Assembly: GCA_947453415.1 (NCBI GenBank)
Contig: CANGGG010000006.1
Location: forward strand, 1 to 64,000
Source: Bacteroidota bacterium
GTDB lineage: Bacteria > Bacteroidota > Bacteroidia > UKL13-3
Direction of reading: 5' to 3'
DNA: 64,000 bases
Below the pieces are notes generated by a model. The model did not search any database. It was not told where the DNA came from and saw only the letters and a list, made by a program, of their open reading frames with translations. Below, piece after piece: positions 1-64,000 of this stretch (position 1 is the first letter of the stretch; every line of letters starts with the position of its first letter). The position numbers and the translations under genes are program-made.

Positions 1-509
1 AGTACCTATCCCAAAATGAGCACTGGGTATATTACCTATTAGTAAGGTTGGGAGTCAGCACCGCACTCAGGTTCTCTGACCTATCGAGAATTAAATGGAT
101 TGACGTATTGGGTAAGAAATCACTGGTGATAAGTGAAAAGAAAACCGGAAAGGTTCGTGAGATACCAATTGCACCAGAGTTATCTCAAAACCTTCTTTCG
201 ATTTACAGAAAGGTGGGTGAGCCTTCAACCAACACCCCAATCATCCCATTAACGATTAGAGGTGTAAATAAACAAATTAAAATTCACGCGTGTCGAGCTG
301 GTATAAGAGGAAAGAGAATATCTACCCATACTTGGCGCAAGACATTTGGGCGTGAGGTATGGAAAAGAAACAATCAAAGTGAGGCATCACTGATTAAATT
401 GTCTTATCTGTTCAACCATTCATCAGTTGCCATTACTCGTATTTATCTTGACATTACTCGTGAGGAGGTTCAAGACATGTACGCGATACAGGATATGTTT
501 GTATACTAA
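1..509 (+). CDS. Tyrosine recombinase/integrase, C-terminal catalytic part (5' end outside window)
   Basis: Frame stays open upstream of the listed TTG start to the window edge (YLSQNEHWVYYLLVRLGVSTALRFSDLSRIKW). Catalytic-type motifs: GVSTALRFSDL, HTWRKTFG, LFNHSSVAITRIYLDI. Confidence 0.85.
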   Translation, partial: YLSQNEHWVYYLLVRLGVSTALRFSDLSRIKWIDVLGKKSLVISEKKTGKVREIPIAPELSQNLLSIYRKVGEPSTNTPIIPLTIRGVNKQIKIHACRAGIRGKRISTHTWRKTFGREVWKRNNQSEASLIKLSYLFNHSSVAITRIYLDITREEVQDMYAIQDMFVY

Positions 510-563
510 TTCCTATTTTCTTCTATTCTACCGAAAAAAAAGTTTGTAAATTTATAACTGGAT

Positions 564-1067
564 ATGTTTAAAACGATACTTGAATTCATGATGATTGGAT
601 GTGGGATTTTATTCCTTGTTGGGAGTATTATGGGTATTCGGGAATGGTTTCAAATTAAAAGAGTATCCAAGCTATCTTTATCTCAATTGCCGGTTAAGAA
701 GTCAACCTATTGTCAATTAGTTCTCGATTGGTGCCACGAAAATATTGCTCAATCTAATACCCGTAAACCTAAATTAAGGGTAAACTATTATTCTCATAAG
801 AAATGGGGTGGACTATATTATTCTGGTACACACGAGTGCGTTATTTATGTTAATAGCCACGTTACAATAAAAGACGTAACTAATGCTGTTATACATGAAT
901 ACGTTCATGCCCGACAAAGAAACAAGAACTTTGATAAACTTTACGAAAAGCATCAAAGAGAAGTTGGATACGAAATGAACCCTTTTGAAATTGAAGCAAG
1001 GGAAGTGGCCAAGAAACATGAGACGGAAGCACTATTATGGGTCTGCCGCCAAATTTATATTGGTTAA
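564..1067 (+). CDS. Membrane-anchored putative zinc metallopeptidase (HExxH)
   Basis: N-terminal TM segment; HEYVHARQ motif followed by downstream acidic PFEIEAREVA, typical of gluzincin/SprT-like peptidases. Confidence 0.55.
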   Translation: MFKTILEFMMIGCGILFLVGSIMGIREWFQIKRVSKLSLSQLPVKKSTYCQLVLDWCHENIAQSNTRKPKLRVNYYSHKKWGGLYYSGTHECVIYVNSHVTIKDVTNAVIHEYVHARQRNKNFDKLYEKHQREVGYEMNPFEIEAREVAKKHETEALLWVCRQIYIG

Positions 1068-1166
1068 ATAAATCAGGCAAGCGTCTATTTTAGATGGTTT
1101 TTAGTTCTCTAAGACATTTGAAATTTATACAGAATACCATAATCAATTAAGGAAAAATAGCTGCAA

Positions 1167-1219
1167 CTTTCGTCAATAAGGGGAGCAAAAGCCAATCGTT
1201 AATTACGATTGGCTTTTTT
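1167..1219. repeat. 53-bp direct repeat, copy 1 (contains a terminator-like palindrome)
   Basis: CTTTCGTCAATAAGGGGAGCAAAAGCCAATCGTTAATTACGATTGGCTTTTTT, identical to 2019-2071. Confidence 0.95.
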
Positions 1220-1237
1220 GTTTGTAGAAATCATTAT

Positions 1238-1268
1238 TTTGTTTTCTATTAGAAAACATTTACTTTTG
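1238..1268 (+). promoter_or_regulatory. Bacteroidota-type promoter with overlapping palindromic operator for the higBA-like module
   Basis: TTTG (1238-1241)-N19-TACTTTTG (1261-1268). Perfect palindrome GTTTTCTA-T-TAGAAAAC at 1241-1257 between the two elements. Confidence 0.7.
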
Positions 1269-1272
1269 CCAA

Positions 1273-1584
1273 GTGTTCAATATCATTACCAGAAGAACTT
1301 TGTTAGCTTATGCCGAAAAATATCCATTAGCTGCTAATGCGCTGTATGAGTGGTATCATGAATTGGTAAAATCGGATTTTAAAAACTTCAATGCTTTAAA
1401 ATCTGTTTATGGTTCTGCAAGTTTGGCCGGAGATGATAGGATAGTTTTCAATATTATGGGAAATAAGTTTAGGCTTGTGGTTCGCATTGTTTTTGAATAT
1501 AAAGCTATACAAATTAAGTGGTTTGGAACACACAAGGAATACGATAAAATAAATGTATCAACTATTCAACATCAAATAAAATAA
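1273..1584 (+). CDS. higB: HigB-family toxin
   Basis: MFNIITRRTLLAYAEKYPLA... resembles HigB toxins (mRNA interferase fold); GTG start; overlaps an antitoxin ORF by 1 nt. Confidence 0.8.
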   Translation: MFNIITRRTLLAYAEKYPLAANALYEWYHELVKSDFKNFNALKSVYGSASLAGDDRIVFNIMGNKFRLVVRIVFEYKAIQIKWFGTHKEYDKINVSTIQHQIK

Positions 1585-1940
1585 TGGAACTGTCAGTTAT
1601 AAAAAATAAAACTCAATATGAAACATACCTGAAATGGGTTGATGAAATGTTTGATAAAAAAATATTGCCAAATTCAACAAATGGAAAAAAAATAGAAGTG
1701 GCTTTGTTGCTTATTAAACAATACGAAGATGCCCATTTCTCTATCCCTTATCCTGATCCTCTTGAAACTATTAAACTAAAAATGACTGAGCTTGGATTAA
1801 AAAACAAAGACTTGGCATGTAAAATTGGAAGTAAAGGTTATGTCTCATCTCTGTTAAGTGGACGAAAACCATTAACATTGAAATTAGCTAAAATTTTTCA
1901 TCAAGAATTAAATATTCCCGCTGAGGTATTTTTCGCTTAA
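1584..1940 (+). CDS. higA: HigA-like XRE antitoxin
   Basis: C-terminal HTH (LGLKNKDLACKIGSKGYVSSLLSGRKPLTLKLAKIFHQEL); coupled to the toxin. Confidence 0.8.
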   Translation: MELSVIKNKTQYETYLKWVDEMFDKKILPNSTNGKKIEVALLLIKQYEDAHFSIPYPDPLETIKLKMTELGLKNKDLACKIGSKGYVSSLLSGRKPLTLKLAKIFHQELNIPAEVFFA

Positions 1941-2018
1941 AAGTCAATTATTCAATATAAATCTGAAACTCCTAATTTTCTAATAATTCCATATACAATT
2001 AACTCATTTTGCTTGCAT

Positions 2019-2071
2019 CTTTCGTCAATAAGGGGAGCAAAAGCCAATCGTTAATTACGATTGGCTTTTTT
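2019..2071. repeat. 53-bp direct repeat, copy 2
   Basis: Identical to 1167-1219, 852 bp downstream; brackets the higBA-like module. Confidence 0.95.
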
Positions 2072-2132
2072 TGTTTTAATTGGTTTGAAGTGCTTATATA
2101 TTTTTATCTTTGAATTTAAAAAATATCAACCC

Positions 2133-2549
2133 ATGAAAATCCTATTTTATACAATCACATTTTTTTTTACTTCCAATGTATTGGCGCAAGCAGTAAAAAT
2201 AAAAGATGCCTATGGCAATAAAGTGGTGTATATAGATGGAAATACCCTACGGGCAAAAGATGCCTATGGCAATCAATTATTCTACCTAGATGGACAAACC
2301 ATTCGGTCGAAAGATGCTTATGGTGAAAAACTGTATTTTATAGATGGACAAAGCATCCGTTCAAAAGATGCATATGGACAAAAACTATACTATTTTGATG
2401 GCAATACCATTCGGTCGAAAGATGCTTATGGTGAAAAACTATATTATATAGATGGACAAACTTTAAAATACAAAGATGCCTATGGAAGTAAAGTTTATTA
2501 TTTTGAAGGCATTCCAGAAAAATGGGTAATAGTTTGCCTAATCAGATAA
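2133..2549 (+). CDS. Secreted 18-aa repeat protein (DAYG repeats)
   Basis: ATG at 2133 gives signal peptide MKILFYTITFFFTSNVLAQ, then six tandem KDAYGxKLYYIDGxTIRS units. Confidence 0.75.
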   Translation: MKILFYTITFFFTSNVLAQAVKIKDAYGNKVVYIDGNTLRAKDAYGNQLFYLDGQTIRSKDAYGEKLYFIDGQSIRSKDAYGQKLYYFDGNTIRSKDAYGEKLYYIDGQTLKYKDAYGSKVYYFEGIPEKWVIVCLIR

Positions 2550-2739
2550 ATTACAATGTTAGATGTTATCCAAATGCATCTGGATTGAATGTTAAATTGA
2601 TTGGTTTAATTCGTTATTCATATCACAATGAGTTTATCCAAATATCCCACTTATTAATTACTATTGCTAATTACAAATTCTCATTTCCCAATGCCCAATG
2701 CTCAGCGCCCTTAATCCATTATATAAACAGGCACAAAAA

Positions 2740-2770
2740 AAAACCGAATCAATTAAACTGATTCGGTTTT
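2740..2770. terminator. Bidirectional terminator between convergent genes
   Basis: AAAACCGAATCA-ATTAAAC-TGATTCGGTTTT, flanked by A/T runs. Confidence 0.8.
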
Positions 2771-2787
2771 TATTTTTATAATTAAAA

Positions 2788-4230
2788 TTATTTTCTTCCT
2801 TTTTTAGTTTGGCTACCTAATCTATCCATTACACAACGGAAACCAATAGTTGAAGTAGCTTGTTCTTGGTCTAAATATCTTCTGTTACCAGGACTTAACC
2901 AATATGCTCTATCGTTCCAGCTTCCGCCTTTATAAACTCTAGCAGCATTGTCAATTAAAGAAGTAATACCATATTCGTATTTTTGATCGATATCTCCTTC
3001 ATATTTCAACTCATCTCTGTAACCAATATTATCCGCTTTTTTATAATTACGTCTTTTAATATTTTCAGCTTCTGATACATCTCTGTATTTAATTCTACCT
3101 AAGCTATCTTTTTCAGTAATATTACCGTCCGCATCTCTTTCTTGTGTTTGGTAATTATTTCCTCTGAACGACATGTTATCATTATTATCTTCTAATGATA
3201 AAGGTCTATAAATATCCATTACCCATTCGCTTACATTTCCAGCCATGTGGTATAAACCAAAATCGTTAGGAATATAAAATGCATCTTTAACAGCAGAAGT
3301 GTATGAAGCATTGTCATTTAAATTACCAGCAATACCTTTGTAATCTCCTCTTCCTCTAACATAATTTGCATACATTCTACCACGAGTTTTTTCTGTATCA
3401 CCTCTACGTAATGTTAAACCAGCCCAAGGATATATTTTACGAGAATCAACGTTTTCGTTATAAGATGCTGTTCTATAAGCCACACTTGCATATTCCCATT
3501 CAGCTTCTGTTGGCAAACGGTAAATAGGTAATAATATACCATCTTCCATTTTCACATCACGCTTTTTACCACCAGGTGTATAATCTTTTAATTGTTTTTT
3601 TATGTCGATAGGAGTTAAACCTAACATATAAGCTTCAGTATTAAAAGTCTCATCGTTTTGTTTATTAATATTGCTATTTTTCATTAAGCCTTCTCTGATC
3701 ATAATGTATTCATTCACACGGTCAGATCTCCATTTACAAAACTCAGAGGCTTGTAACCAACTTACACCAACAACAGGATAATCGCGGTATGCAGGATAAC
3801 GTAAATAATAATTTACATAAGGTTCGTTATAAGAAAGTTTTGCTCTCCAAACCAAAGTATCAGGCAAAGCAGAAGTTGCAATAATTGGATTTTCCGCACC
3901 ATATGCTCTAGTTAACCAATATACATATTCTAAATATTGAAAATTGGTTACTTCAGTTTCATCCATATAGAAACTATTCACAGACATACGTCTTTTAGTA
4001 TTGTTTCTATCATAAGTTACATCTTGTTCCGATGCACCCATTACAAAAGTTCCACCTTCAATAAACACTAAACCCGGACCAGTTTCTTGGTCTTTGAATT
4101 TATGTTTTTCAAATCCACCCCATTTGGAGTCATTGTATTTCCAGCCAGTAGTGCCTGATTTTTGTGAACATGCTGAAAACAACATAGTAGTTGCAAATGA
4201 TGCTAACAATAATTTATTTACTAATTTCAT
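2788..4230 (-). CDS. gldJ: Gliding motility lipoprotein GldJ (FGE-sulfatase-like)
   Basis: Lipobox SAC; GPGLVFIEGGTFVMG, YMDETEVTNFQYLEY, LPDTLVWR, YPVVGVSWLQASEFCKWR, GLYHMAGNVSEWVMD, GGSWNDRAYWLSPGNRRYLDQEQATSTIGFRCVMDR. Confidence 0.9.
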   Translation of the reverse strand: MKLVNKLLLASFATTMLFSACSQKSGTTGWKYNDSKWGGFEKHKFKDQETGPGLVFIEGGTFVMGASEQDVTYDRNNTKRRMSVNSFYMDETEVTNFQYLEYVYWLTRAYGAENPIIATSALPDTLVWRAKLSYNEPYVNYYLRYPAYRDYPVVGVSWLQASEFCKWRSDRVNEYIMIREGLMKNSNINKQNDETFNTEAYMLGLTPIDIKKQLKDYTPGGKKRDVKMEDGILLPIYRLPTEAEWEYASVAYRTASYNENVDSRKIYPWAGLTLRRGDTEKTRGRMYANYVRGRGDYKGIAGNLNDNASYTSAVKDAFYIPNDFGLYHMAGNVSEWVMDIYRPLSLEDNNDNMSFRGNNYQTQERDADGNITEKDSLGRIKYRDVSEAENIKRRNYKKADNIGYRDELKYEGDIDQKYEYGITSLIDNAARVYKGGSWNDRAYWLSPGNRRYLDQEQATSTIGFRCVMDRLGSQTKKGRK

Positions 4231-4365
4231 GGTATAAGTTAATTACTTTAAAGTTTCCAAATATAACGGAATTTGGTAATTATGTGTATAAAAATACTTT
4301 TTTTTGAAAAAAAAGTATTATCTATTGAAAATGAGGATGGTTTGTTATGTAAAATTAATGAAAAT

Positions 4366-5370
4366 TTACAATTCAGGGCATTTAATTGGTCTTCCCATCC
4401 TACTTCTTGTTCTTGTTTTGGTTTTAATATCAAAACCTAAAGATATTTCGTGGCTTCCAACTGTAGCCGTTCTAGCATTCGATATGGTTAAATCATAGCT
4501 ATAGCCTACCCTAAAATTTTGAAAACGTAAGCCTAATAAAAATATAATTGCATCAGAATTTCTACTTGTTTGTCTAAACCACACGCCAGCTGTTAAAGCT
4601 TGTTTTTTAATATACGTTCCAACATTTACTTGGTAAAAATCGCGTTGACTCATGAATAACAAATTTGGAGAAAGGTAAATTCGGTTGCTTTCAAACCTCG
4701 ATTTCTTTAAATCAATATTCGCACCCATATGTGCAGTATATCTTCTAGGTAAAATATAAGGTTCGGCTATTGAATTTGATAAAACAAATGACTGATTTGG
4801 TTCTGTTAAATTATTTACTGCAAAACCTGCATAAAAATTTTCACTGTAAATTAAAGCACCTGCAGAAAAATTAGGAAATAATATTAACTCACTTGGTCTA
4901 ATTTCGGCAGAAGGTTTTCCTGTATATCCCAATACTGGATCTAATTGATCTCCAAAAATAAATTTGTTAAAGTCGTAAGACTTTTGTTGAATTTCAGCTT
5001 TTAAACCAAAATTGGCATTCCAATTTCTACTGATGGGCAAATTATAAGAATAAATTCCTCCAATTGATAAAGTTGTTAAATATCCGTCACCTGCTTGGTC
5101 AATAGCAACAATGGCTCCTAGTCCACTTTGCATTTTTGGAACATATGCATCTACTGAAGTTACTGAGGTTCTATATGTTTTATTTAAACCTGTATATTGA
5201 TTTCTTGCATTGGTTGCAATTCGAATTTTTTTTGCAGCACCGGCAAAAGCTGGATTGGTGTATATTGGTGAAGCATAGAATTGACTTAATTGCGGATCTT
5301 GCGCAAAAGCATTTAAAAATACAAACATAAATGCTGTACTCAAAAACAATCTTTCCATCAATTTATTCAT
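4366..5370 (-). CDS. PorP/SprF family type IX secretion membrane protein
   Basis: AQDPQLSQFYASPIYTNPAFAGA signature; beta-barrel-like sequence. Confidence 0.9.
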   Translation of the reverse strand: MNKLMERLFLSTAFMFVFLNAFAQDPQLSQFYASPIYTNPAFAGAAKKIRIATNARNQYTGLNKTYRTSVTSVDAYVPKMQSGLGAIVAIDQAGDGYLTTLSIGGIYSYNLPISRNWNANFGLKAEIQQKSYDFNKFIFGDQLDPVLGYTGKPSAEIRPSELILFPNFSAGALIYSENFYAGFAVNNLTEPNQSFVLSNSIAEPYILPRRYTAHMGANIDLKKSRFESNRIYLSPNLLFMSQRDFYQVNVGTYIKKQALTAGVWFRQTSRNSDAIIFLLGLRFQNFRVGYSYDLTISNARTATVGSHEISLGFDIKTKTRTRSRMGRPIKCPEL

Positions 5371-5382
5371 ACTTTGAAAATA

Positions 5383-6405
5383 TTAAAAATCAGGACAAGT
5401 CATTGGTCTTGGATTTCTTCTTCTTACTTTTTTACGTAATTCAAAAGCCAAAGATACTTCGTAAGAACTTGCAGCTCCAGCACTGGCATTAGAAACTGTG
5501 CCATCATAAGAAAAACCTATTTTAACTTTTTCAGTACGAATACCAATAATGGCAATGATAGCATCTGTATTAACAAAAGTTTCTCTTACATATAAACCGC
5601 CAACTAATGAGCCTTTGCTAATATACATTCCTAAATTTAACTGAGAAGCTGGCTTACCCTGAAAATTTTGTTGCATATATATTACGTTAGGATATAAATA
5701 TGATGACTTGTTTTTCATTCTGCTTTCATTAATTGGATAAATAAAACCAACATGACCAGTAAATCTTCTATATATACTTACATTTACATCTCCACTTCCA
5801 TTTAAATTGAATGATTGGTTTGGCTCAGTTATATTATGAGCAGCAATACCAAAATAGAAGTTTTTACTGTAACCTAAAATTCCAGCTGCAAAATTTACAA
5901 TATTTGTTTTTCCCTCTGGTGTTCCTAAGGGTTCAGCTTTTAAATTACCATCGTATCCGCCTTGTCCTAATTGCGAACGCCAAAGAAATTTAGTGAAATC
6001 AACCGATTTCTGCATAAAGCCAGCTTGTAGCGCCATTCTAAGTGAAAACTTTCGGCTTACAGGAATTAAGTATGAATAAGCAAAGTTAGTTCCAACTGTT
6101 CTTAAAGTTCCCGTACCTTGTTCATCGTAATGTGCTTGAATGGCTATTCCACCATTGATGGCTTCAAAATGTTCATCATAACTTGCATTAACAGTTGTAA
6201 ATGAACCAGAAATTCCTGGCCATTGGTTACGAGTATTTAAAACCAAGCGCCCTACAGTACTAGAACCAGCAAATGCGGGATTTGTATATGTTGGGCAAGC
6301 GTAAAACTGCGAAAATTGAGGGTCCTGAGCATATGCTCGCACACTTATTATCAGCGGTAATATGTATGTAAGTATTCTGCGCAGCGCAGTTTTGCTAAAT
6401 GTCAT
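5383..6405 (-). CDS. PorP/SprF family type IX secretion membrane protein
   Basis: AQDPQFSQFYACPTYTNPAFAGSS signature; tandem paralogue of the adjacent gene. Confidence 0.9.
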   Translation of the reverse strand: MTFSKTALRRILTYILPLIISVRAYAQDPQFSQFYACPTYTNPAFAGSSTVGRLVLNTRNQWPGISGSFTTVNASYDEHFEAINGGIAIQAHYDEQGTGTLRTVGTNFAYSYLIPVSRKFSLRMALQAGFMQKSVDFTKFLWRSQLGQGGYDGNLKAEPLGTPEGKTNIVNFAAGILGYSKNFYFGIAAHNITEPNQSFNLNGSGDVNVSIYRRFTGHVGFIYPINESRMKNKSSYLYPNVIYMQQNFQGKPASQLNLGMYISKGSLVGGLYVRETFVNTDAIIAIIGIRTEKVKIGFSYDGTVSNASAGAASSYEVSLAFELRKKVRRRNPRPMTCPDF

Positions 6406-6543
6406 TTTTATTTCGTTTGTCTTTTTAGTAAAATATAAATTATTTTATTAATTTATATAAGGCTTAAAATACTTTTTTAGTATGTTTGTTCGTTGTATTT
6501 TCTCTACAACTATTTTTCAATTATAATAAATTTCAGATTTTAT

Positions 6544-9500
6544 ATGCAATTTTTCTTCAAAGAAATAAAAATAAAAGTTTTAACAAGTGTGTTATTTGGT
6601 ACTTTAATATTTGGTAATCATGTATTTGCCTACCAAATAATAAAAAATGTCATATTTGATTGGCAGACTCCAAAATCAGCAAAATCGGGCGAATTTCAAA
6701 CATTTTTCCTTAAAGCGAGTTACGAAAGTGAGTTTGGTTTGATCCCAATTTATCAAAATAAATTGGGAAAATGTGGCACTGAAATCATCAATTCAAAAAT
6801 TGTTGATATTATTTTAGAAGACGAAAAAATAATAAATAAAGATTTAAAAAACATTAGTAATTTAAGCTTGGAACTAAATACTAATATTGGTTTTGAAAAA
6901 CGTCAAGCATATTTATTTGTAAAAATGATTCCTTACGTAAAAGTTGGAAACGTTTTAAAAAGAGTGATTTCTTGTACCATACAAATTGAAACAAATAATT
7001 TGTTTGAATTACCCAAATATTTGGGGAAAACTAATTATACTGCAAATTCTGTTTTGGCAAACGGTCAATGGTATAAAATAGCTACCATGAATAATGCAGT
7101 TCATAGAATTGATTATACTTTTTTAAAGAATTTAGGAATGAATATTGATGCAATTGACCCAAGAAATATAAAATTATATGGCAACGGAGCAGGCATGCTA
7201 CCCGAAAGAAATGCAGATTTTAGGTATGATGATTTACAAGAAAATGCCATTGTTATTCAAGGTGAAAGTGACGGAAAATTCAATGCAAATGATTATATAT
7301 TATTTTATGGCCAAAGTCAAAAAGAAGTTTGGAAATACAATGGCTCCAACCAAGTTTTTAATAATCAACCCAATTTATATTCCGATACTACTTATTATTA
7401 TATTACCATTTCTAATAACATAGGCAAACGAATTTCATCTATTCCATCAGCTACAAACGTTAATTATAATACTTCCACTTATGATGCTTTGGTACATCAT
7501 GAAGAAGATATTACCAATTTTGTAAAAACAGGAAGAAACTGGTATGGCGAAGATTTTAACCGTCAGCCTCAGCGAACATTTACTAATATAATTTCTGATA
7601 TAGATACTTCCGCAAATGTTATTTTCCAATCAAATATTGCAGGTAGAGCATCGCAAACAAATGGATTTGATGTAACTATCAATAACCTATTTTATTTAAA
7701 CCATACCTGCTCCGGTTTGTCATTGGCTTACGATGGCATTTATGCCGATATAAACTATAAAACTTTAACATTTAAACCCAATACTAACCGATTTGATATT
7801 AACTATTCATATACCGGACCAGTGGCGCAAGGTGCAAACGGTTGGCTTGATTTTTATACCATTAATGCAAGGGCTTTTTTGAAAAATGCTGGTAAACAAA
7901 TATTATTGAGTGATAAAAATGCCGTTGCCAATGGCAATATTGCTCAATATAATTTTTCTACAACCAGAAATTTAAGCATTTGGGATGTAAGTAATCCAAC
8001 TCAAATATTTACTATTCAAGGAATTTTTGATGTAACAACTAGTCAATTTAATTTTGCGGCAAATGCTGATAGTTTGCGTTGGTTCATGGCCTTTGACAAT
8101 TCAAATTTTATAAAACCTATTAGCATTGGAAAAGTAGCAAATCAAAATATTCATGCCTTAAGTGCAGTGCAAGGAATTATTATTTCTCATGCTGATTTTT
8201 TAAGTGAAGCAAAACGATTGGCCGATTACCATAAACAAAAAAACGGATTGAATATTCATGTAATAAACGTTACTGATATTTACAATGAATTCAGCAGCGG
8301 AAGTCAAGATGTAAGTGCTATTAGAGACATGCTACGTATGTTTTATCAAAAATATACTTCTCCAAATGATCAATTAAAATATGTTACTTTAATGGGAAGA
8401 GCTAGCTACGATTACAAAGGTAATTTTAGTAAAACAAAAACAGGTTTTGTAAACACCAATTATATTCCAACTTATGAGGAAGTAAATAGCAACGATCCAG
8501 GTTCGTTTTGCACCGATGATTTTTTTGTTTGTTTGGATGACAATGAAGGAAATTTTGCTATTAACAGAAATGCTGGGGACTTAATGGATTTAGGCATTGG
8601 CAGATTACCAATAGTAAACATTGAACAGGCAAAAGGTATTGTAGACAAAGTAATTTATTATGAAACAAAAAGTAGTTATGGCGACTGGAGAAACAAATTT
8701 ACTTTTATAGCTGATGACGAATGGACAGAATATCAAATTGATTTTATGAAAACTGCAGAATATTTGAATAATACTTATTTAAGTAGATTTCAAAAATTCA
8801 ATATCCAAAAAATATATGCAAATTCCTACGAACCTTTATCCACTGCAGGTGGGAAACGTTTTCCTCAGGTGAATACTGCAATTACAAATTCCATGAATAA
8901 AGGCAGTTTAGTTATTAATTATATTGGCCATGGTGGTGAAGTAGGTTGGAGTGCAAGAAGGATTTTAAATGTAGATGAAATTAATGCTTGGAATGTAAAA
9001 GAAAACATGCCTTTATTAATGACAGCTACTTGCGAATTCAGTAGGTTTGACGATCCTAGCAGGCTGGCTGCAGGTGAATTGGCAATGATTAATCCTAATG
9101 GAGGACCGATTGCATTATTTACTACTGTTAGATTGGTTTATTCAAGTAGCAATGATGCATTAAATGATAAATTTAACAGCCAATTAGGATTAGATTCCGG
9201 AGCTATTTTACATCCTAAAACTTTTGGTGAATTAATTTTGCAAACCAAAAATTTATATGCTACAGGCAATACCAGAAACTTTACCTTATTAGGCGACCCC
9301 ATGTTACAATTAGCATTGCCAAAATACAATGTAAAAACAACATCCATTAATAATAAATCTATTGGTGTTTTTAATGATACCATCAAAGCATTGAGCAAGG
9401 TAACAATTAAAGGAAGTGTATTGGATGAAAACAATAATTTAATGAGTAATTTTAACGGAATAGTTTACCCAACTGTTTTTGACAAAGAGTCGGAATACCC

Positions 9501-10401
9501 AATAATAGATTTAGAAAAACCCGTAAGTATTTCAAGTTTTAAACTTCAAAATAATATTATTTACAAAGGATCAGCTACGGTTACAAATGGAGTTTTTACA
9601 TTTAGTTTTATTGTTCCAAAAGACATTGATTATAAATATGGTTATGGAAAAATAAGTTATTATGCAAATAATGACACAACAGATGCAAGTGGATATGAAG
9701 GAAAAGCATTAATTGGGGGAACATCTGATTCAATTTGGGTTGATAATAAAGGACCTGAAATACAATTATACATGAACGATGAAAAATTTGTAAATGGCGG
9801 TTTGGTTCCTGAAAATTCGTTATTAATTGCAAAAATATATGACGAAAATGGAATAAATACCACTAGCCGAGGTGTTGGCAGGGACTTAAATGCGGTAATG
9901 AATAAGGAAAATACCAACACCATTATTATGAACGATTTTTACCGATCAAATTTAAATACTTTTCAAAGTGGAATAGTAAATTATAATTATAAGAACTTAC
10001 CATTGGGATTAAATAAAATAAAGTTTCAGGCTTATGATATTTTTAATAATGTAGGTGAGGCCGAAATAGATTTTATAGTAGCAAACGATAGTAAAATGGC
10101 TTTGCAAAATGTATTGAATTATCCTAATCCATTTACCACAAAAACATCTTTTCATTTTGACCATAATAAAGCAGGTCAAGACGTGCAAGTATTGATTCAA
10201 ATATTTACAGTAAATGGTAAATTAGTTAAGTCATTACAAAAAGATGTGGTGGCAGCAACAAGCCATTTTAGCGACTTAGAATGGGACGGACGCGATGATT
10301 ATGGCGATGCAATTGGAAAAGGTGTGTACATTTATAAAGTAAAAATAAAATCACAAGGAAAAACCGAAGAAGCATTTCAAAAATTAGTGGTTTTAAATTA
10401 A
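6544..10401 (+). CDS. porU: Type IX secretion system C-terminal signal peptidase PorU
   Basis: Large gingipain-like (C25) protein with INYIGHGGEVGW and LLMTATCEFSRFDDPSR catalytic regions; C-terminal NYPNPF/GVYIYKVKI module; adjacent to gldJ/PorP genes. Start moved from TTG 6493 to ATG 6544. Confidence 0.88.
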   Translation: MQFFFKEIKIKVLTSVLFGTLIFGNHVFAYQIIKNVIFDWQTPKSAKSGEFQTFFLKASYESEFGLIPIYQNKLGKCGTEIINSKIVDIILEDEKIINKDLKNISNLSLELNTNIGFEKRQAYLFVKMIPYVKVGNVLKRVISCTIQIETNNLFELPKYLGKTNYTANSVLANGQWYKIATMNNAVHRIDYTFLKNLGMNIDAIDPRNIKLYGNGAGMLPERNADFRYDDLQENAIVIQGESDGKFNANDYILFYGQSQKEVWKYNGSNQVFNNQPNLYSDTTYYYITISNNIGKRISSIPSATNVNYNTSTYDALVHHEEDITNFVKTGRNWYGEDFNRQPQRTFTNIISDIDTSANVIFQSNIAGRASQTNGFDVTINNLFYLNHTCSGLSLAYDGIYADINYKTLTFKPNTNRFDINYSYTGPVAQGANGWLDFYTINARAFLKNAGKQILLSDKNAVANGNIAQYNFSTTRNLSIWDVSNPTQIFTIQGIFDVTTSQFNFAANADSLRWFMAFDNSNFIKPISIGKVANQNIHALSAVQGIIISHADFLSEAKRLADYHKQKNGLNIHVINVTDIYNEFSSGSQDVSAIRDMLRMFYQKYTSPNDQLKYVTLMGRASYDYKGNFSKTKTGFVNTNYIPTYEEVNSNDPGSFCTDDFFVCLDDNEGNFAINRNAGDLMDLGIGRLPIVNIEQAKGIVDKVIYYETKSSYGDWRNKFTFIADDEWTEYQIDFMKTAEYLNNTYLSRFQKFNIQKIYANSYEPLSTAGGKRFPQVNTAITNSMNKGSLVINYIGHGGEVGWSARRILNVDEINAWNVKENMPLLMTATCEFSRFDDPSRLAAGELAMINPNGGPIALFTTVRLVYSSSNDALNDKFNSQLGLDSGAILHPKTFGELILQTKNLYATGNTRNFTLLGDPMLQLALPKYNVKTTSINNKSIGVFNDTIKALSKVTIKGSVLDENNNLMSNFNGIVYPTVFDKESEYPIIDLEKPVSISSFKLQNNIIYKGSATVTNGVFTFSFIVPKDIDYKYGYGKISYYANNDTTDASGYEGKALIGGTSDSIWVDNKGPEIQLYMNDEKFVNGGLVPENSLLIAKIYDENGINTTSRGVGRDLNAVMNKENTNTIIMNDFYRSNLNTFQSGIVNYNYKNLPLGLNKIKFQAYDIFNNVGEAEIDFIVANDSKMALQNVLNYPNPFTTKTSFHFDHNKAGQDVQVLIQIFTVNGKLVKSLQKDVVAATSHFSDLEWDGRDDYGDAIGKGVYIYKVKIKSQGKTEEAFQKLVVLN

Positions 10402-10461
10402 ATTCTTAAATAAATTCTAATTGATTGAACAATATTTTTATATTTGAAGTATTAAAAAATC

Positions 10462-10680
10462 ATGGATAAATTTAAATATTATATAGAAAAAAATATATTT
10501 GGGGTATGTGCATACATTGGTAATCGCTTTGGTATCAACTCAAATATTATTCGTATGTATTTTATTTATACATCATTTATAACCGCAGCCTCTCCGGTTT
10601 TAGTGTATTTAATATTGGCATTTTGGTTAAGTGTAAAAAAGCACTTTAGCACCAAGCGTAAAAGTTCTTACGAACTTTAA
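10462..10680 (+). CDS. PspC domain-containing protein
   Basis: FGVCAYIGNRFGINSNIIRMYFIYTSF...VYLILAFWL. Confidence 0.8.
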   Translation: MDKFKYYIEKNIFGVCAYIGNRFGINSNIIRMYFIYTSFITAASPVLVYLILAFWLSVKKHFSTKRKSSYEL

Positions 10681-10719
10681 AAAATATCTAATTTTATAAT
10701 TTAAAAAATTTATTTCTGA

Positions 10720-11856
10720 ATGAATAAACCTCGTTTAATTTTCGTTTTTTTATCTATTTATATTGTTGCGGCATTTAGTTGGTGGGGCTTTGAACATTTT
10801 AGAAATAGCATGAGCATTAACATGCTTGAAAAAGAAAATAGCAACTTAATTACTCAAGCTGATGAAATATTATGTTACAAAGCATCTACAGATATTGGAG
10901 AAGAGATAAGAGAAGATAATTTTTTAGATACTGCGCAGTTAAATAGATATTTTAAAAAGAATTACAATTCGTTAGAATTGGTATATATAGATACCATAAA
11001 CCCTTTTAATGGCTATTTGATTAGGCCTAAAGAAGAAGCCTATGTAAAACTTCAAAGCCAAATAGATGCTTCGAACGTTAAACTTTCAAAGAAAAAATGG
11101 ATGTATGCAACGGAAGGAATCGTGATGATCATTTTGTTGTTCTGGGGAATATTATGGGTATATAGAACTTTTGAAAAAAGTATCAAATTAAATCAACACC
11201 AAAACAATTTTTTATTGTCGGTAACACATGAATTAAAAACACCAATTGCATCAGTAAAACTATATTTAGAAACTTTATTGAAGCGCGATTTAGACAAAGA
11301 ACAGCAACATACTATTTTAAAAAATTCCATTAACGATACCAATAGATTGAGGGTTTTGGTTGATAATTTATTGCTTTCAGCGCAATTAGAAACAAACCAT
11401 TACGAACCTTTAATGACTCAAATAAACTTGAGTGAATTATTACATAAAATAATTGACAAATATACTGAACCAAGAAATTTACAAAATAGAATAATAAAAA
11501 ATATAGAACACCAAGTGTTTATAACAGCCGATGAATTTGCCATTGAAACCATTGTGATTAATTTATTAACTAATGCTGAAAAATATTCTGACAATAACAT
11601 TACAATTCTTTTAAAGTCGGATAATAAGCAAGTAATATTAAGTGTTTCTGATTTAGGTATAGGCATTTCAGACGATGATAAACAAAGGCTTTTTGATAAG
11701 TTTTATAGGGTTGGTGAGGAACAAACTCGTAAAACAAAAGGAACAGGGCTAGGATTGTTTATTGTTAAAAAATTAGTACATATTCATCATGCAACTATTG
11801 AGGTGAAAAACAATCATCCTAATGGAACAAACTTTGAGGTTAGTTTTCACGTATAG
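10720..11856 (+). CDS. Sensor histidine kinase
   Basis: Two TM segments; SVTHELKTPIASVKLYLETLL (H box), NLLTNAEKYS (N box), DLGIGIS, GTGLGLFIVKK. Confidence 0.9.
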   Translation: MNKPRLIFVFLSIYIVAAFSWWGFEHFRNSMSINMLEKENSNLITQADEILCYKASTDIGEEIREDNFLDTAQLNRYFKKNYNSLELVYIDTINPFNGYLIRPKEEAYVKLQSQIDASNVKLSKKKWMYATEGIVMIILLFWGILWVYRTFEKSIKLNQHQNNFLLSVTHELKTPIASVKLYLETLLKRDLDKEQQHTILKNSINDTNRLRVLVDNLLLSAQLETNHYEPLMTQINLSELLHKIIDKYTEPRNLQNRIIKNIEHQVFITADEFAIETIVINLLTNAEKYSDNNITILLKSDNKQVILSVSDLGIGISDDDKQRLFDKFYRVGEEQTRKTKGTGLGLFIVKKLVHIHHATIEVKNNHPNGTNFEVSFHV

Positions 11857-11889
11857 TGAAATCAATGACCACTCAAAAAAAATTTATAA

Positions 11890-12600
11890 ATGAATAATAT
11901 ACTATTGGTAGAAGATGAAGAAAATCTTCAACACGCACTTAAACTTAATTTAGAATTGGAAAATTACCATGTTATTGCCGTAGGCGATGGTAAAAAAGCC
12001 ATAGATACTTTTAGAGAACGCAAATTTGATTTAGTAGTTCTTGACATCATGTTACCTGAAATGGATGGTTATATGGTTTGTGAAAATATTAGACTTCACG
12101 ACCAAAATATTCCTATTTTATTTTTATCGGCTAAAAGTACCCCAGCAGAAAGAATTGAAGGTTTGAAAAAAGGAGGTGATGATTATTTAACAAAACCTTT
12201 TGATTTAGAAGAACTTTTGATACGTATCAAAAAATTATTAATTAAAAGAGATAAAATTAGGTCAACGGAAAAAGCACTTCCTGTAATTTTTAATTTCGGA
12301 CAAAATTGGATAAACTTTGATAGCCATCAAGCAAAGGGAGTAGATGGTTTGATTGATTTAACTAAAAAAGAAACTTTACTGCTTAAGTTATTAATAGAAA
12401 ACAAAAATTCAGTGGTAAGCAGAGAACATATTTTAAAAGTAGTTTGGGATTATAACGTGATTCCAAATACTAGAACAGTTGATAATTTTATGCTTAGCTT
12501 ACGCAAATACTTTGAAACAGATCCTAAAAACCCAGTATTCTTTCACTCATCGCGAGGAATAGGATATAAATTTGTAGAACCAGTAGCTGTAATTGCTTAA
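11890..12600 (+). CDS. OmpR/PhoB-type response regulator
   Basis: Receiver domain (LLVEDEENL, VVLDIMLPEMDGY, KPFD) plus winged-helix C-terminus; paired with the kinase. Confidence 0.92.
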   Translation: MNNILLVEDEENLQHALKLNLELENYHVIAVGDGKKAIDTFRERKFDLVVLDIMLPEMDGYMVCENIRLHDQNIPILFLSAKSTPAERIEGLKKGGDDYLTKPFDLEELLIRIKKLLIKRDKIRSTEKALPVIFNFGQNWINFDSHQAKGVDGLIDLTKKETLLLKLLIENKNSVVSREHILKVVWDYNVIPNTRTVDNFMLSLRKYFETDPKNPVFFHSSRGIGYKFVEPVAVIA

Positions 12601-12612
12601 AAAAACTATCTC

Positions 12613-12646
12613 AAACCAACTTCAAAATGAAGTTGGTTTTTTTTTA
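12613..12646 (+). terminator. Rho-independent terminator after the two-component genes
   Basis: AAACCAACTTCA-AAA-TGAAGTTGGTTT followed by a T run. Confidence 0.8.
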
Positions 12647-12776
12647 TTTATTAACGAATAAAAGTCTACCATTTAGCTATTTATAAATTAAAAGAATTAA
12701 ATCAATAAAATAATTTCAAATAGTAAAACAAAACACTAACATTTGTGCTTTCAAAATTATACAGTAAACAAATCAA

Positions 12777-13910
12777 ATGAAAATAGGAATTGTGTGTTAT
12801 CCAACCTACGGTGGTAGCGGTGTAGTAGCTACCGAACTAGGAAAAGCATTAGCACAAAGAGGGCATCAAGTACACTTTATAGCCTATAAACAACCGGCTA
12901 GATTAGACTCATTTATGAGTAATATTTTTTACCATGAAGTAAATGTGAGTACTTATCCATTATTTGATTTTCCTCCATACGAAACTTCATTAGCAAGTAC
13001 TTTAGTAGATGTAGTTAAATTTGAAAAATTAGATATTCTTCATGTGCATTATGCTATTCCGCATGCATCGGCAGCTATTATGGCCAAATTAATATTGGCC
13101 ACTGAAGGTATAAATATACCGGTAATAACTACTCTACATGGAACTGATATTACTTTGGTTGGAAAAGATTCATCGTTTGAACCTGTGGTTACTTATTCCA
13201 TTAATCAATCAGATGGCGTAACTTCAGTTTCCGATTCATTGAAACAAGATACTTACAGACATTTTAAAACAAAAAAACACATAGAAGTCATTCCAAATTT
13301 TATTGATGTATCACGTTTTCAAAAACAAGCAAAAGAACATTTTAAAAAAGCCATTGCACCGCAAAATGAAAAATTAATTGTTCATACTTCAAACTTTAGA
13401 AAAGTTAAAAGAGTGGAAGATGTGATAAAAATATTTGGTAAAATAAATGAGAAAATTCCTTCAAAACTACTTTTAGTTGGAGATGGACCAGAACGCCATC
13501 ATGCAGAGATGCTTTGCCGTGAATTAAATTTATGTGGAAGCACACTATTTTTGGGCAAACAAAATCCTGTGGAAGAAATTTTAAGTGTTTGCGATTTATT
13601 TTTGATGCCCAGTGAAACAGAAAGTTTTGGGCTATCTGCATTAGAAGCAATGGCTTGTCAAGTACCTGTAATTGCAAGTAACGCAGGTGGAATTCCTGAG
13701 TTAATACAAAACGGAATTTCTGGATTTATGGCAGAGGTTGGTAATGTAGATGAAATGGCTGCAAAAGGAATTTATATTTTAGAAAATGAGGAACGATTAC
13801 ATCAATTCAAAGCAAATGCTTTGGCACGTGCCTTAGAATTTGATATCAATAATATAGTTCCAATTTACGAAAGTTTTTATTTGAAAATTTTAAGCGAGCA
13901 AACTAAATAA
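12777..13910 (+). CDS. bshA: N-acetyl-alpha-D-glucosaminyl L-malate synthase BshA
   Basis: MKIGIVCYPTYGGSGVVATELGKALAQRGHQVHFI; GT4 fold with LLLVGDGPER and SETESFGLSALEAMACQVPVIAS. Confidence 0.9.
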   Translation: MKIGIVCYPTYGGSGVVATELGKALAQRGHQVHFIAYKQPARLDSFMSNIFYHEVNVSTYPLFDFPPYETSLASTLVDVVKFEKLDILHVHYAIPHASAAIMAKLILATEGINIPVITTLHGTDITLVGKDSSFEPVVTYSINQSDGVTSVSDSLKQDTYRHFKTKKHIEVIPNFIDVSRFQKQAKEHFKKAIAPQNEKLIVHTSNFRKVKRVEDVIKIFGKINEKIPSKLLLVGDGPERHHAEMLCRELNLCGSTLFLGKQNPVEEILSVCDLFLMPSETESFGLSALEAMACQVPVIASNAGGIPELIQNGISGFMAEVGNVDEMAAKGIYILENEERLHQFKANALARALEFDINNIVPIYESFYLKILSEQTK

Positions 13911-13922
13911 AAAAACAATTCA

Positions 13923-15089
13923 ATGAACTTACTCAAACAAAAAATTGGAATTTTAGGCGGTGGTCAACTTGGGCGAATGCTTATTGAAGAAGCACTTCGC
14001 TTAAATGTAAATGTTAATATTTTAGAAAACTCAAAAGACTGTCCTTGCTATCATTTGGCGCATGAATTTATTGAAGGTTCATTGACTGATGAAGCTAAAA
14101 TAATGGAATTGTCCGCTATAAGTGATGTGCTCACTTTTGAAATTGAGCATGTAAACACGGAGGCTTTAATAAAATTAGAAGATGAAGGAAAAACCATCAT
14201 TCCATCGCCCAGGATGTTACAAATTATTCAGGATAAAGGTATACAAAAACAATATTATACCGAACATCATGTTCCAACTGCACCTTATTTTTTGGTAAAT
14301 AATAAGAGCGATTGGAACGAAGCAATTACAAAATTAGACACTGAAAAATTTGTTGCAAAAACCCGAAAAGATGGTTACGATGGCAGAGGAGTTACCATAC
14401 TTAATAGTCAAGCAGTATTGGCCAACAACTCCTTAATACCTTACGATGTTCCTTGTTTATTAGAAGCATTTATTCCTTGTGAAAAAGAAATTTCGATTAT
14501 TGTAGCACAAGATATTTTTGGTACTACTGTTGCTTATGAAGCAGTAGAAATGGAGTTTGAGCCTGAGGCCAATCTGGTAACTTATTTATTTAGTCCGGCC
14601 GATATCAGCAAACAAATTGCTGAAAAAGCAAAGTTTGTTGCCATTCAAACTATCAATCAATTTAAAAGTCCGGGTGTGTTTGCTGTAGAAATGTTCATTA
14701 CATTGAATGGCGATATTTTAGTGAATGAAATTGCTCCTCGTCCGCATAATTCTGGCCATCATACAATAGAAGCAAGTTATACATCTCAATACGAACAATT
14801 AACACGAATAGTTTTGGGACTACCTGTTGGCTGTGTTGGCTTAATTAAGCCTGCAGCAATGATTAATTTGTTAGGCGATAAAAGTTTTTCGGGTGCTTAT
14901 GCCATTAAAAACTTAGATCAATTACACCAAATTGAAGGAACTTACTTACACTTATACGATAAAAAAGAAAGTAAGCCAATGCGAAAAATGGGGCATATTA
15001 CAGTGCTTGCAAACTCCATAGATGAGGTAAAAGCTAAAGCAAATAAAGTAATGAATTTAGTAGGTTTTGAACCCATTAAAACTTTGTAA
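13923..15089 (+). CDS. purK: 5-(carboxyamino)imidazole ribonucleotide synthase
   Basis: IGILGGGQLGRMLIEEA; ATP-grasp; VNEIAPRPHNSGHHTIEA. Confidence 0.93.
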   Translation: MNLLKQKIGILGGGQLGRMLIEEALRLNVNVNILENSKDCPCYHLAHEFIEGSLTDEAKIMELSAISDVLTFEIEHVNTEALIKLEDEGKTIIPSPRMLQIIQDKGIQKQYYTEHHVPTAPYFLVNNKSDWNEAITKLDTEKFVAKTRKDGYDGRGVTILNSQAVLANNSLIPYDVPCLLEAFIPCEKEISIIVAQDIFGTTVAYEAVEMEFEPEANLVTYLFSPADISKQIAEKAKFVAIQTINQFKSPGVFAVEMFITLNGDILVNEIAPRPHNSGHHTIEASYTSQYEQLTRIVLGLPVGCVGLIKPAAMINLLGDKSFSGAYAIKNLDQLHQIEGTYLHLYDKKESKPMRKMGHITVLANSIDEVKAKANKVMNLVGFEPIKTL

Positions 15090-15095
15090 AACTAA

Positions 15096-16175
15096 CTACC
15101 AAGCATCATCTATTAACTCATCATCATGAATAGATTCGTTTGCATTCATTGCTTTTGATTCATGTTTATTCCTTGATTTTTTATTCAAAAACCAAATAAA
15201 AGTAACATTGGCATAAACTGAATTACTTCCGTTAAAACTAAAATCGTTTACAATTGAATTGTTATTTTCATTGGTAAAAAATACTTTTTGATTTCCAACA
15301 AATCCGGCTTGAAACAATATCATGTTGGTTTTATTTACCATCCTAACATCTCCCAGGAATTGGTAATTCCTTTGTCTAAGTATTAATGTAACATTTGTTG
15401 AATCAACACTTAACTTGTTTTGATAATGATTGATTCCACCACTGGGTCTACAAGTAAAACCATAAAATATTTTTTGGACTTTAGTTTGTTTCTTCCAATT
15501 AATAACAAAAGGAAGTGTAACATTTAACATTGATTTTTCACTGGTCTTATACTTAAATCCAAGAATTGGCAAAAACAAAGGTTCGCCAAATAAATAGGTA
15601 AAAGTAAGGCCCGCTCTGTATGAAAACTTATTATTTACTTTTCTCATGTACATCATCATTCCTGAGTACCTATATGTGGCATCGGGTAAAGTATATTCGT
15701 CTTCGTTGGCAAATGCGTTAGCTGCAAATAAAAACGTGTTTTTAGCTGAAGTATGAAAAAGTCCAGAAAGACCAATTTTTAAATTTACAAGAGTTCTATT
15801 TAAATTTTCATGACCAAAATTCACTTTACCAATTTGAAGTGAAGGCAAAACATTGATTTGACTGTATTTTAAAACACCCTCTTTTTTTGTAAAGCTTGAA
15901 TAAAGAGAATGTTTGTAGCCAATTAAAAACTTGGTATTGCTGAAATTATATTTACTATCAGATATTGAATCGTTGAATTTTAACTTACTAATTGATTGTG
16001 AATTGAGCGAAAAAGTTAAATTATTACCTAAATAATTTTTTGACTGTGCATTGGCTTTACCAATTAAAAACAGCAAGAATGTAGCAAAAAAAAGCTGTTT
16101 GTTAAAACGCAAAAATGCCTTATTGAACCAATGGTTCAATAAGGCATTTGTTATTTTTTTTAAATGCTTAGGCAT
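15096..16175 (-). CDS. Hypothetical outer-membrane protein (start uncertain)
   Basis: Signal-peptide-like [16 protein letters not shown]; beta-rich. The long N-terminus overlaps a gcvH-proximal hairpin, so the true start may be further in. Confidence 0.6.
16113..16149 (-). terminator. Hairpin downstream of gcvH
   Basis: AAATGCCTTATTGAACCA-A-TGGTTCAATAAGGCATTT; followed by a T run on the minus strand. Confidence 0.65.
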
Positions 16176-16548
16176 TAATTAATTGCTTGTATGCAGTTGC
16201 GTCCATAAGTTCCGAAATTTCAGCTTCATTACTTATAGTACATTTTATCATCCAACCATTTCCATAACAATCATTATTCACGTTTTCAGGAGCTGCATCT
16301 AAATCTGCATTTAACTCTAAAACTTCACCCGATAAAGGCATGAATAAATCAGAAACAGTTTTAACAGCTTCTACTGTACCAAAAACTTCGTCTTTAGCAA
16401 TCGTTTTTCCTTTACTTGGAATATCTACGTAAACAATATCGCCTAATTCATGTTGTGCAAAGTCAGTAATACCAATGTATGCTACATTGCCTTCAATGCT
16501 AACCCACTCGTGGTCTTTGGTGTATTTTAAGTTTTCTGGAAAGTTCAT
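16168..16548 (-). CDS. gcvH: Glycine cleavage system H protein
   Basis: [58 protein letters not shown] lipoyl region. Confidence 0.95.
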
Positions 16549-16684
16549 TTTATTTTCTAAATTTATGGTTATTTTTATGGCAGCAATTTAAGATTTACAA
16601 TCAATATACAAAATCAAATTTCTATTAATTAATTGGCCAACAAAAATTATAAATTTTGCTTTATTGTTGCTAAAGCAATTACAC

Positions 16685-17005
16685 ATGAAAAAACAATATC
16701 AATCACTCAAAGAATTTTACCCTTTTTATTTGAGCCAACACCAAAACAAAACAAGTAGAATGCTACATTTTATTGGAACCAGTTTATTTATTTTTATGTT
16801 CTTTGGCTCGTTTATATTTCATGAAGTTACTATTTTATTGTTTTCACCAATTTTAGCATATGGATTTGCATGGATTGGTCATTTCTTTTTTGAAAAAAAT
16901 AAACCTGCCACCTTTCAATATCCTTTGTATAGTTTAGCTTCTGATTTTATTCTTTATTTTGAAATGTTATCGGGTAAGGAAAGTTTTGATGCAAAGCAAA
17001 ATTAG
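16685..17005 (+). CDS. Mpo1-like/DUF962 membrane protein
   Basis: SLKEFYPFYLSQHQNKTSRMLHFIGTSLFI...GFAWIGHFFFEKNKPATFQYPLYSLASDF. Confidence 0.8.
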   Translation: MKKQYQSLKEFYPFYLSQHQNKTSRMLHFIGTSLFIFMFFGSFIFHEVTILLFSPILAYGFAWIGHFFFEKNKPATFQYPLYSLASDFILYFEMLSGKESFDAKQN

Positions 17006-17104
17006 CTGTAAAGGATATTTTATTAAAAAAAACCTATTCGGATTTTGAATTTTTTAATTCGAATTTATACCAATTCCATTTTGTTTTCTCCGTTATTTGG
17101 TTTG

Positions 17105-18229
17105 TTATTCCATTGCTTTTAAGCAACTTTTCCAAAGTAATTCGGCCGTTTTATCCCAACTAAATTCTGCTTGTCTTTCTAATCCTTTTGCCATTAACGT
17201 TTGTTGTAATGCTACATCTTTACTCAACAAAACCATTGCATAAGCAATGCTTTCGATGCTATTTGGATTAATTTGAACAGTGGCACCCTCCCCTATTTCT
17301 TTCATAGATGAAGTATTACTACAAATAACAGGAACCCCACATTTCATGGCTTCAATAATTGGAATTCCAAAGCCCTCAAATAATGAAACATAACACAAGG
17401 CAAAAGCAGTAGCAGTTATTTTTGCTAAATCTTCATTGCTTAAATAACCAGTAAATATCACATCGTTTTTATATTTCATTTGGTTAAAAACATTACTCAC
17501 AGCATTAGTTTTCCATGCCATTCTTCCTGTAAGAACTAATTTAAAATTACTGTTAGTTTGGCTTTTAAATGAATCAAATGCTTGTAGTAAACTAGCAACA
17601 TTTTTACGAGGATGAATAGAACCTACATAAAGAAAATAATCAAATCCTGCGCTATATTTTTCTTTTATTTCATCTTTATCAGTTTTTGAAATTTGCTGAA
17701 ACAAATTGTTAGCACCGTTATAAACTACATCTATTTTAGCGGGATTTATTTGGTATTTATCAAAGATATCATTTTTTGAAAACTGACTAACAGTAGCAAT
17801 TCTATTCACTTTATTGGCAAATTTTGGTGAATTTTTTCGCATGTATTTCAAGTGCGATTTTTGAATTCCATCTTCAAAATGTTCAAATGCTAAATCGTGA
17901 ATAACACATAACTGTTTAGTTTTTGTAGTTAAACAGGCAAAACCATCAGGACTTAAAAATAAATCGGGTTGGTGTTTTTTTAACCAAAAAGAAACAGAAA
18001 TATTAAACCAAATATTCCAAAGAATTGGATGCCTAGCAGGTGGTGGAATTACAACTGGAATTACATTTTTTGCATAAATATAACTTTGGTTAAAAGCACG
18101 GTCAAATAAAAAGTAGAATTGAACTTGTGGATTGTTAAATACCATTCGCTTTAAAGTTTCATTGGTAAAATGACCAAATCCTTCTAATTTGTTTTTTAAC
18201 AAAAACCGAGTGTTTACAGCTATTTTCAA
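17105..18229 (-). CDS. Glycosyltransferase, GT4-like
   Basis: FLYVGSIHPRKNVASLLQAFDSFK; VSLFEGFGIPIIEAMKCGVPVICSNTSSMKEI. Confidence 0.88.
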   Translation of the reverse strand: MKIAVNTRFLLKNKLEGFGHFTNETLKRMVFNNPQVQFYFLFDRAFNQSYIYAKNVIPVVIPPPARHPILWNIWFNISVSFWLKKHQPDLFLSPDGFACLTTKTKQLCVIHDLAFEHFEDGIQKSHLKYMRKNSPKFANKVNRIATVSQFSKNDIFDKYQINPAKIDVVYNGANNLFQQISKTDKDEIKEKYSAGFDYFLYVGSIHPRKNVASLLQAFDSFKSQTNSNFKLVLTGRMAWKTNAVSNVFNQMKYKNDVIFTGYLSNEDLAKITATAFALCYVSLFEGFGIPIIEAMKCGVPVICSNTSSMKEIGEGATVQINPNSIESIAYAMVLLSKDVALQQTLMAKGLERQAEFSWDKTAELLWKSCLKAME

Positions 18230-18383
18230 TTGTTGGTTTTTTCTATTATGGGCAAAAATGTATTATTTTTCGATGATAAAATAATTTGTGCAAATAAATT
18301 TTATTTTTTATGTGGTTTCAACTTTATTTAAACCACATGAAAAAGCCAACACTTTTCTAAAACATTTATCAGAAATTAGAAAC

Positions 18384-18641
18384 ATGAATAGAATTATTCT
18401 AAATTGCAACCAAATGATGAATCTTACACAGTTGAATTTTGGGAAAAAAGCCATAATTACTAAAGTAAATGGGCAATTATTAGCGCTCAAACTTTTTGAA
18501 ATGGGAATATTACCTGGTGAAACAGTGGCGCTTTCAAATGTAGCTCCTTTTGGCGATCCAATAGCCATTAATTTGAGTGAAAGTAAAGTTTGTTTGCGCA
18601 TGCAAGATGCAAAATGTATAGAAATTAAATTAATAGATTAA
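18384..18641 (+). CDS. feoA: FeoA-domain protein
   Basis: Small SH3-like FeoA sequence (LFEMGILPGETVALSNVAPFGDPIAINL) directly preceding feoB. Confidence 0.85.
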   Translation: MNRIILNCNQMMNLTQLNFGKKAIITKVNGQLLALKLFEMGILPGETVALSNVAPFGDPIAINLSESKVCLRMQDAKCIEIKLID

Positions 18642-20759
18642 TTGGAACAAAAAGAAATAACAGTTGCGCTTGTTGGCAATCCAAATTGTGGTAAAACCAG
18701 TTTGTTTAATGCACTAACAGGTTTGAACCATAAGGTTTCAAATTTTCCAGGCACAACCGTTGAAAAGAAAACTGGTTCGTTTAAATTAAGTAGTTCTAAA
18801 ACTGCGCATATCATTGATTTGCCTGGTACTTACAGCCTTTATCCTAAAAGTGCTGATGAGCTAGTTACCTACGATATTCTTAGAAATAAATCGGAAAACT
18901 ACTATCCCGATTTAGTTATTTTTATTGCTGATGCCAGTAATTTAAAAAGAAATTTATTGCTTTTCACCCAAGTAGCCGATTTGGAAGTTCCTGTTATACT
19001 AGTACTGAATATGCTAGATGTAGCCGAACGAAGAGGCATAAAATATGATATTGAAAAATTAAAAGAGAAACTTAAAGTTCCAATTATTTGCATCAATGCA
19101 CGAAAAAAAGAAGGCATTGAAAAAATAAAAGCAATTTTATTGGATGAAAAAGCAAGGATTACTGCTCAGTTTTTTAGCCTACAAAAAGTAAATCCCAAAT
19201 TGCTCGATGAAATTGCTACTATAAACGATAAACGTAACAAATATTCAGCTTTACAATATTCAATCAACGCATCTAACTTACTAACAGAAAAAGCAATCAA
19301 ACTGAATGAAATATTTAACAAATATGAATTTGATTGCATTGGTTTTCAAGAAGACGAAGTTTTAACTCGTTATCAAATTATAGATGAAGCGGTAAAACAT
19401 GCACGCATCAAAAATATTACACAATTAAAAGCTTCCATTACTGCCAAAGTTGATAAAATATTGACCCATCGCTATTATGGAATTTCTATTTTTTTAGTGC
19501 TACTTTTAATGGTTTTTCAAGCCATGTTCAGCTGGAGCGAATACCCAAAAGAATGGATTGAATATGGTTTAAAAGTATTTACCGATTATATTCAAAACAC
19601 ATTACCACCAGGCGTTTTAAACGATTTAATTGTGCATGGAATTTTAGCAGGCTTAACCGGTGTATTAATTTTTTTACCTCAAATCATTTTACTGTTTTTA
19701 TTCATTGCCATTTTAGAAGATGTGGGTTACATGGCTCGTGTTGGTTTTATAATGGATAGAATTATGCGTCCGTTTGGGATGAATGGGAAATCAATTGTTC
19801 CATTAATAGGCGGAATGGCTTGCGCTGTTCCAAGTATCATGGCTTCGCGGAGCATTGAAAACAAAAAAGAACGTTTAATAACTATTTTGGTAACTCCGTT
19901 AATGAGTTGCTCTGCACGCTTACCCGTTTACACTTTGCTCATCAGTATGTTACTAAAAGACACTGCCAAATGGGGTCCCTTTAACGTGCATGGATTAATA
20001 CTCATGCTCATGTATTTGATTGGTTTTTTTGCTGCCATTATGAGTGCTTGGATGTTTAAATTTTTTATCAAACAAAAAGAAAAAACATTCTTTATTTTAG
20101 AATTACCAGGCTATAAAATTCCCTTAATTTCAAATTTGTTAATTACCATTTATGAAAAAGGAAGCGCTTTTGTATTTGGAGCAGGAAAAATAATTATTGC
20201 AGTTTCGGTTATTCTTTGGGTTTTAGCATCTACTGGGCCGCACTCTAATATTCAAAACATAGAAACAAAATACACTGCCATTATAAATAACGACACCACT
20301 TCAGCAATAGCAAAAAAAGAATTGAGTTTACAAATGAATTCCCAAAAACTAGAAGCAAGTTATGCAGGTGAATTTGGTAAATTAATAGAACCCATCATCC
20401 GTCCTTTGGGCTTTGATTGGAAAATAGGAATTGCCTTGCTAACATCCATGGCAGCCCGTGAAGTTTTTGTTGGAACCATGAATACCATATACAGTGTAAA
20501 CGATGATGGAGATAATAGTTTTGGACATATTAAAACCAAAATGATGGCCGAAATAAATCCACGTACAGGAAAGCCAAGTTATAATACTGCCACGTTCTTA
20601 TCGCTGCTTATTTTTTATGCTTTTGCTTTGCAATGTATGAGCACAGTAGCCATTGTAAAAAAAGAAACAGATAGCATCAAATGGCCCATTATTCAGTTTA
20701 TTTATTTAACTACTTTGGCTTACGGTAGTAGCTTTTTAGTTTATAATTTATTTAGTTAG
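18642..20759 (+). CDS. feoB: Ferrous iron transport protein B
   Basis: GNPNCGKTSLFNALTG G1, FPGTTVEKK G2, DLPGTYSL G3; multiple TM; GGMACAVPSIMASRSI. Confidence 0.95.
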   Translation: MEQKEITVALVGNPNCGKTSLFNALTGLNHKVSNFPGTTVEKKTGSFKLSSSKTAHIIDLPGTYSLYPKSADELVTYDILRNKSENYYPDLVIFIADASNLKRNLLLFTQVADLEVPVILVLNMLDVAERRGIKYDIEKLKEKLKVPIICINARKKEGIEKIKAILLDEKARITAQFFSLQKVNPKLLDEIATINDKRNKYSALQYSINASNLLTEKAIKLNEIFNKYEFDCIGFQEDEVLTRYQIIDEAVKHARIKNITQLKASITAKVDKILTHRYYGISIFLVLLLMVFQAMFSWSEYPKEWIEYGLKVFTDYIQNTLPPGVLNDLIVHGILAGLTGVLIFLPQIILLFLFIAILEDVGYMARVGFIMDRIMRPFGMNGKSIVPLIGGMACAVPSIMASRSIENKKERLITILVTPLMSCSARLPVYTLLISMLLKDTAKWGPFNVHGLILMLMYLIGFFAAIMSAWMFKFFIKQKEKTFFILELPGYKIPLISNLLITIYEKGSAFVFGAGKIIIAVSVILWVLASTGPHSNIQNIETKYTAIINNDTTSAIAKKELSLQMNSQKLEASYAGEFGKLIEPIIRPLGFDWKIGIALLTSMAAREVFVGTMNTIYSVNDDGDNSFGHIKTKMMAEINPRTGKPSYNTATFLSLLIFYAFALQCMSTVAIVKKETDSIKWPIIQFIYLTTLAYGSSFLVYNLFS

Positions 20760-20785
20760 AAGGGCTGCTGGCAACTATATTAATT

Positions 20786-20941
20786 ATGAAAACAAAAGAT
20801 TTAAATATAAAAGACGATGAACTTGATTCAAATAAAACTTTTGTTTTAGAAAATTTAAGTGAATCTGTAAATAAATTGAATTTGGTAAATGAAGGAAAAC
20901 TAAAAACTCGAAACGCTGAAGAGCTATTTGATGAGTTATAA
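20786..20941 (+). CDS. Small 51-aa acidic protein, antitoxin-like
   Basis: Below the ORF-track cutoff: MKTKDLNIKDDELDSNKTFVLENLSESVNKLNLVNEGKLKTRNAEELFDEL. Confidence 0.45.
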   Translation: MKTKDLNIKDDELDSNKTFVLENLSESVNKLNLVNEGKLKTRNAEELFDEL

Positions 20942-21053
20942 AATAATGCCCTTGTTTAGCGAAGAGTCACCAACGAGAACTATATTGATATTTTTGTCAT
21001 AACTAAAACTATTTGTTACTATTGCAAACCTATTTTAGGATAAAAACCTAACT

Positions 21054-22622
21054 ATGAAAAAAACACTAGAATTAACTGGATTACCAGAAGAATTAGGCCA
21101 TACCGAAGGCATCAAAAAATTCATCAGTAAATATCATGGCATTGCTGCCAATGAAATTTCGGACATGGTGTTTCAAAAAAAATCGATTGATGCACGCAAA
21201 AAACCAGTTAGAATTAACTTAACTGTTGATGTTTTTATCAATGAAAATCCTGCAAAAGAAAACATTGAATTTGATTTTAAAAATGTAACCAATGCGCAAG
21301 AAGTTGCCATTATTGGTGCGGGTCCTGCGGGTTTATTTGCTGCTTTGCAATTAATAGAATTAGGTTTAAAACCTGTCATTTTTGAACGAGGAAAAAACGT
21401 TAAAGAACGCAGACGTGATTTAGCCAATATTACCAAAAACAATACGGTAAATCCTGAAAGCAATTACTGCTTTGGCGAAGGTGGCGCAGGAACCTATAGC
21501 GATGGTAAATTATATACACGTGCATCCAAGCGTGGCGATGTAAATCGAATTTTAAAACTATTGGTTTACCATGGTGCCGATGAAAGTATTTTATACGAAA
21601 GTCACCCACACATTGGTACTAATAAATTGCCACATATTATTGAAAAAATCAGGGAAACAATTACTAACTGCGGAGGCGAAATTCATTTTAACTCCAAACT
21701 CACCGACATAGAATTGGACGGTGATAAAATAAAGTCAATTACTATCTCCAATAATGAAATCCAACATTCAAAATTCAACATCCAAAATCTAATTTTGGCA
21801 ACGGGTCATTCCGCACGAGATATTTTTGAATTGTTGCACCGCAAGCAAATCATGATAGAAGCCAAACCATTTGCATTAGGCGTTCGGGTGGAACATCCAC
21901 AAGCATTAATTGACAGCATTCAATATCGCTGTGGAACGCAAAGAAGCGAATATTTGCCAGCGGCAAGTTATAGCTTAGTGGAGCAAGTAAATGGCCGTGG
22001 AGTGTTTAGTTTTTGTATGTGTCCGGGTGGAATTATTGCACCTGCCATGACTGCTCCTGGCGAAATAGTGGTAAATGGTTGGAGTCCTTCTAAACGAAAT
22101 AATCCTTTTGCCAATTCGGGCATGGTGGTTTCAATTAATGCCGAAGATTTTAAAGACTTTGAAAAATATGGACCATTGGCTGGCATGTATTTTCAAAAAA
22201 TGGTGGAGCAAAATTGTTTTGAACAAGGCAATCAAACCTTGCAAGCACCTGCCCAACGCATGATAGATTTTGTGAATAATAAATCATCATCTACATTACC
22301 CAATAACTCTTATTTACCGGGAACGGTAAGTAGAAATTTAAATGAAATATTGCCCAATTATGTAGCAAAAAGTTTACAAGGAGCTATGAAAGCTTTTGGA
22401 AAAAAAATGAATGGTTATTATAGCAACGAAGCTATTTTATTAGCTACCGAAAGCCGCACTTCATCGCCAGTTCGCATACCAAGGAACAAAGAAACATTTG
22501 AGCACATTCAAATAAAAGGTTTGTATCCGTGTGCTGAAGGTGCGGGCTATGCAGGCGGAATAGTAAGTGCCGCCATGGATGGGGAAAATTGTGCCAAGGC
22601 AATTGGCATGTCTTTAGGATAA
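21054..22622 (+). CDS. FAD-dependent dehydrogenase (COG2509-like)
   Basis: VAIIGAGPAGLFAALQLIELGLKPVIFERG; CFGEGGAGTYSDGKLYTR; CAEGAGYAGGIVSAAMDG. Confidence 0.85.
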   Translation: MKKTLELTGLPEELGHTEGIKKFISKYHGIAANEISDMVFQKKSIDARKKPVRINLTVDVFINENPAKENIEFDFKNVTNAQEVAIIGAGPAGLFAALQLIELGLKPVIFERGKNVKERRRDLANITKNNTVNPESNYCFGEGGAGTYSDGKLYTRASKRGDVNRILKLLVYHGADESILYESHPHIGTNKLPHIIEKIRETITNCGGEIHFNSKLTDIELDGDKIKSITISNNEIQHSKFNIQNLILATGHSARDIFELLHRKQIMIEAKPFALGVRVEHPQALIDSIQYRCGTQRSEYLPAASYSLVEQVNGRGVFSFCMCPGGIIAPAMTAPGEIVVNGWSPSKRNNPFANSGMVVSINAEDFKDFEKYGPLAGMYFQKMVEQNCFEQGNQTLQAPAQRMIDFVNNKSSSTLPNNSYLPGTVSRNLNEILPNYVAKSLQGAMKAFGKKMNGYYSNEAILLATESRTSSPVRIPRNKETFEHIQIKGLYPCAEGAGYAGGIVSAAMDGENCAKAIGMSLG

Positions 22623-22679
22623 TAATTTACTGTAACATTTTTATGTTTGAATACGTTACACAAACTAAAATTATTAAAA

Positions 22680-23108
22680 ATGAACATCATCAATTTACAA
22701 CTATCAAAAAAAGCAGTTTTATCATTTGCTTGTATTTTTCTTTCATTTATTTCATTTGCACAAGTTTCCCAAAGTGATACATTATATGTAAAAAGCATGT
22801 ATTTTTATCAAAATGGAAAGTTTATAAGCTTTGCAAAAGTTAAAAAAATGTGCGCGCAATTTCCAGAAACACAATCAAAAATAAAAACCATTAAAAAATT
22901 TCGATTGTATGCATATCCGCAAGCTGTAATTACAGGATTGTCAGTTGGATTTGGACTGGGACAAATATTAAACAATAATGTAAACATTAACTCGGTAATG
23001 CTACTTAGCAGCGGTTTGGTTTGTCATATAAACTTATATTTCCAACAGAAAATAAAACAAAATCAAATGAAAGAATTAGCAGAATTGTATAATCAACATT
23101 TGAATTAG
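22680..23108 (+). CDS. Hypothetical secreted/membrane protein
   Basis: Signal-peptide-like N-terminus from ATG 22680 (MNIINLQLSKKAVLSFACIFLSFISFAQ). Confidence 0.55.
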   Translation: MNIINLQLSKKAVLSFACIFLSFISFAQVSQSDTLYVKSMYFYQNGKFISFAKVKKMCAQFPETQSKIKTIKKFRLYAYPQAVITGLSVGFGLGQILNNNVNINSVMLLSSGLVCHINLYFQQKIKQNQMKELAELYNQHLN

Positions 23109-23213
23109 TTTAAAAATTCAATATTTAAAATAAGTACTCAATTAATCAATTATTCAAATTCCACTTCTTTTTATTTATAATTGACCGTTGATTTTTCAAT
23201 CAACAAATTATAA

Positions 23214-24602
23214 ATGAATAAAAAACTAAATTTATTAGATAGCATCATGCTCATCATGGGTAGCATGATAGGCTCAGGAATTTTCATAGTTTCAGCCGGA
23301 ATGCTTAGCGAATTAGGAACGCCAACCATGCTCATTTTAGCTTGGGTAGTAACTGCTATTCTTACCATTTTTGCTGCGTTAAGTTATGGCGAATTAGCCG
23401 CATTAATGCCTAAAGCCGGTGGGCAATATGTATATTTAAAAGAAGCCTATTCCCCATTGTTTGGTTTTTTGTATGGTTGGACATTATTTACCATAATTCA
23501 AACAGGAACCATTGCTGCCGTGGCCGTGGGTTTTGCAAAATTTACAGGCGTTATTTTTCCGATTTTTAGCGAAAAAAATATTTTATTTTCTTGGATAATA
23601 AGCAATTCATATACTTTAAATATTAGTGCTGCACAACTGTTAGGCATTTCATTGATAGCACTGCTAACCATTTTCAATTTTGGGAAAGTAAAACATGCAG
23701 CCTTGCTTCAAAACGTTTTTACCATAGCTAAAATTGCTTCATTGTTGTTCATAATTTTTGCAGGTTTGTATTTTATTTTAACCAATAAACAAGTATTAGC
23801 ACCCGTTCAAAACTTATCAACTCCATTAAAATTATCAACTCCATTAACTTTTAACATAGGCATTTTTGCGGCAGCATTAGTAGGCTCCATTTTTAGTGCA
23901 GATGCTTGGAACAACATTACTTTTACAGCAGGTGAAATAGAAAATCCTAAGCGAAATTTACCTTTATCGTTATTAATTGGAACAGGAAGTGTTTTGTTTT
24001 TATATGTATTGATCAATTTTATTTACATCAATGCACTTTCTATTTCCGAAATTCAACATGCAGAACAAAGCAGGGTTGGTACATTATTATTACAAAAAGT
24101 TTTTGGCGATAATGGTGCAATTATCATGGCAGTGTTAATTATGGTGTCAACTTTTGGTTGCGTGAATGGAATCATTTTAAGCGGTTCACGCGTTTATAAA
24201 GTAATGGCCGATGAAGGATTGTTTTTTAAACAAGCCAGCGAATTAAACAAACATCAATCGCCACAAAAATCATTGATTTACCAAGGAATTTGGGCAAGCA
24301 TATTAGTGCTTTCTGGTTCTTATGGCGACTTGCTGGATTATGTAGTATTTGCAGTTTTAATATTCTATATTTTAACAGTTGGTGCTGTATTTGTTTTACG
24401 CAAAAAATTGCCAAATGCTGAACGACCTTATCAAGTAATTGCTTATCCAATATTGCCAGCGGTATACATCATTATGGCAATCATCATTTGCGTAAGTTTA
24501 TTGATTTTTAAAACAGCTTTTGCCTTTTCTGGCTTGTGTTTGGTATTATTAGGAGTACCCGTTTATTATATTTTAAAAAAGAAAAATGGTCAAAATAATT
24601 AG
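23214..24602 (+). CDS. APC family amino acid permease
   Basis: About 12 TM; MLIMGSMIGSGIFIVSAGM; AALSYGELAALMPKAGGQYVYLKEAY. Confidence 0.92.
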   Translation: MNKKLNLLDSIMLIMGSMIGSGIFIVSAGMLSELGTPTMLILAWVVTAILTIFAALSYGELAALMPKAGGQYVYLKEAYSPLFGFLYGWTLFTIIQTGTIAAVAVGFAKFTGVIFPIFSEKNILFSWIISNSYTLNISAAQLLGISLIALLTIFNFGKVKHAALLQNVFTIAKIASLLFIIFAGLYFILTNKQVLAPVQNLSTPLKLSTPLTFNIGIFAAALVGSIFSADAWNNITFTAGEIENPKRNLPLSLLIGTGSVLFLYVLINFIYINALSISEIQHAEQSRVGTLLLQKVFGDNGAIIMAVLIMVSTFGCVNGIILSGSRVYKVMADEGLFFKQASELNKHQSPQKSLIYQGIWASILVLSGSYGDLLDYVVFAVLIFYILTVGAVFVLRKKLPNAERPYQVIAYPILPAVYIIMAIIICVSLLIFKTAFAFSGLCLVLLGVPVYYILKKKNGQNN

Positions 24603-25698
24603 TCTTTATTTTCTAATTTTATTTTCTAATTTTTGCTTTGCAAGCAATGATTCATTGTGGTATAAAAACACTTCATATTTTTTGAGAACAAATTTGCATC
24701 ATGGATTTATTTGGTCGCATTCAGCCAGCGCAGAACATTCAAGTAATGCATTGGTATTGGGTTTGGAATTTGAATTACTTCGAAAACGTAACGATAATTT
24801 CGATAGTCACTTTAACAAAAAAGGATTTTTAACGGGATTTGGAATCAATTATTTTTATTTTGACAATACCATTTTTGGTAACAATGTAAATGCATTTTAT
24901 ACCTTAGAATCTACCTTCATTAAAACAAAAAAACTTAATTTGGGAATCAAAGCAAATGGTGGATTTAATTTTGTGAGCAATCCGTATGATAAAATTTCAA
25001 ATCCATTAAACAGGTCGTTTAGCAGTTATATTAATTTTTATTTAGGATTAGGATTAGTTGCTAATTATAAAATAAATGATGCAAATGAAATAAGCGCCAA
25101 AGTAATGCTGAATCATTTTTCAAATGGCGGAAATAAAAGTCCTAATTTAGGTGTAAATTTTTTTACAGCAGCTTTATCCTACCAAATTAACATTGCGCCT
25201 AATGTTTCAAAACCACTAGATTTAAAGAGAAGAAACGGACCATTTGAAAGCAAAAATAATTGGCAAATAGCGGCTTATGCAACTTATAAAAATACACCAG
25301 TAAGTTTGGATAAATATTTTTGGGTAAATGGAATTGCAATGAGTTATCATCATCCATTTGGCATAAAAAAAGCGCATGCTTTGGTGCTTGGCGCAGAATT
25401 GATCAACGATCAATCAATTGAATATAGAATGTGGTTTGATAAACGTGATTCGTTAAATTATTTGAGAGTTGGTTCTTTAATTGGACACGAGTTTTTATTC
25501 CACCGATTTACTTGGGGACAATATTTTGGGGTGTATTTATACAAAGAAGTGCCTTATTTTAACTGGATTTACCACAGGCATACCATTGCTTATAAAATAA
25601 ATAAAAATTGGAGTGTAGGTGTTTCATTATTTGCAAATAACCAAAATGCAAATTTTACAGATTATAGAGTTATTTATAGATGGAATACAAAAAAATAA
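24586..25698 (+). CDS. Acyloxyacyl hydrolase / PagL-like outer-membrane lipid A deacylase
   Basis: Signal peptide; beta-barrel; NHFSNGG motif typical of the family. Confidence 0.65.
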   Translation: MVKIISLYFLILFSNFCFASNDSLWYKNTSYFLRTNLHHGFIWSHSASAEHSSNALVLGLEFELLRKRNDNFDSHFNKKGFLTGFGINYFYFDNTIFGNNVNAFYTLESTFIKTKKLNLGIKANGGFNFVSNPYDKISNPLNRSFSSYINFYLGLGLVANYKINDANEISAKVMLNHFSNGGNKSPNLGVNFFTAALSYQINIAPNVSKPLDLKRRNGPFESKNNWQIAAYATYKNTPVSLDKYFWVNGIAMSYHHPFGIKKAHALVLGAELINDQSIEYRMWFDKRDSLNYLRVGSLIGHEFLFHRFTWGQYFGVYLYKEVPYFNWIYHRHTIAYKINKNWSVGVSLFANNQNANFTDYRVIYRWNTKK

Positions 25699-26274
25699 TT
25701 ATTTTTTCCAGCGTTCGGAAACTTCTAAATTGTAGTTTATAAAATCCAAAACTCCTTTGTCGTAAATTGCATTTCCTAATGAATTTCCATTTTCGTCTAA
25801 TACATCTTTTGTAAAATGCGATTCAAATATTTTAGGGGAAATAAATGAATAACTGTTACTAAAACTTACTAATTTACCAACTACTTGTGACAATTGTAAG
25901 CAAGGCATTTTACCTCCTTTTCCCGAGGATACGCCAATAAATGCAAAAGTTTTTTCATTGAATAAATCAATAAAATCCTTCACCCCTATTGCATTATACA
26001 TGTTTAATAATTCAGGTGTTGCACTCCAGTTATATTCTGGCGAAATGGTAATGACCAAATCGGCATTTCGCCAATTAGTTATCAAATTTTCCTGAAAAGT
26101 AGTCAAATTATTTTCATCTACTTTTCCTTGATTAATTAATGGTAAATCATAAAAAGTAAAATCAACCACACTGCTTAAATGGTTCAAGTTTTTTAACTGC
26201 AATTGGATGGCTTTTGCCACGCGTAAAGTATTATTATTTGCTCTGGCCGAGCCACTGATGATTGCTACGTTCAT
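25699..26274 (-). CDS. NADPH-dependent FMN reductase family
   Basis: VAIISGSARANNNTLRVA; ISPEYNWSATPELLNMYNAIG. Confidence 0.85.
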   Translation of the reverse strand: MNVAIISGSARANNNTLRVAKAIQLQLKNLNHLSSVVDFTFYDLPLINQGKVDENNLTTFQENLITNWRNADLVITISPEYNWSATPELLNMYNAIGVKDFIDLFNEKTFAFIGVSSGKGGKMPCLQLSQVVGKLVSFSNSYSFISPKIFESHFTKDVLDENGNSLGNAIYDKGVLDFINYNLEVSERWKK

Positions 26275-26283
26275 TTAAAATAT

Positions 26284-27186
26284 TTAGTTTGTAAACTTTT
26301 TAACAAAACGATAGATGTTAAAGTTTTGCTGATTGCTAATTTGTTGGAGTTCGTTTAAAATTTGCTCAAAATTTAAATCTTTAACTCTTTGATTTTTAAT
26401 TAGCATCACTGCTTTTTCAGCCAATAATAAATTCTTTTTATCAAATAAATTATCTGCATGCTGGTGTTTAATAATTGCCAATTCTAATGCTTGCATTCCT
26501 TCATATTTGTGAGCAATAGTTTTTACAACAGGCGTTTCCCAATCGCTGGTAGCGTTACCATGAGTTAGTGCACACAAATTTTTATAAAAAGTATCCGCAC
26601 CATTCCTATCCGATTTATTTAAAACAAAAACATCGGCAATTTCCATTACACCACTTTTGATGGTTTGAATGTCATCGCCAGCTTCAGGTACTAAAACCAA
26701 AACAGTGGTATCGGCTAAACTAGCTATTTCCACTTCACTTTGGCCTACACCCACAGTTTCAATGATTACATAATCAAAATTAGCCGCACGAATTAAATCA
26801 GCTACTTCAAAAATTTTAGGAGACAATCCGCCCAAACTTCCTCGGGTGGCCATGCTTCTAATAAAAATATTTGGGTTTAAAAAATGTTCCTCCATTCTTA
26901 ACCTATCGCCCATTAATGAACCTTTATTAAAAGGCGAACTTGGGTCAACGGCAATGATGGCTACTTTTTTGTTTTGGCTTAATAAATGTTTTGCAAACGC
27001 ATTGATTAGAGTACTTTTACCTGCACCAGGTGGGCCTGTAACACCAATAATTGGAACTTTTTTATTAAAATTTATTCCTTCTAAAAGTGATTCATAGCCT
27101 TCACTATTATTTTCTACTAATGAAATTGCGCGAGCTAAAGCACGTTTATTTCCATTTTGTAAATCAACTAATAACTGTGAAAACAT
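26284..27186 (-). CDS. meaB: Methylmalonyl-CoA mutase-associated GTPase MeaB
   Basis: GVTGPPGAGKSTLINAFAKHL; VAIIAVDPSSPFNKGSLMGDRLRM; NKSDRNGAD. Confidence 0.92.
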   Translation of the reverse strand: MFSQLLVDLQNGNKRALARAISLVENNSEGYESLLEGINFNKKVPIIGVTGPPGAGKSTLINAFAKHLLSQNKKVAIIAVDPSSPFNKGSLMGDRLRMEEHFLNPNIFIRSMATRGSLGGLSPKIFEVADLIRAANFDYVIIETVGVGQSEVEIASLADTTVLVLVPEAGDDIQTIKSGVMEIADVFVLNKSDRNGADTFYKNLCALTHGNATSDWETPVVKTIAHKYEGMQALELAIIKHQHADNLFDKKNLLLAEKAVMLIKNQRVKDLNFEQILNELQQISNQQNFNIYRFVKKFTN

Positions 27187-27200
27187 ACGAATAAATTATT

Positions 27201-27908
27201 TTAGCAAACTAAAGTTCCAACGGTTTCACCTTGACAAACTTTTAAAAAGTTACCTTCTTTATTCATGTCAAAAACTACAATTGCTAATTTATTTTCTTGG
27301 CAAAGTGTAATTGCAGTCATGTCCATTACGTTTAAACCACGTTCGTAAACTTCTTGGTAACTAATGGTATCAAATTTAGTAGCATTGCTATCTTTTTCAG
27401 GATCGGCAGTATATATTCCATCCACACGTGTTCCTTTTAAAACTAACTCCGCACCCACTTCTACTGCCCTTAATGAAGCCGCTGAATCTGTTGTAAAATA
27501 TGGATTTCCTGTTCCTGCTCCAAAAATTACAACTCTACCTTTTTCTAAATGTCGGATGGCACGTCTGCGAATAAAAGGTTCACTAATTTGTTCCATTTTT
27601 ATGGCAGAAAGCAATCTAGTTTTGATACCATATTTTTCAAAAGCACCTTGCAAAGCCATGGCATTGATAACAGTTGCAAGCATTCCCATATAATCTCCTT
27701 GCGCCCTATCAACTATTCCTCCAGCCACACCTTGTACACCTCTAAAAATATTACCACCACCAATAACAACGGCAACTTCCACACCCATATCAGCAACTTG
27801 TTTTACTTCACGGGCATATTGTTCTAATATTTTAGGATCAATACCATATTGTTGATCGCCCATTAAGGCTTCACCACTTAATTTTAAGAGTACGCGTTTA
27901 TATTTCAT
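27201..27908 (-). CDS. pyrH: UMP kinase
   Basis: [60 protein letters not shown]. Confidence 0.95.
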
Positions 27909-27965
27909 TTTGAATATTTTTATAAAATTAACAATAATTTATTAAATGCAATAATAGTACAAAAA

Positions 27966-27989
27966 AAAAGTCCCTTGTGAGGGACTTTT
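27966..27989 (-). terminator. Terminator after tsf
   Basis: AAAAGTCCC-TTGTGA-GGGACTTTT; T run on the minus strand. Confidence 0.8.
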
Positions 27990-27999
27990 AAAGATTTTA

Positions 28000-28830
28000 T
28001 TAACCAAGTGCTACTCGCTTGAAAGCTTTAACTGTTAGGCCTTTTTCAATACTATCTAACATTTGTGTTATAGTTTTAGAACTATCTTTTACAAATTCTT
28101 GATTTAAAAGTGTATTATCTTTATAGAATTTACCTAATTTACCTTGAGCAATTTTTTCTAACATGGCTTCTGGTTTACCTTCGGCAATGGCTTGATCTTT
28201 TCCAATTTGAATTTCACGTTCAATGATTGAAGCATCCACGCCATCTTTATCTAATGCAATTGGATTCATTGCTGCAATTTGCATGGCAACATCTTTTCCA
28301 GCTACAAAATTTGCATCGCTAGCAGCGTTGTTTAGTGAAACTAAAACACCTAAACGATTAGCAGCATGAATATAAGGAACAATGTTTTCACCTTCCATGA
28401 TTACATAATTGATCACATCAATTTTTTCACCAATTTTACCAACTTGCTCTAATAATTTTTCTGATAATGGTAAGCCATCCATTGTTAATGCTTTTAAAGC
28501 ATCAACGTTAGCAGCTTTATTAGCTAAAGCTAAATCAGCAATTTGATTTGCAAAAGCAACGAAATCTTCATTTTTTGCAACGAAATCAGTTTCACAAGTT
28601 AAGTGAATAATAACTCCTAATTTTTTATCTGCTGAAGTTTTTGCAATAACTGCACCTTCTTTGGCATCTCTATCCGCACGAGCAGCTGAAACTTTAGCTC
28701 CTCTTTTACGTAATAAATCAACTGCTGCTTCAAAATCACCATTGGTTTCAGTTAAAGCTTTTTTACAATCCATCATTCCTGAACCAGTCATTTGGCGTAA
28801 TTTGTTTACATCTGCTGCTGTAATCGACAT
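28000..28830 (-). CDS. tsf: Elongation factor Ts
   Basis: VNKLRQMTGSGMMDCKKALTETNGDFEAAVDLLRKRG; TCETDFVAKNEDF. Confidence 0.97.
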   Translation of the reverse strand: MSITAADVNKLRQMTGSGMMDCKKALTETNGDFEAAVDLLRKRGAKVSAARADRDAKEGAVIAKTSADKKLGVIIHLTCETDFVAKNEDFVAFANQIADLALANKAANVDALKALTMDGLPLSEKLLEQVGKIGEKIDVINYVIMEGENIVPYIHAANRLGVLVSLNNAASDANFVAGKDVAMQIAAMNPIALDKDGVDASIIEREIQIGKDQAIAEGKPEAMLEKIAQGKLGKFYKDNTLLNQEFVKDSSKTITQMLDSIEKGLTVKAFKRVALG

Positions 28831-28910
28831 ATATTTTTGTTTATTTTTTATTTAAATTTTTTGAAAAACTCGGAAATTTTGATTAAAATTCATCAAATTC
28901 CATTTTGTAA

Positions 28911-28946
28911 AAAAGAGAATTTGAACCTAAATCCAAATTCTCTTTT
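28911..28946 (-). terminator. Terminator after rpsB
   Basis: AAAAGAGAATTTG-N10-CAAATTCTCTTTT. Confidence 0.8.
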
Positions 28947-28976
28947 CCTTAACAATTATTATAAAAGTTTTATAAA

Positions 28977-29732
28977 TTAAGCTTCAGTTGTTTCAGTTTC
29001 TGCCACAACAATTGTTTCTTTATCGCTTTCTTTTTCTTTATCGCTTTTACGTTCAGCCATACCTTCAACAATTGCATCAGTTAAGTATTTAGTAATTAAT
29101 GCGATTGATTTTGCTGCATCGTCATTTGCTGGAATTGGATAATCAATATTGTTTGGATCAGTATTGGTATCAACTAAAGCAAAAGTTGGAATATTTAAAC
29201 GCATTGCCTCAGCAACTGCTAAATGTTCGCGTTTTGCATCAACTATAATTAAAGCAGCAGGCGTGCGATTCATATCCGCAATTCCACCAACTAATCTAGT
29301 TAATTTTTCTTTTTCTCTGTCTAACATTAAACGCTCTTTTTTGTTGATATTAGTATAAGTACCATCGATACCCATCTTTTCAATCATTTGCATTTTTTTG
29401 ATAGACTTACGAACAGTTTGGAAGTTAGTTAACATTCCACCTAACCAACGTTCAGTTACGTAAGGCATGTTAACACGTTTAGCTTCAGCTTCAATAATTT
29501 CTTTAGCCTGTTTTTTAGTTGCCACAAACATTACTTTGCGACCAGAGCGAATGATATTTTTTAATGCGTGAGCAGCTTCTTCTAATTTAACTGCAGTTTT
29601 ATTTAAATCTATTAAGTGAATACCGTTCTTTTCCATGAAAATATACGGTGCCATTTTAGGGCTCCACTTACGGGTAAGGTGACCAAAGTGCACACCTGCT
29701 TCCAATAATTCTTCTTGAGTAATTTTTGCCAT
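28977..29732 (-). CDS. rpsB: 30S ribosomal protein S2
   Basis: [50 protein letters not shown]. Confidence 0.98.
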
Positions 29733-29750
29733 TTTATGTGTACCTTTTGA

Positions 29751-30137
29751 TTAACGTTTAACAAATTGGAAACGCTTACGAGCTTTTTTCTGACCAGGTT
29801 TTTTACGTTCAACCATTCTTGGATCACGTGTTGTTAAACCAACTGCTTTTAAGGCAGGTTTCAGTTCTGCATCGAATTTTACAAGCGCTCTTGTAATTCC
29901 TAAACTAACTGCTTCGGATTGGCCTGATGTTCCACCACCATTCACAAGTACTCTTACATCATACTGACCAACAGTGTTGGTAACCTCAAAAGGTTTTAAA
30001 GCAGCATTTTGCATTACAAGTGATGGAAAGTATACTTTCACATCTTTACCGTTTACCGTTACATTGCCCGTTCCTACTGATAGGTACACTCGAGCAACAG
30101 CAGTTTTTCTTCTTCCTAGTGCGTTATTCACTTCCAT
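29751..30137 (-). CDS. rpsI: 30S ribosomal protein S9
   Basis: GRRKTAVARVYL; GLTTRDPRMVERKKPGQKKARKRFQFVKR. Confidence 0.98.
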   Translation of the reverse strand: MEVNNALGRRKTAVARVYLSVGTGNVTVNGKDVKVYFPSLVMQNAALKPFEVTNTVGQYDVRVLVNGGGTSGQSEAVSLGITRALVKFDAELKPALKAVGLTTRDPRMVERKKPGQKKARKRFQFVKR

Positions 30138-30139
30138 TT

Positions 30140-30583
30140 TTAAAATTTAAGTTCTTTTGGTTGTTGAGGAGCATGAGGATGTTCTGCACCTTCATAAACA
30201 TAAAGGTTGCGGAATATTTCAGCGCCCAATTTGTTTTTAGGTAACATACCTTTTATTGCATGTTCTACAACGTAAGTTGGTCTACGAACCAATAACTGCT
30301 TTGCAGTTTCAGTTCTCAATCCACCTGGATGACCAGAGTAGAATTTGTATTCTTTATCGTTTAATTTATTTCCAGTAAAGCGTACTTTACTAGCGTTGAC
30401 AACTATAATATTATCTCCACAATCAACATTTGGTGTAAAGTTTACTTTGTTCTTTCCACGCAACATGTTTGCTAATCTTGTAGAGAAACGTCCTACAGTT
30501 TGTCCCTCAGCGTCAAATACATACCAGTCTTTATTGACAGTAGCTTTGTTTGCCGATATTGTTTTGTAACTCAATGAATCCAC
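30140..30583 (-). CDS. rplM: 50S ribosomal protein L13
   Basis: WYVFDAEGQTVGRFSTRLANMLRGKNKVNFTPNVDCGDNIIVVNASKV; YSGHPGGLR. Confidence 0.98.
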   Translation of the reverse strand: MDSLSYKTISANKATVNKDWYVFDAEGQTVGRFSTRLANMLRGKNKVNFTPNVDCGDNIIVVNASKVRFTGNKLNDKEYKFYSGHPGGLRTETAKQLLVRRPTYVVEHAIKGMLPKNKLGAEIFRNLYVYEGAEHPHAPQQPKELKF

Positions 30584-30609
30584 AGCTTTATTCTTTTTTT
30601 TAAGGGTGG

Positions 30610-30641
30610 CAAAAGTATATCATTATGTTTACAATAACAAA
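30610..30641 (-). promoter_or_regulatory. Bacteroidota housekeeping promoter upstream of rplM
   Basis: Minus strand TTTG (30641-30638)-N20-TACTTTTG (30617-30610). Confidence 0.65.
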
Positions 30642-30852
30642 CACTTGTAGAAAAAATTGTAAAAAAAGTTTAAAATAATTCAATTTAACTTAATTTTCTA
30701 ATTTCTAGAATATTATACTTCACCTATTTTTTTAAATGAGCGCAATGATAATCAAACTTTTTATAAATTGACTTGAAAATTGCTATTTAGAAATATTATT
30801 TGCTTTGGAAAAAGCACTTTTTGGGATGAAATTTTAAAACTCATAATATAAC

Positions 30853-30903
30853 AACCGTCTGACGCCTACCTAAACTTATACCTTTGCTCAATCGTTTGAC
30901 GGT
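30853..30903. repeat. GTCTGACG palindromic intergenic element, diverged copy A
   Basis: AACCGTCTGACGCC...CAATCGTTTGACGGT; same architecture as the copies at 31933-32044. Confidence 0.8.
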
Positions 30904-30908
30904 GTGTG

Positions 30909-31700
30909 TTAAAAATTCTTTTTTATTACCTCAAAAAAACTTGGATATAAAACAGCTGATGAAGCTATTAGCGTTTTACTGAAAATATAATCATCATTCC
31001 CATCAAAGGTACTGAGCTTACCACCAGCTTGTTGAACTATAAAAGTTCCACCTGCCACATCCCACGGGTGAAGTCCATATTCAAAAAAACCATCAAATCG
31101 GCCACAAGCAGTATAAGCCAAATCAACAGCGGCACTTCCCATTCTGCGCATTCCTTGTGTATTTACCATTAAATATTTTAGTGTGGCCAAATATTTTTCC
31201 ATTACCTCAAAATCGTAATAGGGAAAACCTGTAGCCAAAAGCGATTTACTTAAATCAGGATTTTGTTTTACTTGAATAATTTGATTATTTAAATACGCCT
31301 TACTGCCTTTCCATGCATAAAACATTTCATCTCTATTGCATTCATAAACTACGCCTAATATCAATTCTTTGTTTTGCATAAGCCCAATGCTTACACTAAA
31401 AACTGGAAGGCTATGAATAAAATTGGTAGTGCCATCCAACGGATCAATGATCCACATGAATTCTTTTTCTTCGGTGGCAATGGTATCTTCTTCTGTAATG
31501 TAACCTGCCTGCGGCAATAATTTTTGCAAACCTGCTACTAACATTTCTTCCGCAGTTTTGTCTACATAACTTACCAATTGGTTAAAGGTTTTGGTTTCCA
31601 CCTTATCGTAACTAAAACCTTTGCTTTCTTTCATGATGAACTGACCAGCTATTTTAGCCAAAGTGCAAGTATCGATACATAGTTTTTCAAAATTTATCAT
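30909..31700 (-). CDS. Inositol monophosphatase family protein
   Basis: EEDTIATEEKEFMWIIDPLDGTTNFIHSLPVFSVSIGL; GLHPWDVAGGTFIVQQAGG. Confidence 0.93.
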   Translation of the reverse strand: MINFEKLCIDTCTLAKIAGQFIMKESKGFSYDKVETKTFNQLVSYVDKTAEEMLVAGLQKLLPQAGYITEEDTIATEEKEFMWIIDPLDGTTNFIHSLPVFSVSIGLMQNKELILGVVYECNRDEMFYAWKGSKAYLNNQIIQVKQNPDLSKSLLATGFPYYDFEVMEKYLATLKYLMVNTQGMRRMGSAAVDLAYTACGRFDGFFEYGLHPWDVAGGTFIVQQAGGKLSTFDGNDDYIFSKTLIASSAVLYPSFFEVIKKNF

Positions 31701-31738
31701 GTGGTAAAAATAGTATTTATTGTTAAATTAAACATAAT

Positions 31739-31797
31739 AAAAACCCTGAAATATTTGCACAAAGCCAGAGGCTTTGTGCAAATATTTCAGGGTTTTT
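31739..31797. repeat. Perfect 28-bp-arm inverted repeat with 3-nt loop
   Basis: AAAAACCCTGAAATATTTGCACAAAGCC-AGA-GGCTTTGTGCAAATATTTCAGGGTTTTT. Confidence 0.95.
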
Positions 31798-31909
31798 GGG
31801 TGGGAAATTGCATTCGTTTTTTTTAACGGGTTAATCCCGATAGAGTCGGGACCGTTGTTAAAAAATGTTTCGTTCCCACGGAACTTTCTGTCTATAAATT
31901 AAAAAAAAA

Positions 31910-32044
31910 ATTGTCTGACGGTAGTTAACTTTAACCGTCTGACGCCTTTCCTAGGCTAGGCCTGCGCGCAATCGTCTGACGGTAGTTAAATTCAACCGTC
32001 TGACGCCTTTCCTAGGCTATGCCTGAGCGCAATCGTCTGACGGT
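31910..32044. repeat. Tandem GTCTGACG palindromic elements (half copy + two full copies, 61-bp period)
   Basis: Full copies 31933-31983 and 31994-32044: AACCGTCTGACGCCTTTCCTAGGCTA..GCCTG.GCGCAATCGTCTGACGGT. Confidence 0.9.
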
Positions 32045-32045
32045 T

Positions 32046-32666
32046 TTAATTTATGCGATATGCAATGCCAAGCAAATAAGAATTGTTTAATCCTCCTTCA
32101 TTACTTACATTTAAAATGCCGCTTTGGTATTGTCCATAAACTGCCAATTTTTTGTAACCATATGTAATATTTAAAATACCACCCATATCCCAATTATTAT
32201 AACCTTTGGCTTGTTCATGATTCAGGTATTCATGTTGCGGATTTACCCAAGCCGAAAACAAATAAGCACCATAAGCACCCGCACCTGCCAATAAATAACT
32301 AGGACCACTAAAGGTATGTTTATAATTAAAAATTAAGGGTAATTGCACATAGTGTAAATAAATATTTTCAGTGTAAGAAAGTACTTTTTCACCCACAAAA
32401 TTAGTATAAATTACCTCTCTGGCCGAACCTTTGCGCACATAACTTAAACCTACTAGTGTGTAAAATTTTTCACTCCATTTTGTTTGCAGGTGAGCACCCA
32501 TTTCTAAACCTACTAGTTGTTGATTAAACAAAGGATGATTAAATAAATTGTTTTGACTAACACCCAACTTTATAAAAAGCTGGGTGTTTTGGTAAATGCT
32601 ATTAAGCTTTTGTGCACGAACTTGCAGCATGCTTATTCCAAATAAAAATAGATAAAGTTTTTTCAT
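32046..32666 (-). CDS. Outer-membrane beta-barrel protein (PorT-like)
   Basis: Signal peptide (LFLFGISMLQVRAQ), repeated aromatic beta strands, C-terminal YLLGIAYRIN. Confidence 0.65.
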   Translation of the reverse strand: MKKLYLFLFGISMLQVRAQKLNSIYQNTQLFIKLGVSQNNLFNHPLFNQQLVGLEMGAHLQTKWSEKFYTLVGLSYVRKGSAREVIYTNFVGEKVLSYTENIYLHYVQLPLIFNYKHTFSGPSYLLAGAGAYGAYLFSAWVNPQHEYLNHEQAKGYNNWDMGGILNITYGYKKLAVYGQYQSGILNVSNEGGLNNSYLLGIAYRIN

Positions 32667-32667
32667 G

Positions 32668-35600
32668 TTATTTTGCTATGATTAGTTTTTTTGTTTCGGA
32701 GAAACCATCTAAAGTTGATAAAGTAACCAAATATAAACCAGATGTTAAGTTTTGAGTATCAATATACTCAATATGGTTTCCGAATTCTACAAAATTGTTA
32801 TAAACTATCGTTGAAATTTTATTTCCGGATAAATCATATAAGTTGATTTCAATATTTGTTGGATTGACAATATTAAAAATTAACTGAGTTCCGTTTACTG
32901 TAGGATTGGGGTAAATTGACATTTCGAAATTTTGATTATGAATTGCAGTAAACTGAGAAGGTGTTTGATCTAATAAATTTGTTTTATCTAACCCAGATTT
33001 TTCTTTATATTTTTTTGAATTACACAAACCTAAAATTTCCTCGTCGGTACCTCTTAAACTATTTATATCGGCATTCTTACATTCATCATTAAGCCAAATT
33101 CCTGATTCTAATTTTAAAGTGACTTTTGGATTTATTTCATTTTCTGTATTTACAATTATTTCTTTTCCAGCTATTATTTCAGAATTATCACCTATTAAAA
33201 CACCATCTTCAATAATTATATTTTCACCTGATCTAATTAAAGAATTTTTAGGAATTACTGAACCACGAGGAATAGTAATATTTCCAATTGTAAATATATT
33301 GTTAGTGCCCGATAAGTAAGTTTGATTTCCTCCAGGAATAAATGGATTAGAATAAGCTGTTTTAATAACATTGACAGTAAATGCCCTCCAATCTTTAACA
33401 GAAACAGTTAAGCTAGGATTTGAACCATCAAATTCCTCTCTTTTGATACTTACCTCATCTCGGTAATTATAAATTTCCCATGGTGTTTGAGCAATTTTTA
33501 TTATTCCTTTCTCAGTCCAAGTATTATTAATTCTTTCGTTATAAGCTTTTGTTACATCATAAGTAAGAACCATGTTTAAAGGTATTTTTTCATTTTCTAT
33601 TCTATAGTTTGAAAAACTTGCACTAGAACCAGCATGTTTTCTTTGTAAACGAACCATTAATTTTAGATATACTTTCATACCTTTATTCCAATTAAATACT
33701 GTAAAATTGGGCATTGTTAAACAATTATAAGGTACATAAGCCGTTCTAAATCTAATTACGCTGTTTGGTGTATTTGGGTATGCATCTGAAACATAATCAA
33801 GTTCTAGTCCAGATTCTTCTATTGAATTTATTCTATTTTCTAAAGTTATTGCAGAACCATTTTTCCAGTAATCTTTGTGAAAAGGAATTGTTGGAAATTT
33901 ACTCCATTCTGAATATTTATCCATAAATAAATTATAACCATCTGGATTGCTTTCAAACTCTAAAACTATTGCTGCATCAATACTAACCACTTCTACATCA
34001 GCTGCTGGGTTAACAACATATTTTGGGATTTCAGTTATTTTACACTGTTGAATTGCAAACCAATTTATTGGTTTTTTTGTTAAATCATTTTCAGTTACAC
34101 TTGCATAAATATTTCTATCGTTTATGTCGCGATACCTAATTTGTTTTTCATAATCAATACTTTCAAATTTAGGCGGACCCAATAAATTAAATACACCTAA
34201 GGTCTGATTATAGATTGCATTATCTGTGCTCTCTAAATAAGTACCATTTTCCAGTCTTCCATTGCTATTATTTGTATTGTTTATTGTTACAAAATTTTGA
34301 TTCCGTGCACCTGGTAAATTTAAAATGGTTGTTATAGGAGAAGATGTATAGGTTAAACTACCTGTAAAACTATATTTAGTTTGCGAAATACTGGGTGCGG
34401 AAATTGTTTGTTCACTTTTTTTAGCACCATTCACCAGATAATCCATTACGCCAATGGCGGCACCAACATAAGGAACGAAAGAAGCAACATTTTTTAAGTC
34501 TTTTAAAAAGTTTAATTTAGGGTCATTTGTTTTCTCAACTTTTAACCATTCATTCCAAATACCACTGGATTTTAAATCTGATAAATTATTAAGTGGTTTT
34601 CCTGTTTTAGGATCATTTATCCCTCCAGTATAATATTTAAAAAAATCTTTTTCTAGTTTTTTACTCCATAAATCATAGCCTTTATCTAAAATATCATTCG
34701 CACTTTTTTCATAGCCAGACCATTCATTATAATACTGTTGACCAGCACCTGCTATTCCTTTTACATCATCCATAAACGATGTTTTGGGAACAGAAGAGTT
34801 TCCTCCTCCTGCAGAAGTATTATCCGCTATATTGTGAATGGTAGTACTTTCTCCTTTTAAATCAATTTTTGAAAGTGCTGTTGTGTAAAGTTGAAAATAA
34901 ATTTTTGCATTTTTATTCATATTTTTCAATAAGCAGGTACAAGGATCATAAGCCACATCAAATTCCCCATAAATCCACTGCAAAATATCTTTATTGGCCT
35001 GGTAATTATTTGTGGCTGTCAAATATGCCTTGTTGTTCCATTCATCTAAATGATTAGTAATAGGGTAAGCAAATGAAAATAAAGCTGTACGTATAGATTT
35101 TTTAAAATCTGGATTATCATCTTTAGGACGACCCAAACCATCTGTTGGAAATGTTGCTGTAATAAATGCACCATTAAAATCTTCCTTGTTAGGTATTAAG
35201 TAATACACCCTTATTTTGCTGGTATATCTGTTATAAATTACAAAATTAGGATATATTTTAACTTCGTTTCCTAATGCCATTTGACAAATCGCAACCATTC
35301 TTCCTCCAAAATCCATGGTTAAAATTTCCCATCCATCTTCTGGGTATATATCCAATTTTTGAGGAATAAATGGATCTAAATGATAAATAGATAAATTAGG
35401 ATTATTTGAATTTGAGTTTGTACGTTTGTAAAAAGGTAATTCTACTGGATCTGCACCATAATAGTTAATTCCTAATATAGTTACTGGATTATTAAATGAA
35501 CTAAATGTTCTGTTTGCTGTGGTATTATTTGTCCAGTCAAACTTATTTATCCTATTTGAAGTATTATTCCGCCAATCTGAACTGATATTGCTAAAAAAAG

Positions 35601-35700
35601 ATAAATCATGTATTACCCCATTAAGGTCTTTATCTGCTTGTGTTTGCCCATAACTTTTGAAGCAAACTATTGTAAGTATTATTAAAATATAATTTTTCAT
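32668..35700 (-). CDS. Large secreted protein with T9SS type A C-terminal sorting domain
   Basis: Signal peptide from ATG 35700 (MKNYILIILTIVCFKSYGQ); C-terminal MSIYPNPTVNGTQLIFNIVNPTNIEINLYDLSGNKI...GLYLVTL. Confidence 0.8.
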   Translation of the reverse strand: MKNYILIILTIVCFKSYGQTQADKDLNGVIHDLSFFSNISSDWRNNTSNRINKFDWTNNTTANRTFSSFNNPVTILGINYYGADPVELPFYKRTNSNSNNPNLSIYHLDPFIPQKLDIYPEDGWEILTMDFGGRMVAICQMALGNEVKIYPNFVIYNRYTSKIRVYYLIPNKEDFNGAFITATFPTDGLGRPKDDNPDFKKSIRTALFSFAYPITNHLDEWNNKAYLTATNNYQANKDILQWIYGEFDVAYDPCTCLLKNMNKNAKIYFQLYTTALSKIDLKGESTTIHNIADNTSAGGGNSSVPKTSFMDDVKGIAGAGQQYYNEWSGYEKSANDILDKGYDLWSKKLEKDFFKYYTGGINDPKTGKPLNNLSDLKSSGIWNEWLKVEKTNDPKLNFLKDLKNVASFVPYVGAAIGVMDYLVNGAKKSEQTISAPSISQTKYSFTGSLTYTSSPITTILNLPGARNQNFVTINNTNNSNGRLENGTYLESTDNAIYNQTLGVFNLLGPPKFESIDYEKQIRYRDINDRNIYASVTENDLTKKPINWFAIQQCKITEIPKYVVNPAADVEVVSIDAAIVLEFESNPDGYNLFMDKYSEWSKFPTIPFHKDYWKNGSAITLENRINSIEESGLELDYVSDAYPNTPNSVIRFRTAYVPYNCLTMPNFTVFNWNKGMKVYLKLMVRLQRKHAGSSASFSNYRIENEKIPLNMVLTYDVTKAYNERINNTWTEKGIIKIAQTPWEIYNYRDEVSIKREEFDGSNPSLTVSVKDWRAFTVNVIKTAYSNPFIPGGNQTYLSGTNNIFTIGNITIPRGSVIPKNSLIRSGENIIIEDGVLIGDNSEIIAGKEIIVNTENEINPKVTLKLESGIWLNDECKNADINSLRGTDEEILGLCNSKKYKEKSGLDKTNLLDQTPSQFTAIHNQNFEMSIYPNPTVNGTQLIFNIVNPTNIEINLYDLSGNKISTIVYNNFVEFGNHIEYIDTQNLTSGLYLVTLSTLDGFSETKKLIIAK

Positions 35701-35707
35701 TTGTTTG

Positions 35708-36559
35708 TTATTTAATTTTTTTTCCAATAAATTCATCATATAAAATTGGGCTTTTAGTATCGCCTTCCCCATTGGCTAAAGTATCTTTAAAATAGTAATA
35801 GGTAAGTTTTAGATTATTCTTTACCTTAACCCCTATACTTCTTTTATCATTAGGAAGTCCATACATACAATGAGGAGAATATAAACTAAAAATAGAACTA
35901 CCAAATGCACCAACAGCATTAAAAGCATATTCCTTAAATCCTCCAACATTTACTTTATATTTTTTGCTTACGTATCCATCATAAGGAATATTAGTTATAA
36001 AACTACCATCAGAGCTGTTTTGTTCAGTAGAAGGTAAAAAACCTATATCTACTTGAATCACCTTAGAAGGATTACTTTTTTTATAACCTTCATAAGTACC
36101 AAATAATGTCCAATATCTAGTTGAACTAAATAAAGAATCTATTGGATAGGTATAAAACGATTTTGTTAAAGTATCACTAGTTTTAAAGTTTCGGGTACAG
36201 CCTAGCTTGTAATGTTTGTAAACTACTAATGTAACATCAATTTTGCTTGCTTCAGGATACATGCCTCTGAAAAACTGTTTTTGGGTAATTTGTTCAGATC
36301 CTAAAAACCACCTACAACTATCAATGTTTGGAGTAAGAACCCTATATCTTAAAGTTACTGGTGCAAAAGTTACACTATCTAATTCATTGAATACAATTGG
36401 CCAATTTTTATCAAATTGTCCTTCTTCTATCACAAAATCTGCCTTTACTTCTTCTTGTCCGGCACATGGATTTTCAGGTGCTATTTCCTCTTTGGGGTTG
36501 CAAGCAAAGGGAAGTAAAGTAATTGCTGTTAGTAAACTTATAAATAATATTTTTTTCAT
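35708..36559 (-). CDS. Lipoprotein with conserved NPKEEIAPENPCAGQEEVKADFV N-terminus
   Basis: Lipobox LLPFACN from ATG 36559; paralogous N-terminus to the next gene. Confidence 0.7.
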   Translation of the reverse strand: MKKILFISLLTAITLLPFACNPKEEIAPENPCAGQEEVKADFVIEEGQFDKNWPIVFNELDSVTFAPVTLRYRVLTPNIDSCRWFLGSEQITQKQFFRGMYPEASKIDVTLVVYKHYKLGCTRNFKTSDTLTKSFYTYPIDSLFSSTRYWTLFGTYEGYKKSNPSKVIQVDIGFLPSTEQNSSDGSFITNIPYDGYVSKKYKVNVGGFKEYAFNAVGAFGSSIFSLYSPHCMYGLPNDKRSIGVKVKNNLKLTYYYFKDTLANGEGDTKSPILYDEFIGKKIK

Positions 36560-36578
36560 AATTTTATTGAATTTTGGT

Positions 36579-37433
36579 TTAATATATTTTAGTACCAATG
36601 TATGTGTCTTTAAATTTTAGTTCACTGCTGCCTAGCGGAATAGTATCGGCATAACTGTATTCAATGGTGATTTTTTTAATATCTTTTCTGTCTAGCCAAC
36701 CATAAACTTTTATAGCGGGAATTTCTGGTACATTTAGGTTCGGAAGCTTTAATACAGCTATATTTTTCATGACAAATGCTTTAGGAGATACTCCACCGTA
36801 TTCGCACCAATCATAAAAAGAGTAATTGTTATTACCACTTTTATTCCAAATAGAGTTAACATAAGGAATTCCAGAAACCAAACCTACATAAGCTGGATTA
36901 TCAACTCCATTTTTCCAAAATGTATCATATAATGTAACATTAAATTCAAGATTTGGCTTTGATAAATTATGCCCACGGTAGGTACCATAAATTGGATACT
37001 GTGGGTATATAGGCGCACTTGGAGGTAAGGTAAATTTTACTGGCCGTACATAAAATTTTCTTTCAGATGAATCTATACCGTCATCAAAAGGAAAGCAATT
37101 TTTGTTTGGAATTCGCTTTACAATTAATTTTACATCGAGCCAGCCTAACGGAAAAGTACTCTTAATTACAGATTGTGTAGACAGAGTTTCTGCACCCAAT
37201 ATCCAAGTATAGCTATCGGCTTTTTGCAAAGCCCTAAACCTAACTTTGTTTCCATAATCAGCAATGGTATCACCTTCAAACCACCTATCTCCAATTAATT
37301 CTTCTAACACAAAATCAGCTTTTACTTCTTCTTGTCCGGCACATGGATTTTCAGGTGCAATTTCCTCTTTGGGGTTGCAGGCAAAGGGTATAATAAGTAA
37401 GGCTGTTATTAGTTTTAAGAATGTATTTTTCAT
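36579..37433 (-). CDS. Lipoprotein with conserved NPKEEIAPENPCAGQEEVKADFV N-terminus
   Basis: Lipobox LIIPFACN from ATG 37433. Confidence 0.7.
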   Translation of the reverse strand: MKNTFLKLITALLIIPFACNPKEEIAPENPCAGQEEVKADFVLEELIGDRWFEGDTIADYGNKVRFRALQKADSYTWILGAETLSTQSVIKSTFPLGWLDVKLIVKRIPNKNCFPFDDGIDSSERKFYVRPVKFTLPPSAPIYPQYPIYGTYRGHNLSKPNLEFNVTLYDTFWKNGVDNPAYVGLVSGIPYVNSIWNKSGNNNYSFYDWCEYGGVSPKAFVMKNIAVLKLPNLNVPEIPAIKVYGWLDRKDIKKITIEYSYADTIPLGSSELKFKDTYIGTKIY

Positions 37434-37443
37434 AACCAAAAAA

Positions 37444-38196
37444 TTATTCTGCTAATTTAGCTTTTAAAGCATCAATTTCTTTTTGTTGTTGTAAAATATA
37501 CAAAGTTAGTTCTTCTACTTTTTCTAATAATTTTACTTGCATTTCGCCAATGTCTATTTGTTTGTTATTAGCTTCTACTTCGGCTAAACTTGGCACATTG
37601 GGTAAGTGGTGGTATTTTTTTATAAATTTTGCCACTTGGCTTAATGGCATAAGTTTATAGTTTTTATCAAACACATAATCAGCATAAGGGTTTTGAAGCG
37701 TTACTATTACTTTACGGGCAGATAAATAACCACTGGCATTTACTTTAAATAAATCTTGTGTAGCATCTTTAAATAGAATTTGGCTTTCGGTAATTGTAAA
37801 AAAGTTGCGGTTATTGCTGTTAATAAAAAATCCTAATAATGGACTTGATGTGCCATTAGTATTTAAAGTTAAAGCGCCTGAATTTTGAACTTTAAAGGCA
37901 TCGTTACCACTAGTTCTTTTAACATAAAATTCGCCTCCATTTATAAATAAATTACTATTGATTAAGTCAACTCTATTGTGGTCAACTGCAAATGGTATTG
38001 TGGTAACAGATCCATTTAAAGATTGAACTTTAAAAAGAGATGGAAATGTTGTTCCGGGCAATCCCGTAACTACAGTACCCGAAATAGTAACATAATTATT
38101 GGTACTTAAAATACCACTTGTTGGGCCTACCCATTGTGCCTTAGCTGAAACTATTGAGATAGTAAAAGCGATAATTAAAAGTTTAATTTTTTTCAT
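37444..38196 (-). CDS. Secreted protein with S74-like/tail-fibre-type C-terminal module
   Basis: Signal peptide from ATG 38196; C-terminal YADYVFDKNYKLMPLSQVAKFIKKYHHLPNVPSLAEVEANNKQIDIGEMQVKLLEKVEELTLYILQQQKEIDALKAKL. Confidence 0.75.
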   Translation of the reverse strand: MKKIKLLIIAFTISIVSAKAQWVGPTSGILSTNNYVTISGTVVTGLPGTTFPSLFKVQSLNGSVTTIPFAVDHNRVDLINSNLFINGGEFYVKRTSGNDAFKVQNSGALTLNTNGTSSPLLGFFINSNNRNFFTITESQILFKDATQDLFKVNASGYLSARKVIVTLQNPYADYVFDKNYKLMPLSQVAKFIKKYHHLPNVPSLAEVEANNKQIDIGEMQVKLLEKVEELTLYILQQQKEIDALKAKLAE

Positions 38197-38752
38197 TTTG
38201 TTTAATTTTATTTTTTCCTTGTTAAGGAATTTGAAGTATTTACTAATAAAATATTTGTCAAATAGCTGCCTAAGCGCAAACAGCCGAGTAGTATCGAAAT
38301 TGCTTATCTTATTTTTTGTGTTAAGTTTGCATAAATAATTGTTTTGTTTAAAGTGTGAAACATTTATTATCTCAATACATTGGGACAAAATGTGGGTGTT
38401 AGTAGCACCCGCATTTTTTGTTTAACAAACATTAATAATTTGACTTGTATTTTATAATTATATTTTAATGTTTCAGTTAAATAAATAATAATCAGTGTTT
38501 TAAAAATAGTTGTTTTTTGAATCATTTTAATAATTCAGTATTTATAAGCATTTAGGCACTACATTTATGCTAATTAAATAAATTATTTTGCATTATATAG
38601 AAGTGAAAATGCAACAAACTTTTAGTGTGTTTAAACATTTAGTTTAAGCTAATCAAATTTATAAAGCTTCTTTAGTGACTATTTTTTCGAACATGTAAAC
38701 TTATTTACTAAAAGTGTGTTTAATCAAAATAAAGTAAATCAATTGCAAAGCA

Positions 38753-39031
38753 ATGAAAACTGAACTCAATGAAATAATGATAGACCGAGTAATAGAAATG
38801 GCTTGGGAAGACAGAACTCCTTTTGATGCCATTGAGTTTCAATTTGGGTTAAAAGAGGCAGACGTAAAAGTTTTGATGAAAAACAATTTGAAATTCAGTA
38901 GCTATAAATTATGGCGAAAAAGAGTTGAAAATTGTAAAACAAAACATGCTGCCAAACGCAACAGTGATATTGATAGATTCAAATGCAATTTACAAAGAAG
39001 TATTTCAAATAATAAAATTTCGAAACGATAA
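38753..39031 (+). CDS. TIGR03643/DUF2805 family protein
   Basis: VIEMAWEDRTPFDAIEFQFGLKEADVKVLMKNNLKFSSYKLWRKRV. Confidence 0.8.
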   Translation: MKTELNEIMIDRVIEMAWEDRTPFDAIEFQFGLKEADVKVLMKNNLKFSSYKLWRKRVENCKTKHAAKRNSDIDRFKCNLQRSISNNKISKR

Positions 39032-39729
39032 TGAACCAAAACAAAACATTTATTTTAGCAGGTGCATCAAGCGCCATTGCAAAGCAAACAGCTATATTTT
39101 TAAAAGAAAAAGGCTATCAAATTATAGGCGTTAGTACCAAACCAAAAGATTTTGATTATGATGAATTTTACGAAGTTCCAAGTTATGATTTTGGAAATTT
39201 CCCAAGCATAGAAAAGCCAATTGACGGATTGGTATATTTTCCAGGAACCATTAATTTAAAACCATTTGCAAGGTTAACAGCAGCAGAATTTAACAACGAT
39301 TTAGCAATCAATTCGTTGGGTGCAGTTGCATTTGTGCAAGCCTATTTATCTAATTTAAAAAAATCAGAAAATGCTTCAATCGTATTTATAAGTACTGTAG
39401 CGGTAAGTACTGGCATGCCTTTTCATAGTTCTATTGCCATGGCAAAAGGAGCAATTGAAGGATTAACAAAAGCATTATCGGCCGAATTAGCACCCAATAT
39501 TCGGGTAAATTGCGTAGCACCCTCATTGGTGAATTCACCATTAGGAAGTAAATTCATTAGTTCGCCAGAAAAATTAGAGGCCATGCAAAAAAGAAATCCT
39601 TTGCGAAAAATTGGAGAACCAACCGACATTGCGAATGCAATTGTATTTTTATTATTAGAACAATCGGCTTGGGTTACAGGACAAGTATTGGCTGTGGATG
39701 GTGGAATGAATAATATAAAAAATGGATAA
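39031..39729 (+). CDS. SDR family oxidoreductase
   Basis: Rossmann N-terminus; SSIAMAKGAIEGLTKALSAELAPNIRVNCVAPSLVNSPL; SAWVTGQVLAVDGGM. Confidence 0.88.
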   Translation: MNQNKTFILAGASSAIAKQTAIFLKEKGYQIIGVSTKPKDFDYDEFYEVPSYDFGNFPSIEKPIDGLVYFPGTINLKPFARLTAAEFNNDLAINSLGAVAFVQAYLSNLKKSENASIVFISTVAVSTGMPFHSSIAMAKGAIEGLTKALSAELAPNIRVNCVAPSLVNSPLGSKFISSPEKLEAMQKRNPLRKIGEPTDIANAIVFLLLEQSAWVTGQVLAVDGGMNNIKNG

Positions 39730-40369
39730 TACAACAAACACCTGTCTTCATTTTGATGACATCATGCAAATGGAACAGCGCAAAAGAGCCAACCTCATTA
39801 ATTCGATTGGTGGCTTTAAAAGCGTGTGTTTGATTGGAACTACAAACAATGAAAATCAAACTAATTTAGCCATTTTCAATTCCATTGTACACATAGGAGC
39901 AAATCCGCCATTAATTGGTTTTTTTGTCAGACCTGATTCGGTAGAAAGACATACGCTTTCTAATATTTTAGCTACAGAATATTACACCATTAATCATATT
40001 AATGAAACTATTTTTAAGCAAGCACACCAAACAGCTGCACGGTATGAAAAAGAAGTATCTGAGTTTGAAGCTACGCAATTAACACCTGAATTTAAATACG
40101 ATTTTAAAGCTCCCTTTGTGCAAGAAAGTTTTATTCAATTGGGTGTTCAATTGAAAGAAAAAATAACCATTCAAAGCAATCAAACTATTTTGTTAATTGG
40201 CGAAATAAAACTCATTAACTACCCAAGTGACTGTATGGAAAACGATGGTTTTATAAACTTAGAAAAGGCACAAACTATTACTTGCAGCGGACTTGATAGT
40301 TATTATAAAACTACTAAAATAGCACGATTAAGTTATGCCAAACCAAATACAACACCAACTATTATTTAA
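39722..40369 (+). CDS. Flavin reductase-like FMN-binding protein
   Basis: NSIGGFKSVCLIGTTNNENQTNLAIFNSIVHIGANPPLIGFFVRPDSVERHTLSNI. Confidence 0.85.
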   Translation: MDNTTNTCLHFDDIMQMEQRKRANLINSIGGFKSVCLIGTTNNENQTNLAIFNSIVHIGANPPLIGFFVRPDSVERHTLSNILATEYYTINHINETIFKQAHQTAARYEKEVSEFEATQLTPEFKYDFKAPFVQESFIQLGVQLKEKITIQSNQTILLIGEIKLINYPSDCMENDGFINLEKAQTITCSGLDSYYKTTKIARLSYAKPNTTPTII

Positions 40370-40952
40370 TAATACTAATAATTTATTGCCATGCAATGGC
40401 CATGTAAATTACTATGGAAAAATATTAAGTGACGAGGAAATATTGCATTATTTTAATGAATTAAATGATACAATAGCATGGAAAAATGATGAAGTAATCA
40501 TTTTTGGAAAATTGATAATAACTAATAGAAAAGTAGCTTGGTATGCTAACTCAAACATTGATTATACCTATTCCAATATTTCGAAAAAAGCATTGCCCTT
40601 TACACCAGCACTTTTAAATTTAAAACAAATTATAGAACAAAAAACGGGCGAAACATACAATGCCTGTTTACTTAATTTATATCAAAATGGAAGCGAAGGA
40701 ATGGGCTGGCATAGCGATGATGAAAAAGAGCTGGAACCATTATCTTCTATTGCCTCATTAAGCTTAGGAGCTGATAGAAAATTTTCATTGAAACACAAAC
40801 AAAACAAACAAACTGTTTCCTTAATATTAGAAAACGGTAGTTTGTTAGAAATGAAAAATGAAACGCAATTATTTTGGAAACATGCCTTGCCAAAAACCAC
40901 CAAAGTACTAGGACCAAGAATCAATTTAACTTTTAGGAAAATGGTGATTTGA
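40335..40952 (+). CDS. AlkB-like 2OG-Fe(II) dioxygenase
   Basis: GMGWHSDDEKELEPLSSIASLSLGADRKFSLKHK; HALPKTTKVLGPRINLTFRKM. Confidence 0.9.
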   Translation: MPNQIQHQLLFNNTNNLLPCNGHVNYYGKILSDEEILHYFNELNDTIAWKNDEVIIFGKLIITNRKVAWYANSNIDYTYSNISKKALPFTPALLNLKQIIEQKTGETYNACLLNLYQNGSEGMGWHSDDEKELEPLSSIASLSLGADRKFSLKHKQNKQTVSLILENGSLLEMKNETQLFWKHALPKTTKVLGPRINLTFRKMVI

Positions 40953-41031
40953 TGTGATTTGATAAAATAAATAACATAAAAAATTACTAGAACACATCAG
41001 ATTAAATAGTAGTTTTGGAAATAAAATTAGC

Positions 41032-42057
41032 ATGGAAATAGGAATAGATAGTTTTGCAGCTGCATCGATTGAAAATGAAAACAATACAGCTGAAAATAAC
41101 AGTCAATCACTGAAAGAATTATTAGCACGAATTGCCTTTGCTGATGAAATGGGATTAAATGTTTTCGGAATTGGCGAACACCACCGAAAAGAGTTTTTAG
41201 ATGCTTCACCAACTATTATATTGGCAGCGGCAGCAGCCATTACCAAACAAATTAAATTAACCAGCGCGGTAACTGTTTTAAGTGCTGCAGATCCTGTTAG
41301 GGTATTTCAAAATTTTGCAACCTTAGATTTAATTTCAAAAGGCAGAACTGAAATTGTAGTTGGCAGGGGTTCATTTACAGAAGCATTTCCATTATTTGGT
41401 TACCATGTTCATGATTATGATGAGTTGTTTACTGAAAAACTAAATTTATTACTTGAAATTTGTAAAAATGAAACCATTTCATGGAATGGAAAGTTTCGAC
41501 CTTCACTGATCAATCAAACTATTTACCCGCGACCATTTCAAAATAAATTACCCGTTTGGTTAGGTGTTGGTGGCACACCAGCATCTTTTGTTAGGGCCGG
41601 ACAACTTGGATTGCCATTAATGGTAGCAATTATTGGAGGTGAAACGCATCGTTTTAAACCACTCATAGATTTATACAGAGAAGCTGGCAGAAAAGCTGGA
41701 CATTCGAGTGAGCAATTAAAAGTAGGTTTACACTCATTGGGTTACGTGGCTAACACTACCCAAGAAGCCATTGATGATTACTATCCTGGATATGCTGAAA
41801 CGTTTACAAAAATAGGAAGAGAAAGAGGTTGGCCACCAGTAACTCGCACAAGATTTGACTCCCAAATAGGTGATTTAGGTGCAATATTAATTGGCAGTCC
41901 GGAGGAAGTATCACAAAAAATATTACGCCATAGCGAAGCCTTAGGAGGAATTTCAAGAGTTACTTTCCAAATGGATAGCGCTGGATTATCGCACGAAAAA
42001 CATTTAAAAGCCATTGAGTTAATAGGTAAAAAAGTAATGCCATTGGTTAATCTATAA
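41032..42057 (+). CDS. LLM-class flavin-dependent oxidoreductase
   Basis: LGLNVFGIGEHHRKEFLDASPTIILAAAAAITKQIKLTSAVTVLSAADPVRVFQNFATLDLISKGR. Confidence 0.88.
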   Translation: MEIGIDSFAAASIENENNTAENNSQSLKELLARIAFADEMGLNVFGIGEHHRKEFLDASPTIILAAAAAITKQIKLTSAVTVLSAADPVRVFQNFATLDLISKGRTEIVVGRGSFTEAFPLFGYHVHDYDELFTEKLNLLLEICKNETISWNGKFRPSLINQTIYPRPFQNKLPVWLGVGGTPASFVRAGQLGLPLMVAIIGGETHRFKPLIDLYREAGRKAGHSSEQLKVGLHSLGYVANTTQEAIDDYYPGYAETFTKIGRERGWPPVTRTRFDSQIGDLGAILIGSPEEVSQKILRHSEALGGISRVTFQMDSAGLSHEKHLKAIELIGKKVMPLVNL

Positions 42058-43035
42058 ACTTAAATTTTCAGTGCCAATATAATTACTTGCAAATTCAAAA
42101 GCCCTCAATTCAGAGTAATAATTTCCCTGAATTCCATTCATTGAAAATCCAACATGACCACCTTTTTTGGGTGTTTCTAAATGCAGAAATTTATGCTTTT
42201 TAGCCATTTCTACAGGGAAACATAATTTTGATAAAAACGGGTCATTTAAAGCATTTACTAATAAAGTTGGTAGGGTTATATTTGGTAAAAACTGCAGTGA
42301 ATTGCATTTATTATAATAGTCTTGCGCATTTTGAAAGCCATGCATTTTAGCAGTAACCCGTGAGTCCCATTCTTCAAAAGTTTTCAATTTTTCAATTCCA
42401 TTTATATCTAATTGATTCGGAAATATTTTACTTTTCTCAATTGTTTTTTTGTTCAAGCTTTTCAAAAAATTAAACATATAAGGTTTGTTAAACCTATTGC
42501 CTAAAACCTTAGAGCTTGATGCTAAATCAATTGGCACAGAAAAGGCAAAAGCACATTTTATTTTATTGGATAAATGATTGGCATTTTCACCCAAATATTT
42601 CAATAACACATTACCCCCTAAACTAAATCCACCAAGCACCAAATTTTTGTAATTATTTTGATTTAAAATATGTTCAATGATTAATTTGACATCGTCACTT
42701 TTTCCCATGTGATAACTGGAAAGTAATCGATTATTTTCACCACTACAGCTCCTAAAATTCATGACACAAACATCGAAATGTAACTCATTGAAATGCTTTA
42801 CAAATCCTTTGATATACTGAGATTGCGAGCTTCCTTCTAATCCATGAAATAAAATAAGTAATGTTTGATTGCCACTGCAAACCCAATCTAAATCTATAAA
42901 ATCGCCATCGGCTAATTCTACCCTTTCGCGCTTATAGGCTACACTAACTTTTCGGAACAAAGCAGGAAGCATTGTTTCCAAATGTTTGTTCTTATTCCAT
43001 TTATTTCCTTTGTAATTGCTTTGTAAAAAGGGCAT
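42052..43035 (-). CDS. YheT-family alpha/beta hydrolase
   Basis: LFHGLEGSSQSQYIKGFVKHF; VMNFRSCSGENN; LGGFSLGGNVLLKYLGE; GGHVGF. Confidence 0.88.
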   Translation of the reverse strand: MPFLQSNYKGNKWNKNKHLETMLPALFRKVSVAYKRERVELADGDFIDLDWVCSGNQTLLILFHGLEGSSQSQYIKGFVKHFNELHFDVCVMNFRSCSGENNRLLSSYHMGKSDDVKLIIEHILNQNNYKNLVLGGFSLGGNVLLKYLGENANHLSNKIKCAFAFSVPIDLASSSKVLGNRFNKPYMFNFLKSLNKKTIEKSKIFPNQLDINGIEKLKTFEEWDSRVTAKMHGFQNAQDYYNKCNSLQFLPNITLPTLLVNALNDPFLSKLCFPVEMAKKHKFLHLETPKKGGHVGFSMNGIQGNYYSELRAFEFASNYIGTENLSL

Positions 43036-43080
43036 TTATTTTAAAAAATTAAAAAAAGAAATATAGAATTCCATTTTTGA

Positions 43081-45216
43081 TTAGTTTGTTTTTAATATTT
43101 TAAAATATTGTTGATAGTTACTACCATTTATAATTATATAATATAATCCATTTTTCAAGTATTCTGTATCCAATAGATCCATTTCTCCATTCATATTATC
43201 AATAATATTTATATTGTTTTTTGATAATAATTTTCCAAAAACATCAAATATGTTTATTTCATATTTTCCTTTTACTACATTTTTAAAAAATAGTTTGGCA
43301 GTATTTGTAAAAGGAGATTCTATAGCAAACGATTGTTTTGTATTGTCCATGTCTGCAAATATTCCAACACTTCCAAAAGGATCTAATTCATAAAAACTAG
43401 CTATTGAATTATTTAAAACATTGGCGCCTAAGCCTAAATAAATTTTATTATTGATGCTTTCTGCAATTCCAAAAATTGTGGGAATAGTAGGAAATAAAGT
43501 GAGCGTATTCCAGGTGTCTAAAACTTGATTATAAGTTCTTATTTCTTTAAAAAAATTAATATTATCATTTCCTTTTCCCATACAAATATATGCAGCATTA
43601 CTGGTTGAAGTACCAAGGGCAGCATATATTCCTTCTGCGTTAATATTATTTTTCTTTATCCACTTTTCTGTTAAAGCATTATAAGCCCAAACTTCATTCA
43701 TGGGTGTTCCAAAATGGTTAATTCCACCAACTATATAAGCATTATTATTCAACGAAAAAGAAGTAGCAAATTTTCTTGGATCGGCAGGCAAACTGTCCTT
43801 TAAAATCCAAGAATTTAATATTGGATTGTATTCCCAACAATCATTTAATAGATTGGATTGATTCGGTGTACCACTTACCACATAACCTTTATTATTTAAT
43901 GTAAAAGTGCAGGCATCATTTCTAGGAATTGGAAGTGGTGCAATACTATCCCATTTGTTGGTTAGGGCATTGTATTTCCAGCAGTCAGACAATGCGTTCA
44001 TGCTTGTAGATGTACCCCCAATTAAAAAACCCTCGTTACCAATTACAAAACCTTTATGACCATAAATTCTGGGAACACCTGGGAAATTTATTTTAGCAGT
44101 CCAATTATTTTTAGCCGGATCAAACTCCCACATTTGCGAATTCAAACTTTGGTCGTAACCTTGTCCGCCTATTACATATATTTTATTGTTTATGTTAAAT
44201 GAAGCAGCTCTATTTACTCCAAAATTTTCCTTAAAAAAAGTCCAAGTATTGCTATCAATATTATAAGCAAACATTTTTATATTAGAAACTTGACCCGAAA
44301 CACCTTTTCCAACAAAAGCTTGTTTACCATCGGACAGTGCAATGGCAAAATCTAACCCAAAAGGAAAACCTTGAATAGCTTGCCATGAATTTGTGGTATC
44401 GTTATATTTATAAAAATCGTTGAACTGACCTGAAAAATTATATCCAATTCCTAATCCTACAAATGGATTATTATTTATCACAAAAGATAAAGCTCTATAC
44501 CTTGCAGTTCCGGGATAAACTGCTACTTGAGTCCAATTATTTAAATCAGGATTATACTTCCAAAAGTCTTGAAAAATATTACTTACCGAACCATTTATAC
44601 CCAGCCCAACATAAGCTTTATTATTTAGTACAAAAGCACATGCACTGTTACGTTCTGTACCTCCAAAATTGGCTATATTGCTCCATTTGTTAGTTAAAGG
44701 ATTATAAGAAAAAAACTCTTTGCGCTGGTGGTTATTGGTGGAGTCGGTTCCTAAACCCACATAACCCAAATTATTAATTGAAAATCCAACAGCAACATTT
44801 CTGGATGCTGGCATAGGTGCAATACTAGTCCAAGAATCATTGGTTTCATTATATTTCCAAAATAAGTTAGATACTTTTTTTATAGAATTAGAATAACCTG
44901 AACCAACGTAAGCAATATTATTGATGACAAAAGAAACTGGACTTCCAACAGAATCAGGAAAATTATTTTTACCAATCCATACTTTGTTATACTGGTCAAA
45001 CTGGTAACATTTATTGGTATTTCCAAGCGAAGCACTGCTGCCAGCAACTACAAATATTTTTCCTGAAACTGTAAAACTTGCTGCATTACCTGGAATATTA
45101 GGGACAAAAGAACCCATGGTGTTTGTTCCAATATCGTTTAACTGTTTCCATGATTGGCTTTTCAACTGAAATTGAAAAAACAAAAAAAGTAAAAAGACGA
45201 ATAATGGTTTTTTCAT
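43081..45216 (-). CDS. Kelch-repeat secreted protein with T9SS-like C-terminal domain
   Basis: Repeated GGxx...W.YNPxxNxW kelch motifs; C-terminal FKNVVKGKYEINIFDVFGKLLSKNNINI...LKNGLYYIIINGSNYQQYFKILKTN. Confidence 0.8.
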   Translation of the reverse strand: MKKPLFVFLLFLFFQFQLKSQSWKQLNDIGTNTMGSFVPNIPGNAASFTVSGKIFVVAGSSASLGNTNKCYQFDQYNKVWIGKNNFPDSVGSPVSFVINNIAYVGSGYSNSIKKVSNLFWKYNETNDSWTSIAPMPASRNVAVGFSINNLGYVGLGTDSTNNHQRKEFFSYNPLTNKWSNIANFGGTERNSACAFVLNNKAYVGLGINGSVSNIFQDFWKYNPDLNNWTQVAVYPGTARYRALSFVINNNPFVGLGIGYNFSGQFNDFYKYNDTTNSWQAIQGFPFGLDFAIALSDGKQAFVGKGVSGQVSNIKMFAYNIDSNTWTFFKENFGVNRAASFNINNKIYVIGGQGYDQSLNSQMWEFDPAKNNWTAKINFPGVPRIYGHKGFVIGNEGFLIGGTSTSMNALSDCWKYNALTNKWDSIAPLPIPRNDACTFTLNNKGYVVSGTPNQSNLLNDCWEYNPILNSWILKDSLPADPRKFATSFSLNNNAYIVGGINHFGTPMNEVWAYNALTEKWIKKNNINAEGIYAALGTSTSNAAYICMGKGNDNINFFKEIRTYNQVLDTWNTLTLFPTIPTIFGIAESINNKIYLGLGANVLNNSIASFYELDPFGSVGIFADMDNTKQSFAIESPFTNTAKLFFKNVVKGKYEINIFDVFGKLLSKNNINIIDNMNGEMDLLDTEYLKNGLYYIIINGSNYQQYFKILKTN

Positions 45217-45420
45217 AAAATTTAAATGGTGTTATCAAATATATTATAATTCACAACAATTCGATCATTCTTAAATAATTGGATGAATAAATTTTACAAT
45301 TGAGTTGGTGAATTCATCATTTAATTAAATAAAGAAGTGTATTTATTTACCTATAAAAAAAGTTTGATAAAGTATAAAAAGCGTCCAAAATGCTAAAAGT
45401 GCGATTCGTGGTTTAAAATA

Positions 45421-45705
45421 TCAATCTAAGGTATTGTCTTTTTTCTTTTTAAGCCAATTAAAAATAACTATTATAAATAAAGCAGAATAATTAGCAAACT
45501 GAAAATAATGACTCTTAATTTCATTACTTAAATTTTCAATAAAATCGAAATAAATAACTAAGAACAATCCTGCTAATAATATAATTAGATAAAACATAGC
45601 ACGCTTATTAAAATCTGTAATTATTCTAATTCTATTCCAAGTATAAAATGCAAATGCAAACATTGAATACACCACTGCTTTTGCTAAAATATGTATAGTA
45701 TTCAT
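45421..45705 (-). CDS. Small membrane protein
   Basis: Three predicted hydrophobic segments. Confidence 0.5.
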   Translation of the reverse strand: MNTIHILAKAVVYSMFAFAFYTWNRIRIITDFNKRAMFYLIILLAGLFLVIYFDFIENLSNEIKSHYFQFANYSALFIIVIFNWLKKKKDNTLD

Positions 45706-45816
45706 GGTATAACTTTAATATTCCATTAATTGGTTGTTTTTAAAATGCGAAAATATAATTATTAGCCATTATTTAACTATCAATTTTTTAAATGTATTTT
45801 TATGTTTTTCGAAAAA

Positions 45817-46575
45817 TTATTTCTTCAAATTAAACGAAAACATGGAATAACCAATTCCAAAAGAAACCCAAGGTTTGGCCTGGTAAATCCAACCATATTT
45901 TATTTCGTTGGCATTGCTTATAAAATCAAATCCTGTAAAGATTCCTACTTGTGCATTTCCCATTTCTATTACCACTCCAAAAGAAGGTGTAAAAGCCAAT
46001 AATTCTTGTGTTTTTTGTGTTTTTCCTCTGGTTGAAAAGCTATCAACAGTAACAGAAGATATGCCAACGCCTATTAAAAAATCGAGGGCAGCTTGCTTGT
46101 CTTGGTTCAAAGTATATTTTACTCCAAAGGTTGAACCAACTGAAATATCTTTGCTGAAATCAAAAGGACCAAAGCGCAATTTAATGGGTGTCATGATGGT
46201 TCCTACTACCAAATCAAAGTCGGATTTTTTAACCAAATAAGCTTTAAAATCGAGTTGGGCTTTGGTAATGGAATAATAGGTGTAAGTGGTATAATCTTCT
46301 ATGGGGTTTGATTTGCTAGCACCTTTTTTTTTGTTTAAAAAAGTAAACCTGATGACGCATAAATCTTGTTTTACATCTACCAGCATAAACTTTGATTTTG
46401 GTGGAGCTACGAGCAAAGTAGTATCTATTATTTTACCAATGATATTGCATTTATAAATGGGACATTCCACCAAAAATTCATACAAACGTATTTTGTCGTT
46501 CAGGCTTTGGGCACTGCTTTTATTGTTGGCGAAGACGCCAACAATGGCAAAAAAAATGAATAGAAGTTTTTTCAA
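45817..46575 (-). CDS. Hypothetical outer-membrane/exported protein
   Basis: Signal peptide (LLFIFFAIVGVFANNKSSAQ); beta-rich C-terminus. Confidence 0.6.
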   Translation of the reverse strand: MKKLLFIFFAIVGVFANNKSSAQSLNDKIRLYEFLVECPIYKCNIIGKIIDTTLLVAPPKSKFMLVDVKQDLCVIRFTFLNKKKGASKSNPIEDYTTYTYYSITKAQLDFKAYLVKKSDFDLVVGTIMTPIKLRFGPFDFSKDISVGSTFGVKYTLNQDKQAALDFLIGVGISSVTVDSFSTRGKTQKTQELLAFTPSFGVVIEMGNAQVGIFTGFDFISNANEIKYGWIYQAKPWVSFGIGYSMFSFNLKK

Positions 46576-46791
46576 AACTTAATTTTGGATGTTGAATTTT
46601 GGATGTTGAATTAATAATACAGCCATCGTCATGCTGAGGCACGAAACAACTTTATAAGGTAATTTTTATAGTTCCTTCTTCCGCTTTGGCGGAATCAGGA
46701 TGACGTTCCCGCAATTTGTTTATAATGGGCAGACACATAGGTCTGCACACTACCAGTATTTATGCAATTTTGTAATCTTCAAATCTTTCAA

Positions 46792-47187
46792 TTAAAAAAC
46801 AAATACCACCACGTACTTATCATACTCATCAGATATGGCATATTTACCTTTTTTGAGGGTGCATTTTTTAAGTTCAAGTGTGTTGCAAATATCTTCGTTA
46901 AAGGTATAATCATCGTCTAGTAAAAAGTTGCCTGTGGCAAAGTATTTTAAAAACAATTTATCGGTAACGCTGCGTTTTAAAAAGTTAAATTGAATATGCT
47001 TTTCGTCTAACACATCTATGGTGGCCAGCACTTCATTTTCTTTTCTGCTTTCAGCGCTGCTTATAGATACATTACAAAAGTTAAACCCATTGCAATCTGG
47101 GGATTTGCCTAGGCTAACCAAATAATTGTTTTCAGTTTTAAAAAAAAGCAATATAAATAATGAAAAAAATAAAATTATTGGTTTCAT
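46792..47187 (-). CDS. Small exported protein sharing its N-terminus with 48071-48388
   Basis: MKPIILFFSLFILLFFK...SLGKSPDCNGFNFCNV. Confidence 0.55.
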   Translation of the reverse strand: MKPIILFFSLFILLFFKTENNYLVSLGKSPDCNGFNFCNVSISSAESRKENEVLATIDVLDEKHIQFNFLKRSVTDKLFLKYFATGNFLLDDDYTFNEDICNTLELKKCTLKKGKYAISDEYDKYVVVFVF

Positions 47188-47194
47188 ATAATAA

Positions 47195-48031
47195 CTAATT
47201 TAACAATTTATCTATTTTATCACATAAATCAATTTGAAATAATTTTTGTTCAACATTTGTATTCCCAAAATATAAGATTTCACCATTTTTAACTATTATA
47301 TAAAGAGGAACAGCAGTTATTTTAAGTAAATCAATTGAATTAATGTCTTTTGCAAATAGATTATTTCCTCTATCATAATTTTCTGAGAGAATTTTTTTTG
47401 TTCTTATTATAGAATCTCTTCTAATAGGAAAATTCAATGTATAAAACTTCACTTTTTTATTAGTATAAATATCTTGAATTTCTGAATATTTTGAAAATCC
47501 AATTATACAATTACCGCAGTTAGTAGTCCAACAATCAATTACTTTGATTGTATCGTTTTTTGAAAACAACTCATTACTTAAATTATTTGAAGATATTGTT
47601 TCGAAATAGGGTAGTTTACTATTTATTAATTGATAATTGTCCTTATTAAAATAATAATCTAACCACCATAACATGAAAACATAACACAATAAAGATGTAA
47701 GAAAAAACACAATAAATAAAAACCAATTATTTTTTATTTTTTTAAATAAAAATTCATGAATAAATAAAAATAAAAATGGTGAAATTGAAATTGGAATTGT
47801 GTGGTAATTTTTATCAATAATCGTTAAAATACAATATAAAACAGGACTTATTAATAATAAAAGTTTATAATATAAATTATCATTTTTTAAAAAATGCAAA
47901 ATTACTAAAATAGAAAATGCATTTATACTAAACTGTATAGGCCAATTAAAATATCCGCTTAAAAGAAATGTAATATTGAAAAATAATATCAATGTTATTT
48001 TTACCTTTTTATTTGTTTTAAAGTTTCTCAT
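47195..48031 (-). CDS. Polytopic membrane protein with C-terminal thioredoxin-like (TlpA-type) domain
   Basis: Several TM helices, then DTIKVIDCWTTNCGNCIIGFSKYSEIQDIY...LLKITAVPLYIIVKNGEILY (CGNC active site, cis-Pro-type VP). Confidence 0.7.
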   Translation of the reverse strand: MRNFKTNKKVKITLILFFNITFLLSGYFNWPIQFSINAFSILVILHFLKNDNLYYKLLLLISPVLYCILTIIDKNYHTIPISISPFLFLFIHEFLFKKIKNNWFLFIVFFLTSLLCYVFMLWWLDYYFNKDNYQLINSKLPYFETISSNNLSNELFSKNDTIKVIDCWTTNCGNCIIGFSKYSEIQDIYTNKKVKFYTLNFPIRRDSIIRTKKILSENYDRGNNLFAKDINSIDLLKITAVPLYIIVKNGEILYFGNTNVEQKLFQIDLCDKIDKLLN

Positions 48032-48070
48032 AATTTCAATATAAATGATTTTTTTTTTACCAACTAATTA

Positions 48071-48388
48071 TTAGTATCCAATTGATGCTGGGCCCTTTGA
48101 TGGTTGATCAACTTGACAAGTTCCATCACAACTATGGCGCCAAAACAATCCACATCCACTTACAGATGTACACTTCAATTTTGAGTTGCATATATCAGCT
48201 GTCGAAATAATTATTCCTCCGCAATAATCATCACCTGAAACACAATTACAGTTAGGAGCCCCATCAATTCCTTTGCTGTTTATTAATACATTACAAAAGT
48301 TAAACCCATTGCAATCGGGGGATTTGCCAAGGCTACTTTTAAAAAAAAGAAATATAAACAATGAGCTAAATAAAATTATTGGTTTCAT
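48071..48388 (-). CDS. Cysteine-rich secreted mini-protein (10 Cys in the mature part)
   Basis: Signal peptide, then SLGKSPDCNGFNFCNV...APNCNCVSGDDYCGG...ADICNSKLKCTSVSGCGLFWRHSCDGTCQ. Confidence 0.6.
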   Translation of the reverse strand: MKPIILFSSLFIFLFFKSSLGKSPDCNGFNFCNVLINSKGIDGAPNCNCVSGDDYCGGIIISTADICNSKLKCTSVSGCGLFWRHSCDGTCQVDQPSKGPASIGY

Positions 48389-48758
48389 TGAGATTGAATG
48401 TAAAAAATTTACTTATTTTATATCGGTTTTTAGAAAACACATTGTAAAAAAAATTTAATGTATTAACGGGTAAAACATTAAAAATTATAAAAAATCTAAG
48501 TGGATATTTCGAGTTCTTTATTAATAAAAAAAACGCATCAGATTTTTTATAAACAATGGCGTTTTCAATTACAAAAATGGTATTCAATTCTATAAATTGA
48601 ATATTATTTTGTCTCAAAAGTGTCCTTGCCTCAATACTTCTTACTGAAAAACATTCAATATTTCTTATAATATTTTTTTTAAATAACTCAATAAACCAAC
48701 AACATACTGAACACCTATCATCATAGATTATTACAATTCCTTTCATGATCTTATTCAA
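48366..48758 (-). CDS. DCC-family thiol-disulfide oxidoreductase-like protein
   Basis: IVIIYDDRCSVCCWFIELFKKN, SVRSIEARTLLRQNNI. Confidence 0.75.
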   Translation of the reverse strand: MNKIMKGIVIIYDDRCSVCCWFIELFKKNIIRNIECFSVRSIEARTLLRQNNIQFIELNTIFVIENAIVYKKSDAFFLLIKNSKYPLRFFIIFNVLPVNTLNFFYNVFSKNRYKISKFFTFNLNETNNFI

Positions 48759-50844
48759 AATAAAAGTTATAAATAAAATTTTCAGTAAGGTTTTCTATTT
48801 TTGGATTTGTATATGTGTTATACAATATTGTTATAATAGTGTTATCATAAGAATTATAGAAGTTTCTAGAAGCATATCCAAAATGATCGCCTGAATGACC
48901 ATAAAAATTAATACCCCTATAATTTGATTGAATTAATCCCATTCCATATTGAAAATTTGGGTTGTTATTAAACATTTCCATGTTTTTAATAGAGGAATCG
49001 GAAAGAATTGATTTCTCAATAAACAATTTATTTAAAAAATTAGTTAATCCAAAAGCATTTGCACTTAAAGATCCCGCGCCAATGGTAAAATTATTATAAT
49101 ATTCATCGCAAAAAAATCTACTTACATTTTGATTATTTGAATATGGTTGAGACATATTTGGAACATTCACTTTTGTAAGTGAATAAATATTATCTAATTT
49201 ATATGGATTTAACAATTCATCATCTAAAACTTCAAAATACTTTTTATGATAAATTTTTTCAAGTATATATGCCAATAATATATAATTGGTATTACAATAT
49301 TCAAATTGAATATTGGGCTGCTTTTGAGGCTTTGTGATATATTTTAAAAGATTAATAGTAACTAGCTTATGATTGGTTTTAAAAAGAGCTCTTTTAAGTA
49401 TAATTTTACCTATATTTTTATCATTCACGATTTCGTTTAATCCAGATGAATGTGTGAGCAAATTTTTAATGGTTATATTTTTCAAATATTTTGATTTAAA
49501 AAAATCAGAAATCGGCTGATTTAAATAAATTAATTTTTTTTCGACAGCTTGAAAAATTAATGTGCTTGTAATTAGTTTACTAGAACTCCCCACAGCAAAT
49601 ATGGTGTTACTATCTACTAATTTATTTGGTTTTGCATTTCCAAAATTTAATTTTAAAAAAGTGCCATTTTTAAAAACACAAACTTGCATACCAAAACTAT
49701 CATTTTTTAAACTATCTATGATTACATTTCCATATTTTAAAATTTTATCATTTAATTGTTTTAAATTATTAGAAACATAATTACACTTGGGAATATTTAG
49801 ATTACTTTCATCACAAAAATTTATTATAAAATCGGTTAATAGTGGTGTGAATGAATTTCCATTTAAACAACAAACAATTGTCAAGTTTTCTGACGGCAAA
49901 TAGGTAAATGAAGCAAAAGTTTTATCCAAATTGGAAATAACTTCATAACCAATTTTATTATTGATTTTTTTTGTTTTTATACCCATACCGTAATTCTCTT
50001 CTATACTTAGCATTTTCTTTAGGCTTATTGTAGATAATAGTTTTTCAGAAAATAAGCTTTCTAAAAAACATAAAATATCACTTGTACTAGAAACAATAGA
50101 AAGTGAGCCTATAAAATTATTTAAATTACTTTCTTTTGCCTCAATCCATTTGAATTCACTTTTTACAAAAGATTTTGCTTCATTTTTTTCTATTTCTGAA
50201 TAAGTATCAGAATAAGTGTTTTCAAGATTTAATTTTTTAACTATTCTTTCGTTTAATACTTCGCTATAAGGTTTGTTACAAATTTTTTCAATAATAAGTG
50301 CCAATAAATAATAATCTGCGGGGGAATATGATTCATCTTTATTGGGTAAATATTCTGGCTTTACATTCGTAATTTTATTCAAAATGAAAATTTGATTTTG
50401 TTGATCAGATTTCCACTCATCTATGTCTAAATATTTATTAATATTAAAAAGTCCACTACTATGCCAGAGTAAATATTCAATAGTAATTTTATTTGAATTT
50501 GGAATATTTTTAAAATATTTAGATAGTTTATCTGAAAAGTTTAACTTATTTTCTTCAATAAGTTGTAAGACCAATACAGCAGTATAAGTTTCAGTAATAT
50601 TTCCAATTCTATACTTTGTATTTTCATTTGGTTTAATTTCATTGCCATTGATATCATTTCCAATTTTGCCAAAAATTTTATTGTAAATTGTTTTACCACT
50701 TTTTACAATTGAAACACTACCCATAGCCAATCCATTATTATTTAAATTATTAAATAATGAATCTAATCCTTTCAAATCTATGTTTGAAGAATAAGAAATG
50801 ATAGTTATAATATTTATTAATAAAAACAGCGTAAGTTTTTTCAT
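48751..50844 (-). CDS. Exported protein with two tandem serine beta-lactamase/PBP-like domains
   Basis: C-terminal domain has VGSSSKLIT (SxxK), EYCNTNY (YxN) and YGHSGDHFG (HxG). The N-terminal domain has the same fold cues without the catalytic residues. Confidence 0.8.
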   Translation of the reverse strand: MKKLTLFLLINIITIISYSSNIDLKGLDSLFNNLNNNGLAMGSVSIVKSGKTIYNKIFGKIGNDINGNEIKPNENTKYRIGNITETYTAVLVLQLIEENKLNFSDKLSKYFKNIPNSNKITIEYLLWHSSGLFNINKYLDIDEWKSDQQNQIFILNKITNVKPEYLPNKDESYSPADYYLLALIIEKICNKPYSEVLNERIVKKLNLENTYSDTYSEIEKNEAKSFVKSEFKWIEAKESNLNNFIGSLSIVSSTSDILCFLESLFSEKLLSTISLKKMLSIEENYGMGIKTKKINNKIGYEVISNLDKTFASFTYLPSENLTIVCCLNGNSFTPLLTDFIINFCDESNLNIPKCNYVSNNLKQLNDKILKYGNVIIDSLKNDSFGMQVCVFKNGTFLKLNFGNAKPNKLVDSNTIFAVGSSSKLITSTLIFQAVEKKLIYLNQPISDFFKSKYLKNITIKNLLTHSSGLNEIVNDKNIGKIILKRALFKTNHKLVTINLLKYITKPQKQPNIQFEYCNTNYILLAYILEKIYHKKYFEVLDDELLNPYKLDNIYSLTKVNVPNMSQPYSNNQNVSRFFCDEYYNNFTIGAGSLSANAFGLTNFLNKLFIEKSILSDSSIKNMEMFNNNPNFQYGMGLIQSNYRGINFYGHSGDHFGYASRNFYNSYDNTIITILYNTYTNPKIENLTENFIYNFYFE

Positions 50845-51695
50845 TTTGTTAGTTGTTTTGTTGGGTTAAAATTATAGAAAGCTGCTAAATTCCAAACTAT
50901 CATAATTGCTGAGAAAAGGTATAAATTTAAGGCAATTGCAATTCCTAAATGCATCAATACAATAAAAAATAACCAGTAATTTGTTACTTTTTTTATCATT
51001 ATTAATATATAGAACATTTCAAGAATTATAACTGACCAAGATAAAATTGGAAATATTGTACTAAAATTTAAAAGTGAATCAAAATTGATTCTAAAATCAT
51101 TATTAGAACTTGGCAATGTAATTGCCTTCCAAATTGCTTCACCATTCCTCCAATTATAACCTAGTAATTTATCGAATCCAGAAAAAAAATATGCAACTAT
51201 TAGATGTATTTGAAGTATTCTTCTATAAAATAAATAATTAATTAACGATTGAGATGGAAATACTAATAAGTGAAAAAGTGACATACTTATAAAATAATCA
51301 TAGCCATACATAAAATTTGGATTATTATAATAGAAAGAAGTATGTAGAATAATCAATAAAAAGGAAATTCTTCTTGTATAAAATCCTAATATTAATGCTA
51401 TGCAAAGTATTATATATATGATAAAAAAGAAAATAACATAGTATTCTTCTTTTACATTAATAAAGTTAATAACTTTAAATGTTGTTATAGTTGTTGGACT
51501 ATTATATAAATTACAAACCTCTGAGGGTATCAAACTATGAATGCCAAAAAGTTCTTTATAATCTGGAATAATTAAAACAAAATCTAAAAGTAAAAAAAAA
51601 CCAACCATTATTCTAAAAAAGAAAATAAAATTGAAATTTTCTTTTCTTTGATTAAAAAACCAACTATTCCCAAGAACTAATATCTTTTCTATCAT
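50841..51695 (-). CDS. HTTM-domain (SdpB-like) polytopic membrane protein
   Basis: FIFFFRIMVGFFLLLDFVLIIPDY; NPNFMYGYDYFISMSLFHLLVFP; IHLIVAYFFSGFDKLLGYNWRNGEAIWKAI; W..L E IL pattern typical of HTTM proteins. Confidence 0.72.
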   Translation of the reverse strand: MIEKILVLGNSWFFNQRKENFNFIFFFRIMVGFFLLLDFVLIIPDYKELFGIHSLIPSEVCNLYNSPTTITTFKVINFINVKEEYYVIFFFIIYIILCIALILGFYTRRISFLLIILHTSFYYNNPNFMYGYDYFISMSLFHLLVFPSQSLINYLFYRRILQIHLIVAYFFSGFDKLLGYNWRNGEAIWKAITLPSSNNDFRINFDSLLNFSTIFPILSWSVIILEMFYILIMIKKVTNYWLFFIVLMHLGIAIALNLYLFSAIMIVWNLAAFYNFNPTKQLTK

Positions 51696-52284
51696 ATATT
51701 TTTCTTCTTATTAGTAGATGTTTTTCATTGGAAAGTTCTTTAGACTTAATTTGAGAAAGTAAAGGTTTATGATATAAAAATAATTCACATATAACTTTCT
51801 TCATATTATTGTTCTTTTTCAATTCATTAATTGCAAGTCCTTTCATAAATATTGCATTTTTTTTATAATCAAAATCACTAGTATCTTGATTTTCATAATT
51901 GAGAAACATTGTCATAGCCGAATTTACTCTTTGAATAGATGTTTTACTTTTTAAGGAAATTTGATACTTTGTACTTATAATTAGATTATTAGAATCTATA
52001 AAAGTAAACTTTATTTTAAAATCACTAGCAACATTTGGAGCGAAAAATCCATATCCTGTTTCTAAACCTGTATAAGTTTTTATAGTATTTATAAATAAAT
52101 TATTGTCTATAAAACTCAATTTATTATAAATTAAGTTTTGAGTTAACAACTGCTTTTTACCATAGAAATCATAGTATGTTGAAATTATACCCCTTATATT
52201 AACTAAAGTAGTAAGTGTAAAAAACAAAACAATATAAGTGATAAGAAATAATTTATTTGATTTCATTATGATTTTGTTATTCAA
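51664..52284 (-). CDS. SdpA-like HTTM-partner protein
   Basis: N-terminal TM, then TGLETGYGFFAPNVASDFKIKFTF (the W/Y-x-FFAPN signature of HTTM partners); overlaps the HTTM gene by 32 nt. Confidence 0.55.
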   Translation of the reverse strand: MNNKIIMKSNKLFLITYIVLFFTLTTLVNIRGIISTYYDFYGKKQLLTQNLIYNKLSFIDNNLFINTIKTYTGLETGYGFFAPNVASDFKIKFTFIDSNNLIISTKYQISLKSKTSIQRVNSAMTMFLNYENQDTSDFDYKKNAIFMKGLAINELKKNNNMKKVICELFLYHKPLLSQIKSKELSNEKHLLIRRKIYDRKDISSWE

Positions 52285-52325
52285 GCAATAGCTTTAAAAA
52301 TAAAACTATTGCTTGAGTAATCTTT

Positions 52326-52682
52326 TTATAAATACTTTGCCATTAATTCATTAATTTCTGCTTTTACCTCTGGAGAAACAACCCATGTTTTAGTTGTAAC
52401 AATTGTTTCTGAAAAATTAACTAAATTTATTGATTTAGTAAAAATTCTTGTTTCTGTCTTCTCCTTTTTTTGTTTTGCACCTTCTGCATCTATCATAATA
52501 GCCTTTTCCTTCGCATCTAGTTCCATAATTCTTTCTTTATCTTCTAAAGAAATTGAATTTTTTAAAGGAATATAATAATTCCCATTAGCTAATAAATCGA
52601 CTTTTCCATTACCGTCATTTTTTTTAAACGACATCATTGTTAAACCAATTAGGCTTAACGATAAAATTACTATTTTTTTCAT
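52326..52682 (-). CDS. Small exported protein, first gene of the Sdp-like chain
   Basis: Signal peptide MKKIVILSLSLIGLTMMSF; 118 aa. Confidence 0.55.
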   Translation of the reverse strand: MKKIVILSLSLIGLTMMSFKKNDGNGKVDLLANGNYYIPLKNSISLEDKERIMELDAKEKAIMIDAEGAKQKKEKTETRIFTKSINLVNFSETIVTTKTWVVSPEVKAEINELMAKYL

Positions 52683-52837
52683 ATTTTTTTTGCGGTTGTA
52701 AAAACCTGCTGAAATTTTAATTCCGATAAATCGAAAGTTTAATTAAATAAAAATAATAAAACCTATACTCAATTATACTGCAGCTAAATTAGTTGGGTTT
52801 TGTGCTAGCAATTTTGGTGGTAAAAATTAAAATTACC

Positions 52838-52914
52838 TATTCATATTTGGATATTTTATTCATATATGAATAATTTATGTTTAATACAAATATAATATGC
52901 ATATTTGAATATTA
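52838..52914. promoter_or_regulatory. Repeated ATTCATAT-type palindromic operator cluster
   Basis: TATTCATATTTGGATATT, ATTCATATATGAAT (perfect 14-bp palindrome, 52858-52871) and ATGCATATTTGAATATT in front of the divergent XRE gene. Confidence 0.6.
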
Positions 52915-52922
52915 AAAGCATT

Positions 52923-53336
52923 ATGAGTAAAATAAATATAGAAATTGGTAAAAAAATAAAAATCAAACGACACGAAATAGGCTACAAACAAGAAAGTTTA
53001 GCCATAGAGTTAGGTATTTCACAATCGGCATTATCTCGCATTGAAAATGGCTCAGATAGTTTAGTAGTTGAAATATTATACTTATTAACTCAGGTTTTAA
53101 ATACTCCAATTGGCTATTTTATCTCCGACATAAATGGAGATTTATTTACAGCTATTTATTTGGAAAAAATTAAACTATTGGAAGAAATGTTATTAAAAAA
53201 TGAAACCTTAATCAATCATCAAGTAAAAGTTATTAAACAATTAGAAGATCAAATCAAAGATTTGCAAGAAAAGGTATCACGAAAAAATAAAAAAATAGAA
53301 GAGTTAAAAGAAACAATTTCACATAAGAAAATTTAA
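52923..53336 (+). CDS. XRE-family HTH regulator with C-terminal coiled coil
   Basis: IGKKIKIKRHEIGYKQESLAIELGISQSALSRIENGSDSL; coiled-coil tail. Likely ATG start 52923. Confidence 0.85.
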   Translation: MSKINIEIGKKIKIKRHEIGYKQESLAIELGISQSALSRIENGSDSLVVEILYLLTQVLNTPIGYFISDINGDLFTAIYLEKIKLLEEMLLKNETLINHQVKVIKQLEDQIKDLQEKVSRKNKKIEELKETISHKKI

Positions 53337-53343
53337 TTTATAA

Positions 53344-54204
53344 CTAAGCTTTCCTACAACCAATCATTCTATCGTTTTGGTTAATGTCTTTCAATAATAA
53401 TAAGTCTTTAAATCCTTTATCTGCCAACATTTTAAACGTTTCCGCTCCAAAAACTTGGTTGATTTCAAAAAACAAAAAACCATCTTTCTTCAAATATTGC
53501 AAAGCATAATTAGCAATGGCTTCATAAAAAATGAGCGGACTATTATTGGCTACAAAAAGTGCTTCTTGAGGTTCAAAACTCAATACATTTTTACTCATAG
53601 TAAGTTGCTCCTGTTCCAATATATAAGGAGGATTGCTGACTATCACATCAAAAAACTGGGTGGTTTCTCCTTGTTGAATATTTAAAATATCGTCTTCAAT
53701 AAATTGCACATCAGCATTTAAACTTTTAGCATTTTGCTTTGCAATGGTTAAGGCATTTTTACTTTTATCAAGTCCAAATACTTGCCAATGAGGAAAAGCC
53801 AATTTTAGTGAAATGGCAATACAACCCGAACCAGTTCCAATATCAATTAATTGTAAATTAGCAGTTTCATTTTTATAGTTTTCTTTTATCTTTTCAATTA
53901 CCAATTCCACCAACTCTTCGGTTTCACTTCTGGGTATTAACACATCTGGTGTAACTGAAAATTTATTGCCATAAAACCAAGCATTTCCTAAAATATACTG
54001 AATGGGTTCATGGGTTAACAAGCGTTCCAAAATATCCATTAAGTTGGTTTCTTCTTCCTCACTTAAATCAATATTCAGTATTTTTATTTGATGTGGTTTT
54101 ACCAACATTACTTCCTCAAACACATTATTTGCAATGGCTTTTGCTTCCTCTAAATTATAAATAGTTTGAAGTTTTTCTAAGTAAAATTGATAAGCATTTT
54201 GCAT
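53344..54204 (-). CDS. prmC: Peptide chain release factor N5-glutamine methyltransferase
   Basis: TPDVLIPRSETEELVELV; IDIGTGSGCIAISL; VSNPPYI. Confidence 0.93.
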   Translation of the reverse strand: MQNAYQFYLEKLQTIYNLEEAKAIANNVFEEVMLVKPHQIKILNIDLSEEEETNLMDILERLLTHEPIQYILGNAWFYGNKFSVTPDVLIPRSETEELVELVIEKIKENYKNETANLQLIDIGTGSGCIAISLKLAFPHWQVFGLDKSKNALTIAKQNAKSLNADVQFIEDDILNIQQGETTQFFDVIVSNPPYILEQEQLTMSKNVLSFEPQEALFVANNSPLIFYEAIANYALQYLKKDGFLFFEINQVFGAETFKMLADKGFKDLLLLKDINQNDRMIGCRKA

Positions 54205-54215
54205 GGATATTTAAG

Positions 54216-54307
54216 GATTTGGAGATTTGTTGATTGATTGATTTGTTGATTTGGAGATTTATTGATTTGGAGATTTGTTGATTTGGAGATTAGTTGATTT
54301 GTTGATT
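54216..54307. repeat. Degenerate short tandem repeat (GATTTGGAGATTTGTT units)
   Basis: Repeated GATTTGGAGATTTGTTGATTTG units immediately upstream of prmC. Confidence 0.85.
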
Positions 54308-54380
54308 ATAAATAAATATAGATTTTAAAGCATTTTACAGTGACATTTCTGTGAAATCTGTGTAATCTGTAGCTTCATAA

Positions 54381-54899
54381 TTAAAAATTTCTTCCCAAAC
54401 TTGCACCAAACCAGTTGATGAATTTTTCATCGCGGAAGAAAGGTGAATACGCAATTTTTAGTAGTGCTTTGTTGTTATCAACTACCCTGAAACCAAAAAT
54501 AGCTGTAGGAAATACATCCCTATCAATAAAGTTTTTAGTTGCTAAAGTATAACCCGCACCAATTTCTAGTTTTTCTTTGCCTTTTCCCAAAACAATGCTT
54601 GAAGTAAAAGGCATGGCCACTGAATTTTGATCCAAATAAACACTGTTCAACAATCGGTATTCAATGGGACAATAACCAAAACCAATTCTGCCAGTTAAGG
54701 TAAATGAATGGTTATAGTTTCGGTACAAATATTTTTCGTAATTGGCACTCCATAACAATGCTGCACCACCAAATTCCAAAAACCAATTACTCGTACCTTT
54801 AGGCTCTACATAAGGAATTACTTCCTCATCGGTTTGAGCTTGTAAGTTATTTACTCCCCAAAAAAATAGTATAAAAATTGTGAATTTTAAACGTAACAT
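54381..54899 (-). CDS. Hypothetical outer-membrane protein
   Basis: Signal peptide ending LQAQ; beta-rich. Confidence 0.6.
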   Translation of the reverse strand: MLRLKFTIFILFFWGVNNLQAQTDEEVIPYVEPKGTSNWFLEFGGAALLWSANYEKYLYRNYNHSFTLTGRIGFGYCPIEYRLLNSVYLDQNSVAMPFTSSIVLGKGKEKLEIGAGYTLATKNFIDRDVFPTAIFGFRVVDNNKALLKIAYSPFFRDEKFINWFGASLGRNF

Positions 54900-54913
54900 T
54901 TGTGCAAGTATAA

Positions 54914-55738
54914 ATGAAGATTAGCAAGCTAAAAAACTTAATTTACTTTTTGCATTGGGGCAGTTTCGATATTTGCTTGGGTGTTATCAGTTTAATGCTG
55001 CCTTTGTACTTTCAAATTCACGTAAAACCAACATTGGCGTGGTTTTTTATTTTACCAAGTTCAGTTTGGCTTATTTATTTTTTCGATCATTTGTTAGATA
55101 CTTTAAAAACTAACGCTGTAATAAGTGAACGACATGCTTTTATTCAAAAACATCAAACCAATTTTAAAATTATTGCAGCGCTTATTATTTTGACAAATAC
55201 AATTTTGGTAATAAAATATTTCAGTTTTTATCATTTAGCCAAAAGCATTTGGATCGTTTTGACTTGCATCATTTATTTTCTGCTCAATTATTTTAAAATA
55301 AAATGGTTCATCAAAGAGTTTTTTGCAGCTATAATCTATGCTGGAGGAATTTGTTTTTATCCGTATGTAGTTAATGAAAAAAGTTTGTTTACTCAATTTT
55401 TTATCATTGCATTTTGCATGCAATTATTTGTGTTGGCTTTAATTAATTTACTTCAAATTTCCATTCGAGAAACCAATACCGACAAGGATTTACAAGTTAA
55501 AAATATTTCGAATGTTATTGGACAAAAACTATCAAATTTGTTGCTAATTTTACTTTATTTTTTAGCAAGTTATTTGCTCATAAAATTCCAATTTTCAGTG
55601 TTTTTGTCTATCGGTTTTATTTGTTGCTTTGCAATTCATTTGCTTCATTTTACCAAACTCACTAATCAAAAATATAGAATGATAACTGAGTTTAGTTTTA
55701 TGCTCATTGGAGTTATTTATTTGATAGGAAAAATTTAA
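54914..55738 (+). CDS. Polytopic membrane protein, UbiA-like
   Basis: About 8 TM; WLIYFFDHLLDTLKT near the N-terminus resembles the UbiA-type Asp-rich motif. Confidence 0.55.
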   Translation: MKISKLKNLIYFLHWGSFDICLGVISLMLPLYFQIHVKPTLAWFFILPSSVWLIYFFDHLLDTLKTNAVISERHAFIQKHQTNFKIIAALIILTNTILVIKYFSFYHLAKSIWIVLTCIIYFLLNYFKIKWFIKEFFAAIIYAGGICFYPYVVNEKSLFTQFFIIAFCMQLFVLALINLLQISIRETNTDKDLQVKNISNVIGQKLSNLLLILLYFLASYLLIKFQFSVFLSIGFICCFAIHLLHFTKLTNQKYRMITEFSFMLIGVIYLIGKI

Positions 55739-56373
55739 AACCGAACTCCAAAAACAAAAGTGTTTATTGGATTAACAAATTGAACGAATGTTGGGTTGAT
55801 TGCACCATCAAAAATTTCTCGATGAAAGCCAATATTTGTTTCAGCACTTAAATAAATATGATTGGTTGGATAATATTTTAAACCAAATCCAACGTTTGCG
55901 TTTAAATAATAGTGGGTTAAATCATAACTATAATGACCACTTGAAGAAGAGTTATTATTAATCCAAGTATCAATCCCTTTGTTATTAAAATACCTATATC
56001 CCAAATCAATAAAGACAAATGGTTTAATTTTTTTTTGCGAAAAAACTTTTTCTATACCTATTTTATAATCTTGCGTTTTAATCATTCCTGATGAGTATAA
56101 CCAACCACCTTCAAAGAGCCAATCTTCTCCATTGTCGTTGTATGCTTCATTTTTATAATTTAATAATAATCGCAATAAATACCTATTGTTTAAATTCCTT
56201 TTGTATTGAAATCCACTTAATGTATAATGCTTAACTCCTGGACTTATTTTTAAATTACCAAACTCATACTCATTGCCGTACAAATTAAGTCCTAATTCGT
56301 TTTTGGGAATTGTATTTTGAGCAAAACAGAATTTGCTAAACATCAACGCAACAACAAGTATTTTTAGTCTCAT
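55735..56373 (-). CDS. Hypothetical outer-membrane beta-barrel protein
   Basis: Signal peptide (LVVALMFSKFCFAQ); C-terminal NTFVFGVRF. Confidence 0.6.
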   Translation of the reverse strand: MRLKILVVALMFSKFCFAQNTIPKNELGLNLYGNEYEFGNLKISPGVKHYTLSGFQYKRNLNNRYLLRLLLNYKNEAYNDNGEDWLFEGGWLYSSGMIKTQDYKIGIEKVFSQKKIKPFVFIDLGYRYFNNKGIDTWINNNSSSSGHYSYDLTHYYLNANVGFGLKYYPTNHIYLSAETNIGFHREIFDGAINPTFVQFVNPINTFVFGVRF

Positions 56374-56435
56374 AAAATTATTAATTGGTTACTCAAATAT
56401 AGTTATTTGATCAATAAAGATTTCTTAATAATTGA

Positions 56436-56855
56436 TTATTCGTCTAAATTTTTCAAATTTGTGTTTCGTAATTTCTTTGTATTCGATAAATTCTTTTTCT
56501 CCACTAATCGCTTCTCCACGCTTAATTTTGTTGGCTTGGTAGCTTTACGGAATTTCTTTATCACAAAGCATTTATTAATGATGGTGTATATTTTTTTAAG
56601 TGCTATTATTTTATTGGCTAACTGACTTCTTTCTGTTTGTGCAATTACTTGCAATATGCCTTCATTACTCAGTTTGTTTCCTAATTTCTCCAATAAAATG
56701 GCTTTATCATTCACCGAAAGATGAAATGAATTTTTGATATCAAAATCAATTTGAACTTTGGTTGCCACTTTATTTACATTTTGTCCGCCTGCACCTCCAC
56801 TCCTACTGGTTTTAAATATAAATTCGTTGGTTAAAAATGGTTGTTCAAATTTCAT
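56436..56855 (-). CDS. arfB: Peptidyl-tRNA hydrolase ArfB
   Basis: FKTSRSGGAGGQNVNKVATKVQIDFDI (GGQ motif); basic C-terminal tail. Confidence 0.9.
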   Translation of the reverse strand: MKFEQPFLTNEFIFKTSRSGGAGGQNVNKVATKVQIDFDIKNSFHLSVNDKAILLEKLGNKLSNEGILQVIAQTERSQLANKIIALKKIYTIINKCFVIKKFRKATKPTKLSVEKRLVEKKNLSNTKKLRNTNLKNLDE

Positions 56856-58474
56856 TACGCCCTAATTACTCCAGGTCTAAATTCTTTGGTTATTGGTGCA
56901 TGGTTAGCCGCTTCTATGCCCATACTTACCCATTTGCGTGTATCAACTGGATTTATAATAGCATCAATCCACAAACGTGCAGCTGCATAATAAGGTGAAG
57001 TTTGTTTGGTGTATCTGTCGGTAATAGTTTTTAATAAATCGGCTTTCTTTTCCTCGGTAATTACTTCACCTTTTCCTTTCAAACTTGCTTCTTCTATTTG
57101 CAATAAAACTTTAGCTGCTTGTGCTCCGCCCATTACAGCAATGTTGGCATTTGGCCAAGCTGCAATTAAACGTGGATCATAAGCTTTGCCACACATGGCA
57201 TAATTTCCAGCACCATAACTATTACCAGTTATAATGGTAAATTTAGGAACCACAGAGTTAGCTTGCGCATTTACCAATTTAGCACCATCTTTAATAATTC
57301 CACCATGTTCGCTTCTGCTTCCAACCATAAATCCTGTAACATCTTGCAAAAACAATAATGGAATTTTCTTTTGGTTACAATTCATAATAAAATGTGCGGC
57401 TTTATCGGCACTATCGCTATAAATTACACCACCAATTTGCATTTCTACTGGATTGTCGGCAGCACTTTGTTTAGGTTTTTTAGCTTTTACCACTTGGCGG
57501 TTATTGGCCACAATTCCAACTGCCCAACCATCAATTCTAGCATAACCGCAAGTAATGGTTTTACCATATAATTCTTTGTAAGCATCAAAACTATCAGCAT
57601 CTACCAAACGATTGATGATTTCCATTACATCAAAAGGTTTAGTGAAATTAGCAACGGCTTCATAGACATCATCCATGCTTTTTGCGGGAGCCACCGGCTC
57701 AATACGGTTAAAGCCTGCTTTATCGTAATCGCCAATTTTACTAATAATGCGTTTTATTCTATCTAAGCAATCCGCATCGTTGGCAAATTTATAATCAGTA
57801 ACACCACTAATTTCACAATGAGTAGAAGCACCTCCTAGGGTTTCATTATCTATGTCTTCACCAATGGCTGCTTTTACCAAATAACTTCCCGCTAAGAAAA
57901 TAGAACCTGTTTTATCTACAATCATGGCTTCATCGCTCATGATTGGTAAGTAAGCACCACCAGCAACGCAACTTCCCATTACCGCAGCTATTTGGGTAAT
58001 TCCCATGCTGCTCATTACTGCATTGTTTCTAAAAATTCTTCCAAAATGTTCTTTATCTGGAAAAATTTCATCTTGCATGGGCAAATAAACACCTGCACTA
58101 TCTACCAAATAAATAATTGGAATTTTGTTTTCAATTGAAATTTCTTGAGCGCGTAAATTCTTTTTGGCAGTGATTGGAAACCATGCACCAGCTTTTACCG
58201 TTGCATCATTTGCTACCACTATACATTGTTTTCCGCTTACGTAGCCCATTACCACCACAACGCCACCACTAGGGCAACCGCCATGTTCGGCATACATATC
58301 TTGCCCAACAAAAGCACCGATTTCTAACTGAGGTTTATCTTTATCTAATAAATATTCTACCCGTTCACGCGCCAACATTTTGCCTTTTTCTTTTTGTTTG
58401 GCAGCCGCTTTTGCTCCTCCTCCTAAATATACTTTAGCTAAATTTTCGTTTAATTGGTGGACTAGTTCCTTCAT
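56855..58474 (-). CDS. Acyl-CoA carboxylase, carboxyltransferase (beta) subunit
   Basis: GGGAKAAAKQKEKGKMLARERVEYLLD; LVDSAGVYLPMQDEIFPDKEHFGRIF; ITGNSYGAGNYAMCGKAYDPRL. Confidence 0.93.
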   Translation of the reverse strand: MKELVHQLNENLAKVYLGGGAKAAAKQKEKGKMLARERVEYLLDKDKPQLEIGAFVGQDMYAEHGGCPSGGVVVVMGYVSGKQCIVVANDATVKAGAWFPITAKKNLRAQEISIENKIPIIYLVDSAGVYLPMQDEIFPDKEHFGRIFRNNAVMSSMGITQIAAVMGSCVAGGAYLPIMSDEAMIVDKTGSIFLAGSYLVKAAIGEDIDNETLGGASTHCEISGVTDYKFANDADCLDRIKRIISKIGDYDKAGFNRIEPVAPAKSMDDVYEAVANFTKPFDVMEIINRLVDADSFDAYKELYGKTITCGYARIDGWAVGIVANNRQVVKAKKPKQSAADNPVEMQIGGVIYSDSADKAAHFIMNCNQKKIPLLFLQDVTGFMVGSRSEHGGIIKDGAKLVNAQANSVVPKFTIITGNSYGAGNYAMCGKAYDPRLIAAWPNANIAVMGGAQAAKVLLQIEEASLKGKGEVITEEKKADLLKTITDRYTKQTSPYYAAARLWIDAIINPVDTRKWVSMGIEAANHAPITKEFRPGVIRA

Positions 58475-58707
58475 GAGTTGATTAAGTTATTAGTTAATAA
58501 GTTGAATAGTTTTAAAAACTAACAGCTCTTGCAGCAAAACTATCATTCAAAAAGGATTTTAAAAATAAAATTTATAACCAAATGTTTTTTTTTATTAATT
58601 TTTTTTAAAATTAATTTGTTTGGAAAATAAAACTTGCACCAAATAAAATCGCCATTTATCAAATGATAAATGGCGATTAAAATTATTTCAATTGTGTAAT
58701 ATTAAAA

Positions 58708-59262
58708 TTAATTTGAACAAACACTTGACGCAATTGATGGAAATATAGCAACTGCATTGTTAACCACAGTTTTTGTGCATTTACCAATATTTCCACAAGG
58801 AGTGCAGGCTAAAAGTTGTGGAACACACCCTAATTGTTCGTTAGAACAAGCAGTAGTTGTACAGGTTACGGTAAACCCCGAAACAATCCAACAGGTTGGT
58901 CCACCTTGTTCCAATTCCAGTGTAGATTTAATTAATTCATTATTCATTGTTCCAGTGACTATTAAATAATATTTTGGAGATGCAGTTCCATCCGAAACAA
59001 TTGCAATTTGATTTAATTGACAAGGACCTAAATCAGGTTGATTAGTAATAAAGTTTTGCCAATCATTTTTTAAAGATGTTGAATCAGCAACAAACGTTAT
59101 AACACCGTTATTAATTTCAGCAATTACAATAGTTGAATCATTTTCATTAATTAAAGAGGCTGTTTTTTCTGTTGAATTTTTATTTTCATTTTGATTGTTA
59201 TTGCAAGCAATAAGTGTTATTGAAAATAATAAAATAGCAATGTGTTTAATTTTTTGTTTCAT
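58708..59262 (-). CDS. Lipoprotein with cysteine-rich C-terminus
   Basis: Lipobox TLIACN; TCWIVSGFTVTCTTTACSNEQLGCVPQLLACTPCGNIGKCTK...SSVCSN. Confidence 0.6.
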   Translation of the reverse strand: MKQKIKHIAILLFSITLIACNNNQNENKNSTEKTASLINENDSTIVIAEINNGVITFVADSTSLKNDWQNFITNQPDLGPCQLNQIAIVSDGTASPKYYLIVTGTMNNELIKSTLELEQGGPTCWIVSGFTVTCTTTACSNEQLGCVPQLLACTPCGNIGKCTKTVVNNAVAIFPSIASSVCSN

Positions 59263-59516
59263 GACTTTTTTAGTTAATTTGATTAACGAATGTAACTTAA
59301 TAAATTGAAATACAATGAATAAAATAAAATTATCAATAATTGTTCAACGTTAGTTAACAAAAACCAGAAGGCTAATAATATTTATTGTGGAAATTTCATT
59401 ATTTTTTATTGTTCAATAGTAAGTAAACAATTGAAGGTTTTTAGTTGTATAAATAAACTATTTCCCAACTAATAATCAATGTATAAAAGCTTACTAAAAC
59501 TTATTTGAAATAAACA

Positions 59517-59547
59517 TTTGCATAAAACACAAAAATACCTACTTTCG
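59517..59547 (+). promoter_or_regulatory. Promoter of SRP RNA
   Basis: TTTG (59517-59520)-N19-TACTTTCG (59540-59547). Confidence 0.65.
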
Positions 59548-59549
59548 CA

Positions 59550-59648
59550 GTCGGGTAAGCTCTGTACGACCAGCTCCTTTTAATCCCCCAGGACAGGAAT
59601 GTAGCAAGGGCGTAAAGTTGTAGCGGTGCGATGCAGTAAGCTTGCCCT
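59550..59648 (+). ncRNA. ffs: Small bacterial SRP (4.5S) RNA
   Basis: Terminal helix GGGTAAGCT/AGCTTGCCC (one G-U) and apical CCCCAGGACAGGAATGTAGCAAGGG, matching the conserved SRP RNA tip; promoter upstream, terminator downstream. Confidence 0.82.
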
Positions 59649-59654
59649 TTTATA

Positions 59655-59677
59655 TGCCCTTTTTGGGCATTTTTTTT
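59655..59677 (+). terminator. Terminator of SRP RNA
   Basis: TGCCC-TTTTT-GGGCA followed by a T run. Confidence 0.8.
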
Positions 59678-59753
59678 GAGACTTGATATATGAAATCACC
59701 AATCATCATTTCAATTACAAGCTCACAATTAATAGGGAAACTATTCAACTAAA

Positions 59754-60194
59754 CTATGAAGTATGGTCGGAAATGATAAGCCATTTATTATTTATTTTTT
59801 TAAACAATAAGGTAAAATGACCACCAATATTACCTTTCTCTGCACTTCTAATTAAATTCCATTTCCCTAATACAAAAGCTTGTTTTTTATTAAAACAAAT
59901 TATCTGTAAAATTTCAAAATTTAGCGTTCCCATGGAAGCAGCATCAGGATACGATTTTTTATAATTATCCAATGTGTTTTTCCAACCGTAAGTGATTCCT
60001 TTTTTACCAATGAATTGAAGACTGTCATTTGCCCAGTAATACGACATAAATTCATCAATATTTGCATTATTCCAAGCCGATTGTTGATTTTTTAAAACTG
60101 CTAAAACCGCTAGTTTTTGTTTGAAATTGTCTTGTGCCATTAAGTGAAGTTGAAATGTTACAAGTAAAAAAAAAGCAGCTATTAGTTTTTTCAT
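59754..60194 (-). CDS. SnoaL/DUF4440-like nuclear transport factor 2 family protein
   Basis: VLKNQQSAWNNANIDEFMSYYWANDSLQFIG...HFTLLFKKINNKWLIISDHTS. Confidence 0.8.
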   Translation of the reverse strand: MKKLIAAFFLLVTFQLHLMAQDNFKQKLAVLAVLKNQQSAWNNANIDEFMSYYWANDSLQFIGKKGITYGWKNTLDNYKKSYPDAASMGTLNFEILQIICFNKKQAFVLGKWNLIRSAEKGNIGGHFTLLFKKINNKWLIISDHTS

Positions 60195-60215
60195 GGGTGG
60201 TATATAAATTATTAT

Positions 60216-61550
60216 TTAAGCCAATAAATGCCAAAGTGAATCCATAAATTCAGGATCAGTTATTTTTGATTCATTGCCATCGGCAATAATTTTCTCCAAT
60301 AAAACATCATTCTTTTTGCCTTGACTTAAAGCATAGCTATAAGGTGAAAGGCTAAAAGTAGTTAATTCATATTGCGATTTAAATTGATCGGGATATAAGT
60401 CACTTAAATCATGTTCAATATGTTTTTTATGTAGAAAATGTTTATCGCCCACTTTTTCTGCCATTTCATAATAATTTTGAACTGCTAAATCAGCAATTGC
60501 ATCGGCATTAGGCTTGCGAAGATTTTGGTATTCATCAAATATTTTTGTCCAATTTGGGAAGTGTTTTTCAACACATTCATCAAACACAACCACGTCTTCA
60601 AAACTGCAATTCATACCTTGACCATAAAACGGAACAATGGCGTGGGCAGCATCGCCCATTAAAGCTAATTTATCTTCTTTTACCCAAGGAAAACATTTTA
60701 CAGTAACCAAACTTGCTGTAGGATTATGAAAGAAATCCTCCACTAAAGTTGGCATAAGCGAAACCGCATCGGGGAAATGTGTATTAAAAAAATCATTTAC
60801 CTGGTCAATAGTTTTCAAATTATCGAAGCCAAATTCACCAGTAAAAGGCATGAATAAAGTACAAGTAAAATCGCCTGCAGGATTTGGCAAAGCTATCATC
60901 ATAAATGAGCCACGTGGCCAAATGTGAAGTGCTTCTTTTTCCATTAAGAATTGATTGTTTTCACCTGCTGGAATTATTAATTCTTTGTAACCAACATGCA
61001 AATAATTTTGAGAATAATTAAACCTGTCGCCCATTTGCATTTTTCCACGAGTAGCAGCAAAAGCACCATCCGTTCCAATAATTCTATCGCTCCAAACTTC
61101 TTTGTGCGTGCCGTCTTCCATTTCAAAAACGCACAAATTTTTATTTAAATCTACGTCAATACATTTGGCATTAAAATAAATGGTAATATTTGGATATTCA
61201 TCGGCTAATTCAACCAATTGTATATTTAATCTTCCACGAGAAACTGAATTAATGGCTTGTCCTTCTTTTCCATAAGGTTGGTATGTTAATTCACCTTTTG
61301 TGCTGTGCATCATTCGCCCAGCCATAGGAATCGCATCTTTTAAAATTGCGGTATCTAAACCTATTTTTTCTAAAGCGTTTAAACCACGCGTTGATAAAGC
61401 TAAATTGATTGATTTTCCTGCATAAATTTTGTTTTTACGCATATCAGGTCTACGCTCAAAAAGGCTTACTTCAAAGCCACGTTTTGCCATATAAATAGCC
61501 AATAAAGATCCTGAAAGTCCGCCACCAACAATTGTAATTTTATCTTGCAT
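60216..61550 (-). CDS. kmo: FAD-dependent monooxygenase, kynurenine 3-monooxygenase-like
   Basis: ITIVGGGLSGSLLAIYMAKRGFEVSLFERRPDMR; SINLALSTRGLNALEKIGLD; ALMGDAAHAIVPFYGQGMNCSFED. ATG at 61550. Confidence 0.85.
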   Translation of the reverse strand: MQDKITIVGGGLSGSLLAIYMAKRGFEVSLFERRPDMRKNKIYAGKSINLALSTRGLNALEKIGLDTAILKDAIPMAGRMMHSTKGELTYQPYGKEGQAINSVSRGRLNIQLVELADEYPNITIYFNAKCIDVDLNKNLCVFEMEDGTHKEVWSDRIIGTDGAFAATRGKMQMGDRFNYSQNYLHVGYKELIIPAGENNQFLMEKEALHIWPRGSFMMIALPNPAGDFTCTLFMPFTGEFGFDNLKTIDQVNDFFNTHFPDAVSLMPTLVEDFFHNPTASLVTVKCFPWVKEDKLALMGDAAHAIVPFYGQGMNCSFEDVVVFDECVEKHFPNWTKIFDEYQNLRKPNADAIADLAVQNYYEMAEKVGDKHFLHKKHIEHDLSDLYPDQFKSQYELTTFSLSPYSYALSQGKKNDVLLEKIIADGNESKITDPEFMDSLWHLLA

Positions 61551-61791
61551 TTTGTAAAAATATTTTTTGTAAAAATACCAAAAAACAAATGGAATTGAAT
61601 TGATAATAATCAAATATAAATCTGAAATTACTAAATACACTGCAAAACAAAGATTCATTGAAATAAACTTTCAGAATATAAATCCATTTATCAAAACAAA
61701 GTACGTATTTTCGCAGTTGTTAAAATAAATCACAAAAACTGATTTCTAATAAATTGCTAGCAGCACGAAGCTAGCTGCCAGCAGAAAAATA

Positions 61792-64000
61792 ATGACAAAC
61801 ACCCATACCGAAAAAACAAATTTAGATGACGAATTCATAGAAATTCTAGGAGCTCGTGAACATAATTTAAAAAATATAGATGTAAAAATACCACGTAATA
61901 AACTAGTAACCATAACTGGTTTAAGCGGAAGCGGAAAATCGTCATTGGCATTTGATACCATTTTTGCCGAAGGGCAACGCAGGTATATGGAAAGTTTTTC
62001 GGCTTATGCTCGCCAATTTATTGGCAATATGGAGCGCCCCGATGTAGATAAAATAAATGGCCTTTCACCTGTTATTGCTATTGAGCAAAAAACAGTCAAT
62101 AAAAACCCACGTTCTACCGTTGGAACCATCACTGAAATATATGATTTTCTTCGCTTACTTTATGCCAGAGCAGCTGATGCTTACAGTTATGAAAGTGGTG
62201 AGAAAATGATAAAAATGACCGAAGACCAAATTATTACGGGCATTATTACACAGTTTGAAAATAAAAAAATTAGCATTTTAGCACCTTTAGTAAAAGGAAG
62301 AAAAGGACATTACCGGGAGCTTTTTGAACAAATACGTAAACAAGGTTTTACCAAAGTTAGACTGGATGGCGTGGTAAAAGAAATAGAAGCAAAAATGCAA
62401 GCCGACCGCTATAAAATTCATGACATTGAAGTATTAATAGATAGAATAGAACCTAAAAAAGATGCAAGAATACGTATTGCTGAAAGCGTAAAAAGCGCTT
62501 TAAAAATGGGTAAAGGAACCATGGTTTTGTTAGATACTGAAAACAACCAATCGTATCATTACAGCAAGTTTTTAATGGATCCCAAAAGTGGCATTAGTTA
62601 CGATGAACCACAACCCAATTCCTTTTCATTTAACTCCCCTTACGGAGCTTGTCCTGGCTGCGATGGCTTAGGAATTAAAAGCATTATAGACGAAAATGCC
62701 ATTATTCCTGATAGGAAATTAAGCATTAACAAAGGTGCATTGACTCCATTAGGTGAAATACGCGAAAATTGGACTTTTCTTCAATTGCGTGAAATTGGTA
62801 AAAAATACAAATTCAGCTTTGCTGATCCAATTGAAAAAATGTCGAAAGAAGCAGTAGATGCCATTTTGCATGGAAGCGATGAAGCCCTAGTAATTCCTTA
62901 CCAATATGCCAGTGGTTATACTCAAAATTATAACTCACATTGGGATGGATTGGTACCAATTATAACCAAAAGTTATATGGAAAAAACCAATGATTCAATT
63001 TCAAAATGGGCAGAGGAATTTATGCAAATATTACCTTGTCCGGAGTGCGAGGGTGCAAGGTTAAAAAAGGAATCATTGCATTATAAAATTGGTGATAAAA
63101 ACATTGCCGACTTGGCACAAATGGAAATTACCGCTTTAGGAAAATGGTTCAATGAAGAAATAGATACTTTACTCGATAGCAAACAAACCATTATAGCTGC
63201 CGAAATTTTAAAAGAGATAAGAAATAGAATTCAGTTTTTAATAGGCGTTGGAATAGATTATTTAACATTGAATTCTCCATCTAAAACCTTAAGTGGTGGA
63301 GAAGCGCAACGCATCCGTTTGGCCACACAAATTGGTTCTCAATTGGTGGGCGTTTTATATATTTTAGATGAGCCAAGTATTGGCTTACACCAACGCGATA
63401 ATAACCGCTTGATTGATTCATTAAAGTCGCTAAGAGATGTGGGAAATAGTGTAATTGTAGTAGAACACGACAAGGACATGATGCAGGAAAGCGATTATAT
63501 TTTGGACATTGGTTTTGGTGCGGGAATTCATGGCGGACATATAGCTGCGCAAGGAACTTGGGATGAAATTTTAAAATCGGATTCCATTACTGCGCAATAT
63601 TTAAGTGGTAAAAAACAAATTGAAATTCCAAAAGAACGCAGAAAAGGAAACGGAAAAAAGTTAGTAATTAAAGGTGCCACGGGCAATAATTTAAAGAATG
63701 TAACAGTAGAATTTCCTTTAGGGAAATTAATATGTGTGACTGGCGTAAGTGGAAGTGGGAAATCGAGTTTAATTAACGAAACTTTTTACCCCATATTGCG
63801 CCAGCATTTTTATAATTCACATCAAAAACCTTTGGCTTATAAAGAGTTTAAAGGCATTGAACATATTGATAAAGTAATAGAAATAGATCAATCTCCGATT
63901 GGACGTACGCCTAGAAGTAATCCTGCAACTTATGTAGAAGTATTTTCAAATATCAGGGATTTATTTGCAGCATTACCAGAATCAAAAATTAGAGGATATA
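61792..64000 (+). CDS. uvrA: Excinuclease ABC subunit A (3' truncated at window end; missed by the ORF track)
   Basis: ATG 61792: MTNTHTEKTNLDDEFIEILGAREHNLKNIDVKIPRNKLVTITGLSGSGKSSLAFDTIFAEGQRRYMESFSAYARQF; second ATPase region VSGSGKSSL near 63740. Confidence 0.95.
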   Translation, partial: MTNTHTEKTNLDDEFIEILGAREHNLKNIDVKIPRNKLVTITGLSGSGKSSLAFDTIFAEGQRRYMESFSAYARQFIGNMERPDVDKINGLSPVIAIEQKTVNKNPRSTVGTITEIYDFLRLLYARAADAYSYESGEKMIKMTEDQIITGIITQFENKKISILAPLVKGRKGHYRELFEQIRKQGFTKVRLDGVVKEIEAKMQADRYKIHDIEVLIDRIEPKKDARIRIAESVKSALKMGKGTMVLLDTENNQSYHYSKFLMDPKSGISYDEPQPNSFSFNSPYGACPGCDGLGIKSIIDENAIIPDRKLSINKGALTPLGEIRENWTFLQLREIGKKYKFSFADPIEKMSKEAVDAILHGSDEALVIPYQYASGYTQNYNSHWDGLVPIITKSYMEKTNDSISKWAEEFMQILPCPECEGARLKKESLHYKIGDKNIADLAQMEITALGKWFNEEIDTLLDSKQTIIAAEILKEIRNRIQFLIGVGIDYLTLNSPSKTLSGGEAQRIRLATQIGSQLVGVLYILDEPSIGLHQRDNNRLIDSLKSLRDVGNSVIVVEHDKDMMQESDYILDIGFGAGIHGGHIAAQGTWDEILKSDSITAQYLSGKKQIEIPKERRKGNGKKLVIKGATGNNLKNVTVEFPLGKLICVTGVSGSGKSSLINETFYPILRQHFYNSHQKPLAYKEFKGIEHIDKVIEIDQSPIGRTPRSNPATYVEVFSNIRDLFAALPESKIRGY

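Follow-up and report, generated by a model that had tools for sequence, protein, structure and literature searches.

The window, by which is meant the whole 64,000-nucleotide stretch analysed here, begins at base 1 of contig C6, inside the gene of a short tyrosine recombinase whose N-terminus is cut off by the contig start (positions 3-509, + strand; PF00589, 51 bits). When complete, this protein comprises ~190 amino acids without an N-terminal SAM-like domain; the R-K-H-R-H-Y residues are present, and the catalytic columns are invariant with XerC, XerD and IntI-like proteins. It is either the cargo of an upstream cassette or a rival integrase. An open reading frame with an HEYVHARQ motif follows (564-1067, +), which has no match in Pfam or NCBIfam, is missing at this place in the relative G009 and is probably cassette cargo. 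A recombination site, TCAATTAAGGAAAAATAGCTGCAACTTTCGTCAATAAGGGGAGC, occupies positions 1143-1186 (+) with a position weight matrix score of 64 of 75, and its exchange point was placed by breakpoint mapping inside GGGGAGC (1180-1186, +). Directly behind it, a terminator hairpin of the type found behind tRNA-Asn in relatives (1187-1217, +) opens an 852-bp mobile cassette, which runs from the first base of one GGGGAGC up to, but not including, the next (1180-2031, +). The right-hand site consists of a left arm (1944-1994, +), holding an inverted arm that matches AAGGGG, and of ACAATTAACTCATTTTGCTTGCATCTTTCGTCAATAAGGGGAGC (1995-2038, +; score 56.9), which marks the end of the array and is followed by a terminator hairpin (2039-2069, +) like that behind tRNA-Asn in G001, G004 and G016. 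The first gene to the right, here as in G002 and G005, encodes a protein matching the 5-fold beta-flower repeat at 25.7 bits, below the cut-off (2133-2549, +). It is flanked by a gene on the opposite strand (2788-4230, -), which we take to be GldJ-like and which served as a marker for the orthologous locus in 11 species. Elsewhere in the window, a Bacteroidales small SRP RNA lies at 59546-59651.

The cargo of the cassette is a toxin-antitoxin pair that had been described in an earlier note as higBA-like. The HigB-family toxin (1273-1584, +) matches PF09907 with 93.9 bits (cut-off 27; 7.4e-27) as well as PD-Lambda-2_A, while the HTH antitoxin (1584-1940, +) matches PD-Lambda-2_B over its first 117 positions and HTH_3 at 22.4 bits (1.3e-4), just under the cut-off of 23. 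The antitoxin lies downstream of the toxin, a gene order that fits HigBA even though the HTH_3 match is below the cut-off. With its HigB match, HTH antitoxin and leading toxin, the pair resembles known higBA and PD-Lambda-2 systems and is an ordinary module, only its mode of travel being unusual.

The two ends of the cassette share an exact 53-bp direct repeat (1167-1219 and 2019-2071, 852 bp from start to start), as the earlier note had observed, and zero such repeats are expected from the shuffled-sequence control. Once mismatches are allowed, the repeat reaches 65 bp at 94% identity. Each copy holds the palindrome noticed before, with 13-bp arms and a 5-nt loop, and the tyrosine recombinase does end close to where it had been placed, 658 bp before the first repeat. 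A genome-wide search allowing up to 3 mismatches found the 27-mer core only twice in its own genome.

A much wider family of sites is built on the same core. The conserved core GCTGCATCTTTCGTCNNNAAGGGGAGC occurs in ~40 Bacteroidota genomes, where 76 distinct sites, a collection that includes a few weak ones, stand as direct repeats between unrelated cargo. Their consensus reads TTCAACCCTTYAATTTCCTRATAGTCACATAC followed by TCAATCATCGCATTATAGCTGCATCTTTCGTCNNNAAGGGGAGC and then by a hairpin that varies from copy to copy; per column, the 27-bp core averages 1.62 bits of information, compared with 0.76 to 0.92 for the left arm, and the value drops to 0.23 past +9. The 19-mer TTTCGTCAATAAGGGGAGC gave 31 exact matches in a search of 85,462 species genomes, against an estimated chance expectation of ~2, and all but one of the matches are in genomes named as Bacteroidota (Chitinophagaceae, Sediminibacterium, Aquirufa, Flavobacteriales and others, mostly metagenome-assembled genomes). 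The remaining match, in Synergistaceae (L038), scores 15 against ~25-75 elsewhere and was taken as chance. Variants of the site are present in 12 of 96 relatives, one weak match having been removed, and also in a class-wide sample, and no match was found among phages, plasmids and IMG/VR. Contigs end within 1 kb of a site in 23 of 43 loci, where 6.5 were expected. The whole analysis is based on draft genomes, most of them metagenome-assembled. No account of such arrays was found in the open-access literature searched, which left aside subscription papers, preprints and tRNA-anchored serine-integrase arrays.

The segments between sites are mostly 0.35 to 2 kb long and carry one or two unrelated genes in both orientations, with the sites all in direct orientation and the breakpoints sharp. 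HigBA, MerR, AraC, TfoX_C, SDR, DinB-like, zeta-toxin-like pair, MNT/HEPN and Fic modules are represented, those of the MNT/HEPN, Fic, MerR and SDR kinds having been named from sequence motifs only. DUF3703, a transglutaminase-like protein, a metallo-beta-lactamase-superfamily protein from Aquirufa rosea (L026, - strand, near 5576-6467) and a serine beta-lactamase-family protein (L041, near 6790-7885) were also found. That the repeat would flank other cargo in related genomes had been named beforehand as a check, and this was seen many times over. In G005 and G009 the same 852-bp higBA unit has different neighbours, and a diverged HigBA copy is found in another genus (G044). Both the repeated sites and the modular cargo can be read directly from these genomes, and the recurrence of one unit among different neighbours supports the earlier reading of a mobile cassette.

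At the locus beside gldJ, five close species (the window genome G000, G002, G005, G008 and G009) carry different cassettes. The arrays of G000 and G009 both end in HigBA; G002 has HigBA, a large reversed gene and, last, a 301-aa gene; G005 has HigBA, AraC and a 155-aa gene, and G008 another gene. Compared with G005, G002 and G009, HigBA of the window genome is 98.7%, 97.8% and 96.0% identical, against 95.2%, 96.8% and 93.4% for gldJ, and porP is 92.3% identical to that of G005, where HigBA reaches 98.7%. A clearly empty allele was not identified: behind tRNA-Asn, G001 has a gene that itself resembles a cassette gene (DUF3703-like), and relatives without recognisable sites, G001 for example, may hold decayed arrays.

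Comparison of cassettes that share a neighbour allowed the exchange point to be located. Where the left neighbour is the same, cassettes diverge just past GGGGAGC, as in L015, L027 and L043, in which the upstream cassette and core are identical and divergence sets in at +2. Where the right neighbour is the same, they agree only from AGGGGAGC onward; the window and L018, compared with L010, share an identical downstream cassette, and leftward agreement ends after AGGGGAGC. The spacer variants CAATA, CTGTA, CGAAA and CAATT travel with the upstream cassette. Because the breakpoints obtained from common left and common right neighbours bracket GGGAGC, this segment is the exchange point. Two further observations concern the surroundings of the core. 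The near-identical upstream cassettes of L039 (3535) and L063 (73), and of L018 (1501) and L013 (847), differ already from TCAATCATC onward, which would fit a conversion tract or another exchange point at the core's left edge. In addition, many cassettes have one more GTTGCATCTTTT motif past the hairpin, directly oriented and ~55-67 bp to the right of the exchange point (L104 from 14955, for example), which is a possible second recombinase binding site.

A gene for tRNA-Asn(GTT), detected with ARAGORN and a motif search, precedes the array, on the same strand, in 19 of the 25 loci with at least 1.48 kb of upstream sequence and in 16 of the 18 with at least 4 kb, although the arrays of G005 and G002, with long upstream sequence, show no tRNA on the same contig. 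These counts show that the arrays are anchored at this tRNA gene. It ends in GGGAGC and passes directly into the kinds of hairpin that open cassettes; in G001, G004 and G016 the sequence behind it is AAAAGCCAATCG...GGTTGGCTTTTTT, a hairpin of the type seen in the window repeats. The segment at which cassettes are exchanged is therefore the 3' end of tRNA-Asn, and by its letters it corresponds to the end of the acceptor strand, the discriminator base and the first C of CCA. Beyond AGGGGAGC the likeness between site and tRNA-Asn is no greater than chance, and the idea of the site as a tRNA mimic past its last 8 bases was set aside as not significant. Sites with unrelated left flanks were considered as a separate attI; instead, each belongs to the 3' end of the cassette that comes first after the tRNA.

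Every cassette opens with a hairpin, which differs between cassettes. Since it is variable, lies outside the exchange point and stands behind tRNA-Asn in relatives, the hairpin is best understood as a terminator; of the two roles proposed for the palindrome in the earlier note, that of terminator is thus retained, while that of folded recombination site is given up. The right-hand repeat of the window is read as the displaced original terminator of tRNA-Asn, and the left-hand repeat as the start of the HigBA cassette with a terminator of the same type, and the sharing of this type accounts for an identity that spans 53 bp and not the core only. In the window genome, tRNA-Asn is located on contig C66, which ends 3.4 kb behind the tRNA. 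C66 and C6 are inferred to belong to one array; the contigs are not joined, and the array on the gldJ side could be separate.

Taken together, the toxin-antitoxin pair is probably one cassette of an integron-like mobile array anchored at tRNA-Asn in freshwater Bacteroidota, and the window would represent the right-hand end of such an array. Each cassette would be a unit able to form a circle: it would open with GGGGAGC and a terminator hairpin, hold one or two genes that bring their own signals, and close with a ~76-bp site that has AGGGGAGC once more as its final bases. Strand exchange, by a site-specific recombinase, would take place within GGGAGC, where tRNA-Asn has its 3' end. On insertion behind the tRNA, a cassette would leave the tRNA 3' end intact and supply a new terminator, and the original one would be displaced to the rightmost position in the array. 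The tRNA gene would thereby take the role of attI, and the cassette sites that of attC. That recombination is current and that new cassettes enter at the tRNA is suggested by this arrangement.

The enzyme proposed for this exchange is a large serine integrase abutting tRNA-Asn, seen on C66 and in three relatives. On C66, a gene for a 518-aa protein with Resolvase (PF00239, 74.3 bits) and Recombinase (PF07508, 40.8 bits) domains lies directly behind tRNA-Asn and runs toward it; its 3' end overlaps the tRNA, whose 3' end encodes the C-terminus APWAGLEPATP in antisense. An integrase 55% identical occupies the same place in G005, with a fragment in G008 and a diverged form in G002. Remnants occur in L029 and L034, and one in G297 reads antisense through an interior array site. 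Related integrases stand at tRNA-Asn in G066 and G068, of other families, where pattern search found no site. A DNA methyltransferase-like gene behind a serine integrase (L253, 2392-3567) suggests a larger element at tRNA-Asn. The domain pair and the gene's position beside a presumed att site are those of known large serine integrases, from which it differs in being tied to a multi-cassette array and not to one prophage or conjugative element. Judged by this position, the protein is the best candidate, with slightly more in favour of its responsibility than against it. The site is without the symmetric layout usual for attP of serine integrases. A serine integrase at the tRNA is missing from most arrays, that of G009 among them, and for these the enzyme would have to act in trans or have been lost.

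Several other explanations have been weighed, and the probabilities of those that name another enzyme overlap with that of the first, which concerns origin more than mechanism. Integrative elements are known to accrete in tandem, keeping attL and attR while losing the integrase (PMC5704250), and the arrays could be decayed elements stacked behind tRNA-Asn without any dedicated cassette system. Some arrays do contain integrase remnants, and as in the CIMEs and IMEs of that work the target is a tRNA 3' end, which is kept intact on insertion (GGGAGC, then the cassette), the attachment sites are retained and the tandem stacks are integrase-less. However, the units here are of single-gene size (~0.35 to 2 kb) with sharp, shared standard ends, are not decayed conjugative elements, and recur among different neighbours and genera: HigBA in G000, G002, G005, G009 and G044, TfoX_C in G011 and G297, SDR in L026 and L029, and AraC in G005, L029 and L030. 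Accretion is considered unlikely.

Mobilisation in trans by an integron integrase, XerCD or a 205-aa small serine recombinase is held to be just as improbable. Most arrays do have no local recombinase, and the integron-type integrase is common in the family, but its own arrays use GTTA attI/attC, and its distribution does not follow that of the sites (7/12 site-bearing against 34/84 other relatives, p = 0.20), so that IntI in trans was rejected. XerCD was likewise rejected, as the dif sequence of the genus, TTCTTATAATTAACATTATGTTAA in G003 with close variants in G004 and G006, is clearly different from the site. The small serine recombinase is found at arrays in G005 and L044 and as a remnant in L029; copies of 205-217 aa (L120, 10197-10814; L044, 3744-4397; L029, 597-845) are rare elsewhere in the family.

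A somewhat smaller chance still is given to the same cassette arrays being served by the short tyrosine recombinase at positions 3-509. It has the full set of catalytic residues, and an invariant core of ~8 bp would be compatible with the overlap region of a tyrosine recombinase. In G009 it ends ~120 bp before the first recognised site, a placement resembling that of the integron integrase before its attI in the same genomes, and close homologs occur in 2/12 site-bearing against 0/84 site-free relatives (p = 0.014). Nonetheless, it is missing from most site-bearing genomes, being present at few arrays only while tRNA-Asn is the common anchor; in G009 the gene is found within the array, with several kb between it and the tRNA; a homolog in G451 (70% identical) has a different, GTTA-type sequence behind it, and homologs on small contigs look like cargo or plasmid resolvases. 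The suggestion that the window's own recombinase moves the cassette is therefore not supported. Related ~190-aa tyrosine recombinases without the N-terminal domain were recorded at L117-L119 and L216-L220, several on small contigs, and one is followed by GTTAGTGGC. Finally, a common terminator paired by ordinary tandem duplication is very improbable and counts as refuted by the spread of the site and its breakpoints: the hairpin is terminator-like, but the repeat, instead of recurring genome-wide, has only 2 copies in the genome, and the conserved part precedes the hairpin and is found with different hairpins and differing cargo in ~40 genomes.

The arrays anchored at tRNA-Asn share many features with integrons. 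In both, tandem cassettes of one or two genes, including toxin-antitoxin pairs, are separated by direct-repeat sites at the cassette 3' ends, exchange falls near the right edge of the site, the platform stays put and some arrays have no adjacent integrase. They differ from integrons in having tRNA-Asn in place of attI, a large serine integrase as the candidate enzyme, cassettes that open with a terminator and genes in both orientations. No IntI-type integrase next to an attI was found at the arrays, and the IntI-like gene of the window genome lies on C50, accompanied by a GTTA attI of its own. The GTTRRRY and RYYYAAC boxes are not conserved in the site, whose invariant right end is AGGGGAGC, and the higBA-type sites do not retain the GTTCAAC stretch of the left arm. 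Although the site arms CCCTT/AAGGG pair in most copies, single-strand folding of 44 aligned sites did not exceed that of shuffles (median z +0.26 and +0.32 for the two strands). With neither boxes nor fold, an integron attC was rejected. The site thus resembles neither attC nor XerCD dif, in keeping with the earlier remark that it was unrecognised. Small modules, often toxin-antitoxin pairs, with short flanking recombination sites are also known as the dif modules (pdif) of Acinetobacter plasmids, but the sites described here are unlike dif, all in direct orientation and behind a tRNA, with no support for XerCD.

The integron-type integrase of the window genome merits a separate description. 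The C50 protein (L124, 1-3429; see also L144-L163) matches NF040815 with 232 bits (cut-off 220) and TIGR02249 with 215 bits (cut-off 265), and its 3' end lies less than ~100 bp from an attI ending in AAGTTA, followed by attC-like cassettes. Contigs of many relatives end at this attI/cassette point, and the complete genome G030 holds several arrays of this type. The C50-type integron looks common in Bacteroidota and appears to be missed by attC models.

Complete integrons have been reported as very rare in Bacteroidetes (PMC9024848). The arrays may form a separate class, in which a serine integrase and a tRNA-Asn platform capture, stack and reshuffle single-gene cassettes whose terminators restore the tRNA unit. 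This would be an analogue of the integron, assembled from unrelated components and distributed across Bacteroidota, a tentative proposal rated a little short of an even chance. Bacteroidota appear to have a second means of keeping and exchanging cassettes, which searches based on attC do not see and by which genera share toxin-antitoxin pairs, regulators and beta-lactamase-superfamily proteins. The short, defined site means that such arrays can be sought anywhere, and the tRNA-terminator arrangement would explain how a tRNA gene can act as a port open to insertion. Should the serine integrase prove to be the enzyme, cassette capture would have evolved more than once, with different chemistry.

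Follow-up and report, generated by a model that had tools for sequence, protein, structure and literature searches.

The locus at 46792–53336 of the window (the whole 64 kb stretch of DNA analysed) raises the question of whether its tightly packed genes form a secreted-peptide system of the Sdp type and, if so, which product its SdpA/SdpB-like pair acts on. An earlier note had assigned a Cys-rich peptide to this role. Our preferred reading, held with a little better than even confidence, is a regulated secreted-peptide operon, most likely of bacteriocin type, in which two modules have been joined at a recombining platform.

Gene organisation

The tight minus-strand series comprises eight ORFs (X, SdpA', SdpB', serine hydrolase, DCC, fulvocin-type peptide, membrane thioredoxin and P131, in this order) and is headed by a divergent plus-strand XRE gene, all with coordinates matching those first reported. 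The features are as follows.

52905–53336, plus strand: divergent XRE-family (HTH_3) regulator (PF01381, 40.7 bits), likely start ATG 52923
52838–52911, no strand: candidate operator-like cluster, made up of the palindrome ATTCATATATGAAT and two similar copies (site search)
52326–52682, minus strand: X, a small protein that carries a Sec-type signal and is encoded by the conserved first gene of the SdpA'-SdpB' unit; candidate substrate (survey, alignment A5)
51664–52284, minus strand: SdpA', membrane-anchored, TGYGFFAPN motif (alignment A1), likely start ATG 52266
50841–51695, minus strand: SdpB', SdpB/HTTM-fold multi-pass membrane protein with invariant K176 (profiles, AlphaFold2 model, Foldseek)
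48751–50844, minus strand: secreted serine hydrolase with two domains of beta-lactamase fold (PF00144, 4.7e-63)
48366–48758, minus strand: DCC1-like thiol-disulfide oxidoreductase, CxxC intact as CSVC (PF04134, 3.3e-17), possible start ATG 48746
48071–48388, minus strand: fulvocin C-type 8-Cys core behind a fused N-terminus of P131 type, which has the signal and LGKSPDCNGFNFC (NF033852, 34.8 bits; alignment A7)
47195–48031, minus strand: membrane protein ending in a thioredoxin-like domain, WTTNCGNC (weak PF00085; pairing with fulvocin genes)
46792–47187, minus strand: P131, a small secreted protein whose gene is constant on the 3' side of the locus (neighbourhood comparison)
45817–46575, minus strand: porin-like secreted protein, constant after P131 in relatives (no family match in Pfam or NCBIfam)

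Spacing between successive genes from X to P131 is 41, −32, −4, −8, −23, 39 and 7 nt. The overlaps noted before at 51664/51695, 50841/50844 and 48366/48388 hold, while that at 48751/48758 exists only if the TTG start of DCC (48758) is used; an in-frame ATG four codons on, at 48746, turns it into a 4-nt gap. The arrangement is more than chance, because the stretch that runs from XRE through the peptide gene is found again in another genome (97.8% DNA identity) and X-SdpA'-SdpB' is found in 31 of 32 relatives. The unit probably extends beyond P131, since relatives also keep the porin-like gene (45817–46575) directly after it; this retention had been overlooked before. No meaningful Pfam or NCBIfam match was found for X, SdpA', P131 or the gene at 45817, and Rfam and tRNA searches found nothing.

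The gap between XRE and X contains a perfect ATTCATATATGAAT palindrome (52858–52871) and two one-mismatch copies, confirming the operator-like repeat cluster described in the earlier note. These are the only sites with 0–1 mismatch in the 64 kb window, although sites with up to two mismatches show no excess (11 observed, 10.25 expected). The XRE protein may repress the operon via these palindromes until a signal relieves repression. Divergent XRE genes also head the loci L016, L089 and L118.

SdpB' and the GGCX fold

In a whole-genome search with TIGR04033, SdpB' scored 32 bits (E 1.1e-7, one genome), far under the cut-off of 178.4 bits, but many of its relatives match TIGR04033 or HTTM: among the 18 members of alignment A3 (SdpB' and relatives fetched from other genera), 12 matched TIGR04033 and 10 matched HTTM at E values up to 0.5 (best 1.5e-8 and 2.2e-8, respectively). 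Comparison of the A3 set by hhalign with a genuine Bacteroidota SdpB set, taken from four loci (L054–L057) where sdpB adjoins an sdpA scoring over cut-off, gave a probability of 97.4% (E 9e-12), and in the reverse search the A3 profile recovered one genuine SdpB (E 7e-11). The AlphaFold2 model (pLDDT 84) was compared with the PDB using Foldseek; the best 16 matches are all human GGCX, with TMq ~0.6 for the top 14. As judged from these profiles and the predicted fold, SdpB' belongs to the SdpB/HTTM superfamily as a distant member, kin to both SdpB and GGCX, and the SdpB-like/HTTM identity first proposed for this gene stands.

Columns R, GxD, YxxxxxxK, WxxG and E are invariant across SdpB', SdpB and HTTM. 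Searching PDB sequences directly with the SdpB' profile found nothing; with the broader SdpB/HTTM profile, catalytic K218 of GGCX aligns with the invariant K176. GGCX and HTTM have in common with SdpB' the membrane fold and the lysine aligned with K218, but SdpB' (284 aa) differs from GGCX in having no propeptide-binding lumenal domain. In the same alignment the Glu-pocket residues N159/H160 correspond to G131/Y132 of SdpB', so Glu carboxylation is not implied. In Bacillus, SdpA and SdpB take part in maturation of the cannibalism toxin. Our literature search found no paper treating HTTM and SdpB together. The tie of SdpB to the vitamin K-dependent carboxylase, by fold and one conserved lysine, opens to test the idea that SdpB is an enzyme, as SdpB' may be. 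A bolder version, which we rate as unlikely, would make SdpB' a menaquinone-dependent GGCX-superfamily enzyme with K176 as the base. Its substrate would be a secreted peptide that SdpA' presents, within a widespread, undescribed peptide-modifying system; if true, SdpB proteins in general, including that of Bacillus, would have an enzymatic role beyond simple export.

SdpA' and its recurrent motif

A membrane anchor and the motif TGYGFFAPNVAS are common to SdpA' and 16 relatives (A1), which align from ATG 52266, so this is probably the start. Genuine SdpA (A2) has an anchor followed by PQGWAFFTK. The earlier description of this protein as SdpA-like is upheld by gene position, the FF[A/T] motif and the anchor, but not by family recognition: searches with TIGR04034 and Pfam (PF17418) gave no match, and in a profile comparison with genuine SdpA only the FF motif segments aligned (probability 9%, not significant). 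Identification by profile as SdpA was rejected on these grounds. Two further identities, DUF5819-like (0.2%, not significant) and the C-terminal domain fused to HTTM proteins (10%), were also rejected, with at most the motif segment aligning. Comparison with a mixed set gave 95.5% but was discounted, the match being due to closer SdpA' relatives within that set (97.5%). The AlphaFold2 model (pLDDT 82) has no significant match in the PDB.

Proteins encoded directly upstream of SdpB-family genes in L103 (weakly) and L104 (clearly) match DUF5819 (PF19136); they have the FAP motif and this gene position in common with SdpA', but no significant profile match to it. In the same genus, long HTTM-type proteins end in a domain with NQNWGMFAP and match LMF1. 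Since such a pairing recurs in SdpA, DUF5819 and the fused HTTM proteins, comparison of these sequences supports functional equivalence between pairs of an SdpB/HTTM membrane domain and a domain with an F-[AT]-P-like motif, their common descent being unproven.

X is the conserved partner of SdpA'-SdpB'

The survey covered 32 unique SdpB' loci, 27 from the relatives search and five from the phylum sample. SdpA' lies directly upstream of SdpB' in 31 of these, and a small same-strand gene, X, precedes SdpA' in all 31 (26 called by the A5 profile, built largely from those same loci, and five by position only). The earlier claim that the pair acts on the Cys-rich peptide is not supported by synteny: the partner conserved across the loci is X, which had not been singled out, while the fulvocin gene is absent from the fetched flanks of every locus except L020, which is a near-identical copy of the window locus. 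Of the outcomes that the earlier note named as refuting its view, lack of synteny with peptide genes in relatives holds for the Cys-rich peptide and does not hold for X. The thioredoxin gene is absent from these flanks throughout, the L020 contig ending before its position.

In window X there is no Cys and no hydrophobic toxin segment. Pfam and NCBIfam searches gave no match for X and no SdpC match in the locus; X was rejected as an SdpC (profile comparison probability 0.5%), and also as a relative of fulvocin, since nothing beyond the signal peptide aligned. The gene order of genuine Sdp loci in Bacteroidota is SdpC-SdpA-SdpB; L054 and L055 have SdpC copies in tandem, and in L054 a DCC gene follows SdpB. 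X-SdpA'-SdpB' parallels this order, so that X occupies the place of SdpC, with no detectable homology to it. X-type genes occur in tandem in L035, L038, L094, L098 and L099. X-SdpA'-SdpB' seems to be a widespread family of Sdp-like type in Bacteroidota that has not been described before, and position and duplication suggest that X could be a toxin precursor.

Alternatively, SdpA'B' could be a general maturation factor for a secreted, non-toxin X, comparable to LMF1, which matures lipases, with the bacteriocin combination incidental. The LMF1 match of the same-genus fused HTTM (GMFAP) proteins is consistent with this, as are the fold of SdpB', which is that of a protein-modifying enzyme, and the conservation of X among Flavobacterium species, where it is well conserved, unlike typical toxins. 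We nevertheless think this explanation doubtful, although deserving of weight, as X is often tandemly duplicated, is very variable between genera and has the same leader as an alternative protein, with Cys, that is encoded at this site in another genome (see below).

The serine hydrolase has two domains of beta-lactamase fold. Domain 1 is degenerate, with NITE instead of SxxK and YxN lost, and in domain 2 the motifs are complete (S420SSK, Y516CN and H650SG). A beta-lactam-resistance role for 48751–50844 was rejected, its score being far below all listed cut-offs for curated drug-resistance beta-lactamases. DCC scores 64.2 bits against PF04134 (gathering score 27.8) and has DxxCxxC as DDRCSVC. 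DCC or serine-hydrolase genes recur beside SdpAB in L054, L036, L033 and L103, in the last as a beta-lactamase-fold gene after the SdpA/SdpB-type pair, in agreement with the link to SdpAB proposed before.

The fulvocin-type peptide and its thioredoxin

Model NF033852 (bacteriocin fulvocin C-related) matches 48071–48388 at 34.8 bits (E 2.6e-8), 0.2 bits under the cut-off of 35, over the C-terminal core only (model positions 103–149). All eight core Cys align with those of NF033852 proteins (A7); of the ten Cys counted originally, the other two lie in the N-terminal part common with 46792–47187. The window copy differs from the family in having no pro-region and in its P131-type N-terminus: the 5' end of the gene resembles the first ~120 nt of P131, with 18 of 20 residues identical around SLGKSPDCNGFNFCNV. 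The view of the product as bacteriocin-like gains from this match; its description as undescribed has to be qualified, given the match to an NCBI family, although our literature search found no paper on that family.

Full-length NF033852 proteins with signal, pro-region and 8-Cys core are encoded in the same taxonomic family in L016, L017 and L018, each followed by the membrane thioredoxin gene and with no SdpAB. In L019 the thioredoxin lies beside a broken fulvocin copy, while in L091–L093, from other members of the phylum, fulvocin genes have no such thioredoxin adjoining. Because SdpAB tracks X and fulvocin peptides pair with the thioredoxin instead, the operon appears to fuse two modules.

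A single pathway, in which SdpA'B', DCC and the thioredoxin mature the fulvocin-type peptide, the hydrolase is a peptidase or immunity protein and X is accessory, would agree with the packing of all genes on one strand and with the two thiol oxidoreductases adjoining an 8-Cys peptide. The SDP toxin of Bacillus carries a disulfide, and the missing pro-region of the window peptide makes a new helper conceivable. The distribution of the genes makes this scheme improbable, since elsewhere fulvocin is never found with SdpAB, X always is, and fulvocin and thioredoxin genes occur with no SdpAB.

Cassette exchange at a conserved site

The corresponding chromosomal interval of G041, bounded by prmC and the porin-like gene, contains XRE, full-length fulvocin, thioredoxin and P131. 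In G040 the site carries a different XRE, a protein of 169 aa that contains Cys, two more genes and P131; over its first 70 nt, the gene for the 169-aa protein matches the start region of X without a single difference. Both the window's cassette and a G040-type cassette are present in G039, on two contigs. Identity between the window and G039 is 99–100% between 48.2 and 52.6 kb, 87–95% over the adjoining 52.8–54.4 kb and mostly 95–99% beyond that; on the side of thioredoxin and P131 it is about 93%. In other genera (G029, G055 and G057), P131 is followed by the porin-like gene, with a Cys-rich secreted protein upstream of P131 in G055 and G057 and also a divergent XRE in G057. The simplest reading of these alignments is a conserved platform with exchanged contents that has recently recombined. 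Contamination of draft genomes could be the source of part of the mosaic, but identity shifts inside single contigs. Comparison of sister species shows a way for modules of secreted peptides to be swapped at a single site, by means of 5' leaders and a 3' gene that are both conserved.

It is quite improbable that the peptide gene is a non-functional by-product of such recombination, as its P131-like start, missing pro-region and a broken fulvocin gene in G003 might suggest, since the chimera is in frame and keeps signal sequence and core Cys, a second genome has an intact copy (98% amino-acid identity) and the downstream thioredoxin is intact.

Proposed function

In the favoured two-module arrangement, module 1 would comprise X, SdpA', SdpB' and, as accessory enzymes, the serine hydrolase and DCC. 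X would leave by its Sec-type signal and be processed or modified by SdpA'B' on the outer side of the inner membrane, and the hydrolase may trim a product or protect the producer. Module 2 would consist of the fulvocin-type peptide, exported by Sec and possibly toxic, and the membrane thioredoxin. DCC and thioredoxin would supply or proofread disulfides, the latter mainly for the fulvocin-type peptide, while P131 and the porin-like protein would be constant components, possibly with functions in immunity or export.

Comparison with Sdp systems

Bacillus sdpABC, yitPOM (PMC6818787) and Bacteroidota sdpC-sdpA-sdpB (L054–L057) combine a small secreted protein, an anchored SdpA-type protein with an FF motif and a multi-pass SdpB, as does the window locus, which also has in common with them the kinship of SdpB' to SdpB and, with L054, a DCC gene. 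A Bacteroidota genome with an "SdpABC-like toxin system" has been mentioned (PMC6421346). The window locus differs in that X is unrelated to SdpC, SdpA' is not recognised as SdpA, the regulator is XRE/HTH_3 and not SdpR-type, and a serine hydrolase and a thioredoxin are additional; as the earlier note had stated, no SdpI-like immunity protein is seen, neither SdpI nor SdpC families having a match in the locus. X-SdpA'-SdpB' would add to the known systems a second family of SdpA/SdpB-like pairs in Bacteroidota, broader than the first, which has another conserved small secreted partner and no SdpC. The locus is Sdp-like in architecture yet short of several Sdp features, and is a variant of these systems, not a member.

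Secreted proteins with conserved leaders

At the same chromosomal site as the window locus, two compared gene neighbourhoods, L089 and L090, carry a different Cys-containing secreted protein with the leader type of X (the N-terminal start region of the small secreted protein preceding SdpA'):
L089 4,690–5,199, Cys-containing secreted protein with X-type leader
L090 9,105–9,599, Cys-containing secreted protein with X-type leader, containing CNGSNPCGPCAGICIR

Two unknown genes come next in each, and a family search with the L089 proteins at this alternative locus gave no match. L090 also has two copies of a repeat found in the window between P131, a small secreted protein, and the porin-like gene (46,620–46,720).

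An adjacent pair of secreted proteins in the window (35,708–37,439) shares the identical stretch PFACNPKEEIAPENPCAGQEEVKADFV near the N-terminus and diverges beyond it; on sequence, the pair is another case of conserved leader and variable core. Other secreted or lipoprotein-like products of the window are a protein built from KDAYGxKLYYxDGxxxR repeat units (2,061–2,549) and a lipoprotein-like protein of 184 aa whose C-terminus is rich in Cys (58,708–59,262).

Related loci

In L019 the fulvocin-type gene is broken (9,634–10,193), and the adjoining thioredoxin gene is intact. L054, a genuine Bacteroidota SdpC-SdpA-SdpB locus, has four tandem SdpC-type precursors (7,284–10,121) upstream of SdpA-SdpB-DCC, with near-identical N-terminal halves and differing C-terminal ends.

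HTTM-type proteins of ~470 aa with an NQNWGMFAP domain fused at the C-terminus occur in the window's genus:
L009 1,207–2,628, HTTM-type protein with C-terminal NQNWGMFAP domain
L010 937–2,358, the same
L012 1,288–2,676, the same
L013 922–2,325, the same

All three tested from this set exceed the cut-off for LMF1, the eukaryotic lipase maturation factor family.
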